Positions 1 through 36,577 of a stretch of DNA of 36,577 nucleotides are shown here, one piece after another. Below the pieces are notes generated by a model. It was not told the origin of the DNA. It did not search any database and saw nothing but the letters and a program-made list of their open reading frames with translations. Every line of letters begins with the position of its first letter. Within the stretch, counting starts at the first letter, position 1. A program made the position numbers and the translations under genes. This stretch comes from a virus: positions 1 through 36,577 of the IMG/VR virus record IMGVR_UViG_3300042553_000608; one strand, 5' to 3'.

Positions 1-127
1 GGAATGAAGAAAACCATAGCTGATATGGACACAAAGTATAATTCTGATATCACTCAGTTAAAACTGAATTATGCTATTTCCGAGGCAATCAAAGAATTGA
101 AACCACACAAGGTCGAGGCTGTTATGC
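1..127. repeat. Terminal redundancy, identical to 36451-36577
   Basis: The first 127 bases and last 127 bases of the window are the same, and the scaffold gene is restored when they are merged. An overlap of exactly 127 is the signature of a circular contig built with a 127-base k-mer, so I read it as an assembly overlap on a circular genome of 36,450 bp and not as a biological terminal repeat. Confidence 0.93.
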
Positions 128-381
128 CATTCTTAGATACTTCTCTCGTCAAGCTGGACACCGATGGCAAGGTACTCGGATTAACTGAACAGCTAACCAA
201 AATCAAAACCGAGAATGCTTTTTTGTTTGCCACTGAAGAACAGCCGAAGTTGGACGCAAACGGAAAGCCCATCGTAGTGAATACCGGTGGCTCGCATGGT
301 TCCGGTGGAGCTGTTGACACCGATAAGATGTCGGATGCCGAATATTATGCTCATGTAGCATCGGAGGCATCAAAAAAATAA
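1..381 (+). CDS. Phage scaffold protein, GP20 family (3' part; gene crosses the window ends)
   Basis: This is the C-terminal 126 residues of a 190-residue protein whose start lies at 36259. The reading frame enters at base 1 (Gly codon then Met) and matches the frame of the 5' part exactly. The Met at base 4 is internal and not a real start. The whole protein is charged, helical and coiled-coil-like in its first half with a disordered Gly/Ser-rich stretch near the C-terminus, as in the 'phage minor structural protein GP20' scaffold family. Such proteins guide coat assembly and leave the procapsid. It sits directly before the coat gene, the usual place for a scaffold. Confidence 0.85.
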   Translation, partial: GMKKTIADMDTKYNSDITQLKLNYAISEAIKELKPHKVEAVMPFLDTSLVKLDTDGKVLGLTEQLTKIKTENAFLFATEEQPKLDANGKPIVVNTGGSHGSGGAVDTDKMSDAEYYAHVASEASKK

Positions 382-404
382 TTTTAAAAGTGAGGTAATT
401 CAAA

Positions 405-1523
405 ATGTCAACAAATACTTTTTTAACCGTTAAGGAAATCGCAAGACAGGCACTGCCAAGGCTTATTGAAAATTTAGTATTTCCGAACCTTGTCCATAGG
501 GATTTTTCGGAAACCTTTCAAATGAGAGGTGATACAATCCAAGTTAGAAAGCCTGTTGTATACGAGGCAGTTGATTTTGATGGCGAACTGGACACACAGA
601 ATATGAGCGAAGAGTCCGTTGAGGTTAAGCTCGACAAACTCGCAGACGTTTCTGTTGCTTGGTCAGCCATCCAAGGTGCGACAAACGTAGACGATTTGAA
701 CCGTCTATTTATCACACCGGCATCGCAGGCTCTTGCACAGAAAATCAACGCTGATGGACTTTCCTTGTATAAGGACGTTTATAAAATTGCCGGCACAGCT
801 GGCACAACTCCGAGTGCGGTCGATGATATTAACAACATCATGCTTGCTTTGGACGTTGCTAAGGCTCCGTTGGCAGACCGTTACGGTGTGTGGGATCCAT
901 ACGCAAACGCTAAACTGTCATTGAATGCTAATATCATGAACGCAGAGAAGTCCGGCTCCGTTACGGCTTTGAGACAGGGTTCCATCGGTGTCATTCAGAA
1001 CATCGAGAACTATATGTCACAGGCTGTTAAAACTCACACAAAAGGCACGCTGGCTGTTGATGCTGGGAAGATTGTCGCAAAGGCTGAAGGAGCTGTTGGT
1101 GCAAAAACCATCACGCTAACCAAGCAGAGCACAAACTCCTTGACCGGTACCGTAGTTGTCGGCGATGTTTTGAGTGTTGGTGACAATACCTACACCGTTA
1201 CAAAAGCGGCGACCGCCGCCGCTAATGAGATTGTCGTTGAATTCTTACCTGCATTGGTTGAAACAGTTGCAACAACCGCAGAGTGGACAATCACCGGCTC
1301 TCACATTGCAAACCTTGGGTTCCATAAGAGTGCATTCGCATTCGTTACCCGACCTTTAGAAACACCTCCATCTGTTGAGTGCTATGTAACGAACTACAAT
1401 GGCATCACATTGCGTGTTACTAAGGGTTATTCCATGACAACCAAGACTACAACTCTTTCGATGGACGTTTTGTATGGTTACAAGACAATGTATCCGGAGT
1501 TAGCAGTCAGAGCAATGGGCTAA
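405..1523 (+). CDS. Major capsid protein, P22 coat-like (HK97 fold)
   Basis: A 372-residue coat protein that should build the icosahedral head. The N-terminal part (about 1-215) and the C-terminal part (about 300-372, ending in a YGYKTMYPELAVRAMG-like tail) resemble the P22 coat protein family of HK97-fold shells. Between them, about residues 220-298, is a Thr/Val/Ala-rich beta domain with short repeats, comparable in place to the P22 insertion domain. A ribosome site (GTGAGG) lies upstream of ATG 405. It follows the scaffold gene by 23 bases and precedes connector genes, so position and sequence agree. Family assignment is from recognition of the sequence pattern, not from a search. Confidence 0.87.
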   Translation: MSTNTFLTVKEIARQALPRLIENLVFPNLVHRDFSETFQMRGDTIQVRKPVVYEAVDFDGELDTQNMSEESVEVKLDKLADVSVAWSAIQGATNVDDLNRLFITPASQALAQKINADGLSLYKDVYKIAGTAGTTPSAVDDINNIMLALDVAKAPLADRYGVWDPYANAKLSLNANIMNAEKSGSVTALRQGSIGVIQNIENYMSQAVKTHTKGTLAVDAGKIVAKAEGAVGAKTITLTKQSTNSLTGTVVVGDVLSVGDNTYTVTKAATAAANEIVVEFLPALVETVATTAEWTITGSHIANLGFHKSAFAFVTRPLETPPSVECYVTNYNGITLRVTKGYSMTTKTTTLSMDVLYGYKTMYPELAVRAMG

Positions 1524-1546
1524 TATTAAAACAAGGAGTGAGCAGA

Positions 1547-1885
1547 GTGTCAATGGTCGATTTTGCGTGGTACAGCGAAACCTTTAAAGGTCAACTGTCG
1601 CAGGAGAGTTTTGATGCTCTGCTCCCTGTTGCAGAGGACATCATAAATCTTTCCGTCACAAAAGCCATCGGAACCTCGCCGGACGAAAACGTCAAAAAGG
1701 CGGTTTGCTACCAAGTGGATTTTCTCGACGAGCGTGGTGATGTGGAAGGGCTAACCAAAAGCGAGAGCATGGGTACCTATTCTTCTACAAAAACATTCGG
1801 CTTGCAGACGAGTGCTGGGTTGCCAATTTCAAAGATGGCACTTGCGTTTCTTACAAAGAGTGGTAACATGTCGAGGTGGGCTTGA
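1547..1885 (+). CDS. Head-tail connector / adaptor protein (gp6-like)
   Basis: About 112 residues, mostly alpha-helical, directly after the coat gene, where gp6/gp15-type adaptor proteins that bind under the portal are encoded. Start choice: an earlier in-frame GTG at 1538 overlaps the ribosome site AAGGAG (1533-1538), so GTG 1547, eight bases downstream of it, is the better start. It ends in a TGATG overlap with the next gene, implying coupled translation. Function is inferred mainly from place and size. Confidence 0.65.
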   Translation: MSMVDFAWYSETFKGQLSQESFDALLPVAEDIINLSVTKAIGTSPDENVKKAVCYQVDFLDERGDVEGLTKSESMGTYSSTKTFGLQTSAGLPISKMALAFLTKSGNMSRWA

Positions 1886-2313
1886 TGAAAAGAGGAATGG
1901 TCACTGTTTACAATTTCATCGGTGAGGTAAATGGCAAGGCAACATATAACCGGAGGGTTGTCAGTAATGTGTTTTTTGAGGTAGTGGATGGCTCTGTATC
2001 ATCCGGCACCGATGGGGATAAAGTTACGAACTCCTGCAGTCTTATGTTTTTTGACAAAAGGCTAAACGGTGAAAGTGCGAAACTATTCAAACCGGCAAAG
2101 GAATGGAACGGACTCACGCAGGCGAATAAACTGCTGTATTGGACTTTGAGGCTGGACGATTACATCATAATGGGAACGCATACCGAGGAGTTATCACCTC
2201 GAACCATTGACAGCCTATCGGAGCAGTTTGAGGTTTATAAAATAACCGAGTGCATTCGTAAGGGTTCCGGCTCGCCTACGATGTGGCATTGGAAGGTGGC
2301 TGGTGATGCGTGA
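1885..2313 (+). CDS. Putative neck / minor capsid protein
   Basis: About 142 residues, starting at ATG 1885 within the TGATG junction; an in-frame GTG at 1876 is possible but lies inside the GGTGGG ribosome site. It occupies the second slot of the connector cluster, where Gram-positive siphophages encode a head-closure (stopper) protein or the first of three small minor capsid proteins. The sequence is beta-rich with no motif I can name. It overlaps the next gene by four bases (GTGA). Confidence 0.5.
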   Translation: MKRGMVTVYNFIGEVNGKATYNRRVVSNVFFEVVDGSVSSGTDGDKVTNSCSLMFFDKRLNGESAKLFKPAKEWNGLTQANKLLYWTLRLDDYIIMGTHTEELSPRTIDSLSEQFEVYKITECIRKGSGSPTMWHWKVAGDA

Positions 2314-2660
2314 GTGTTTTCAGCTTAACTGCCAGCATAAAAACCGGCAAAGTGTTGGACAGAATATCCGACCGAAAGAAAGAGGCACAGTTTTGGTTGG
2401 ATAATGAAGTTGTAAAGGATAGCGAACCGTACGTTCCTTACGATGATGGTGGTTTGACAAAGAGTGGCATCATCGGTTCTGTGATGGGGAGTGGGGATAT
2501 TCAGTACAACGCTCCGTATGCCAAGGCACAGTATTACGGACTTGAGAAAAAAAGCAAAGACGTGCATCCACAGGCAAGCACGCAGTGGTTTGAAAAAGCG
2601 AAAGCGGTCAAAAAATCAAAATGGACTGCTGGGGTTAATAAGTTGTTGGGTGGTGGCTAA
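2310..2660 (+). CDS. Minor capsid protein (Minor_capsid_2-like / neck protein)
   Basis: 116 residues starting at GTG 2310 in a GTGA overlap with the upstream gene. It has the pattern of small head-tail joining proteins: an N-terminal helix, a Pro-Tyr-Val-Pro-Tyr-Asp-Asp-Gly-Gly turn (residues about 41-50), then an APYAKAQYYG motif (about 69-78) and a basic C-terminus. This order is typical of Minor_capsid_2 and of the HK97 gp10-like neck proteins. It is probably part of the tail-completion/neck ring. Confidence 0.65.
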   Translation: MSVFSLTASIKTGKVLDRISDRKKEAQFWLDNEVVKDSEPYVPYDDGGLTKSGIIGSVMGSGDIQYNAPYAKAQYYGLEKKSKDVHPQASTQWFEKAKAVKKSKWTAGVNKLLGGG

Positions 2661-2676
2661 TATTAACAGGATAAGT

Positions 2677-3117
2677 TTGGAGCAAAATTCTCAAATTACG
2701 ATGATTCTGCTCAAATACATAAATGATAATGTTGAGCTACCTTGCGAGGTAAAGTTGGAGGCTCTCGATGGGACAGCCGAGGCGATGATGTTTCAGCAAC
2801 TCGCCGGTGCTTTAAAAACTAAAGAGGATTTGATTGGTGGATATAATGCGACATTCCCATTTGCGTTGTATTATAGAACCAAAACGAACGATACCTATAG
2901 CAGGGCAAATGCCACGTCAATTTTGAATAACATCGGCAGGATATTTGAACAGAAAACGAAAGCAAAAGAGTTGATGGTGCTGGGTGAAAATCGGGAGGCT
3001 TTGAGTTTAGAAATGACCTCGTTGCCGAGTATGATTGCCAAGGGTGCCGACGGTAGCGAAACCTACCAAGCACTATATGCTTTCGATTATAAGCAAAACA
3101 GAGTATTATTCGAATAG
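2677..3117 (+). CDS. Minor capsid protein (Minor_capsid_3-like / tail terminator)
   Basis: About 146 residues. The start is uncertain: GTG at 2650 or 2653 overlaps the previous gene, but AGGA (2668-2671) sits well placed before TTG 2677, which I prefer; ATG 2701 is also possible. The fold predicted by pattern is a helix, then beta strands carrying the MFQQLAG and FPFALYYRT segments, resembling the third minor capsid protein of Gram-positive siphophages, a probable tail-terminator type protein at the head end of the tail. It lies just before the tail tube gene, as expected. Confidence 0.6.
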   Translation: MEQNSQITMILLKYINDNVELPCEVKLEALDGTAEAMMFQQLAGALKTKEDLIGGYNATFPFALYYRTKTNDTYSRANATSILNNIGRIFEQKTKAKELMVLGENREALSLEMTSLPSMIAKGADGSETYQALYAFDYKQNRVLFE

Positions 3118-3131
3118 GAGGAATTATTAAA

Positions 3132-3947
3132 ATGGAAAAAAGATATGATTTGTTACACTACATGGATACCAAGTCGCTGGGAGTTGCACAGGTCGAATTG
3201 AATTCGATTTCCGGATCCGTTTCGACTGCCGGCAATGCTACGGTCATCGTTACTGCATCCGGAATGACCGGCTCGCCGAAAACCGTCACAGTTGCCTTGG
3301 CACAGAATGACAGTGCATCTGCAGTCGCTGAAAAGATAAGAGTTGCCTTGCGTGCCGATGCGAACGTTGGGGCTTTCTTTACCGTTGGTGGCTCCGGTGC
3401 AAATGTATCGCTGACAGCAAAGGCGAAGGTGGCGAACGATGCCACAATGAATTTAAGCATTGCCAAAGGCACAGCCGATGGTATTACATCCAGCACCTCG
3501 TCCGTTGATTTGGTTGCCGGTGTTGCTGTGGGAGCGAATTCCGTTTATAGTCTTGTTAACCAAGGGTTCACATCATTCGATGATGACTTGGCTCCTAAGA
3601 CGGAAACAAAGCAGTACATCGCAGATCAGAATGAGCGTGAGGAAGTTGTCGGTTATAAGCCGAGCTACAAATATGGTTTTGAGCTTGACCACACCGATCC
3701 TGTATGTGCTAAACTTTACGCAATCGGGGCGAAACAACTCGTTGAGCAGACGGTTGACATTGTTACGGTTGAGTCGTGGACGTTGGCGAACGGTGTCTGC
3801 ATCGCTCGCAAAGGCACATACAATGTTATTCCCAGCAAGGCTGGCTCCGGTGATGCCGGTGGTTCATTAATGGTTGAGGGTACCTTGGTTCAGTTGGGTT
3901 CTCTTACCGATGGACACTGGGACGTTGCATCCAGCACATTCTCGTAA
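3132..3947 (+). CDS. Major tail tube protein with inserted beta domain
   Basis: 271 residues that should polymerise into the tail tube. The N-terminal MEKRYDLLHYMDT and the later block from about residue 138 (SVYSLVNQGFTSFDDD, then QYIADQ, VVGYKPSYKYGFELDHTDPV) match the usual continuous tail-tube pattern. Between them, about residues 20-137, lies an extra Thr/Ser/Val/Ala-rich beta domain with a VTVTASGM-like start. The C-terminal part contains the VEGTLVQLGSLTDG strand pair. A strong AGGAGG site precedes ATG 3132. A terminator follows the gene, fitting a heavily expressed structural protein. Confidence 0.82.
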   Translation: MEKRYDLLHYMDTKSLGVAQVELNSISGSVSTAGNATVIVTASGMTGSPKTVTVALAQNDSASAVAEKIRVALRADANVGAFFTVGGSGANVSLTAKAKVANDATMNLSIAKGTADGITSSTSSVDLVAGVAVGANSVYSLVNQGFTSFDDDLAPKTETKQYIADQNEREEVVGYKPSYKYGFELDHTDPVCAKLYAIGAKQLVEQTVDIVTVESWTLANGVCIARKGTYNVIPSKAGSGDAGGSLMVEGTLVQLGSLTDGHWDVASSTFS

Positions 3948-4009
3948 TATTGCACAAAAGTACAGCTGTCGATCGTGCCCAGCACGTATACAAAATAAAC
4001 AAAATAATC

Positions 4010-4046
4010 AAAAGAGGATTTGGGCAAATGCCTCGATCCTCTTTTT
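4010..4046 (+). terminator. Rho-independent terminator after the tail tube gene
   Basis: A 10-bp perfect stem, AAAAGAGGAT (4010-4019) with ATCCTCTTTT (4036-4045), plus an inner GGC/GCC pair, is followed by a T run to 4046. It lies between the tail tube gene and the tail chaperone genes. It would lower transcription of the tail assembly genes relative to the head and tube genes. Confidence 0.85.
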
Positions 4047-4065
4047 GTTAGAAGGAGTATAAAAT

Positions 4066-4416
4066 ATGAGTAATTCTTTAATTATCAGTAAAAAGGACAG
4101 GTTGCCAACGCTTGAGGTTATGGGGACGGAGTACCCTTTTGACATTTCAGACAGCGACACGCTTGCGAGGCTCAAGGAGTTAGCGGAAACGGTCGAAGGC
4201 ACTGGTGATGGTGTGGTTGATGCCTGCAAGAGATTTGTGACGACTTTCTTCTGCGACAACGAAGAGGTTGTTCAAAAAATCGAACCGGAATATAAAAAGT
4301 CGGTTGCTCTGTGGGTTGACGTGGTCGGTCAGTTGGCACCGTTCTGTCAAGATATGAAAATTAAATCGGTAATTGAACGGACGAACGCTTTAAAAAAAGC
4401 GAGTGATAATAGGTGA
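4066..4416 (+). CDS. Tail assembly chaperone (first gene of pair)
   Basis: 116 residues, helical and acidic, between the tube gene and the Gp15-type chaperone. The position immediately before the tape-measure gene is that of gpG/gp14-like chaperones that coat the tape measure before the tube forms. AAGGAG lies 5' of ATG 4066. It overlaps the next gene by GTGA at 4413-4416, so the two are translationally coupled; a fused product by frameshift is excluded because three stop codons (4404-4412) precede the second gene in its own frame. Confidence 0.65.
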   Translation: MSNSLIISKKDRLPTLEVMGTEYPFDISDSDTLARLKELAETVEGTGDGVVDACKRFVTTFFCDNEEVVQKIEPEYKKSVALWVDVVGQLAPFCQDMKIKSVIERTNALKKASDNR

Positions 4417-4997
4417 GTATTCTTTATCCGGATTCGCTACCGTTGGCTGTGTGCGTTGATGGTGTGGATTATCCCATCCGACCGGAGTTTTATATCGTGT
4501 TAGAAACCATTGCTATTATGAAAAACGATGAGTTACCGGTAAAAATAAGGCTGGAGCAGATGTTCGATTTATTTTATAAGGATACCATTCCTCAGAACAT
4601 CGATTCTGCTTTGGATGCTTTACTGCAATTTGTGAACGCTGGGAGCTGGAGCAATGGGTACCAAAGCAAAAACAAAAGCGATAATTTGTTGGATTGGGAA
4701 AAGGACGCACCGTTCATTTGGGCATCTATGAAACAGACATATCCAAATTGGGATTTTACTCACGCTCATTGGTTTGAATTTAAAGCTTGTTTTGACAGCT
4801 TGCCGGATAACTGCAAAATAAACGATGTCATTCGGATTCGCAATACAAAGATTACGTCATCTATGGGCAAAGAACAGAGGGAGGCAATGCAGGAATTAAA
4901 GCAGATGTATGCCTTGCCAAAAAAGAAAAATGTTAAATCAAAGAGTCCACGTGAGCTGGAGGCAGAATTGAAAAAACGAGCAGAGCAGGGGGTGTAA
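4413..4997 (+). CDS. Tail assembly chaperone, Gp15 family
   Basis: 194 residues with the pattern of the Bacteriophage Gp15 family: N-terminal DYPIRPEFYIVL segment, helical core with a LDALLQFVNAGS segment, then a DWEKDAPFIWASMKQTYP stretch and a conserved HWFEFKACFDSLPD segment, ending in a lysine-rich helix with a PRELEAELKKRA tail. The family lies between tail tube and tape-measure genes in Gram-positive siphophages and is thought to act in tail assembly. Start is GTG 4413. Confidence 0.85.
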   Translation: MSILYPDSLPLAVCVDGVDYPIRPEFYIVLETIAIMKNDELPVKIRLEQMFDLFYKDTIPQNIDSALDALLQFVNAGSWSNGYQSKNKSDNLLDWEKDAPFIWASMKQTYPNWDFTHAHWFEFKACFDSLPDNCKINDVIRIRNTKITSSMGKEQREAMQELKQMYALPKKKNVKSKSPRELEAELKKRAEQGV

Positions 4998-5000
4998 TAA

Positions 5001-7253
5001 ATGGCAGACGGAACCGTTGTAATTGACAGCAAACTCGACACATCGGGTGCTGAGAAGGGTGTCAATGGGTTAAAAGATAAATTAGAAGGTGCAGGCAAGA
5101 CAATCGCCGGTGCAGGGAAACTTGCGGTTGAAGGTGTCACTGCGATTGCTGGGGCTGTGGTTGGTGCGACCGCTGGGGCTTTCAAACTGGCAGAAGGTGC
5201 ATCGAACTTGGCAGAGGCTCAGAATGTCGTTAGTGAAACGTTCAAACAAAGCAAAGGTGAAATATTGAAATGGACGGAGCAGGTTTCGGCTACAACCGGA
5301 ATAAGTCAAACAAACGCTACAAAGTTTGTCGGATCCATGGGAGCAATGTTGAAATCGTCCGGACTCGCTGAGGATCAAGCAGGGAGCATGGCAAAATCAC
5401 TGGTTCAGTTGACCGGTGATTTATCGTCATTTTATAACCTTGATAATGACACAGCGTGGGAAAAAATCAGATCGGGCATTGCTGGCGAAACCGAACCGTT
5501 GAAACAGCTCGGCATAAATATGTCGGTTGCAAATCTTGAGGCTTACGGTATGGCAAACGGAATGGAGACTGCTTATAATCAAATGTCGCAGGCAGAACAG
5601 ACACAGCTCCGTTACAATTATTTAATGTCAGTAACTGCTGATGCACAGGGGGACTTTGGCAGAACGCTTGAGACATCGTTCCCTAATCAGTTGCGTGTCG
5701 CTCAGATGCAGATGGAAACCATGGCGACCAGCATTGGTCAGAAATTTTTGCCGGCATTCCTTACGGCATTTAAAGGAATAAACGAAGGAATTCGAACTGG
5801 TAACTGGGGGCTGGTGGGTACCAGCGTTGCGAATATGTTTAATGAAATAATTGAAATATTCGTAAAAATGGCACCGCAGTTTGTTGACATGGGGGTGAAG
5901 TTGATTTCCGGTTTATTGTCCGGCATTGTCAAATCATTACCAATGATGGCAGGTTCGGCTGTAATGTTAATACAAAAGTTAGCAGATGAAATATTGAAAA
6001 TGTTACCATTGCTCACACCGTCCATCGTTGGTGTCATAAATGCACTTGTGAATGGTTTTCTTTATTTGTTACCGACTCTTGTAGAGATTGGCACTCAGTT
6101 GGTGGTTCAGCTTGTTGTGGGAATAATTCAAGTGTTGCCGACGATGCTTGAAAGTTTACTTGAGGCAATAATAAATATAGTCACGATGTTTGCTACAATA
6201 CTACCACCTATGATTCCACAGTTGGTTCAAACGCTCATGAATGTAATTATGATAATGCTTGACTCATTACCGATTTACTTGCCTTTATTTATTCAAGCAG
6301 GGCTGGATTTGCTCATGGGATTGCTGGACGGTATTATGCAGGCTTTGCCGGTGATTATTGAGGCACTACCGAAAATCATTGACGGAATTGTTACCTACCT
6401 TACGGTTGCTTTACCTGTAATCATCGATGCCGGCTTGAAATTATTTACTGCATTGATTGGAGCCTTGCCGACCATTATTAATTTAATCGTTGCAAAACTG
6501 CCGGAAATCATAAACGGAATAATCGCTTTCATCATCACAGCCATTCCGATGCTTATCGATGCCGGCATTAAATTGCTTGTTGCCTTGGTCGAAAACCTGC
6601 CGGCAATTATAAAGGCTATTGTTCAAGCCTTGCCAATTATAATTAAGGCGATCGTGGATGCAATTCCGAAACTCATTCCTGCCATCATAGATGCTGGGGT
6701 GAAACTGTTCATTGCCTTGGTTGAAAACCTACCGGCTATTATATGGGCGATTATAAAGGCTATACCGGATATAATCGAAGCTATTGTAAGCAGTATCGGC
6801 TCATTTGCTGGAGCGATTGGCGAGGCAGGCAAAAACCTAATTGTTGGGCTATGGAATGGCATACAAGATGCCAACAAATGGCTTGCTGATAAAATAGCAG
6901 GTTTCTTTGGTGGGATTGTCGATGGTATCAAAGATTTTTTTGGTATCAAATCGCCATCGAAACTATTTGCTGAAATTGGCAAGTTTACGGTCATGGGGTT
7001 CGAAGAGGGTTTTGATGACCGTTTCTCAAACGCACAGAAACTTGTCGAGGGCAGTTTCAAGGATTTAACGGGTAGTTTGCAGGGGGACATCTCTTTAAAC
7101 GCAAATACAAGCTCTTACGGCTCTTTTAGTGGCATTCCAAATGAAAAGCCGATTGACGTTACTCTAAATTCGCCTTTGTACCTTGATGGCGAGAAAATTG
7201 CAGACAATCAAACACGCATTGCAGATTTACGCAGATTACAGTACGGAGGGTGA
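5001..7253 (+). CDS. Tape measure protein
   Basis: 750 residues; the longest gene of the tail block. The N-terminal part (1-270) is helical with a Gly/Ala-rich early segment (about 27-60) and a PhageMin_Tail-like region; the middle (about 290-600) is very hydrophobic and is built of repeats of about 37-41 residues around LPxIIDAGxKL and ALVENLPAII. The C-terminus has an SPSKLFAEIGKF motif (about 650-661), common in tape-measure proteins of this type. At about 0.15 nm per residue the tail would be near 110 nm. ATG 5001 follows a CAGGGGG ribosome site. Confidence 0.93.
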   Translation: MADGTVVIDSKLDTSGAEKGVNGLKDKLEGAGKTIAGAGKLAVEGVTAIAGAVVGATAGAFKLAEGASNLAEAQNVVSETFKQSKGEILKWTEQVSATTGISQTNATKFVGSMGAMLKSSGLAEDQAGSMAKSLVQLTGDLSSFYNLDNDTAWEKIRSGIAGETEPLKQLGINMSVANLEAYGMANGMETAYNQMSQAEQTQLRYNYLMSVTADAQGDFGRTLETSFPNQLRVAQMQMETMATSIGQKFLPAFLTAFKGINEGIRTGNWGLVGTSVANMFNEIIEIFVKMAPQFVDMGVKLISGLLSGIVKSLPMMAGSAVMLIQKLADEILKMLPLLTPSIVGVINALVNGFLYLLPTLVEIGTQLVVQLVVGIIQVLPTMLESLLEAIINIVTMFATILPPMIPQLVQTLMNVIMIMLDSLPIYLPLFIQAGLDLLMGLLDGIMQALPVIIEALPKIIDGIVTYLTVALPVIIDAGLKLFTALIGALPTIINLIVAKLPEIINGIIAFIITAIPMLIDAGIKLLVALVENLPAIIKAIVQALPIIIKAIVDAIPKLIPAIIDAGVKLFIALVENLPAIIWAIIKAIPDIIEAIVSSIGSFAGAIGEAGKNLIVGLWNGIQDANKWLADKIAGFFGGIVDGIKDFFGIKSPSKLFAEIGKFTVMGFEEGFDDRFSNAQKLVEGSFKDLTGSLQGDISLNANTSSYGSFSGIPNEKPIDVTLNSPLYLDGEKIADNQTRIADLRRLQYGG

Positions 7254-7255
7254 GT

Positions 7256-7633
7256 GTGGGTATGTACTTATTAAAAAAAGGCACTTTTGAGTTTTCTAAA
7301 TTAATGAGGGGCGGTTATGAGATTAGAGAGGACGTTCGCAAGGTTCTCTCTACCTCAAAAACTGCCAGCGGTGTTATAAAAAGAACCATTGCAAAAAAAC
7401 GAACCACTTTTATAAAGTTGACTTTCGATGCAATGAATGAGACGGATTTGGCTTTGTACTTGAATGCATTCGATGTGAACACTGCATCCTTTGAGTATTG
7501 GTCGCCAAAAAGGAAGGCTTATTGTACACGCACGTTTGCTGTCGAGGAGCCGACCGTTACTTTGCTTTATTCCGAAGGAAACAAAAAGTACAGCGAGCTG
7601 AAGGTTTCCATGGAAGATTTGTCGGGGGTGTAG
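7256..7633 (+). CDS. Putative distal tail (Dit-position) protein
   Basis: About 125 residues between the tape measure and the baseplate hub, the place of the distal tail protein, though it is much shorter than most Dit proteins. GTG 7256 is best spaced from the GGAGGG site (7245-7250); GTG 7250 overlaps that site and ATG 7262 is a further option. It is basic in the first half with a RTTFIKLTFDAM strand and a DLALYLNAF helix. The role is inferred from gene order; family not recognised with certainty. Confidence 0.55.
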   Translation: MGMYLLKKGTFEFSKLMRGGYEIREDVRKVLSTSKTASGVIKRTIAKKRTTFIKLTFDAMNETDLALYLNAFDVNTASFEYWSPKRKAYCTRTFAVEEPTVTLLYSEGNKKYSELKVSMEDLSGV

Positions 7634-7636
7634 TGT

Positions 7637-9547
7637 ATGTATGGAAATGTATCGGGAAGTTATTCCACCGCTATGATTGCACCGGAAACGATAACTGAAG
7701 ATAAAATCACGCTTGACGGAACCGATTACATCATCGATTCCGTTGAATTGTACGATGATTGCATCGTTGACGGTCACTTTGTTGGCTCCTGCGTGGCTCG
7801 TAAACTGATTTTTACGATTGATTCGAGCATTGACTTGGCTGAAAAAGAAATAGCATACTCGTCCGGATTAGAGGTTAACGGGGCATTCGAATACATTCCT
7901 TTTGGGAATTTTATTGTTGTCGAAGTCGTTCCCAGCGATACGCAGGAAATCGCAAAAGTTACCTGCCTTGATTATATGCTGAAATTCAATGTTGAATTTA
8001 AAGACCGGCTGACATATCCTTGCACGATGCAGGATTTGTTTTTGGATGTATGCTCACAGTGTTTTGTTGATGTGGACGATGCTTTCTATTTGCCAAGTGC
8101 CAATTTTGTTATTGAAAACAATGTTTTTGTTAGTGGGGAGCAGTGCAGGGACGTTTTAAAGGCTATTATTCAAACGACCGGAGGTTTCTGTAAAATATCA
8201 AGGTTTAACAAAATAAAAACTGTTTATCTTGGGAATGATGGCGGTACTACTTACGAAGAGTCAGACTATACCGAATTTAAGCAAGGCACAAAGGAATATT
8301 ATACAAATGTCATTGTGATTCGCAATTCGCAGGTTGAAGGGGAAAATTTCACAATTCGGGATGATGCATCTATTCAGCAATACGGCGAGTACGAATTCAC
8401 TCTGAACGATAATCCTTTTGCATATACACAGGACAAGAGGGAGCAGATTGCGAACTTTATCTATGCAATTTTGAGCGTGGTTCCGATAAGAAGTTTTTAT
8501 TTTAAAGGTTTAGGTTATTCAATAACCGACTCCGGTGATTTGAACTATATAGCAAATAAGGCAGGTGGATACACGCTGGTTAATGTGTTGTCATTCGTTT
8601 ATAAATCACCGAACCTTTTTGAAAGTGAAATGTCATCTGCCATAATTCAAAAGGCATCTACAAAGTACCAATTCACACCGAAAAAGTTTGAAACGAGAAA
8701 AACCGAGATAATGGTTGATAAAGCAAACCAGCGGATTGACAGTGTGGTTTCGGACATTACGGAGCTGGGCGGACGTTCCACTGAAATCGAGCAAACAATC
8801 GACACCATTATAAATTCGATTAATCGTATCGGTGGAATAAATCTCGTCAGAAACAGTGTCGGGTTATTTGGTACAGTGCTATGGGAAAAAACCGGATCCG
8901 GCAGTTTCGATTACGGGTACCTGCAGGAGCTCATTTCAGTTTCAGCAAGTGGAGCACGATTGAAAATAAAAAACTGTGAAATTGCATCCACAGTTGATAA
9001 TGTCACAGGGCTTGTTGCCGGTCGGCAGTATACGGTTTCATTCAAATTACAAAACGAGGCGAATACAACGTTCGGCATTGAAATCTCATCCGGCATCGTT
9101 TTAGCTGGGGGTACCATTGCTACCGTTGAAAATTTGACGGAGTATTTGTTTACATTCGTGGCGAACTCTGATAAGATAAAAATAAAATTCACATCGAGCA
9201 CCACCACGACCGGCTCCAGCAGTATTGTAGATTTAATGATGAACGAAGGCAAGACAAACCTTGGATGGCAGTTGGCTGTGAATGAAACGGTAACTGAGGA
9301 CATCGTGTTTTCATTTCTTGGGCTTATCGTTCGCAACTCCGGCTCTGAATTCGCCACGCTTATCACATCGCAGGGGTTTGATGTTCGCAGATATGTAAAT
9401 AAGGTTTTGGGCGAAATTGTAACCAGCTTTAATAAAGACGGTACGGACACTAAAAAATTGAGTGCTACGGAGGTAAAGGTCGGCTACCTCGTAACAAAAA
9501 ATATTGACGATGGTGGTGTGGATACCTACATCACCTATATCGCATAA
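7637..9547 (+). CDS. Baseplate hub / tail-associated protein with a CBM-like C-terminal domain
   Basis: 636 residues following the Dit-position gene. The first ~330 residues look like the gp27/gp44-type hub of Gram-positive siphophages, with FGNFIVVEV, KVTCLDYMLKF and QTTGGFCKIS segments. A helical linker (about 350-395) leads to a beta-sandwich-like segment (about 395-540: GGINLVRNS start, WEKTGSG, YTVSFKL, IKIKFTS) that resembles carbohydrate-binding modules. I see no clear peptidase or lysozyme motif, so no cell-wall cutting role is claimed. ATG 7637 follows GGGGTG by six bases. Confidence 0.72.
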   Translation: MYGNVSGSYSTAMIAPETITEDKITLDGTDYIIDSVELYDDCIVDGHFVGSCVARKLIFTIDSSIDLAEKEIAYSSGLEVNGAFEYIPFGNFIVVEVVPSDTQEIAKVTCLDYMLKFNVEFKDRLTYPCTMQDLFLDVCSQCFVDVDDAFYLPSANFVIENNVFVSGEQCRDVLKAIIQTTGGFCKISRFNKIKTVYLGNDGGTTYEESDYTEFKQGTKEYYTNVIVIRNSQVEGENFTIRDDASIQQYGEYEFTLNDNPFAYTQDKREQIANFIYAILSVVPIRSFYFKGLGYSITDSGDLNYIANKAGGYTLVNVLSFVYKSPNLFESEMSSAIIQKASTKYQFTPKKFETRKTEIMVDKANQRIDSVVSDITELGGRSTEIEQTIDTIINSINRIGGINLVRNSVGLFGTVLWEKTGSGSFDYGYLQELISVSASGARLKIKNCEIASTVDNVTGLVAGRQYTVSFKLQNEANTTFGIEISSGIVLAGGTIATVENLTEYLFTFVANSDKIKIKFTSSTTTTGSSSIVDLMMNEGKTNLGWQLAVNETVTEDIVFSFLGLIVRNSGSEFATLITSQGFDVRRYVNKVLGEIVTSFNKDGTDTKKLSATEVKVGYLVTKNIDDGGVDTYITYIA

Positions 9548-9561
9548 AGAGGGGTGTTTAA

Positions 9562-11565
9562 ATGGCTTTTTCAGAAGTAATCGGGACGATACAATCCGGC
9601 TCATCGTGGGGTATCGCAAACCACGAATTCGGATTTGATTGGCAGTTGAACTCGCAGGATGTCAATGCAAACTCATCAAATATCACAGTTAAGACGTGGA
9701 TTCGTGCCAAGGCGAGCGGATCCAATTATGCGTACAATCTGACCAGCTCGGCATATTCGAGTTTAAATATTAATGATGTCGTTATCTATACCAACCAGCA
9801 GACATCTTATGATTGCAGAAACTCGACTGCGAAGAAATATTTGCTTGAAAGTACTCGTGACGTTCCTCATTCATCGGATGGCACTAAGAGTGTGCATATT
9901 TACGCATATTTGCATGGCTCGAACAGTGGTTCAATAATTAACTGTGTGTCCGACACCTACGTTGCTTTGCCGACGATTCCGAGAGAGGCATATATCAATT
10001 CGGCAAATATCGGATTAAACTTAAAGGAAATCACAAACACATCGCTGGATATCAGCTTTTATAATCCGGCGAACCTTTGGAAGAAAATTCAGTTTATTGT
10101 CGGAGGCTCTGTCCTGTTTACGAAATATGCCGGACAAGGTTCGAGTTATAACCTTTCTTTCACGCAGGGTGAGCTCACTGCTATTTACAACACTTTTCCG
10201 AATGCGACCAGCATTGCATATAAACTGCGGACGAGCAGTTATTCGGACAGCGGTTATTCTGCACAGATTGGTTCGGATCGTGATTTTGATGGTACCGTTT
10301 CGGCAGATGCCACCAGCAACGCTCCGACTTTTTCAAATTACACATTTGCTGATGTGAACAGCACGACCGTTGCTTTGACCGGTGATAACTCAAAACTCAT
10401 AAAAGGAAAGTCGAACGTCACCGTATCTGTAACGACCGGAAACAAGGCAAATCCGAAGAATGGAGCGAGCGTGGTAAAATATCGGCTTGTTATCGATTCG
10501 GGGCTTGTGGAGGCTAATTTCAGCACTAACAGCACAGTAACGCTCACTCTTAATGCTGTAACTGCTCCGAACATCACAGTTTATGCAATTGACAGCAGAG
10601 GTTTTGCTACAGCGGTTTCAAAAAGTGCCGGCTGGGTGAATTATGAATTGCCGGCTGTTTTGGACGTTGAGACACAACGAAAGAGTGGAGTTGAGGCTGA
10701 AACATGGCTTTATGTAAAAGGCTATAATTGGGTTGGCTCATTCAGTGCATCCAAGGCGAACGAAATCACAAAAGCCGAATACAGGGTTCGTGCTACCGGT
10801 GGCACATGGAGTGTTTATTTTGATATAACCAGCACTTTTAAAAGCGTGTATTCGGGCATAGGTGCTGATGGAATTTATACGCTTAGTTTTTCGGCAAATT
10901 TAAAAATTCATTTGAATGGTTCGTCCGGTGGGATGACGATTGGTGACACGTTTGACGTGGATGTTCGTATAACCGACGGAAACGGTGCAACGAATTTTAA
11001 CACATATTCATTGACAGGCACAGTGTCCGATGGTAAAATTGGGACAGGGATGTTCAAAGATGACAATGGAAACTATCACCACAGCATTAATGGGATGCCG
11101 GATCCGAACTATGCAGAAAAGGTTCATGGTGAGCTTTATGCGAACGGAGGCATTATCTGCCCGACAGGGTGCGTGATGATGTGGAGCACAGGAACTGCTC
11201 CGGCTGGGTGGGTTCTTTGTGATGGTAGCTCTAAATTGAGAACGGATGAGGTTTATGCGAAATTGTTTGCAGTCATCGGCACAACCTTTGGAAATGCAGA
11301 CAGTACTCATTTTAATTTACCGGATATGCGTGGCAGAGTAATTGTTGGGAAAGATACGAGTGTAACAGAATTTGATAATTTAGGTGACACTGGGGGTCAA
11401 AAAGACACTAATTTACAAATCATTACATCTGGATATGGATTGCAAGCAAATTCTGCATCTTTTAGTGACAGGTTGGTTGTTGGAAAATCTGGGATAACAC
11501 AAAATCAACAAGAAATTGGAAACTTACAACCATATATCGTGCTGAATTATATTATAAAATTGTGA
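9562..11565 (+). CDS. Tail fibre: DUF859-like body with a Phage Tail Collar tip
   Basis: 667 residues. The N-terminal beta-rich region (about 1-140: SSWGIANHEFGFDWQ, then RDVPHSSDGTKSV) and the middle resemble the DUF859 phage minor structural family. From about residue 533 it carries a Phage Tail Collar domain: APAGWVLCDG, YAKLFAVIGTTFG, FNLPDMRGRV and a final NLQPYIVLNYIIK. Tail collar domains end receptor-binding fibres. The last ~220 bases are visibly more A/T-rich than the rest of the gene, so the tip may have been exchanged between phages. Confidence 0.82.
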   Translation: MAFSEVIGTIQSGSSWGIANHEFGFDWQLNSQDVNANSSNITVKTWIRAKASGSNYAYNLTSSAYSSLNINDVVIYTNQQTSYDCRNSTAKKYLLESTRDVPHSSDGTKSVHIYAYLHGSNSGSIINCVSDTYVALPTIPREAYINSANIGLNLKEITNTSLDISFYNPANLWKKIQFIVGGSVLFTKYAGQGSSYNLSFTQGELTAIYNTFPNATSIAYKLRTSSYSDSGYSAQIGSDRDFDGTVSADATSNAPTFSNYTFADVNSTTVALTGDNSKLIKGKSNVTVSVTTGNKANPKNGASVVKYRLVIDSGLVEANFSTNSTVTLTLNAVTAPNITVYAIDSRGFATAVSKSAGWVNYELPAVLDVETQRKSGVEAETWLYVKGYNWVGSFSASKANEITKAEYRVRATGGTWSVYFDITSTFKSVYSGIGADGIYTLSFSANLKIHLNGSSGGMTIGDTFDVDVRITDGNGATNFNTYSLTGTVSDGKIGTGMFKDDNGNYHHSINGMPDPNYAEKVHGELYANGGIICPTGCVMMWSTGTAPAGWVLCDGSSKLRTDEVYAKLFAVIGTTFGNADSTHFNLPDMRGRVIVGKDTSVTEFDNLGDTGGQKDTNLQIITSGYGLQANSASFSDRLVVGKSGITQNQQEIGNLQPYIVLNYIIKL

Positions 11566-11574
11566 GGTGTCAAA

Positions 11575-11928
11575 ATGAAAAATGTTAACACGCTGGGGTT
11601 GATAAAGGAGCAGAACCTTTACGTTGAGATTGGCGATTCAAAGAGTTTCACTGTCCGGCTGAAGGATTCTGCCGGCACAAAAATTAATTATGACGAAACG
11701 CATCCGATTAAATTCGGAATGAAACCAAAAATTGAGGACGTTCCTTTCACGCTCCAGCTTACGGCATCGGCGGTTGATGGCGAGGCTGTTATCAGCATCA
11801 CAAAAGAGCACTCTGTTTTGTTTTTAGAAGGCTCGTATTTTTACGAGGTTTGGTGGGAAAAGTCCGACACAGAAACGTGTGCAGTCCTTAATGGGCTGAT
11901 GGTGTGTGGAAGGGGTGTGAAACTCTAA
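11575..11928 (+). CDS. Small baseplate / fibre-associated protein
   Basis: 117 residues with GTGAGGTG before ATG 11575. It appears to be one beta sandwich: a DSKSFTVRLKDSAG start, a central KFGMKPK segment and a SYFYEVWWEK segment, the last resembling the N-terminal domain of baseplate upper proteins (BppU type). Its place between two fibre genes suggests that it anchors or connects a fibre. The final TAA overlaps the next ATG (TAATG). Confidence 0.5.
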   Translation: MKNVNTLGLIKEQNLYVEIGDSKSFTVRLKDSAGTKINYDETHPIKFGMKPKIEDVPFTLQLTASAVDGEAVISITKEHSVLFLEGSYFYEVWWEKSDTETCAVLNGLMVCGRGVKL

Positions 11929-13439
11929 TGTCATACATTGACGTTGAACTCCAAGACGGAGCGGTGATTGAGGTTTTAGTCGGCGATGTAATTGTCGAGG
12001 TTTCTTTGCTGGGTGCTAAAGGGGAAACCGGAGCGACCGGAGCGACCGGTTCCGATGGTGCGGACGGTGCAAATGGTACGAACGGAGCAGACGGAGCAGA
12101 CGGTCGTGAAGTCGAACTGCAGAAGTCTGCGACACATATTCAGTGGCGATATGTCGGGGCAGATGCTTGGATTAATGTTGTCGCTCTGACTGATTTAAAA
12201 GGTGCGGACGGTACTAATGGTACGGACGGTACAAATGGCACGAATGGCACTAATGGTTTGAATGGTGCGGACGGTGAGGACGGTGCAAACGGTACCGATG
12301 GACGTGAGGTAGAATTGCAAAAAACCGCTACACATATTCAGTGGCGATATGTCGGTGGAGTTTCGTGGTCTGACCTCGTTGCCTTGTCGGATTTAAAAGG
12401 TGAAAAAGGCGAAACCGGAGCGACCGGTGAAACTGGGGCGACCGGAGCCACCGGAGCCACCGGACAAACCGGAGCCACTGGAAAGTCTGCATATCAGTCA
12501 GCACTCGATGGCGGTTATGTCGGCACAGAGGCACAGTTTAATTCTGATTTAAAGGATGTGCCTTTAAAGTTAAGTGTAACGGTCACAAGTCCTGCAGACG
12601 GTCAAATCATCAAGCGTGTTGCTGGTGTGTGGGTAAACGTAGCAGACACTTGCATTTCTGATACTATTTTGCAAACTTTAACTGTTGACGTACCTTATCC
12701 ATCCGGAAATCCGTCTGCTGATAGCTCAAGCGATACAATAACTCTTTCGGGACATGGTTTTATAAATAATGAAATGGTCGAAATTGTTGCAGGAACTGGA
12801 ACGATTCCAACAATAACCGGAGTTTCAATTTTGACAACTGATGTAATATTTATTGTTGCAAATAAAGCGTTTGCTTGGGTAAAAAATGCAACGACTAATA
12901 CTTTTCAGTTATCGGCTACAAGTGGAGGATCTCCTGCAGATATTACGGCAAATGGTGGGACAGGTTGGAAAATCAGATCAGCCGGAGCCTACAGCCCACT
13001 TATAAACAATTTTGCCGGTTTAACAAGGTCTAATCTTTATATTAATTTTATGGGAGTTGCTTATTCTGAGGCGATAAGCTCAAGATTTAACTTATATCCC
13101 AAAAACAACACGAGTGATTTTGCTTGCATTAATCCTATTTCGACCGGATATGCAAAAAGTATTTTTTTGTCAACTCCTATTGCGACAGCATCATCCGGTA
13201 ATGCTTTTCAAATTTTATATGCTGATATATCATTAAAAAAAATCGGCTCTCAAATAAAATCTACAATCACAGCCTCAAAGTTAAACACTACGAATTTTTC
13301 TTCGTTTAACAACTCATCAACTGGTGTTGCTAACGGAAAATTAACCGGTTTTTTTGCATTAGATAGTTTTAAAATGGTATTAGAAACGAGCGATTTATTG
13401 TTGTTAAACGGTACTATTATTGATGTAAGGGGGTACTAA
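11928..13439 (+). CDS. Collagen-like tail fibre / receptor-binding protein
   Basis: 503 residues starting at ATG 11928 in the TAATG overlap. Three Gly-X-Y tracts (about residues 31-59, 92-125 and 158-185) are separated by two near-identical modules containing ATHIQWRYVG. Gly-X-Y tracts form trimeric collagen-like shafts in phage fibres. The C-terminal ~300 residues form a separate, Ser/Asn/Thr-rich domain, more A/T-rich at DNA level, likely the trimeric binding head. The DNA of the repeats is itself repetitive (GGN-GCN/ACN units), which favours length changes. Confidence 0.78.
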   Translation: MSYIDVELQDGAVIEVLVGDVIVEVSLLGAKGETGATGATGSDGADGANGTNGADGADGREVELQKSATHIQWRYVGADAWINVVALTDLKGADGTNGTDGTNGTNGTNGLNGADGEDGANGTDGREVELQKTATHIQWRYVGGVSWSDLVALSDLKGEKGETGATGETGATGATGATGQTGATGKSAYQSALDGGYVGTEAQFNSDLKDVPLKLSVTVTSPADGQIIKRVAGVWVNVADTCISDTILQTLTVDVPYPSGNPSADSSSDTITLSGHGFINNEMVEIVAGTGTIPTITGVSILTTDVIFIVANKAFAWVKNATTNTFQLSATSGGSPADITANGGTGWKIRSAGAYSPLINNFAGLTRSNLYINFMGVAYSEAISSRFNLYPKNNTSDFACINPISTGYAKSIFLSTPIATASSGNAFQILYADISLKKIGSQIKSTITASKLNTTNFSSFNNSSTGVANGKLTGFFALDSFKMVLETSDLLLLNGTIIDVRGY

Positions 13440-13440
13440 T

Positions 13441-13662
13441 ATGCCATATACATTTTTAAATGGCGAATATGTAAAAATAGATATGCCGAAGTATAAGGAA
13501 CCACCTCAAGATATTTCTTTAAATGCAGAACTTGAGGAGCTTGAGAAGGTTGTGCCGGATTATGCAGAGAGTATTGTGTTAAATGATCCGTATGCCGAAG
13601 AGAAATACAAAAAAATCGCATTGAGAAAAGCAGAAATTCGCACACTCTTGGTTAACTTGTAG
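13441..13662 (+). CDS. Small hypothetical protein in the fibre-lysis interval
   Basis: 73 residues, acidic and helical in the middle (ELEELEKVV), starting one base after the fibre stop codon with AAGGGGG as ribosome site. Similar short XkdX-like or chaperone-like genes often follow fibre genes, but there is no recognisable motif here, so no function is given. A 40-base gap then leads to the XhlA-like gene. Confidence 0.6.
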   Translation: MPYTFLNGEYVKIDMPKYKEPPQDISLNAELEELEKVVPDYAESIVLNDPYAEEKYKKIALRKAEIRTLLVNL

Positions 13663-13702
13663 CAATTGACATAATATTATTATCAGAAAGGACTGTAGAA
13701 AG

Positions 13703-14080
13703 ATGGTGGAAAGTTCAAATGTATTAAAAGAGGTATGCGAAGAAAGACACAGAGCTTATGATCAGTTTTTTAAAAACGACAAAGAGGCAATCTCTTTATT
13801 GCAGAAAAATCAAGCTGAATTGGCAACGCTCCAAGCTCGACAATCTGAAACGAACGAAAAATTTTTAATGATGTTTCAGAAGTATGACGAGGACACGAAA
13901 TGGTTTAAGGGAACCATAATGAAGTTGATTGAAGAAAAGAAGTCAGAGCCAAAAAAGAATTTTTGGGAAACGACAAACGGTAAACTGCTTTTTAAGACAT
14001 TGCTCATTTTGCTTGTGGCACTTGTGGTTGGAGCCTTGGGGCTTAACTTGGCAGATGCCATCAAAGCAATTAAGGGATAA
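13703..14080 (+). CDS. XhlA-like membrane-associated lysis protein
   Basis: 125 residues: a long charged helix with coiled-coil character (about 30-85) and a single C-terminal membrane segment (about 98-118, LLILLVALVVGALGL). This arrangement and the location before holin and amidase match haemolysin XhlA of PBSX-type phages, which helps the holin/amidase pair. AGAAAGGA at about 13685-13692 is the ribosome site for ATG 13703. The family call rests on architecture and context. Confidence 0.68.
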   Translation: MVESSNVLKEVCEERHRAYDQFFKNDKEAISLLQKNQAELATLQARQSETNEKFLMMFQKYDEDTKWFKGTIMKLIEEKKSEPKKNFWETTNGKLLFKTLLILLVALVVGALGLNLADAIKAIKG

Positions 14081-14103
14081 AATTTTTAAGGAGGTACAAA
14101 CAA

Positions 14104-14493
14104 ATGGATGCATTATTAATGGAAATTGCAAAGTACATCAAACCGGAGCTTTCGGTGCTTGTCATCGTTGCTTTCTGCGTTGGGCTATGGCTCAAGAAAA
14201 ACCCTAAAATCAGCGACTTTCTTATTCCTTTGATACTCGTAGTGATGTGCTTGATTCTGTCGACAGGTTACTTGCTTGTCGCTACGGTGATTGAAAGCTG
14301 GAGGGATGTGTTGCTGGTTATTCTCTCGGCAATTACGCAGGCGATTCTGATTGCGTTCTCTGCCATGGGTGTTTATGACGTTTACAAAAACACCGGCAAG
14401 TATATCGTTTATAGCAAAACGATGAAACTTGGCAATGGTGTGGATGCTGAAAAGGGAATTGATGACACCGAGGGTGGTGGCACAAATGGTTAA
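14104..14493 (+). CDS. Holin
   Basis: 129 residues with three likely membrane segments (about 17-31, 40-61 and 68-91) and a charged, Gly-rich C-terminal tail. It has a good GGAGGT site and overlaps the amidase gene. Holins of this shape (the phi11/A118 or superfamily V type of Gram-positive phages) open the membrane at the end of infection so that the amidase reaches the wall. The precise holin family is not certain. Confidence 0.8.
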   Translation: MDALLMEIAKYIKPELSVLVIVAFCVGLWLKKNPKISDFLIPLILVVMCLILSTGYLLVATVIESWRDVLLVILSAITQAILIAFSAMGVYDVYKNTGKYIVYSKTMKLGNGVDAEKGIDDTEGGGTNG

Positions 14494-15271
14494 TATTATC
14501 GAGTCGCTTTTGCCGGTAACCTCAAACTGTCGCACCGGTATAAAAAGGCAGGTCAAATGGATAACTATTCACGAAACCGGAAACAGGGACAGAGGTGCAA
14601 ATGCCAAGGCTCATGCGAGTTATTTAAACAATGTTGCGAAGGCTCGCACACCGTCAGTATCGTGGCACTACACTGTTGACGACCACGAAATTTACCAGCA
14701 TATTCCGGACGATGAGGTTGCTTGGCACGCTGGGGATGGCACGAAGGCTGGTGGAGGGAATATGTGTGGGATCGGAGTTGAGCTCTGCGTGAACATCGAT
14801 GGCGATTTCAACAAAACGATGATCCTTGGTTCCAAGCTGGTTGCGACCTTGCTGAAAAAGTACGGTTTTCCGAATGCCGGTGGCATCGTCCGTCAGCACT
14901 GGGAATTTTCCGGTAAAAACTGCCCACAGACAATTCGTGAAACTAATCGCTGGGGCGAATTCATGAATATGTGTCAGTCTGAACTCGATGTTCTGAACGC
15001 TCCGGCTCCGGTGGTCGTTCCTGTAACACCTCCGGCTCCATCTGCGAACGATGCGAAGATTGCAGAGCTTAATGTTTTAATCGAAGGCTTACGCTCCAGC
15101 ATTAATTCGCTAACACAAACCAATCAAAATATGACAGCACGCATTTCGGAGCTGGTTTCTGAAAAGGACAAGCAAGTCGAAAAGGCTACATATTTTGAAA
15201 AGGAAAACGCAAGGCTTGTGGCTCGCCTGCAGGAAATCAAACTGGCAAAGGACACGCTTGCCGGAATATAA
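14486..15271 (+). CDS. Endolysin: N-acetylmuramoyl-L-alanine amidase (Amidase_2)
   Basis: 261 residues starting at ATG 14486, overlapping the holin stop. The catalytic domain (about 15-165) has the Amidase_2 zinc ligands His29 (WITIHETGN), His138 (VRQHWEF) and Cys146 (KNCPQTIR), and an EVAWHAGDG segment. It cuts the bond between muramic acid and L-alanine. A Pro-rich linker (about 171-186) leads to a C-terminal coiled coil (about 188-256) in place of common wall-binding repeats such as LysM or SH3b; it may make the enzyme oligomeric. A terminator follows. Confidence 0.92.
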   Translation: MVNIIESLLPVTSNCRTGIKRQVKWITIHETGNRDRGANAKAHASYLNNVAKARTPSVSWHYTVDDHEIYQHIPDDEVAWHAGDGTKAGGGNMCGIGVELCVNIDGDFNKTMILGSKLVATLLKKYGFPNAGGIVRQHWEFSGKNCPQTIRETNRWGEFMNMCQSELDVLNAPAPVVVPVTPPAPSANDAKIAELNVLIEGLRSSINSLTQTNQNMTARISELVSEKDKQVEKATYFEKENARLVARLQEIKLAKDTLAGI

Positions 15272-15281
15272 CCACATAATA

Positions 15282-15310
15282 AAAAGCTCCTCGAAAGAGG
15301 GGCTTTTTTT
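15282..15310 (+). terminator. Rho-independent terminator after the endolysin
   Basis: Stem of 11 bp (AAAAGCTCCTC 15282-15292 with GAGGGGCTTTT 15297-15307, one G-T pair), loop GAAA, then a T run to 15310. It ends the late transcript. Confidence 0.93.
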
Positions 15311-15313
15311 GCG

Positions 15314-15340
15314 TTTAGTGTAGCGAATGAACGAAATGAA
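15314..15340 (-). repeat. Iteron-like array, inverted copy (three 9-bp units)
   Basis: Read on the minus strand the units are TTCATTTCG, then TTCATTCGC, then TACACTAAA, directly adjacent. The same three-unit plan occurs at 15400-15426 and 35654-35680 on the plus strand. The adjacency and fixed 9-bp period suggest binding of a repeated protein unit. Confidence 0.65.
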
Positions 15341-15399
15341 CGCACTTTCCTATTATTTACTACACTTAATATGTTTTTATACAATAATTAGGGTTTGTA

Positions 15400-15426
15400 T
15401 TCATTTCATTCATTACGTTCACTAAA
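15400..15426 (+). repeat. Iteron-like array, direct copy (three 9-bp units)
   Basis: Units TTCATTTCA (15400-15408), TTCATTACG (15409-15417), TTCACTAAA (15418-15426). It ends 36 bases before the -35 box of the early promoter. It matches the array at 35654-35680 in plan and in most bases. Confidence 0.7.
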
Positions 15427-15462
15427 ATATATTTAATTAGAAATAAAATGTATTAAAATATA

Positions 15463-15491
15463 TTGACAAGCATATAATTATAGTTTATAAT
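15463..15491 (+). promoter_or_regulatory. Early promoter, sigma-A type
   Basis: TTGACA (15463-15468), a 17-base spacer, TATAAT (15486-15491): a perfect consensus pair. Transcription should begin near 15498 and read the early block from 15532. It also shows that an upstream in-frame ATG at 15490 cannot be the start of the first early gene. Confidence 0.93.
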
Positions 15492-15531
15492 GGGGCATCG
15501 GCATTTTTATATAATTTTAGGAGGTAACAAA

Positions 15532-16137
15532 ATGAAGGACACTGAATTGAGAATTCCGGCGATTGAAAACTTTTTGAGCAATTGGAAATTAAAAGCGTTA
15601 GAATTTTACCTACCGATTTTGGAAAAAGAGAAGGAGCTCGTTGAAAATTTAAGGCAGGCAGAGAATTTTTTAACTCGTTTTGATAGGCTCGAATATGAAA
15701 AAGCAAAACTGGCACATGAGAAGGTAATGTGGACTATTGAGGATAAAGAATTGACGGACGAAACGAGGGCAAAATATACGGCATCTCGGAGGGAACTTGA
15801 AAAGGTAGAAAAGAAGAGAGAGCCTTTGGTTAATGAAACCGGAAATCGTCGGAAGACATTAAATGAATTTTACAAGGAAAATGCAGAGAACATCATTTGG
15901 AATGGCAGAACACTTTGGGTTGGTATTGATAGAGAAGTTACTGCACGCAGGAATGAATTAGTTTCAAGGGTTGAAAATAAGGCTGGGGCTATCAAGGACG
16001 CATCGGGTTTGTACATCGGCTCTAATGGTTCGATAAATGGTTTTATAATCGGCGAAAAGCAAACGGTTGAGGTTGAGACGATTTTCGCAGGTGGTTACAA
16101 TATTCAAAGGTTGCATTATAGGGTTTTAGTTAAGTAA
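15532..16137 (+). CDS. First early gene: conserved phage protein of unknown function
   Basis: 201 residues with AGGAGG at about 15519-15524 before ATG 15532. The first ~115 residues are a highly charged helical, coiled-coil-like region. The C-terminal ~45 residues (from GLYIGSNGSINGFIIGE to the AGGYNIQRLHYRVLV end) form a small beta domain whose pattern recurs at the C-terminus of many phage and plasmid proteins, but I cannot name a function. As first gene after the strongest promoter it is probably abundant early in infection, when host-takeover proteins are made. Confidence 0.72.
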   Translation: MKDTELRIPAIENFLSNWKLKALEFYLPILEKEKELVENLRQAENFLTRFDRLEYEKAKLAHEKVMWTIEDKELTDETRAKYTASRRELEKVEKKREPLVNETGNRRKTLNEFYKENAENIIWNGRTLWVGIDREVTARRNELVSRVENKAGAIKDASGLYIGSNGSINGFIIGEKQTVEVETIFAGGYNIQRLHYRVLVK

Positions 16138-16148
16138 AAAACAAAGGT

Positions 16149-16172
16149 TGTCGGCTACCTCTAAAGCCGGCA
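16149..16172 (+). promoter_or_regulatory. Intergenic RNA hairpin
   Basis: TGTCGGCT (16149-16156) pairs with AGCCGGCA (16165-16172), one G-T pair, eight-base loop. There is no T run, so it is not a typical terminator; it ends just before the ribosome site of the next gene and may stabilise or process the mRNA. Confidence 0.5.
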
Positions 16173-16187
16173 GAAAGTGAGTGTATT

Positions 16188-16412
16188 ATGGAAAACAAAG
16201 CAGAGCAAATTGTCGATCGTATTTTTGCGGAAGTAAACCATTTTCAAACCTCAAGCGAATTTATAGATGAACGTCGCAGAGAACGTCTTGCAGAATATCG
16301 CACCGAGTATCTTGACCAGCTTGTTACTGGGGATTGTCAGTGCTTAATTGATTTTTTAACCGATAACGGTTACGATGAACTTTCTGCAGAAGTAAGCAAA
16401 TTTCTTAAATAA
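16188..16412 (+). CDS. Small early protein, unknown
   Basis: 74 residues, acidic and fully helical by pattern (EQIVDRIFAEVNHF, then LDQLVTGDCQCLIDFLTDNGYDELSAEV). GAAAGTGAG serves as ribosome site for ATG 16188. No family recognised. It lies in a run of short genes just after the early promoter, where host-modifying proteins are common; that context is the only clue to its job. Confidence 0.65.
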   Translation: MENKAEQIVDRIFAEVNHFQTSSEFIDERRRERLAEYRTEYLDQLVTGDCQCLIDFLTDNGYDELSAEVSKFLK

Positions 16413-16430
16413 AATTTTGGAGGTATAAAA

Positions 16431-16625
16431 ATGTTACATTCTAAAAATTTGCAAAATGGCGAGGAGCAATTTGAAACATTCAAAAGTGCGGTTGCTGGCA
16501 GAGAAATGGTGCAGTATGATTACAGACACACAGATGGCGAATTGTTTAGTGTGGTTAAGGTGTCGCTCGAATTCTGCCGGAAGGCAAAGGACAACTGGAT
16601 TGCTAAAAAATCATCAAAGGTTTAA
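16431..16625 (+). CDS. Small early protein, unknown
   Basis: 64 residues with a good GGAGGT site before ATG 16431. The sequence mixes an N-terminal polar helix with a beta segment (MVQYDYRHTDGELFSVVKVSL) and a basic tail. No family recognised. A hairpin follows the stop codon. Confidence 0.6.
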   Translation: MLHSKNLQNGEEQFETFKSAVAGREMVQYDYRHTDGELFSVVKVSLEFCRKAKDNWIAKKSSKV

Positions 16626-16633
16626 TTTGCGTT

Positions 16634-16657
16634 TTGCCAATCGTCACCGGTTGGCAA
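16634..16657 (+). promoter_or_regulatory. Intergenic RNA hairpin
   Basis: A perfect 7-bp stem, TTGCCAA (16634-16640) with TTGGCAA (16651-16657), ten-base loop, without a T run. Like the one at 16149 it lies between two small early genes and may mark an mRNA processing or stability site. Confidence 0.5.
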
Positions 16658-16687
16658 GCCGGAACTTAAATGAAAGGAAGTGAAAAG

Positions 16688-16867
16688 GTGAAGAAATTGT
16701 TCCAGCGTGCCGGATTGCTTACATTGGGTGTTGCAGTGTTTTTCGGCTCTTTCGGGAGCCTTGAGAAATACGTCACGCACAAAGGTAATGAAATCCAATA
16801 CATATTGACCATCATTCTGTTCGTTGCAGGGTGCGTGTTGTTAATATTAAGCGAAGAGAGGGGTTAA
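16688..16867 (+). CDS. Small membrane protein with two helices
   Basis: 59 residues from GTG 16688, which is nine bases after AAGGA (16674-16678); an in-frame ATG at 16670 precedes that site and is less likely. Two membrane segments are visible (about residues 8-23 and 38-54), joined by a short polar loop with a charged C-terminus. Early phage membrane proteins of this size can block superinfection or alter the host envelope, but nothing in the sequence decides this. Confidence 0.62.
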   Translation: MKKLFQRAGLLTLGVAVFFGSFGSLEKYVTHKGNEIQYILTIILFVAGCVLLILSEERG

Positions 16868-16868
16868 T

Positions 16869-17066
16869 ATGCTGGGTACTCATTTAAAGTCGTACAGGAA
16901 GGCTCACAGGCTCACACAGCGACAGTTTTGTAAATTGTCGGGCATTGGTATCAAAACACTAATTGCAACCGAAAAAGGCAACACACCCACTGCAAAGGTA
17001 TTGATTAAAATATCCGTAGCAACCGGATGGACACGAAATAAAATGATGGAGGTATTAGAAAGATGA
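16869..17066 (+). CDS. Small Cro/CI-type helix-turn-helix regulator
   Basis: 65 residues forming one HTH_3/XRE domain: LKSYRKAHRLTQRQFCKLSG carries helices 1-2 and GIGIKTLIATEKG the recognition helix. No dimerisation or peptidase domain is present, so it is Cro-sized. GAGGGG lies before ATG 16869, and the gene ends in an ATGA overlap with the AbrB-like gene, so both regulators are made together. It may act on the early promoter region upstream. Confidence 0.82.
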   Translation: MLGTHLKSYRKAHRLTQRQFCKLSGIGIKTLIATEKGNTPTAKVLIKISVATGWTRNKMMEVLER

Positions 17067-17350
17067 AAGCAACCGGTATTGTAAGGCGAATTGACGATTT
17101 GGGCAGGATATCTATTCCGAAGGAACTGCGAAGGGTTTACAACATTAAAGAAGGCGATCCGGTGGAAATTTACACCGATGTGAATTGCATTATCATTAAG
17201 AAGTACGATCCGGCACTGACTGTGGCTGTCACGCTCCAGCACGTAATCACTGAACTGCAAACAAGCGATATTGATGAAGTTATAAAAGGCGAGCTCATCG
17301 TGGATGTCAAAAAAATTATTGAAAGGATAAATGAAAATGAAAACGACTAA
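17063..17350 (+). CDS. AbrB/SpoVT-type transcription regulator
   Basis: 95 residues. Residues about 1-50 form an AbrB-like swapped-hairpin DNA-binding domain: GIVRRIDDLGRISIPKELRRVYNI then GDPVEIYTD and a strand with IIIKKYD. The C-terminal ~40 residues are helical and probably mediate oligomerisation. In hosts this family includes AbrB, Abh and SpoVT, transition-state and sporulation regulators, so the phage protein could tune host or phage promoters. ATGA overlap with the HTH gene. Confidence 0.9.
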   Translation: MKATGIVRRIDDLGRISIPKELRRVYNIKEGDPVEIYTDVNCIIIKKYDPALTVAVTLQHVITELQTSDIDEVIKGELIVDVKKIIERINENEND

Positions 17351-18764
17351 AATCACAATCACAAACCTTTTCGGCATTACTGAATTGGAGCTGGACGGTT
17401 CCAGCATTGAACTCACCGGCAAGAAAGGCTCCGGTAAAACCTCGGTAATCGATGCGATTCGTTACGCTCTTACGAATGGGAGCAATCGGGACTATATTCT
17501 CCGGCAGGGAGCCAACGAAGGTGAGATATTCATTCAGACGGACACCGGCTTGCAGATTGACCGTAAAAAACGAGCAGGGCAGACGGATTATAAAAGCATT
17601 ACCGAAAATGGCAAGGACATCTCAAAGCCGGAAACGTTCCTGCAGACGATTTTTACACCTATGCAATTAAACCCTGTTGAGTTTACCAAAATGAGCCGGC
17701 AAGAGCAAAACCGCATTATTCTCGACTTGATTGAATTCGAGTGGGATTTGGACTGGATAAAGGAAAAATTCGGCGAACTGCCGAACGTGAACTATAAAAA
17801 TAACATCCTGCAGGTGCTGGCGGATATCCAAGCAGAGAACGGTGAGTATTTTATGAACCGGCAGGACATAAACAGGGACATCCGAAACAAGCAGGCATTC
17901 ATTGAGGACATAACGAAGGATATTCCGGCAAAGTATGATTTTAAAAAGTGGCAGACTTTCGACCTCGGCGAAAAGTACAGGGTGCTTGAAAAGGCAAAGG
18001 ATGAAAATTCAAAAATTGACAGGGCGAAGGCATTCAAGGACGGATTTGAAAATCAAAAGCGAGGTCTTGAGGCTGACAGGGATATCGAAAGCAATGCTGT
18101 GGATAAGGCTATATCCAGCGAACGTGAAAGCCTGCTGACCTTAATTGAAAGGCTCAAAGCGGAAATCGTATCAGCAGAGAAAACACTCGGCACGCTCGAT
18201 GAAAAGGCGAACGATAAAAAGAAGGTCATTGAGGCTGAATACAACGAAAAGTTCACGAAGTTGATTGCAAATGTCGGCATCGCTGATGAGTATATCGGTA
18301 AGGAACGCACCGACATTGCTCCTTTGCTCGAAGAGATAACCAATGCCGAGGCAATGAAAAAGCATTTAAACGAATACGAGAGAATGCTTAAATTGCAGGA
18401 TGAGGTCAGCAAGTTAATCGATGAGGCGAAGGAATACACTCGAAAGATTGAGCTTGCGAGGGAACTGCCCAGCGAAATATTGAAAACTGCAACCATTCCG
18501 GTTAAGGGCTTGACTGTTGTCGATGGCATTCCTCTGATTAACGGTTTACCAATTTCAAACCTCAGCGAAGGTGAACAGCTCGATTTGTGTGTGGATGTCG
18601 CTGTCAGCAATCCAAACGCATTAAAAATTATCTTGATTGACGGTGCTGAAAAGTTGGACGATAAGAGCCGAGCAGAACTCTACGATAAGTGCAAGGCGAA
18701 GGGGCTTCAATTTATTGCCACACGCACAACGAACGATAATGAGTTGAATATTACTCAATTATAA
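17337..18764 (+). CDS. SbcC/RecF-like AAA ATPase
   Basis: 475 residues from ATG 17337 (AAGGA at 17323-17327 is nine bases away; ATG 17331 is too close). Walker A GKKGSGKTS at about 28-36; a central coiled-coil region (about 155-370) with short hinge; ABC signature LSEGEQ at about 409-414; Walker B LKIILIDGAE at about 429-438, with the Glu three residues after the Asp, as in phage SbcC-type proteins. Such ATPases work with a nuclease on DNA ends. No Mre11/SbcD-like partner is present; the RecE-like nuclease (20399-21151) is the nearest candidate partner. Confidence 0.85.
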   Translation: MKTTKITITNLFGITELELDGSSIELTGKKGSGKTSVIDAIRYALTNGSNRDYILRQGANEGEIFIQTDTGLQIDRKKRAGQTDYKSITENGKDISKPETFLQTIFTPMQLNPVEFTKMSRQEQNRIILDLIEFEWDLDWIKEKFGELPNVNYKNNILQVLADIQAENGEYFMNRQDINRDIRNKQAFIEDITKDIPAKYDFKKWQTFDLGEKYRVLEKAKDENSKIDRAKAFKDGFENQKRGLEADRDIESNAVDKAISSERESLLTLIERLKAEIVSAEKTLGTLDEKANDKKKVIEAEYNEKFTKLIANVGIADEYIGKERTDIAPLLEEITNAEAMKKHLNEYERMLKLQDEVSKLIDEAKEYTRKIELARELPSEILKTATIPVKGLTVVDGIPLINGLPISNLSEGEQLDLCVDVAVSNPNALKIILIDGAEKLDDKSRAELYDKCKAKGLQFIATRTTNDNELNITQL

Positions 18765-18782
18765 AGAAAGTAGGAATTAAAA

Positions 18783-19070
18783 ATGTTAAACAAGTATGTA
18801 ATTATTCGTGGAGACCGTTCCGGCATATTCGCAGGAGTTTTAAAAGAAAAGAATGGACAAGAGGTTATATTGACCGATTGTCGCAGATTATGGTATTGGC
18901 AAGGAGCAGCATCAATTAGTCAATTGGCTGTTGATGGTACATCCGATTCAATGAATTGCAAATTCACCGTTACTGTTGATGAAATTTGTGTTACCGACTG
19001 TATTGAAATTATACCTTGTACAGATAAAGCAGAAAAATCAATAAAGGATGTTGCAGAATGGAGAAGATAA
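18783..19070 (+). CDS. Small conserved phage protein, unknown
   Basis: 95 residues, beta-rich: YVIIRGDRSGIFAGVL, CRRLWYWQGAASISQLAVDG, then CKFTVTVDEICVTDCIEIIPC. I have the impression of a common small family of Firmicutes phages whose members contain the LWYWxGAxSxxQLAxxG pattern, and which often precede genes like the next one, but no function is known to me. It overlaps the repeat gene by 13 bases. Confidence 0.7.
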   Translation: MLNKYVIIRGDRSGIFAGVLKEKNGQEVILTDCRRLWYWQGAASISQLAVDGTSDSMNCKFTVTVDEICVTDCIEIIPCTDKAEKSIKDVAEWRR

Positions 19071-19684
19071 AAGAGTTTTTAACAGTTATTTATGGCTCTG
19101 GCTCTGGCTATGGCTCTGGCTATGGCGATGGCTCTGGCGATGGCGATGGCTCTGGCTATGGCGATGGCTCTGGCTCTGGCGATGGCTCTGGCTCTGGCTC
19201 TGGCTATGGCTCTGGCTATGGCTCTGGCTCTGGCTATGGCGATGGCGATGGCGATGGCTCTGGCTCTGGCTCTGGCTATGGCTCTGGCGATGGCTCTGGC
19301 GATGGCGATGGCGATGGCGATGGCATTAAGAAACTAAGAGGACTTAATGTTTATATAATTGATGATATTCAAACTATTATAACAAAATTAAGAAACAATG
19401 TTGCAAAAGGTTTTATTGTAAATAACGATTTGTCTTTAACACCATCTTATATCGTTAAGCAGAATAATCTATTTGCACACGGAAAAACACTTAAAGAAGC
19501 AATTTCTTCATTAGAAGACAAACTATTTGATGGTTTATCAACAGAAGAACGTATAGCAGAGTTTTGGAAAGTATTTAATCAAAAAGATAGGTATTCTGGT
19601 AATTTATTTTTTGAATGGCACAATAAATTGACACGCTCTTGTTTAATAGGCAGAGAGTCTTTTGTAAAAAAACAAGGGTGTTAA
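19058..19684 (+). CDS. Protein with a 77-residue Gly-Ser/Tyr/Asp repeat (frameshifted near its end)
   Basis: 208 residues in the present frame. After MEKIKEFLTVIY comes a pure G-[SYD] dipeptide tract (residues 13-89), predicted to be disordered and acidic, followed by a folded domain with GLNVYIIDDIQTII, SYIVKQNNLFAHG and the EFFEWHNKLTRSCLIGRESF-like region at about 187-203. The domain pattern is one I associate with repeat-linked proteins of gut phages and mobile elements; function unknown. AAAGGA (19043-19048) is nine bases before ATG 19058. A run of seven A at 19666-19672 shifts the frame, and the expected C-terminal ~30 residues continue in the +1 frame to 19775. Confidence 0.78.
   Translation: MEKIKEFLTVIYGSGSGYGSGYGDGSGDGDGSGYGDGSGSGDGSGSGSGYGSGYGSGSGYGDGDGDGSGSGSGYGSGDGSGDGDGDGDGIKKLRGLNVYIIDDIQTIITKLRNNVAKGFIVNNDLSLTPSYIVKQNNLFAHGKTLKEAISSLEDKLFDGLSTEERIAEFWKVFNQKDRYSGNLFFEWHNKLTRSCLIGRESFVKKQGC
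19094..19321 (+). repeat. Hexanucleotide tract, 38 units of GGC-NNT
   Basis: 228 bases made only of GGCTCT, GGCTAT and GGCGAT units. Loss or gain of units keeps the frame, so the coded linker can vary in length without breaking the protein. All three forward frames are open through it, so ORFs read in the other frames (Leu-Trp or Ala-Met/Leu repeats) are artefacts. Confidence 0.95.
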
Positions 19685-19775
19685 TCTCAATGATATGTTT
19701 ACTGTTAAAGAATTTATTGAATTATGTAAAAATTCATATCGTGGTGAAATTATTAAAATGTTAAAGGATGATTAA
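19680..19775 (+). pseudogene. Displaced 3' end of the repeat gene (+1 frame)
   Basis: From 19680 this frame reads VNLNDMFTVKEFIELCKN and on to a stop at 19773-19775, exactly continuing the fold expected after the upstream RESFVK sequence. With six instead of seven A at 19666-19672 the two parts form one protein of 238 residues. It is either a real frameshift, a slippage site or a sequence error in a homopolymer. Confidence 0.65.
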
Positions 19776-19776
19776 A

Positions 19777-20412
19777 ATGGCAGAACTCACACATTGGAAA
19801 AAGTTACACAATCCCGATTACCTCGGTGCGTACTCGCTTGATGCCGGAGGAACCTATAAGGATTTGATTGTCACAATCAAAAACGTAAAAATGGAAGAGG
19901 TCACCGGCTCCGATGGAAAAAAAGAGAATTGTATGGTCATGAGGTTTGTTGAGAATGGAATTAAGCCGATGATTGTAAATGCTACCAATGCAAAAACGCT
20001 GACTAAGTTATTTGGCACACCTTACATCGAGAACTGGGCAGGTCGCAAAATACAGCTTTTTGTTGACAAGGTTAAGGCTTTTGGGGATATAGTTGAGGCT
20101 TTAAGAATTCGCAACTATGCACCAAAGGTCACAGGAGCCAGCACAACGTGTTCTGATTGCAAGGCTGGCATAGAGGGTGCCGGTAATAAAACACCGCAGG
20201 GCATTGCCGATTATACCGCACAGAAGTATGGTCGACCGCTTTGCTCAAAGTGTGCCACTGCTGAAAGTGCAAAGGCTCAAGCTGAACAGCCGGTGAACGA
20301 TCCACTCAAGGAACCGGACGTTCCGGACGAAACCGAAACACCTGCTGGGGATCCAACGCAAGAAAACGAAACGATTGAAAATAAGGAGGACAATCAAAAT
20401 GCAAGTGACTAA
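19777..20412 (+). CDS. OB-like and zinc-ribbon DNA metabolism protein, function unknown
   Basis: About 211 residues from ATG 19777 (AAAGGA eight bases upstream; ATG 19768 overlaps that site). The first ~115 residues (MAELTHWKKLHNPDYLGAYS, then PMIVNATNAKTLTKLFGTPYIENW, then IQLFVDKVKAFG) follow a pattern common in phage recombination blocks and look like an OB-type beta barrel. Residues about 122-165 form a zinc ribbon with CSDC and CSKC pairs. The tail is disordered and acidic, as in single-strand-binding proteins. It lies next to the RecE-like nuclease and SSB, suggesting a role with single-stranded DNA. Confidence 0.62.
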   Translation: MAELTHWKKLHNPDYLGAYSLDAGGTYKDLIVTIKNVKMEEVTGSDGKKENCMVMRFVENGIKPMIVNATNAKTLTKLFGTPYIENWAGRKIQLFVDKVKAFGDIVEALRIRNYAPKVTGASTTCSDCKAGIEGAGNKTPQGIADYTAQKYGRPLCSKCATAESAKAQAEQPVNDPLKEPDVPDETETPAGDPTQENETIENKEDNQNASD

Positions 20413-21151
20413 TGAAAATTATCACAGTAAAGAGGCAAGGCTCGCTTATATGGGGGCGAGCCAATACAAGAATTTTAAGCAGTGCGAGGCTCTTGGAATG
20501 GCAATCGTTACCGGCGAATGGGAACCGGAGCAAAGCGTTTCGATGCTGGTCGGCTCCTATGTAGATGCACACTTTGAAAGAACGCTTGATTTATTCAAGG
20601 CACAGCATCCTCAAATCTTTACTAAACAGGGCGAGTTGAAGTCTGAATATAAAAAGGCTGAAATCATTATAGCACGCATCGAACGTGACGAAATGTTCAT
20701 GCGTTACATGGGTGGTGAATTGCAGGTTATAAAAACCGGTGTCATTGCTGGGGTTCCTTTCAAAATCAAGATTGACAGTTACTTAAAGAGAAGAGCAATT
20801 GTTGACCTCAAAATTATGAAAGATTTCGAGCGAATTTGGGTTGAAGGTGAAGGCAAGGTTCCGTTTGTCGAGGCTTGGGGCTATGACATACAGGGTGCTA
20901 TCTACCAAGCTGTGGAAGGCGACCACCTGCCTTTTATAATCGCCGGTGCTACAAAAGAAACGGAGCCCGACCTCGCTTTGTTACAGATTCCACAGGACAG
21001 GCTCGATGTAATGCACGATGAGGTTGAGCACTTCGCTCCGGTGTTCGATGAAGTTAAAAAAGGCTTGAGAGCTCCGACTCGCTGTGAGAAGTGCGACTAT
21101 TGCAAGAGCACGAAGAAACTCATAACGGTTGTCGATTACAGAGAGGTGTAG
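20399..21151 (+). CDS. RecE-like exonuclease, PD-(D/E)XK superfamily
   Basis: 250 residues from ATG 20399 with AAGGAGG 5'. Conserved elements: His58 in GSYVDAHFE, Asp126 in FKIKIDSY, the D136-x-K138 pair in AIVDLKIMKDF, and a GYDIQGAIYQ helix (about 161-170). The C-terminus has a Cys cluster (CEKCDYC) like Cas4-type nucleases. Such enzymes chew one strand of duplex DNA to give single strands for recombination. No RecT or Erf annealase is recognisable nearby; the ATPase, the OB-like protein or SSB may stand in. Confidence 0.85.
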   Translation: MQVTNENYHSKEARLAYMGASQYKNFKQCEALGMAIVTGEWEPEQSVSMLVGSYVDAHFERTLDLFKAQHPQIFTKQGELKSEYKKAEIIIARIERDEMFMRYMGGELQVIKTGVIAGVPFKIKIDSYLKRRAIVDLKIMKDFERIWVEGEGKVPFVEAWGYDIQGAIYQAVEGDHLPFIIAGATKETEPDLALLQIPQDRLDVMHDEVEHFAPVFDEVKKGLRAPTRCEKCDYCKSTKKLITVVDYREV

Positions 21152-21153
21152 TG

Positions 21154-21333
21154 ATGTATAAAGAGAAAAACGATGTCGGCACTTTCATTTGCGATATCTG
21201 TGGCGAGGAGCAATTGGTCGGGACGTACAAACCGTTTCCTTGCATTGTAGAGGATATAGAGGCAGACGGTTGGGAAATTAAAAGAGTTAACGGTCATTGG
21301 GAGCACCATTGTCCGGAGTGCGTTAACAAATAA
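21154..21333 (+). CDS. Small zinc-finger protein
   Basis: 59 residues with two CxxC pairs (ICDICGEE near residues 12-17 and HCPECVNK near 53-58) that should bind one zinc. ATG 21154 follows GAGAGGTG and is three bases after the nuclease stop, so it belongs to the same operon as nuclease and SSB. No specific function can be given. Confidence 0.72.
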   Translation: MYKEKNDVGTFICDICGEEQLVGTYKPFPCIVEDIEADGWEIKRVNGHWEHHCPECVNK

Positions 21334-21354
21334 TTATTTGAAAGAGGAATAACT

Positions 21355-21780
21355 ATGTATTATAACAAAGGTTTAATCTCAGGCAGGCTCACAGCCGATC
21401 CGGAACTCAAAACGACACCGAGTGGGCTTTCGGTCGCCACGATTACGGTCGCAGTTAATCGTCAGAAACAAAAGGACAAGGAGCAGGAGACGGATTTCAT
21501 CAACTGTGTGCTGTGGAGGCAGAGGGCTGATTTTGTTAATCAGTGGTTTAAAAAGGGCGACTGGATATTTGTTGAGGGTTCAATTACTGTCCGGTCGTAC
21601 AATGACAAAGATGGAAACAAACGCTATGTTACCGAGTTGGTTGCTACCGATGCGAGGTTTGTCGGAAGTAAAAAGGACGGTGGCTCCGGCTCCGGTGGTT
21701 CTGCTCCAAATGTCGGATACACACCACCACCTGCAGAGGATTTTCACGAAATCGGGGACGATGACGAACTGCCATTTTAA
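21355..21780 (+). CDS. ssb: Single-stranded DNA-binding protein
   Basis: 141 residues. N-terminal OB fold (1-105) with the typical NKGLISGRLTADPELKTTPSG, then FINCVLW and KGDWIFVEGSI segments; a Gly/Ser/Pro-rich linker (about 108-128); and an acidic tip DDDELPF that matches the partner-binding end of bacterial SSB. It protects single strands during replication and recombination. Confidence 0.96.
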   Translation: MYYNKGLISGRLTADPELKTTPSGLSVATITVAVNRQKQKDKEQETDFINCVLWRQRADFVNQWFKKGDWIFVEGSITVRSYNDKDGNKRYVTELVATDARFVGSKKDGGSGSGGSAPNVGYTPPPAEDFHEIGDDDELPF

Positions 21781-21798
21781 ATTTAAGGACGTGACAAA

Positions 21799-22203
21799 AT
21801 GCCAAGAAACAATAAAAAGAGTGGGACTTCGTTTGAGCAGGAGCTTGCTGAAATTTTATATAATAATGGTTTTTGGTCGCACTGCATCGCACCGGCACCG
21901 GATGGCTCACAGCCATTCGATGTCGTTGCTGTGAAGGGGAACTGTGCATTCGTTTTCGAGTGTAAGGTTTGTGCGAAGGGGAAATTCTCGCTTGACAGGG
22001 TTGAGGATAATCAAAAAACATCGGTTTGCATTTACGGCTCTTGTCAAAACAGCAACGCTTTTTTTGCTTTCAAAAATGAAGAGGACGGAAATATTTACAT
22101 CACTCGGAGCACTTTCCTTTTCAGCGATTTGGAATATTCGAGGACGGTGTGTGTTTGTAAGTATAATCCGATTGAGGAGTGGTTGTATGCACGTAAGGGT
22201 TGA
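21799..22203 (+). CDS. RecU-like Holliday junction resolvase
   Basis: 134 residues. GTSFEQELAEIL (about 9-20), then QPFDVVAVKG (Asp41) and FVFECK (Glu54-x-Lys56), the metal site of PD-(D/E)XK resolvases, then a FSLDRVEDNQ segment as in RecU. It should resolve recombination or replication intermediates before packaging. It overlaps the helicase gene by 17 bases. Confidence 0.82.
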   Translation: MPRNNKKSGTSFEQELAEILYNNGFWSHCIAPAPDGSQPFDVVAVKGNCAFVFECKVCAKGKFSLDRVEDNQKTSVCIYGSCQNSNAFFAFKNEEDGNIYITRSTFLFSDLEYSRTVCVCKYNPIEEWLYARKG

Positions 22204-23596
22204 CAGCAAGATAACTGTTTATGATCCAACTAAAGAAATGCGAGCCTTGACTAAGGAGTTAAGGCTCGACAATCCGGATTATATCAAAAAGGAGCGAATG
22301 GGGCTGTGGATGGGCAAAACTCCGAGGTATATATATTTATACGAAGAGAATGCTGGCAGTTTGATTTTTCCTTTTGGGCTGGTTAATGATGTATGGAAAA
22401 TTTACAAGGGCACGTTTTGGAAGAATGACTTTGCTGATAACGGTCAAGTGGTATATGGCGACAACATTGAGCCTTATCCGTACCAAGAGGACGTTATAAA
22501 GGAAATGCTCCGGTGTAAAAATGGGATTGTGATTATGCCTTGCGGATCCGGCAAAACTCAAACTGCTTTGTCTGCAATCGCTCGGCTGGGTAAAAAAACG
22601 CTTTGGATAACGCACACGCACGAATTGCTCAAGCAGTCCATGGAAAGGGCAAAAGCGAACTTGACTGGTGGCTGGGGAACTATAACTGAAGGAAAGGTGA
22701 ACATCGGCTCCCACATCACTTTTGCTACGATTCAGACTTTAGTTTCGCTGGACTTGTCGCAGTACGCAACCGCTTGGGATGTCGTGGTGGTGGATGAGTG
22801 TCACAAAGCAATCGGCTCGCCTACAAGGGTGATGATGTTTTATAAGGTTTTGTCGTCCTTAAAGGCTCGGTATAAATTCGGGCTGACTGCAACCGCTGAA
22901 CGTGCGGACGGTCTTGAAAAGTGTATGTTCTCTTTGCTCGGCAGGAAGATTGCAGAAGTTTCACATGAAACAGTTTCTGACAAAACGGTACCGGTATTCA
23001 TTCAGCCGGTGCTTACCGGTTTCAAACCGGAGCCGACACGAATATGCAAAACGGACGGTACCATCGATTACGCAAAGGCTCAAAATGTTATGATTGACGA
23101 TGCCTGCAGAAATGAGGGGCTGGTTGATTTGATTTTAAATGAGCACGATAAAAATTTCATTGTTCTTTCAGACAGGGTGGCTCATTTGCACACGCTTAAT
23201 GATTTGCTGTTGTTTAAAGCCACGCAGGTCGGTTTAAAAGAGCGGAGTGTCGTTATATCGGCATCAGCGAAAAAGTCTGACAAAGAGGCACGCAGGACGG
23301 CTATTGAGCGAATGCAAACCGGCGAACTCCGAGTTTTATTTGCGACATACCAATTGGCGAAAGAGGGGCTGGACATTCCAAGGCTGGACGGAGTTGTTTT
23401 CGCTATGCCACACAAGGATTTCGCCACCATCATTCAGAGCTGTGGAAGGTGTTCACGCAAATTCGCCGGCAAGGAAAAAGGGACGGTCTACGACTTCGTT
23501 GATGACTTTGGTATGTATAAGGGAGCCTTTTCAAAAAGAAAGGCACATTATAAGCGAGTGAATTATATTGTGAATGAACCCATAGAATTATATTGA
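22187..23596 (+). CDS. DEAD/DEAH-type SF2 helicase (DECH box)
   Basis: 469 residues from ATG 22187 with GAGGAG 5'. Motif I PCGSGKTQ (about 118-125), motif II DECH (203-206), motif III TAT (234-236), a C-terminal RecA domain with the LFATYQLAKEGLDIPRLD motif V region, and motif VI QSCGRCSRK. Layout fits phage helicases of the UvsW/RAD25 (ResIII) type, which remodel forks and recombination intermediates. The N-terminal ~90 residues form a small separate domain. An early promoter begins inside the last codons of this gene. Confidence 0.9.
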   Translation: MHVRVDSKITVYDPTKEMRALTKELRLDNPDYIKKERMGLWMGKTPRYIYLYEENAGSLIFPFGLVNDVWKIYKGTFWKNDFADNGQVVYGDNIEPYPYQEDVIKEMLRCKNGIVIMPCGSGKTQTALSAIARLGKKTLWITHTHELLKQSMERAKANLTGGWGTITEGKVNIGSHITFATIQTLVSLDLSQYATAWDVVVVDECHKAIGSPTRVMMFYKVLSSLKARYKFGLTATAERADGLEKCMFSLLGRKIAEVSHETVSDKTVPVFIQPVLTGFKPEPTRICKTDGTIDYAKAQNVMIDDACRNEGLVDLILNEHDKNFIVLSDRVAHLHTLNDLLLFKATQVGLKERSVVISASAKKSDKEARRTAIERMQTGELRVLFATYQLAKEGLDIPRLDGVVFAMPHKDFATIIQSCGRCSRKFAGKEKGTVYDFVDDFGMYKGAFSKRKAHYKRVNYIVNEPIELY

Positions 23597-23621
23597 CTTA
23601 TATATAATTAAGGGTTATAAT
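23593..23621 (+). promoter_or_regulatory. Promoter for the primase block
   Basis: TTGACT (23593-23598), 17-base spacer, TATAAT (23616-23621). It overlaps the helicase stop codon region and directs the HTH regulator and the primase-helicase. Confidence 0.88.
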
Positions 23622-23646
23622 CGCAGTATGAGAGGAGGTAATTTGC

Positions 23647-23844
23647 TTGATAAAGTTGGAAAATCTTTTAAATGTGCGTATTTTAAAAAATATGACACAG
23701 CAGGATCTTGCAGAGGCATCCGGTGTTACGCAGGCTCAAGTTTCGCTATATGAAACCGGAAAGGCAACACCTACAATGGACACATCGAAAAAGCTGGCGA
23801 AAGCTCTCGACACGACAATTGATAACTTGATGGGGGATGCTTAA
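23647..23844 (+). CDS. Cro/CI-type helix-turn-helix regulator
   Basis: 65 residues from TTG 23647, eight bases after GAGGAGG. It is a single XRE domain: VRILKNMTQQDLAEASGVTQAQVSLYETGKATP then a KKLAKALDTTIDNLMG end. It is immediately downstream of its own promoter and before the primase gene, a typical arrangement for self-control of a replication operon. It lacks a C-terminal domain of lysogenic repressors. Confidence 0.9.
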   Translation: MIKLENLLNVRILKNMTQQDLAEASGVTQAQVSLYETGKATPTMDTSKKLAKALDTTIDNLMGDA

Positions 23845-23847
23845 AAA

Positions 23848-26208
23848 ATGGCGAAACTATTCGTTGAAAATATACCAGCCGAGCTGAAGGAATTAAAGCA
23901 GTGGGTTGGTTGGAAAATGACATTGCTTGCAGACGGTAAAACTTGGGGCAAAATTCCAAAGAATTGCTTCACCGGTGGAAACTCGCAGAGCAATAATGCT
24001 GACACTTGGAGCGATTTTAAAACAGCCATAAAGGCTGTTGATACATATAAATTTGATGGTGTCGGGTTCATGTTCGCTAATGGTTACTTTGGTGTCGACC
24101 TTGACCATGTGCTGGACGATGAAGATGCTGTGAATGGTATCGTGAAGGAATTTGTGCTAACTCTGAACAGCTACGCAGAGGTTTCTCAGAGTGGCACCGG
24201 CTTGCATATCATTTGCAAGGGTAGCTTGCCTGCAGGGCAACGCAGAAACGCAAGCGTTGAAATGTACCAAGACGGACGGTTCTTTATAATGACCGGTGAT
24301 TTGCTTTGGGGCGAGATTCGTGAGGTTCGAGATTGTACCGAGGAAATAAAGGCTTTGCACGAAAAGTATTTAAAAAAGAAATCGTCAGTGGTTTCTGATC
24401 GTGGAGCAGAGCTCGGCATCACCCTGTCTGATAGGGAAATTATCGAAAAAGCCGGAAACAGCAAACAGGGAGCACAGTTTAAAAGATTGTATGCCGGCAA
24501 TATGGACGGATATGACAGCCAATCCTCGGCTGACATCGCTTTGTGCAACATTCTCGCATTTTGGTGTGGGAAGAATGAATACCAAATGGACACCATCTTT
24601 CGCTCGTCCGGCTTAATGCGTGACAAGTGGGATAGAAGGCAGTCCGGCTCTACCTATGGCAAAATAACCATTGCTGATGCAATCGAAAACTGCAGAGAGG
24701 TTTATTCTCGCAGTAATAAATCTACGCACACCGAAACAAAGGCACAACCACGAGAAAACGAACCGAAGGCTCCGGCTCAAAAGGTGAAAGATTATCCGTA
24801 CAACGATACAGGAAACGCACAGCGTTTTGTCGATTATTTTGGGGATAATCTTTTTTATATGCATCAATCGAAAACTTGGCTGATTTGGGACGGTCGGTGC
24901 TGGGTGGAGGATTTGTCCGGCGAAGTTAAAAAGTTAGCGGACGAAACTATAAACCGGATGAAGATACAGGCTTGGGAGGAAGAGGACGACGAAAAAAAGG
25001 AAATGCTTTTAAAATGGGCACACAAGACTTCATCTTCAAAGACTAAGGTGGCAATGCTTACCGAAAGTCAGCACGTTGGTGATATTCCCAAGTTGATGTC
25101 GGATTTTGATTTGCATAAGGATTTCTTTAACTGCAAAAACGGGATCGTAAATTTGAAAAATGGCGAACTGATTCCACACGATAAAGGCTATATGATGACA
25201 AAGATTTCGAACTGTGAATATGACAATGTGTCCGGCAAGCAACCGGAGCGATGGATTAAGTTTCTCGACGATGTCACCGGTGGCGACAAGGAATTGCAGA
25301 GGTATATTCAGAAGGCTGTCGGTTATTCTCTCACCGGATCCATTCGGGAGCAGTGTCTTTTTATGTGCTACGGTTTAGGACAGAACGGTAAAAGCACATT
25401 TTTGGAAACGGTTACCGATATCCTCGGCGGATATGCTCGAAACGCTCAAACTGAAACTATAATGTTGAATGTTAAGGGTGCAAGTGGAGGCTCGTCTGCA
25501 TCGCCGGACATCGCTCGTTTAAAGGGTGCGAGAATGGTCACAGCGAACGAACCGAACCAAGGTGTAAGGATGAACGAAGGGCTTGTGAAACAGTTAACCG
25601 GTGGCGATAAAATCACAGCGAGATTTCTGCACAGCAGGGAGTTTGAGTTTGTGCCGGAGTTTAAACTTTGGATGTCGGCAAACAACAAACCTATTATCAC
25701 CGGAACGGATCAAGGTATATGGCGAAGGATGAGGCTCATTCCGTTTATTGTGCAAATACCGGAAAACAAAAGGGACAAGAGCTTAAAGTCAAAATTAAAC
25801 AAGGAGTTACCTCAAATCCTTAAATGGGCGGTTGACGGTTGTATTATGTGGCTAAGAGAGGGACTGAACGTTCCGGCTTGCGTTGAAAAAGCGACTGCAG
25901 AGTATCGGCAGGAAATGGATTCACTCGGTCAGTTTTGTGATTTGGCTTTGGAGCCGGACAATTCGGCATCCTGCAAGTTTGCGGATATATATGAGGCATA
26001 CGTTTCTTGGGCAGAAGAAAACCACGAATATTTGCTGTCAGCTAATAAATTCGGCAAAGATTTGGTGAAACGATATCCGGACAGGTACCGGCTCGGTGAT
26101 GGCATTTATTATAAACGCATTAAGTTGTCCGAGTATGGGCTGAACCTAATTAAAAAGTCGCAAACGGTCACAGGGTACCAGCAGAAGTTTTCGGGGAGTG
26201 GTGCGTAG
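23848..26208 (+). CDS. D5-type primase-helicase (P4 alpha-like)
   Basis: 786 residues with three parts. Primase-polymerase-like domain 1-170: GVDLDH (metal site, about 82-87), SGTGLHIICKG (115-125), FFIMTGD (145-151). D5 N-terminal region about 310-480. SF3 helicase about 480-660: Walker A GLGQNGKST (509-517), motif B ARMVTANEPN (561-570), motif C KLWMSANNK (606-614), and an IWRRMRLIPF arginine region. The last part (about 691-761) is a winged helix, the origin-recognition place in P4 alpha. It should prime and unwind the phage origin; no phage DNA polymerase is present, so the host enzyme would be used. Confidence 0.95.
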   Translation: MAKLFVENIPAELKELKQWVGWKMTLLADGKTWGKIPKNCFTGGNSQSNNADTWSDFKTAIKAVDTYKFDGVGFMFANGYFGVDLDHVLDDEDAVNGIVKEFVLTLNSYAEVSQSGTGLHIICKGSLPAGQRRNASVEMYQDGRFFIMTGDLLWGEIREVRDCTEEIKALHEKYLKKKSSVVSDRGAELGITLSDREIIEKAGNSKQGAQFKRLYAGNMDGYDSQSSADIALCNILAFWCGKNEYQMDTIFRSSGLMRDKWDRRQSGSTYGKITIADAIENCREVYSRSNKSTHTETKAQPRENEPKAPAQKVKDYPYNDTGNAQRFVDYFGDNLFYMHQSKTWLIWDGRCWVEDLSGEVKKLADETINRMKIQAWEEEDDEKKEMLLKWAHKTSSSKTKVAMLTESQHVGDIPKLMSDFDLHKDFFNCKNGIVNLKNGELIPHDKGYMMTKISNCEYDNVSGKQPERWIKFLDDVTGGDKELQRYIQKAVGYSLTGSIREQCLFMCYGLGQNGKSTFLETVTDILGGYARNAQTETIMLNVKGASGGSSASPDIARLKGARMVTANEPNQGVRMNEGLVKQLTGGDKITARFLHSREFEFVPEFKLWMSANNKPIITGTDQGIWRRMRLIPFIVQIPENKRDKSLKSKLNKELPQILKWAVDGCIMWLREGLNVPACVEKATAEYRQEMDSLGQFCDLALEPDNSASCKFADIYEAYVSWAEENHEYLLSANKFGKDLVKRYPDRYRLGDGIYYKRIKLSEYGLNLIKKSQTVTGYQQKFSGSGA

Positions 26209-26573
26209 TGAGGAAAGTTATCGGCTCGACAAGAATTGTTTTTGTGTTTGAAAAGTTTGTTGTTAAAATTCCAAGGTTAACAAAGTACAGCTCTGCGTTG
26301 TACGGTTTGTTGTCAAATTTGCAAGAGCGAGAATATTCTCTTAAACATTGCGATTTAGCGAAGGTTTTGTTTGGCGATTTTTTGGGTTTTATCGTAGTTA
26401 TGGAGAGAGCTGATGCTTTAAGTTGTAAGACGACAAATGAAATTGAATTTGCTCAAATGTTAGAAGAAAAATACAAAAATGATGAATTGAAACACTTTAT
26501 GCTGTACGATGCAATTCCAGAAAACTGGGGACATATTAATGGACGTTTAATAAAAATAGATTATGGATTGTAA
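26208..26573 (+). CDS. Minimal kinase-like protein
   Basis: 121 residues, GTG start overlapping the primase stop by one base. The order of residues follows the protein kinase/APH fold: Lys20 in FVVKIPR (beta 3), Glu42 in LQEREYS (helix C), a FIVVMERAD hinge (61-69), Asp101-x4-Asn106 in YDAIPEN (catalytic loop, like HxDxxxxN) and Asp118 in IDYG (like DFG). The protein ends one residue after this motif, so there is no activation segment or C-lobe. It lacks a normal glycine-rich loop. Kinase activity is inference; a non-catalytic nucleotide-binding role is possible. Confidence 0.6.
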   Translation: MRKVIGSTRIVFVFEKFVVKIPRLTKYSSALYGLLSNLQEREYSLKHCDLAKVLFGDFLGFIVVMERADALSCKTTNEIEFAQMLEEKYKNDELKHFMLYDAIPENWGHINGRLIKIDYGL

Positions 26574-26583
26574 GGAGTGCGTA

Positions 26584-26862
26584 ATGAAGGTATATGAAAA
26601 AATAAACAAAGTTGCCGGCACAAACTATTCGCTGGAGCAATTGGCAAAGGTGGCATACACGAACGGAGCGTGTCCGATTTGCATTGATGAGGTTCTGAAC
26701 ATCGAAAATTATCCGGAGTCATTGGTTGAGTTTGGTTTGAACCATTGTCAGTGTGCGTGTGGGTTCGATTGCATATTTGAATTTTTAAAGAAAGAGGTCG
26801 TTGAAATTGAAGGTAAAATTGCGGAAACACAATGTATATCCACTAAGCCAGCAGGAGCTTGA
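26584..26862 (+). CDS. Small zinc-binding protein
   Basis: 92 residues from ATG 26584 (AAGGAG six bases upstream; ATG 26563 lies before the previous stop). Cysteines occur as CPIC (about 30-33) and a CQCACGFDC cluster (about 55-63), suggesting a metal site. Helical C-terminus. No named family. First of several cysteine-pair proteins in a row. Confidence 0.6.
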   Translation: MKVYEKINKVAGTNYSLEQLAKVAYTNGACPICIDEVLNIENYPESLVEFGLNHCQCACGFDCIFEFLKKEVVEIEGKIAETQCISTKPAGA

Positions 26863-27064
26863 TTCCTTGATTGGCAGTGGTATAAAAATTAAAAAACTGA
26901 TCACGATTGTCGATGTCGAGCTGACAAAGTACAATATTTTGATTGAAAATGCAACCGGCGAGGAACGTGAACTGCTGGAGCAAAACAAGGCTGTTATGGA
27001 AAAACTAAAAACTAAACTGCAGGAGGCGAAGGGAAATGGTGAAGGAATTAAAGCTGTGCAATAA
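26807..27064 (+). CDS. Small coiled-coil protein, unknown
   Basis: 85 residues if translation starts at TTG 26807, about nine bases after AAAGAGG; TTG 26801 is too close to that site. It overlaps the upstream gene by 56 bases and the downstream one by 29. The N-terminal beta part is followed by a charged helix (EERELLEQNKAVMEKLKTKLQEA). No function known. Confidence 0.55.
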   Translation: MKVKLRKHNVYPLSQQELDSLIGSGIKIKKLITIVDVELTKYNILIENATGEERELLEQNKAVMEKLKTKLQEAKGNGEGIKAVQ

Positions 27065-27254
27065 GTGCTTGACTAAGTTAAAGGATGCACAGATGAATGT
27101 TTTCGTTGTGAAGGGTTTCGGAACTGATTTGAATAGTTGCGATGAATGCAAAAAGACAAAGCAAGAGGTCGCCACCGTTCATTTTGAAAGCACCGGCAAT
27201 TTCGGAAAGCCGGAGCAAACCGGAACCGGCAAGAGTATGTATGATAATAATTGA
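27036..27254 (+). CDS. Small zinc-finger protein
   Basis: 72 residues from ATG 27036, after AGGAGGCGAAGGG. CNKC (8-11) and CDEC (35-38) make one likely zinc knuckle; the rest is polar. It overlaps the coiled-coil gene. No family named. Confidence 0.6.
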   Translation: MVKELKLCNKCLTKLKDAQMNVFVVKGFGTDLNSCDECKKTKQEVATVHFESTGNFGKPEQTGTGKSMYDNN

Positions 27255-27266
27255 GGAGGTGTAAAT

Positions 27267-27614
27267 ATGTTTGTGTGCAAGAGATGTGGCTCTATAAAAT
27301 ACACCACTGCTGGTAAATCCATTCACGTTGGGCTGTATTGTGGCGATTGTGGTGCGTGGGTTAAGTGGTTGTCGCCCAGCGAAAAGGTGCTGTATAAGGT
27401 CGGTGCTGGCTCTGAATTGGAACCGGTGCTGTGCAATGTTTCCACAGCGTTCGTTCCGGTAACGGATGAGAAAAGCATAAAACTCGATGTCGAATACTCC
27501 GGTGGGACTGAGGCTGTTGTTAAGGTTCACGCTTTTAGTGTTAAAGTAAAAATGACCGAGGTCGCTGAATTCAGAGAGCAGTTGACTGGGACGGTTATTC
27601 TTTACAAAGTTTAG
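27267..27614 (+). CDS. Zinc-ribbon protein with a beta domain
   Basis: 115 residues with GAGGAGGTG before the ATG. N-terminal zinc ribbon: CKRC (4-7) and CGDC (25-28), followed by an all-beta domain (about 55-115, FVPVTDEKSIKLDVEYSG to the end). No known family. It is probably co-transcribed with the preceding small genes from the primase promoter. Confidence 0.65.
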   Translation: MFVCKRCGSIKYTTAGKSIHVGLYCGDCGAWVKWLSPSEKVLYKVGAGSELEPVLCNVSTAFVPVTDEKSIKLDVEYSGGTEAVVKVHAFSVKVKMTEVAEFREQLTGTVILYKV

Positions 27615-27626
27615 GAGGCTGTTTAT

Positions 27627-27836
27627 ATGGCAAAGGATAAGCTTGACCGGAAAAATATACAAATGATTGAATATGAGGTTGAGATGTGTGGAGAGGTTTA
27701 CCCTAAAGTTGCTTTATTCAATCAAAGACGGATATCTGAAGGGGCAGTTAATCAACTCATTTTAAGTGGCGAAAAGTACAACGATAATGTGATTTTTATG
27801 CACCACGAACAGTATAACAATGTTTTTCTTAAATAA
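27627..27836 (+). CDS. Small protein, unknown
   Basis: 69 residues with TAGGAGG before ATG 27627. Mixed polar sequence with one Cys and no motif. It is the last gene before a palindrome and a new promoter, so it likely ends the primase transcript block. Confidence 0.55.
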   Translation: MAKDKLDRKNIQMIEYEVEMCGEVYPKVALFNQRRISEGAVNQLILSGEKYNDNVIFMHHEQYNNVFLK

Positions 27837-27853
27837 TATCAAACTATGATATT
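27835..27853. promoter_or_regulatory. Palindrome next to the promoter, putative operator
   Basis: AATATCA (27835-27841) and TGATATT (27847-27853) form a perfect inverted repeat with a five-base centre, ending three bases before the -35 box at 27856. Position suits an operator for one of the two HTH proteins; it has no T run, so it is not a terminator. Confidence 0.5.
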
Positions 27854-27855
27854 GT

Positions 27856-27884
27856 TTGACAGAAAAAAGAAACGGTAATATAAT
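27856..27884 (+). promoter_or_regulatory. Promoter for the ASCH-to-terminase block
   Basis: TTGACA (27856-27861), 17-base spacer, TATAAT (27879-27884): consensus. Directs genes from 27908, and with no terminator seen up to 35325 may extend through the methyltransferase and packaging genes. Confidence 0.92.
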
Positions 27885-27907
27885 AAAAAACAGGAAAGGA
27901 CTTTTAT

Positions 27908-28348
27908 ATGAAAGCGATTAGTTTGTGGCAACCTTGGGCGAGTCTTATGGTCATTGGACTTAAAAAGAATGAAACGAGGTCGTGGGCAACTAAATATAGA
28001 GGATTGCTTGCAATTCACGCAAGCAAAAAGGTGGTACCGTTTAAGGATGCTTTCGGTCATTTGCCGGTTACATTGCAAAAATTCTTGATGGATAGAATTG
28101 TCGAGCATTACGGGTGTTACTCGAATTTACCGACCGGTGCTGTTTTGGGGACTGTAAATGTTAAAGGTTGCGTTGATACCGAATTTGGGCGTTTTGTTTC
28201 GGGCGAGACTGAGCTTGCGTGTGGCGATTACACTGATGGTCGATTTGCTTGGTTAACCGATGACTCTTTTAAATTCGACAAACCCATACCGGCGAAAGGA
28301 ATGCAGGGCTTTTGGAATTGGGATGGTGAGGTGCTGGGTGATGAATAA
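27908..28348 (+). CDS. ASCH domain protein
   Basis: 146 residues with the ASCH pattern: MKAISLWQPWASLMVIGLKKNETRSW at the start (the SLWQPWA and G-x-K-x-x-E-x-R-S-W features), YRGLLAIHASK, then a beta barrel ending in PAKGMQGFWNW. ASCH domains have a PUA-like fold and bind RNA or modified nucleosides. Frequent in phage early regions; some family members are amidohydrolases acting on acetylated cytidine, but I cannot assign activity here. Confidence 0.85.
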   Translation: MKAISLWQPWASLMVIGLKKNETRSWATKYRGLLAIHASKKVVPFKDAFGHLPVTLQKFLMDRIVEHYGCYSNLPTGAVLGTVNVKGCVDTEFGRFVSGETELACGDYTDGRFAWLTDDSFKFDKPIPAKGMQGFWNWDGEVLGDE

Positions 28349-28529
28349 CGCAACGCTTGAATATAGCAACCAAAAAGAAGTATTATTGAGAAAACTCAAA
28401 ATATTTCAGATTTTCTTCACAAGACAGCAAATTAAAACCATTCGGGGGCAGGTTCTCAAGGGCGATTATGCCGGAGCACAGAAAGGCATTGACAGCATCT
28501 TATCTAAAAAGGAGTGTAAGCTCGGATGA
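28341..28529 (+). CDS. Small helical protein, unknown
   Basis: 62 residues from ATG 28341, overlapping the end of the ASCH gene by eight bases. Basic helices (KLKIFQIFFTRQQIKTIRGQVLKGDY). The KGDYxGAxKG segment is a common phage small-protein pattern of unknown role. The final TGA overlaps the next ATG (ATGA). Confidence 0.55.
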   Translation: MNNATLEYSNQKEVLLRKLKIFQIFFTRQQIKTIRGQVLKGDYAGAQKGIDSILSKKECKLG

Positions 28530-28849
28530 ATAAAACGCTGGAACGCTATTTTATTTATAGACTTTGGACGTACATAAAAAGGCGATGTCATAATAAAAAC
28601 GCTCATAATTACCGGTGGTATGGTGGAAGGGGAATTCGTGTGTGTCCGTCTTGGCTGGGTGATTTTGATAAATTCTACCGGTGGTGCAAGGCGAACGGTT
28701 ACCAGCATGGGCTACAGCTCGACCGGATAAATACGGACGGTAACTATTCACCGCAGAACTGCAGGTTCGTTACTGCACTCGAAAACAATCACAACCGGCG
28801 GTGTGTTATCGCCAAACGAGAGAGGGTGAACAATTTATGCAATTTGTAA
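28526..28849 (+). CDS. Stand-alone HNH-like / AP2-type endonuclease
   Basis: 107 residues, basic. Pattern: LWTYIKRRCHNKNAHNYRWYGGRGIRVCPSW at about 13-43, then LQLDRINTDGNYSPQNCRFVTALENNHNRR at about 64-93. The D-R-I-x-x-x-G-x-Y-x-x-x-N-C-R block followed by an N-R end is typical of compact HNH-type phage endonucleases seen as free-standing homing genes. It sits between unrelated small genes, as mobile homing genes do. Activity is inferred. Confidence 0.68.
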   Translation: MNKTLERYFIYRLWTYIKRRCHNKNAHNYRWYGGRGIRVCPSWLGDFDKFYRWCKANGYQHGLQLDRINTDGNYSPQNCRFVTALENNHNRRCVIAKRERVNNLCNL

Positions 28850-29181
28850 GCGAAGATAAAAAAACAATTACATTGCCGGTTCCATTGGGAACTGTGTTAT
28901 ATAGGTTCCATACCAAATGCAATGATGCTTGTCTTTTTCAAAAAGATAATTTCGATGCTGTATTTCCTCCAACCGAAACAGGCAGGTGTTCTCGTGAAAT
29001 GCCATGTCATGTAAAATGCACCGGAGCACGTGGGATTGTTGTCGAATTGTCAAACGTAGCAATGCTTGAGCGAGAATGGAATAAATTTGTATTTGAAACC
29101 GAAATTGAGGCGATTATTGCCGGCATGGAATTTGTCGGTTTGCATCAAAATCAAATGCTGGCAGTCGGACTTGAAATATAG
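28837..29181 (+). CDS. Small conserved protein, unknown
   Basis: 114 residues from ATG 28837 (AGAGGG about ten bases upstream); overlaps the HNH-like gene by 13 bases. It contains ITLPVPLGTVLYRFHTKCNDACLF at the start and several cysteines (CSREMPCHVKC), possibly a metal site. Similar proteins are common in Firmicutes phages but without known role. Confidence 0.62.
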   Translation: MQFVSEDKKTITLPVPLGTVLYRFHTKCNDACLFQKDNFDAVFPPTETGRCSREMPCHVKCTGARGIVVELSNVAMLEREWNKFVFETEIEAIIAGMEFVGLHQNQMLAVGLEI

Positions 29182-29198
29182 AGGGAGCTGTGCCAACA

Positions 29199-29330
29199 AT
29201 GATAAATAGAAACTCCAAAGCATATAAAATCGGTTATGTCATCGGCGAGTTTTTATCCGGAGCCATTCTCGCACTGCTTGTGGTCGGCTTTATCATTTTA
29301 ATTAAATTCTGCATTGATATCATTTTATAA
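29199..29330 (+). CDS. Tiny single-pass membrane protein
   Basis: 43 residues, ATG 29199 to TAA 29330, with GAGGGAG (29181-29187) upstream. A short basic N-terminus (MINRNSKAYK) is followed by one membrane helix of about 25 residues (FLSGAILALLVVGFIILIKF). It fills the gap between two genes in the same direction. Function unknown. Confidence 0.55.
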   Translation: MINRNSKAYKIGYVIGEFLSGAILALLVVGFIILIKFCIDIIL

Positions 29331-29347
29331 ACGAGAGGATGTTAAAA

Positions 29348-30580
29348 TTGCAAATCATAAAAGTAAAGGTCGCCGATTTAAAACCTTACGAGAAAAACGC
29401 AAAGAAACACCCCAAGGAGCAAATCGAGCAAATAAAGCAAAGTATTCGGCAGTTTGGCATGAACGATCCGATTGGCATCGATGAGCACAATATGGTTATC
29501 GAGGGACATGGTCGTTTGTTGGCTGTTAAAGAGTTGGGGTTTGAAGAGGTAGAGTGCATCTGCCTCTCTCATCTATCTGATGCCGATAAAAAGGCATATA
29601 TATTGGCTCATAATAAACTCACTATGAACACAGGATTTGACGACACCATCCTGCAGAGTGAGTTTGCTTTTTTACGTGAAAGTGGAATTGATTATTCTGC
29701 CACCGGTTTCTCTATGCAGGAAATAACAAACCTTTTCACTGTAAAAAAATTAAGCGTTGAGGATGACGATTTTGACGTCACAGAGGCTCTTGCTGGGGAG
29801 CCTGTTACCAAGCGAGGCGATATATGGCAGATAGGAAATCACCGGCTGATGTGTGGGGACAGCACGCTCGAACCGGACGTTCACACTCTTATGAATGGCA
29901 ACAAGGCGAACATGGTGTTCACCGATCCACCTTGGAACGTTGACTATGGCTCGAATAAAACTCATCCGTCTTGGAAAAATCGCAGTATTTTAAACGACAA
30001 AATGACCACCGAGAATTTCAATCAGTTTCTCTCACGTTCCTTTGTTGCAATGAAATCGTCTATAGTTGCCGGTGCCATGGTTTACATCGTTATGTCAGCA
30101 CAGGAGTGGGGCAATATTATGGAGGCAATGTCCAGCCTTGGGTTCCATTGGTCGTCCACCATTATTTGGTTTAAGGACAGCTTGGTGCTTTCAAGGAAGG
30201 ATTATCACACGCAATATGAGCCGATATATTTCGGCTGTGAGAGTGAATATGAGCCTGTGTGGTACGGTTGGTCAGACGATGCGAAACGTGTCTGTCCTCT
30301 GCAGGATAGAAAGCAGTCTGATGTTTGGGAGTTTCCTCGTCCGAAAAGGAGCGATGAACATCCAACAATGAAACCGATTCCATTGGTCGAGCGTGCAATC
30401 ATGAACAGCTCCTATGTTGATAACATTGTCCTTGATTTGTTCGGTGGCTCCGGCACAACCATGGTCGCCTGCGAGCAAACTGAACGCATCTGTTATATGA
30501 TGGAGTTAGATCCGAAGTATTGCGATGTTATCGTTAAAAGAATGGAAAAACTGACCGGAATTAAGGCTGTTTTGATATGA
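29348..30580 (+). CDS. ParB-like domain fused to a DNA methyltransferase
   Basis: 410 residues from TTG 29348 (GAGAGG nine bases upstream; ATG 29339 directly abuts that site). Residues 1-95 form a ParB/sulfiredoxin-type domain with IEGHGRLLAV (51-60). Residues about 155-400 are an N4/N6 amino-methyltransferase with motif IV TDPPWN (192-197) before motif I LDLFGGSGTT (about 362-371), the beta-class order. It should methylate phage and host DNA, protecting against restriction. The target site cannot be read from the sequence. No cognate restriction enzyme is seen. Confidence 0.93.
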   Translation: MQIIKVKVADLKPYEKNAKKHPKEQIEQIKQSIRQFGMNDPIGIDEHNMVIEGHGRLLAVKELGFEEVECICLSHLSDADKKAYILAHNKLTMNTGFDDTILQSEFAFLRESGIDYSATGFSMQEITNLFTVKKLSVEDDDFDVTEALAGEPVTKRGDIWQIGNHRLMCGDSTLEPDVHTLMNGNKANMVFTDPPWNVDYGSNKTHPSWKNRSILNDKMTTENFNQFLSRSFVAMKSSIVAGAMVYIVMSAQEWGNIMEAMSSLGFHWSSTIIWFKDSLVLSRKDYHTQYEPIYFGCESEYEPVWYGWSDDAKRVCPLQDRKQSDVWEFPRPKRSDEHPTMKPIPLVERAIMNSSYVDNIVLDLFGGSGTTMVACEQTERICYMMELDPKYCDVIVKRMEKLTGIKAVLI

Positions 30581-30596
30581 TTTGATATGAAACAGC
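30566..30596. repeat. Inverted repeat around a tandem TTTGATATGA pair, upstream of terminase
   Basis: GCTGTTT (30566-30572) and AAACAGC (30590-30596) flank two adjacent copies of TTTGATATGA (30571-30580 and 30581-30590). It covers the methyltransferase stop and lies 31 bases before the small terminase start. Packaging sites (cos or pac) are often found here, so it is a candidate terminase binding site. Confidence 0.45.
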
Positions 30597-30626
30597 ACGA
30601 AAATATATGAAAAAGTGGTGATTTGC

Positions 30627-31010
30627 GTGGCTCGAAAACCTAAATTGACACCGGAACTTATAAAGGAATTTTGCACCTGCATCTCAAATGGGTTGACAAA
30701 TAAAGATGCTTGTATGATTTGCGATATCTCGGAAGTTACGCTTTATGACTGGATTAACAAGGCAGAAAATGGCGGACTATATGCTGAGTTAACTAAGTCA
30801 ATGAAAAAAGCGGAGGCACAATTTAAAGCATTTCACCTGCAGAATGTAACCAAAGCCGGCAAGACGAGCTGGCAGGCATCGGCTTGGATGTTGGAGCGAA
30901 AGTTTAAGCGTGAGTTTGGTCGGTTCGAGAATGCCGGCTCCGGTGAAGGTGTCGAGGACTTAACACCTTTGTACGATGCTTTGAAGGATGATGAGAACGA
31001 TGGAAAGTGA
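30627..31010 (+). CDS. Terminase small subunit
   Basis: 127 residues from GTG 30627 (AGTGGTG at about 30614-30620; two more in-frame GTG codons at 30615 and 30618 lie in that site). N-terminal helix-turn-helix: LTPELIKEFCTCISNGLTNKDACMICDISEVTLYDWI, then central helices and a disordered acidic end. It recognises the packaging start site on phage DNA and recruits the large subunit. Overlaps the large terminase gene by 11 bases. Confidence 0.85.
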   Translation: MARKPKLTPELIKEFCTCISNGLTNKDACMICDISEVTLYDWINKAENGGLYAELTKSMKKAEAQFKAFHLQNVTKAGKTSWQASAWMLERKFKREFGRFENAGSGEGVEDLTPLYDALKDDENDGK

Positions 31011-32358
31011 AAGTTGCAAAGTCGGGACGGTTCGCCGGATTCCTTGGGGTAAATTCAGCAAGAAACACAAGGACTATATCAAACGAGCGTGTGTCTGTAC
31101 CATAAATATTGCCGAGGGTTCGGTGCGTGCTGGGAAGACGATTGATAATTGTGTGGTGGCTCGTGATTTCATTGATTTTAGCAGGGATAAGATACACCTC
31201 GCCAGCGGTTCCACGATTGCCAACGCAAAGCTAAACATCGGGGACTGCAATGGTTTCGGGTTGGAGCATCAATTCGCAGGGCGGTGCCACTGGGGTAAAT
31301 ACAAGGGCAACGAGGCACTGTTCATCAATGCGAAGGTTGGTGAACGCATTCTCATCTTCGCCGGCGGTGCCAAGGCGGACAGTTTTAAGAAAATTCGAGG
31401 CAATTCGTACGGACTATGGATTGCGACCGAAATCAATCTGCACCATGCTGAATTCATAAACGAGGCACAGAGCCGGCAGTTAATGGCACAGGTCATCAAA
31501 ATATTGTGGGACTTTAATCCGGACGCACCGAATGCCAAAATATACAGCGACCATGTTGACGTTTATGCCGGCAAGGTCGAGCGTGGCGAAATGGTAACCA
31601 CATACAACTACCAGCACTTCACTATATTCGATAACGAGAATATGTCCGAGGAGCGAAGGCAGGAAATAATGAACCGGTGGGATCCGAATTCCGTCTATTA
31701 TAAACGCTATATACTGGGGCAGAGGGTTCAAGCGGAAGGGCTTATATTCGGACATTTCGCAAACCATAAGGCTGAGTATGTGTCGAACGTGAAACCTGCA
31801 GAGGACACGATTGCATTCATTTCCATCGGGGTGGACTTTGGTGGGAATAAGTCGAAGAGTGGGTTTGTTGCATCTGCCATACTGAATGGCTGGGCTGGGG
31901 TGGTAGTGGTCGATGATTACAAGGTGTCCGGTGAAAAGGGCGAGATTGACGGTAACGTTATAAACCGAGAATTCATTCAATTCGTGCGAACGGTGCAGGA
32001 GCATTATCCTAAAACCGAGGTGAAGTATGGGTTCGGGGACAGTGCTGAGCAGTATCTGATTGCCGGCATACAAAAGGCTTTAAAGGTCGCTGGGTTACGC
32101 ATCGCTTTTACTGATTCACTCAAGGCTCCGATAAACGACCGGATAAAATGCAAAAGCACGCTAATATATACCAAACGCTGGCGAGTGCTTGACCATTGCA
32201 AGCACGTTATCAAAAGCACCGAGGAGCAGGTATGGGATAATAAAAAGGATGAAGATGTCCGGCTCGATGATTTCACTGCAGACGTGGACGTTGCCGATGC
32301 GGAGGAGTACAGCTGGGAGCGGTGGATTAAACACTTCGAATTGAGAAGGGGAATATAA
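31000..32358 (+). CDS. Terminase large subunit
   Basis: 452 residues from ATG 31000; in-frame ATGs at 30988 and 30991 overlap AAGGA. ATPase domain with Walker A EGSVRAGKT (39-47), a GLWIATEINLHHAEFINEAQSR Walker B region, and an IKILWDFNPDAPNAKIY coupling segment. The nuclease domain begins at IGVDFGGNKSKSGF, with further acidic sites near the end (DDFTADVDVADAEEYSWERW). This is the PBSX-type terminase family of Gram-positive phages. It cuts and pumps DNA into the procapsid. Confidence 0.95.
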   Translation: MESESCKVGTVRRIPWGKFSKKHKDYIKRACVCTINIAEGSVRAGKTIDNCVVARDFIDFSRDKIHLASGSTIANAKLNIGDCNGFGLEHQFAGRCHWGKYKGNEALFINAKVGERILIFAGGAKADSFKKIRGNSYGLWIATEINLHHAEFINEAQSRQLMAQVIKILWDFNPDAPNAKIYSDHVDVYAGKVERGEMVTTYNYQHFTIFDNENMSEERRQEIMNRWDPNSVYYKRYILGQRVQAEGLIFGHFANHKAEYVSNVKPAEDTIAFISIGVDFGGNKSKSGFVASAILNGWAGVVVVDDYKVSGEKGEIDGNVINREFIQFVRTVQEHYPKTEVKYGFGDSAEQYLIAGIQKALKVAGLRIAFTDSLKAPINDRIKCKSTLIYTKRWRVLDHCKHVIKSTEEQVWDNKKDEDVRLDDFTADVDVADAEEYSWERWIKHFELRRGI

Positions 32359-32359
32359 A

Positions 32360-32569
32360 ATGATTTTAGTTTCGATTGCATCCTTGGTTGGGGTGGTTGC
32401 GAACATCTACCATAAAAAGTGGTGTTTTATAATTTGGACGTTTACGAACGCTATATGGTGCGTGTACGATTTCTTTTTGGGAGCCTATGAACAGAGCCTG
32501 CTCTTTTTAGTTTACTTCGCCTTGGCTCTGTGGGGGCTTTACAAATGGGGAAAGGAGCCGAAACGATGA
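32360..32569 (+). CDS. Small membrane protein, PnuC-like half
   Basis: 69 residues starting one base after the terminase stop codon. Two to three hydrophobic segments (2-15, 20-38, 45-62) with a WCFIIWTFTNAIWCVYDFFLG motif. The pattern resembles half of a PnuC/SemiSWEET-like transporter unit; small proteins like this are known from other phages but the role is open. Ends in an ATGA overlap. Confidence 0.55.
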   Translation: MILVSIASLVGVVANIYHKKWCFIIWTFTNAIWCVYDFFLGAYEQSLLFLVYFALALWGLYKWGKEPKR

Positions 32570-32760
32570 AGTGTCCTTACACCGTTAATATTTTGCAAAC
32601 TAATAAATGGAAGTACACCTATGACGAAAGCAACAATGGCACAGAAACGGTTCACATCCTCAAGGAAGATAGAAAGTTTGTCGATTGTCTGCAGGAGCAG
32701 TGTGGAGCGTGGCAAAATGGTCGGTGCTGTTACGCATCGGTCAATTTTCATAATGAATAA
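32566..32760 (+). CDS. Small cysteine-containing protein, unknown
   Basis: 64 residues from ATG 32566, four-base overlap with the membrane protein gene. Cys occur at positions near the start (KCPYT) and in CLQEQCGAWQNGRCCYAS, suggestive of a metal site. It lies between terminase and portal genes, a common location for inserted accessory genes. No family recognised. Confidence 0.6.
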   Translation: MKCPYTVNILQTNKWKYTYDESNNGTETVHILKEDRKFVDCLQEQCGAWQNGRCCYASVNFHNE

Positions 32761-32772
32761 GGAGTGGTAAAA

Positions 32773-34149
32773 ATGAACATTCAGAGCGTTATCGAGCATT
32801 TAAACAAAAAGATGGACTGCAATCTGAACACAAGCTATTACACAAGGATTGCCGAGTGGAGGAGCTGGTGGGTTGGTTTTAACAAGGAGTTTCATCAGTA
32901 CAAAGAGTTTAATGGTCAGCAATTTATCGACCGGAAACTGTACACGATGAATATGGCGAAGAAAGTCTGCGAAGATTGGGCGAGCCTGCTGTTAAACGAA
33001 AAGACATTGATTGTTACCGATGCACAGGAGTTTTTGGACGGTGTTTTTGCGAGCAACAGTTTTTGGGATGAGGGCAATGCTTTGGTCGAGAAGGCTTTCG
33101 CTACCGGCACCGGTGCATTCGTTGTCAAGATTGACGACTTTTCCGGTGCTAAAAAAATAAGGATTGAGTATCTGCAGGCGGACAGCATTATTCCATTGAG
33201 TTATCGAAACGGAGTTGTTTCGGAGGTTGCGTTCGCATCGGAAGTGACCGAAAAAGGCAATAAATTCGTTTACCTTGAGATGCACGTCCTTGAGTCGACC
33301 GGCTATGTCATTAAAAACTTTTATCTTAAATCATCCGGTGAGGGTTACATCGAGCAACCTCTACCCGAGACGGTTGCTGAAAAATTTATAACGAATTCCT
33401 TTGTGCCAATGTTCGCATTGGTTTCACCGAATATCGTTAACAATTTCGATGATTGCAATGGCTTAGGCATGGCTGTTTTTGCGAATGCCATTGATCAGAT
33501 CATCGGTGTGGATTTGGCTTTTCATAATTTTAACAGGGATTTAAAGCTGGGCGGAAAGAAAGTGTTTTACTCCGAGGATTTGGTGCAGAAGGACGGAGCC
33601 GGAAACATTATCACTCCGGACGATGTGTGCCAGCAGTTATTCACCATTTTGAAAAAGGACGAAATTGGAGCCTTGGACGGGAAGACAGATTGGCACGAAT
33701 ATAATCCGGACTTGCGTGTGCAGGCAAATAAAGAGGCAGTACAGTCGCAGTTGGATTATCTGTCATTTAAGTGTGGGTTCGGCACAAAGCATTATCAATT
33801 CAATGCCGGCTCAATCGTAACAGCCACACAATATTCGGGCGACAAGCAGGAGTTGGTACAGAATGCCAGCAAGCATTATATTGTCATTGAGCGTGCTTTG
33901 CGTGCTGTTACGAAGGCAATCCTTTGGGCTGGGGATAAACTGAACGAAGGGACAAAGATTGACATCGTTTTCGATGACAGCATTATTATCGATAAGGAAA
34001 CCGAACGCTTGAGGGACATCGGCGAAGTTAATGCCGGTTTAAAGGCGAAGTGGGAGTTTCGTGTTAAATGGTACGGTGAAACCGAGGCTGTCGCAAGGAA
34101 AATGGCTGACGAGATTGATACAGCATCACCTCCGACAGGGGTGATTTAA
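32773..34149 (+). CDS. Portal protein, SPP1/A118 type
   Basis: 458 residues from ATG 32773 with AAGGAG 5'. N-terminal helical part with YYTRIAEWRSWWVGFNKEFHQY and MNMAKKVCEDWASLLLNEK (about 62-80), the central wing with FATGTGAFVVKID, and a C-terminal stem/crown region with GIGLHxYQFN-like FGTKHYQFNAGSIVTATQ. This matches phage portal proteins of the A118 family. Twelve copies would form the DNA gate at one vertex. Gene order terminase-portal-minor capsid agrees. Confidence 0.92.
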   Translation: MNIQSVIEHLNKKMDCNLNTSYYTRIAEWRSWWVGFNKEFHQYKEFNGQQFIDRKLYTMNMAKKVCEDWASLLLNEKTLIVTDAQEFLDGVFASNSFWDEGNALVEKAFATGTGAFVVKIDDFSGAKKIRIEYLQADSIIPLSYRNGVVSEVAFASEVTEKGNKFVYLEMHVLESTGYVIKNFYLKSSGEGYIEQPLPETVAEKFITNSFVPMFALVSPNIVNNFDDCNGLGMAVFANAIDQIIGVDLAFHNFNRDLKLGGKKVFYSEDLVQKDGAGNIITPDDVCQQLFTILKKDEIGALDGKTDWHEYNPDLRVQANKEAVQSQLDYLSFKCGFGTKHYQFNAGSIVTATQYSGDKQELVQNASKHYIVIERALRAVTKAILWAGDKLNEGTKIDIVFDDSIIIDKETERLRDIGEVNAGLKAKWEFRVKWYGETEAVARKMADEIDTASPPTGVI

Positions 34150-34150
34150 A

Positions 34151-35320
34151 TTGTTAACTCCAGCGTACTTGTCTGCTCTGCCGGACGAACTTTCCATTCT
34201 GTACAGCGAGGTCGAGGACGATATTATAAACGATATTGCAAAGAGGCTGGGGAAGGTGGATTTCACGAGCATCTCAAGCTCGGCAGAGTGGCAAATAAAA
34301 AAGGCGACTGAACTGAACCTCACAAGGACACAGTTAATTGACCGGCTTGCATCCGTTTCGGGCAGGTCGGTTAAAGAGGTCACTACCTTGTTTGCAAATG
34401 CAAATATAAAAACGATGGACTTTGACCGGCAGGTCATGGGCGACATCAATTTTTACTCGGAAAGTCAACAGCAACTATTGAATGCCGGAATTAAAAAGTG
34501 CAATGGTGAACTGCGGAACCTCACACGAAACACGATTATTGAAACCAGCAACGAGTACAACAAAATAATTGATAGTGCCTACCTGCAGGTTTCCACCGGT
34601 GCGTTCAGTCAACAGCAGGCTGTGTCTATGGCTTTGAAAAAGCTCGCAAAAGACGGACTGCTCACTGCTGTGTACGAAAGTGCCACCGGAAAGAAAACTG
34701 TACAGAACCTTGACGGTGTCGTTCGCAGGGCTGTGGTCACCGGCATAAACCAAACGACCGCACAACTCCAGCTTGACAGGCTCGATGCAGTGGGATGGGA
34801 TTTGGTCGAGGTAACCTCTCACGCTGGGAGCCGACCATCGCACGCACAATGGCAAGGAAAAATATTTAGCCGGAACGGTACCAGTAAGCAGTACGGTGAT
34901 TTTGTGTCAAGCACGAACTACGGGGCTGTGGACGGTTTATGCGGTGCGAACTGCCGGCACAATTTTTATCCGTTTTTAGAGGGTGTCAGTGAGAAGGCTT
35001 TTGATCAGTACGTCACTCCGAGGAAAGCAGGCGAGACTCCACAGCAAGCAAACGACCGAGTTTATGAAGAGAGCCAAACCCAGCGGTACATTGAACGTCA
35101 GATTCGCAGTTGGAAGAGACAAGGCGATGCATTGGCATCTGCTGGACTGGATAACTCGAAAGAGGTCGCCAAGGTTGCAGAGTGGCAGGGTAAAATGAGA
35201 CAGCATATAAAGGCGACCGGTCGGACGAGACGGTACACTCGTGAGGGTGGCAGTCCTGTCCGGTTCAAAGGTACCAAACCATTAAACCAATCAACTAACC
35301 GTCAAGCAACCGTCAAGTAA
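34151..35320 (+). CDS. Phage minor capsid protein (Phage_min_cap2)
   Basis: 389 residues from TTG 34151 directly after the portal stop; GGGGTG lies seven bases upstream. N-terminal helical region, then a conserved RRAVVTGINQTTAQLQLDR segment and a VTSHAGSRPSHAQWQGKIFSRNG motif leading to a LCGANCRHNFYPFL motif, as in Phage_min_cap2 (distant relatives of Mu F/SPP1 gp7). It is thought to enter the head with the portal. The basic C-terminal tail could contact DNA. A terminator follows within five bases. Confidence 0.9.
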   Translation: MLTPAYLSALPDELSILYSEVEDDIINDIAKRLGKVDFTSISSSAEWQIKKATELNLTRTQLIDRLASVSGRSVKEVTTLFANANIKTMDFDRQVMGDINFYSESQQQLLNAGIKKCNGELRNLTRNTIIETSNEYNKIIDSAYLQVSTGAFSQQQAVSMALKKLAKDGLLTAVYESATGKKTVQNLDGVVRRAVVTGINQTTAQLQLDRLDAVGWDLVEVTSHAGSRPSHAQWQGKIFSRNGTSKQYGDFVSSTNYGAVDGLCGANCRHNFYPFLEGVSEKAFDQYVTPRKAGETPQQANDRVYEESQTQRYIERQIRSWKRQGDALASAGLDNSKEVAKVAEWQGKMRQHIKATGRTRRYTREGGSPVRFKGTKPLNQSTNRQATVK

Positions 35321-35324
35321 AACG

Positions 35325-35353
35325 AAACACCGGCTTAAAATGTCGGTGTTTTT
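35325..35353 (+). terminator. Rho-independent terminator after the minor capsid gene
   Basis: AACACCGGC (35326-35334) with GTCGGTGTT (35342-35350), nine pairs, one G-T, loop of seven, then a T run (35349-35353). It ends the transcript from terminase to minor capsid protein. Confidence 0.9.
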
Positions 35354-35379
35354 CTTTTAATAATCTTTTTGCAACCATA

Positions 35380-35424
35380 TTATGTAAACCATTTTTCGAG
35401 TTTTTAAAAAAGTTATGTAAACCA
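35380..35424 (+). repeat. 12-bp direct repeat pair TTATGTAAACCA
   Basis: Copies at 35380-35391 and 35413-35424, 33 bases apart start to start, close to three helical turns, so both present the same DNA face. They follow the terminator. Likely a protein-binding site. Confidence 0.65.
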
Positions 35425-35506
35425 AAACCGACACAATACACATCATTGTTGATAAATTAAAGTAATATTGCACAAATTAAAACCGTTTTAGTGTAGGCAC
35501 ATTTGC

Positions 35507-35708
35507 AAAAACACTATTTTTCTGTAATCCTTGCGACAGTAGAGTTTTATTATATTATTATGTATTGTTTTACATCTTAGTGTATAAAATGAATAAAGGT
35601 TATATATTTTTTATGAAAATACAAAGCAGTATAGAAAAAAATAGGGAAATGCCTTCATTTTGTTCACTGCCTTCACTAAATGCAAAGTTTTATAAAAACA
35701 CTATTTTT
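35507..35708 (+). repeat. Two copies of AAAAACACTATTTTT
   Basis: Copies at 35507-35521 and 35694-35708 are identical over 15 bases and have an A-tract and a T-tract around CACTA, which may bend the DNA. They bracket the central part of the non-coding region. Confidence 0.6.
35654..35680 (+). repeat. Iteron-like array (three 9-bp units)
   Basis: Units TTCATTTTG (35654-35662), TTCACTGCC (35663-35671), TTCACTAAA (35672-35680). The plan and most bases equal the array at 15400-15426. It lies 80 bases upstream of the -35 box at 35761. Confidence 0.7.
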
Positions 35709-35760
35709 GAGTGCTTTTGTTTATGGTGCTATTGTGTGGGTACTTTATGAAAGATTTTTG

Positions 35761-35789
35761 TTGACAGAATTTTTTTTAAATGCTACACT
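35761..35789 (+). promoter_or_regulatory. Promoter of the winged-helix gene
   Basis: TTGACA (35761-35766), 17-base spacer, TACACT (35784-35789). The -10 box is part of a TACACTAAA element that recurs in both non-coding regions, so a protein that binds this element would also block the promoter. Confidence 0.8.
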
Positions 35790-35814
35790 AAAATAAAAAA
35801 CGGAGGAATTTTGT

Positions 35815-36072
35815 ATGTATTTGAAAGCAACGACAGTGAATTTGGACGTGGTGAAGTTATTTGTGAAAGATAGAATTATTCTTGAGCCACCTATTAATGC
35901 AAGCACATCATTGTATGTTTCGGAAATTTACAACGATTACTTATCTTGGAGCGAAGGCAATTTTCAGTTGTCTAAGTGTTTAGTTGCTCGCATTTTAAAA
36001 CGGATTTATCCGAGACGAGTCGGCCGGAATAGCACCGGTATTTTCTACAAAGGGTTCGCTTTAAAAAAATAA
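35815..36072 (+). CDS. Stand-alone winged-helix protein, paralogue of the primase C-terminal domain
   Basis: 85 residues, CGGAGGAATT before ATG 35815. Residues about 12-83 align with primase-helicase residues 692-760: shared features include LF/QF start, ILEPPINAS against LEPDNSAS, EIYNDYLSWSEGN against DIYEAYVSWAEEN, KRIYPRR against KRYPDRY, and a final GIFYKGFAL against GIYYKRIKL. This is the D5-type winged helix that in P4 alpha recognises origin repeats. On its own it could compete with the primase for DNA or form a regulator. It stands alone between two promoters, within the late region. Confidence 0.78.
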   Translation: MYLKATTVNLDVVKLFVKDRIILEPPINASTSLYVSEIYNDYLSWSEGNFQLSKCLVARILKRIYPRRVGRNSTGIFYKGFALKK

Positions 36073-36101
36073 TTGACAAAATATTCAAATAGTGATACGA
36101 T
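36073..36101 (+). promoter_or_regulatory. Promoter for scaffold and coat genes
   Basis: TTGACA (36073-36078) begins right after the previous stop codon; 17-base spacer; TACGAT (36096-36101). It gives a leader of about 150 bases before the scaffold start at 36259 and feeds the coat and tail tube genes up to the terminator at 4010. Confidence 0.82.
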
Positions 36102-36258
36102 TATTTCAACAAAGGCTATCGCAATTCGCCGGCGAAGAGGTGCGTGCATCGGATTAAGCTGGGCGAATGATGGACACGAAGGTGTTCGTTTCCGGCTTTA
36201 GCGTTTCAAGGGAGGAGCTAACCTCGTAAAAATAAGCGTAATTTGAAAGGAGCTATTT
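36102..36258 (+). ncRNA. Structured leader RNA upstream of the scaffold gene, pseudoknot-capable
   Basis: Pairings visible: outer AAAGGCTA (36111-36118) with TAGCGTTT (36199-36206), one mismatch; ATTCGCC (36124-36130) with GGCGAAT (36162-36168); AAGCTGG (36156-36162) with CCGGCTT (36192-36198), one G-T pair; hairpin GGACAC/GTGTTC (36172-36187, loop GAAG). The second and third interlock as a pseudoknot. ATTCGCC also has rival partners (a TTCGCCGGCGAA palindrome at 36125-36136 and CGGATT at 36150-36155), so two folds are possible. I could not match it to a known riboswitch or ribozyme with confidence. Confidence 0.5.
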
Positions 36259-36577
36259 ATGAAAAGAGAGCAATTAAAGGAAATCGGTATATCGGACGAG
36301 TTGATTGACAAGGTTATGGATTTAAACGGAAAAGATATCGAACCGCTGAAATCCAAAACCGAAAGCCTGCAGGGGGAACTCACAAAGGCGAACACTGCAC
36401 TGGCTGATGTCAACGCAAAATTAAAGGCTTTTGATGGTGTGGATGTCGAGGGAATGAAGAAAACCATAGCTGATATGGACACAAAGTATAATTCTGATAT
36501 CACTCAGTTAAAACTGAATTATGCTATTTCCGAGGCAATCAAAGAATTGAAACCACACAAGGTCGAGGCTGTTATGC
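36259..36577 (+). CDS. Phage scaffold protein, GP20 family (5' part; continues at base 1)
   Basis: From ATG 36259, preceded by AAAGGAG (36246-36252). The unique part (36259-36450) encodes 64 residues and the gene continues into bases 1-381, giving 190 residues in total. The N-terminus is a basic helix (MKREQLKEIG) followed by heptad-like Leu spacing (LKSKTESLQGELTKANTALADVNAKL), a coiled coil typical of GP20 scaffolds. It shares a transcript with the coat gene. Confidence 0.87.
   Translation, partial: MKREQLKEIGISDELIDKVMDLNGKDIEPLKSKTESLQGELTKANTALADVNAKLKAFDGVDVEGMKKTIADMDTKYNSDITQLKLNYAISEAIKELKPHKVEAVM
36451..36577. repeat. Terminal redundancy, identical to 1-127
   Basis: Second copy of the end overlap described at base 1. 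It should be removed when the circle is closed. Confidence 0.93.

Follow-up and report, generated by a model that had tools for sequence, protein, structure and literature searches.

Organization of the two paired sites

The window, by which we mean the whole stretch of 36,577 nucleotides that was analysed (IMG/VR record IMGVR_UViG_3300042553_000608), contains two outward-facing paired sites, at positions 15314–15426 (site 1) and 35576–35680 (site 2), each arranged around an AT-rich spacer and measuring 113 bp and 105 bp respectively from one outer end to the other. All of the gene-sized ORFs of the window are on the plus strand, and an exact repeat of 127 bp is present at its two ends (1–127 and 36451–36577), which gives a circle of about 36,450 bp. 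An end repeat of this kind fits a genome that is circular, or circularly permuted, and was assembled with an overlap. Around this circle about 20.3 kb separates the two sites in one direction and 16.2 kb in the other, and the preliminary description of them as nearly opposite is loose but fair.

Site 1 lies just beyond a terminator-like hairpin (15281–15308, plus strand) that ends the structural and lysis operon after an amidase-like gene. Its left arm (15314–15340, minus strand) is composed of the three 9 bp units TTCATTTCG, TTCATTCGC and TACACTAAA, and its right arm (15400–15426, plus strand) of TTCATTTCA, TTCATTACG and TTCACTAAA; the spacer between them (15341–15399; 59 bp, 25% GC) is a candidate unwinding element. 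The promoter of the early operon (15463–15491, plus strand) agrees with the consensus at 12 of 12 positions, its −35 element beginning 37 bp past the right arm, and the most likely start of the first early gene, with AGGAGG before it, is 15532. We note that the promoter-like stretch at 15456–15491 is 78% identical over 36 bp to another at 23586–23621, which precedes an Xre gene and the primase gene and has no array.

Site 2 is preceded by a terminator-like hairpin (35324–35352, plus strand) that follows the minor capsid gene (Phage_min_cap2). Its left arm (35576–35593, minus strand) has the two units TTCATTTTA and TACACTAAG, its spacer (35594–35653) is 60 bp long with 23% GC, and its right arm (35654–35680, plus strand) has the units TTCATTTTG, TTCACTGCC and TTCACTAAA. 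Two lone copies of the outer unit, CTACACTAAA, are located in the same gap, at 35487–35496 (minus strand) and 35783–35792 (plus strand). The structural-operon promoter (35761–35789, plus strand; 10 of 12 consensus positions, with TG before the −10 element) has a −35 element that starts 81 bp beyond the right arm, and its −10 element, TACACT, lies inside the second of these lone units. The gene immediately downstream of site 2 (35815–36072, plus strand) heads the structural operon and encodes a protein of 85 aa.

The gaps that hold the two sites have 26% and 27% GC respectively and are both situated between operons, behind terminators. The arrays are confined to these two long non-coding regions, as had been proposed, with no other match in the window. 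GC skew, which had been put forward as a check on the origin, is positive in every 1 kb segment and is uninformative on this point, and a search of Rfam at the gathering threshold gave no match anywhere in the window.

Iteron arrays

Each 27 bp array consists of three head-to-tail 9-mers, the outermost being TWCACTAAA, or TTTAGTGWA in the other direction. When the window was scanned with the 27 bp pattern TTCAYTNNNTTCAYTNNNTWCACTAAA, allowing up to three mismatches, exactly three matches were found, all without mismatches (15314–15340, minus strand; 15400–15426 and 35654–35680, plus strand), and there were none in 100 dinucleotide shuffles of the window. The pattern read backwards gave no match in the window at the same tolerance, and among the 120 permutations of the unit TTCAYT the true order has the most exact tandem pairs (five, with two for the runner-up). 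The three arrays and their common 9-mer plan are thus confirmed as real features of this DNA; the many equal matches inside genes that the preliminary description had named as grounds for refutation did not appear.

Its inventory of three arrays was nevertheless incomplete, since the two-unit minus-strand arm at 35576–35593 had been overlooked and was uncovered here by a two-unit search. A match to this arm with at most one mismatch arises in 4 of 3000 shuffles of its own AT-rich gap, and two copies of the lone outer unit within the gap in none of 3000. A single two-arm pattern, composed only after both sites were known, matches 15314–15426 and 35576–35680 and nowhere else in the window, and is absent from 100 shuffles. 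Across the four arms the units are spaced at 9 bp, and nine of the 11 have the core TTCAYT (the RTGAA core on the other strand), the remaining two having TACACT (AGTGTA). These units are more degenerate than the iterons of most relatives: an unbiased word-cluster scan of the window placed site 1 eighth of 484 segments and missed site 2 by its own units. The shared core, TNCAY, is short, and by our estimate would agree by chance about once in seven, which is not a small figure.

The primase-helicase and a free-standing copy of its C-terminal domain

The presumed initiator is a P4-family primase-helicase encoded in the early operon (23848–26208, plus strand), which matches PHROG 1829, NrS-1 polymerase HBD, D5_N and Pox_D5. 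Its N-terminal part matches structure 7OLA (E-value 1e-48), which we take to be a SaPI5 protein. The C-terminal domain (25897–26205, plus strand) is modelled as a winged helix of the RFX/P4 origin-binding kind and is the presumed reader of the iterons; its closest structural matches are to RFX DNA-binding domains and to the C-terminal domain of AsfvPrimPol, 1DP7 and 8ZJR are among the best structural matches, and the Pfam model RFX_DNA_binding matches 19 of the 25 domain sequences that we aligned. RFX proteins are eukaryotic transcription factors, and the fold alone is common to them and the window protein. At the level of family and predicted fold, the presumed initiator of the window is a primase-helicase with a C-terminal winged helix, as in a P4-type replicon. 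An ORF (26208–26573) starts at the stop codon of the primase gene, leaving no downstream origin gap, and no repeat cluster near the primase end was present among the 25 top segments listed in the word-cluster scan of the window. The closest primase domain, at 43% identity, is that of locus L007, which sits above CAT-type repeats such as CCTTCATAG.

The sequence of the 85-aa product of the gene beside site 2 marks it as a free-standing copy of the primase C-terminal winged helix. In a two-sequence comparison the two are 36% identical over 67 aa (E-value 2e-7), and the match of the protein to a profile of the domain has an E-value of 4e-16, with the profile including the 85-aa row itself. In an alignment of 25 rows, the motif Tyr-Pro-x-Arg after the recognition helix is found only in this protein and in the window primase. 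The predicted structure (mean pLDDT 83) has its best matches in AsfvPrimPol and RFX, not TubR, and it aligns with the P4 origin-binding domain 1KA8 over 72 residues with a Z score of 6.5, a value within the range of unrelated winged helices, and an rmsd of 3.0. No Pfam family is matched. A tree of the 25 domains, which has long branches and no starred fork, left the ancestry of the protein unplaced. The only match found by tblastn on the phage records is a weak one to a primase (E-value 0.5), and a profile search of the collected loci detected no other free-standing domain with an E-value better than 0.006; three weak small ORFs (in L093, L097 and L015) had no family match above the cut-off. 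We recognized no description of a free-standing origin-binding domain in a literature search, nor in one directed at the P4 regulator Cnr, both covering papers available without subscription.

Origins beside related primases

In Firmicutes phages that encode primases of this family the primase gene is typically followed by a noncoding gap, 190 to 378 bp long in the 16 annotated cases, and the records of Lactobacillus phages A2 and phiadh carry a rep_origin annotation in this gap. The origins of A2 and phiadh have been the subject of experimental work. In 21 of 24 gaps directly downstream of related primases the best 8-mer cluster scored above all 15 shuffles, which preserve base composition only; the exceptions are TMW 1.591, which ties, L004 and L005. 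The 24 gaps include near-duplicates (PSA and B025; IME1365 and CoNPh25; L004, L005 and L006). JCL1032, which has no gap, was left out, as were L008 and L019, which are the same as L009, and L026–L029, which repeat L004, L009, L019 and L020. A fixed length of 320 bp was used for eight rows, and the JNU_P5 gap was counted past an annotated ORF of 93 bp. The analysis covered loci from 20 of the 51 listed phage records, with JCL1032 taken twice.

A layout common among these relatives places GTG-type iterons as direct repeats to the left of an AT-rich core and inverted copies of them to its right, though there are variations. The repeat word itself differs from phage to phage (for example ACTATCCACC, CTATTCACT, ACCTGTCA and TTCACTTT), as it should if every C-terminal domain recognizes a target of its own. 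A Bacillota MAG contig (L020) has dense GGTTCACT repeats right behind its primase gene, at 1650–1880, with the same iteron core as P4. In the four whole Gram-positive phage genomes that were scanned, the iterons are present at one site only, adjoining the primase gene, which argues that a double site is not typical outside P4.

Lactobacillus phage JCL1032 (L127) resembles the window in having a primase gene with no gap downstream. GTGACAG repeats surround AT-rich DNA at approximately 421–632 of its record, more than 11 kb from the primase gene even if the genome is circularized. This cluster was picked by eye and is tenth in the ranked list, and is thus a lead rather than proof, but it makes 421–632 a candidate for an origin that has been relocated, and the host of this phage is cultured. 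Since JCL1032 also lacks the gap and has a similar distant site, relocation of the origin in the window phage is plausible.

Search for relatives carrying the arrays

Scans of the viral collection with the one-arm and two-arm patterns identified no relative with the arrays. The one-arm pattern has a single match in IMG/VR, in L010, which was rejected as a relative because its TTCACT/AGTGAA repeats (4560–4640) form part of a long hairpin between two genes, a different layout. The two-arm pattern has two further matches in the viral collection, of which one lies within a gene and the other straddles the junction of two consecutive genes; these loci, L125 and L126, have no proteins in common with the window and were also set aside as relatives. 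A scan of the genome collection gave two loci.

Searches of the viral collection with the product of the gene at 15490, the 85-aa protein and the major capsid protein gave no relatives, and the minor capsid protein found four distant loci, none with the arrays or with a clear free-standing domain. Among the best 80 of 493 candidate loci found with a terminase profile, only L045 is close (terminase 92% identical); it is a fragment of 4771 bp corresponding to about 28.6–33.6 kb of the window and reaches neither site. When 21.6 kb of the window was compared with phage records by megablast, nothing matched.

Comparison with known replicons

The interpretation in the preliminary description is supported in part. 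Its comparison with P4 finds support in the primase family, the winged helix, the type-1 repeats of P4 and the way in which the iterons of relatives flank AT-rich DNA. P4 and the window phage have in common a P4-family primase-helicase with a C-terminal winged helix, here the presumed DNA reader, and two separated iteron sites (ori and crr in P4, sites 1 and 2 here). The iterons of P4 have a GTGAA-like core at a spacing of 9–11 bp; those of the window, spaced at 9 bp, have RTGAA in nine of 11 units and AGTGTA in two. In the P4 record the type-1 repeats are mostly TGTTCACC, spaced at 9 bp in crr and at 10–11 bp in ori, and crr is a pair of 120 bp direct repeats beside the alpha gene. The window differs in that its units are more degenerate than those of P4, its gaps contain no 120 bp repeats of the crr type, neither site adjoins the primase gene, and a free-standing copy of the DNA-binding domain is encoded.

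Gram-positive phages with PHROG 1829-like primases (A2, phiadh, Listeria phage PSA and others) share with the window both the primase family and the iteron arms around an AT-rich core. Their origins, however, come straight after the primase gene, with one site in each of the four whole genomes, JCL1032 being the exception as to location, whereas the window has two sites that are both far from the primase gene. Iterons directly downstream of the primase or Rep gene, as in Gram-positive phages and SaPIs, are thus found neither in the window nor in JCL1032, while outward-facing iteron arms around AT-rich DNA, also characteristic of that group, are present in the window. In SCCmec, as described in PMC7581432, Cch2 uses three AAGTG repeats within 23 bp, and in SaPI and SCCmec elements alike short iterons are recognized through the C-terminal domain of a D5-family helicase. 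These origins form a single site directly downstream of the helicase gene, and the passages of that source consulted here make no mention of a free-standing domain; in both respects the window differs. By their build, then, the window sites look like iteron sites of the P4/SaPI type without the usual location beside the initiator gene.

Possible functions of the paired sites

The explanation that we favour, with a probability of roughly 0.6, is that the two paired sites are iterons read by a winged helix of the RFX/P4 type and that at least one of them is a replication origin; put more generally, they are probably replication origins or copy-control sites. The absence of the paired pattern from shuffles, the AT-rich gaps between operons, the P4-family primase and the iteron-bearing gaps of relatives all point in this direction, and set against it are the degenerate units, the short core, the single sites of the relatives and the failure to find a relative with the arrays. 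On such a model the C-terminal winged helix of the primase-helicase would bind the 9 bp units of each arm, flanking the AT-rich spacer, and helicase assemblies on both arms would melt the spacer and then load. Of the units, the outermost (TTTAGTGWA) varies least and would probably be the strongest. Either by occupying the same units or by pairing with the primase domain, the 85-aa protein probably limits initiation; with a CTACACTAAA unit on the −10 element of its own promoter, it may also shut off its own operon. A P4 precedent for control through the pairing of winged-helix proteins is suggested by the title of a paper by Yeo et al. (2002). The sites thus offer a candidate replication origin in a phage that is uncultured, and are a hint that the customary arrangement, with the origin directly behind a P4-type primase gene, can be broken. 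The use of an initiator's DNA-binding domain as a free-standing copy would be a simple and genetically tractable form of replication control. P4 has a replication regulator, Cnr, to whose role such control would be comparable; unlike Cnr, it would act here through duplication of a part of the initiator itself.

The sites could alternatively be operators, through which the 85-aa winged helix or some other phage regulator coordinates the early (15463) and structural (35761) operons and which have no part in replication. Operators would equally explain the promoters downstream of both sites: one site precedes each of the two operon promoters, the gene for the regulator would stand at the head of one of the operons, and the CTACACTAAA unit that covers its −10 element fits autorepression. 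The arms, however, do not overlap the −35 elements, which start 37 and 81 bp beyond them, the early promoter, which matches the consensus perfectly, has no need of an activator, the third promoter-like stretch, before the primase gene, is without an array, and an origin is the better fit for paired arms with an AT-rich spacer between them. We regard a purely regulatory function as rather doubtful, but the loose units, the one-site relatives, the want of an array-bearing relative and the shortness of L045 together leave room for it, and the suggestion in the preliminary description of operators shared by two regulons keeps some force from the free-standing domain gene beside one site and the unit on its −10 element. 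The two Xre proteins and the MazE/AbrB-like proteins were considered as iteron binders and were set aside or given less weight, judging by the operators usual for such proteins.

Two special cases of the favoured explanation differ in the part given to each site. In one, the origin is site 1 alone, and site 2 would serve as an operator or to titrate the free-standing domain; both arms are complete at site 1 (3+3 units), while site 2 has 2+3 units together with two lone outer units, one of them on a promoter. We consider this division of labour possible but somewhat less likely than not, given that no sequence feature separates the two functions and the spacers are equally AT-rich. The bipartite origin of the preliminary description, in which both sites are needed in cis with one ori-like and one crr-like as in P4, draws on the same unit plan being present at two sites, just as the P4 type-1 repeats are split between ori and crr. 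P4 thus gives the idea a precedent, but the crr of P4 is made of 120 bp direct repeats beside the alpha gene, neither window site adjoins the primase gene, and the Gram-positive relatives scanned have one site each, so that a bipartite origin is conceivable and, in our judgement, unlikely.

Two further explanations fare worse. Since short direct repeats precede a small winged-helix gene, a phage-plasmid might have its centromere or partition site here, recognized by a small winged-helix protein of the TubR kind; yet the 85-aa protein visibly resembles the domain of the primase itself, with its best structural matches in AsfvPrimPol and RFX, and no gene of the ParA or TubZ type was found among the proteins searched, which are part of the ORFs, and we think a partition site very improbable. 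That the repeats are the product of chance or low complexity is scarcely credible: the units are short and AT-rich, and a similar repeat occurs in the unrelated intergenic hairpin of L010, but neither the single nor the paired pattern arises in shuffles, and the paired pattern has only its two further matches in the viral collection, one in a gene and one across two genes.

A more specific version of the favoured explanation, which is speculative and which we would not expect to hold in full, is that the origin has become detached from the initiator gene and doubled, and that the free-standing copy of the origin-binding domain competes for both origins or pairs them, and represses the structural operon that it heads. 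If true, one small domain would switch the genome between replication and late gene expression.

Other sequence features

A noncoding leader (36073–36259) separates the gene for the 85-aa protein from a scaffold-like gene. It has a promoter-like sequence (TTGACA-17-TACGAT) and a stretch of higher GC content, perhaps a structured RNA, with no Rfam match at the gathering threshold. Tandem repeats of 12 and 18 bp are present at 19055–19366, within the ORF at 19058–19684, and encode a long stretch rich in Gly, Ser, Tyr and Asp.

Follow-up and report, generated by a model that had tools for sequence, protein, structure and literature searches.

The window, as the whole 36,577-nucleotide stretch of viral DNA analysed here is called, encodes an 85-residue protein that is a complete, intact and stand-alone copy of the C-terminal winged helix of D5/P4-type (Pox_D5-like) primase-helicases. 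Its gene is a maintained, full-length paralogue that is not decaying, and it lies beside an intergenic region that, judged by its repeats and composition, is probably a replication origin. The usual view of P4 alpha and the D5 helicases is of self-contained enzymes in which one protein provides origin recognition, unwinding and priming. The explanation that best suits the sequence patterns, held here with middling confidence, is that the 85-residue protein would be the stand-alone, split-off origin-recognition (initiator) protein of such a replicon, regulating its own synthesis and setting the use of the origin. The arrangement is a variant of the P4/D5 replicon and not a new kind, and a second, unnamed case occurs in Efquatrovirus.

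A free copy of the primase-helicase winged helix

The coordinates of the features discussed are collected in Table 1. In a BLASTP comparison, residues 21-85 of the free protein and residues 699-762 of the window's own D5 primase-helicase share 24 of 67 positions (36%; E = 2e-7 for that comparison), and a six-frame search of the whole record returned this enzyme as the only match besides the protein itself. Against a profile of the winged helices of related phages, from which the window's own D5 was excluded, the open reading frame (ORF) obtains 25.8 bits, compared with a maximum of 9.3 among 20,000 shuffled versions of it. The alignment to the C-terminal winged helix on which the original prediction was built is confirmed by these comparisons. 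The residue motifs that it listed are correct overall, apart from small gaps (LEP-PINAS against LEP-DNSAS).

Table 1. Features of the window, with positions counted from its first base
Feature	Position	Strand	Description
27-bp element copy, region before early genes	15314..15340	+	repeat comparison
Short iteron-like site	15361..15369	-	one mismatch to TTTAGTGTA
27-bp element copy, inverted relative to 15314-15340	15400..15426	-	repeat comparison
Early promoter-like site, downstream of the 15.3-kb elements	15463..15491	+	TTGACA-17-TATAAT, read from sequence
D5/P4-type primase-helicase	23848..26208	+	phrog_1829, E 1.4e-247; NrS-1-like HBD, D5_N, DUF5906, Pox_D5
C-terminal winged helix of primase-helicase, paralogous domain	25879..26142	+	BLASTP, profile, predicted fold
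Probable replication origin	35321..35814		494-bp intergenic region, 27% GC; includes the genome's lowest-GC 300-bp stretch
Terminator-like hairpin and T-run after minor capsid gene	35324..35352	+	divides cassette from late transcription
Iteron-like site 1	35487..35499	+	TTTAGTGTAGGCA
Origin element	35526..35544	+	AATCCTTGCGACAGTAGAG; window's best match to matrix from ten relatives' origins (18.0; next 12.1)
Iteron-like site 2	35576..35593	+	CTTAGTGTATAAAATGAA
Iteron-like site 3, full 27-bp element	35654..35680	-	three 9-bp-phased units; minus strand TTTAGTGAAGGCAGTGAACAAAATGAA
Promoter-like site of free gene	35761..35789	+	TTGACA-N17-TACACT, TG before second hexamer, 10/12 matches
Iteron-like site 4	35783..35792	-	minus strand TTTAGTGTAG; includes -10 hexamer of free gene's promoter
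Free winged-helix gene	35815..36072	+	ATG start, 85 aa, 14 K+R vs 6 D+E

That the two domains share one fold is borne out by structure prediction. AlphaFold2, with locus-derived relatives as input, models the 85-residue protein as a winged helix (pLDDT 84.3, pTM 0.72), and the C-terminus of the window D5 is predicted to have the same fold and topology (pLDDT 82.2). The top PDB matches of both models are RFX DNA-binding domains and the C-terminal domain of the African swine fever virus PrimPol (AsfvPrimPol). For the model of the free protein these are 8ZJR (Z 9.4), AsfvPrimPol (Z 8.9) and 1DP7 (Z 8.1), and the P4 origin-binding domain 1KA8 is also among its matches (Z 6.8, 72 aligned residues, 21% identity). 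The RFX domains (1DP7 and 8ZJR) are the closest solved folds, but they belong to eukaryotic transcription factors and share no context with the window. RFX also gives a weak profile match to the free protein (E = 0.015), and a Pfam search of the protein found no match up to E 0.1. Because the best fold Z-scores are only moderately above those of unrelated winged helices, the claim of kinship is carried by the sequence profile.

As a free domain copy that is not carried on the primase-helicase polypeptide, the protein is not itself a helicase. It is more basic than the D5 domains, which contain 10-14 K+R and 11-15 D+E, and the KFG usual in the recognition helix is absent from it; the set of sites that it reads may as such differ from that of D5.

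The gene has the signals expected for expression, with a GGAGG ribosome-binding site 8 bases 5' of the ATG and, as had been proposed, a promoter-like site of its own. When neutral decay from the D5 domain to about 36% identity was simulated, the frame stayed open in 1.1% of runs and none of the open ones reached the real profile score; that score was reached by 4 of 2000 simulated sequences, 0 of which were stop-free. It is accordingly very improbable that the ORF is a relic, that is, a non-functional fragment from recombination with another D5 gene. The existence of D5 tail remnants in Oscillospirales genomes would fit such a relic, as would the failure to find an orthologue of the free gene, but those remnants retain upstream helicase sequence or break off, whereas the window ORF is just the domain, with its own promoter and ribosome-binding site and with a frame that is open and profile-like at an identity where this is rare under neutral decay.

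Among viral contigs, genome contigs, phages and plasmids no orthologue of the 85-residue protein was found, the single phage match (E 0.5) being a D5, and for this reason conservation or selection in the gene's own lineage is not measurable. In a tree of winged helices the free copy forms a very long branch, and the tree neither establishes nor rules out descent from the D5 of the window (p-AU 0.44). Similarly, no free winged helix was present in the corresponding slot of 80 prophage head-module loci. Short D5-like frames in 295 Oscillospirales genomes were considered as free copies and set aside, as those inspected were D5 remnants or contig ends. Three D5 primase tails that are cut off in Oscillospirales genomes are apparently prophage remnants.

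The candidate origin and its repeats

The 494-bp region is located between the minor capsid gene, which ends at 35320, and the free winged-helix gene. Its commonest non-trivial 9-mer, TTTAGTGTA, is found in direct orientation at 35487 and 35576 and inverted at 35672 and 35784, so that AT-rich DNA is flanked by two direct iterons at one end and two inverted ones at the other. Ten related phages without a free copy, from Listeria, Enterococcus, Lactobacillus and Staphylococcus, show a similar layout, mostly with direct iterons on one flank of an AT-rich stretch and inverted iterons on its other flank. In all ten of them the iterons lie directly downstream of the D5 gene, in contrast to the window and Enterococcus phage AUEF3, where they adjoin the free winged-helix gene. 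The 3' end of the window D5 gene overlaps the next gene, so that no origin lies behind it. Lactobacillus phage A2, in which the region downstream of D5 is annotated as rep_origin, resembles the window in its helicase family (42% identity), its iterons and its origin element, and differs in that its origin is directly downstream of the primase gene and no free domain copy was found in it.

The region also contains the window's top match, at 35526, to the origin element shared with these relatives (approximately CCTTGTGGNAGTAAGG). The matrix used for this search describes a 19-bp element (about AATCCTTGTGGGAGTAAGG) derived from the origin regions of the ten related phages, and the window was not used in building it. 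In leave-one-out scans the top match fell inside the phage's own origin in 8 of 10 cases. Mononucleotide shuffles of the window gave a mean of 15.0 (sd 2.2) and a maximum of 25.4, a range that includes the window's 18.0. The matrix score is therefore weak alone and draws its weight from location, because 35526-35544 falls in the 1.4% of the genome already marked by iterons. Taken together, the iterons, the 27-bp element and the matrix match uphold the earlier suggestion of an origin-like region next to the free gene.

The 27-bp element occurs in three copies (an inverted pair at 15314 and 15400, and one at 35654) that are pairwise identical at 22 of 27 positions, a value reached by 0 of 200 whole-window shuffles, and the claim that the same DNA element is present at 15.3 kb and 35.6 kb holds. 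Before the early genes, 9-mers of the TTTAGTGTA family are found at 15314, 15361 and 15418, and 7 of the 17 near-matches to the 9-mer in the whole window fall in the two intergenic regions (15.3 kb and 35.3-35.8 kb). The shared 9-mer is weaker evidence than the 27-bp element and only modestly unusual, in a post hoc comparison in which 5 of 300 shuffles reached it. A blastn comparison of the 15.3-kb region with phages gave weak short matches only.

The window element is made up of TTCA[CT] units at 9-bp spacing. The alpha iterons annotated at ori and crr in the phage P4 record (TGTTCACC) have in common with it a TTCAC core and a spacing of roughly 9 bp, and the origin-binding domain of alpha is, like the window protein, an RFX-like winged helix; unlike in the window, it is present in P4 only as part of alpha. 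An exact scan of viral contigs with the 27-bp pattern returned one hairpin of a Bacteroidetes-like phage, which was set aside as unrelated, and no D5 gene was detected there. This hairpin (positions 4540-4640 of its contig) consists of 9-bp-phased TTCAC repeats before an endolysin-like gene, and it warns that 9-bp TTCAC-type repeats occur elsewhere too.

The positions of the repeats are also relevant to a reading in which the free protein would be a transcription regulator of the early or late switch, with its own promoter and the 15.3-kb early promoter region as main targets and the iteron-like sites as operators. The elements do lie upstream of a consensus-like early promoter and overlap the -10 hexamer of the free gene, and in relatives the slot between the minor capsid and scaffold genes often has accessory genes, some of which read as Bro/Rha-type antirepressors. 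However, the inverted-flank layout, the lowest GC of the genome and the origin element at 35.3-35.8 kb better suit an origin than an operator, and a purely regulatory role appears improbable.

The Efquatrovirus parallel and the proposed role of the free protein

A fold search of viral models (BFVD) with the 85-residue model returned several small uncharacterised proteins, including a 141-residue protein of Enterococcus phage AUEF3 that is taken to be CO47_0147, a coding sequence of the same length in the AUEF3 genome. The C-terminus of this free protein matches that of AUEF3's own primase (BLASTP, 48% over 42 residues, E = 2e-7), the wing RVNGKP included. Its D5 kinship rests on this comparison and on the fold search, because its match to the D5 profile is weak (4.7 bits). 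Other BFVD fold matches of 95-162 residues, which may be further free copies, are from Enterococcus phage Aramis, Pithovirus LCPAC202 and the entries A0A2I7QLM7, A0A2I7RLD6 and A0A411BK18.

Searches recovered the CO47_0147 gene from 28 records, of which only one is not from an Enterococcus phage, and the primase segment from 106. As in the window, these Efquatrovirus genes encode a small protein whose C-terminal winged helix is paralogous to the C-terminus of the phage's own primase, and they border an intergenic region that has 7-9 iterons as well as the same origin element; in AUEF3 this region is 522 bp long and has seven iterons of the TGTTCTTCA type together with the genome's best origin-element match. 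Unlike in the window, the protein has 141 residues with an extra N-terminal part, and its gene is the first of the early operon rather than part of the late region. The Efquatrovirus gene is annotated as encoding a hypothetical or tail tape measure protein.

The iterons of these phages vary. They are TGTTCTTCA in AUEF3, Haystack and Vaquero, a mixture of GTTCTC[TG]GT and TGTTCTTCA in phiSHEF5 and phiNASRA1, AGTGTTACA in vB_EfS_L1 (whose D5 was outside the comparison), and GTCTACACT in AL2, where the slot gene differs. Only 1-3 residues separate the D5 winged helices in the copies that were compared. A nearly constant D5 domain beside variable iterons implies that D5 alone is not the reader, and the natural choice would be a neighbour that itself varies, such as the free protein. 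A strict rule from free-protein type to iteron type fails, as Vaquero and phiNASRA1 differ in their iterons despite similar free domains, and Nonaheksakonda, in which the upstream region contains another gene too, also breaks the match. The pattern pointing to the free protein as iteron reader is, as such, a lead and not proof. Across the region before the early operon (30813-31334 in locus L117, and L118-L126), the iteron sets are strikingly different, with up to 19 copies in vB_EfS_L1, and the primase is nearly constant.

Two findings favour an initiator-type role over a pure brake: the relocation of the iterons from beside the D5 gene to beside the free gene, and the pattern seen in Efquatrovirus. 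In the proposed mechanism, the free protein would bind the iterons and, once the origin is occupied, would shut its own promoter, whose -10 box lies in iteron 4. The free protein and the D5 helicase would then jointly decide origin firing, either through mixed winged-helix dimers or through placement of the helicase at the iterons. The free protein would be the subunit that gives the initiator its specificity, and at high dose it would also limit initiation. Mixed dimers of the free and D5 winged helices are plausible because DNA binding by the origin-binding domain of P4 alpha is reported (Yeo et al. 2002) to be controlled by homo- and heterodimerisation of the winged helix.

The original prediction had suggested a competitive brake on origin firing or a switch from replication to late expression, from which the results lean away towards an initiator. 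As a replication brake, the free domain would lower origin firing by sitting on the iterons of D5 or by forming mixed winged-helix dimers, and its origin-embedded promoter would provide negative feedback. That the two loci share their elements, which also occur in the promoter of the free gene, would suit this, as would the dimerisation said to control alpha. Nevertheless, a brake alone seems rather unlikely, since the Efquatrovirus D5 winged helix is nearly constant while the iterons vary, which makes D5 unlike an iteron reader to compete with, and since the window iterons lie away from the D5 gene and beside the free gene. In P4, replication is acted on by a separate small protein, Cnr. Cnr (106 aa), however, is not detected by the winged-helix profile that detects the window protein; the 85-residue protein was not accepted as a Cnr homologue on this ground, and the P4 parallel is one in effect and not in kind.

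Shorter, antagonistic and autoregulating Rep forms, which also speak for a brake, are documented for plasmid pIGRK, where the short form modulates replication and the long and short forms both repress their own promoter (PMC6854812). These are in-frame products of one gene from an unrelated Rep family, unlike the window protein, and by analogy with them initiator and brake roles can coexist at different doses.

In the searchable literature, outside which most subscription papers fall, no report was found that describes an origin-binding winged helix occurring free in D5-type phages or that assigns a function to the Efquatrovirus paralogue. The earlier statement that no such system had been described therefore stands for function but not for existence, as the unnamed Efquatrovirus paralogue lies beside an iteron region. 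Tentatively, it is possible that in some D5-helicase phages origin specificity has passed from the winged helix of the helicase to a free, fast-changing winged helix whose gene lies at the origin. Reader and iterons could then be swapped together as a cassette with the helicase left unchanged, and the window phage and the Efquatroviruses would be two independent cases.

That two unrelated phage groups encode the recognition domain as a free copy next to the probable origin would mean that recognition can be separated and regulated. This offers a direct test of how D5 helicases reach their origins and of how phages limit or switch replication. It also bears on rapid iteron change by phages, for example in the escape from origin decoys, and it assigns a testable function to a gene whose product, in many Enterococcus phages, is annotated as hypothetical or 'tail tape measure'.

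Genome context

Bases 1-127 of the window are identical to 36451-36577, and although the record is classed as linear, these identical 127-base ends imply that the genome is complete, circular (or terminally redundant) and about 36,450 bp long. The scaffold gene (36259 to the end and on to 381) crosses the join and is followed by a P22-coat-like major capsid gene (405-1523). The interval from the minor capsid gene to the scaffold gene is an accessory slot, both in the window (35321-36258) and in the 80 prophage loci, where it measures 0.1-2 kb and contains varied small genes; in two of these loci the slot genes look like Bro/Rha-type antirepressors.

No RNA family matched the window at its gathering score. 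The GP20-b family scores weakly (15.2 bits against a gathering score of 36.2) at 36183-36240, exactly where it would be expected, 18 bases 5' of the scaffold gene; this is perhaps a divergent leader RNA. Between the terminase and portal genes, a 69-residue ORF (32360-32569) resembles PnuC-type NMN transporters, but solely their C-terminal third. Furthermore, the gene at 29339-30580 has a DNA methylase domain and a weak ParB-like N-terminal match, and in the early region (16869-17350) a small Cro/C1-type HTH gene is followed by a MazE/AbrB-type gene.
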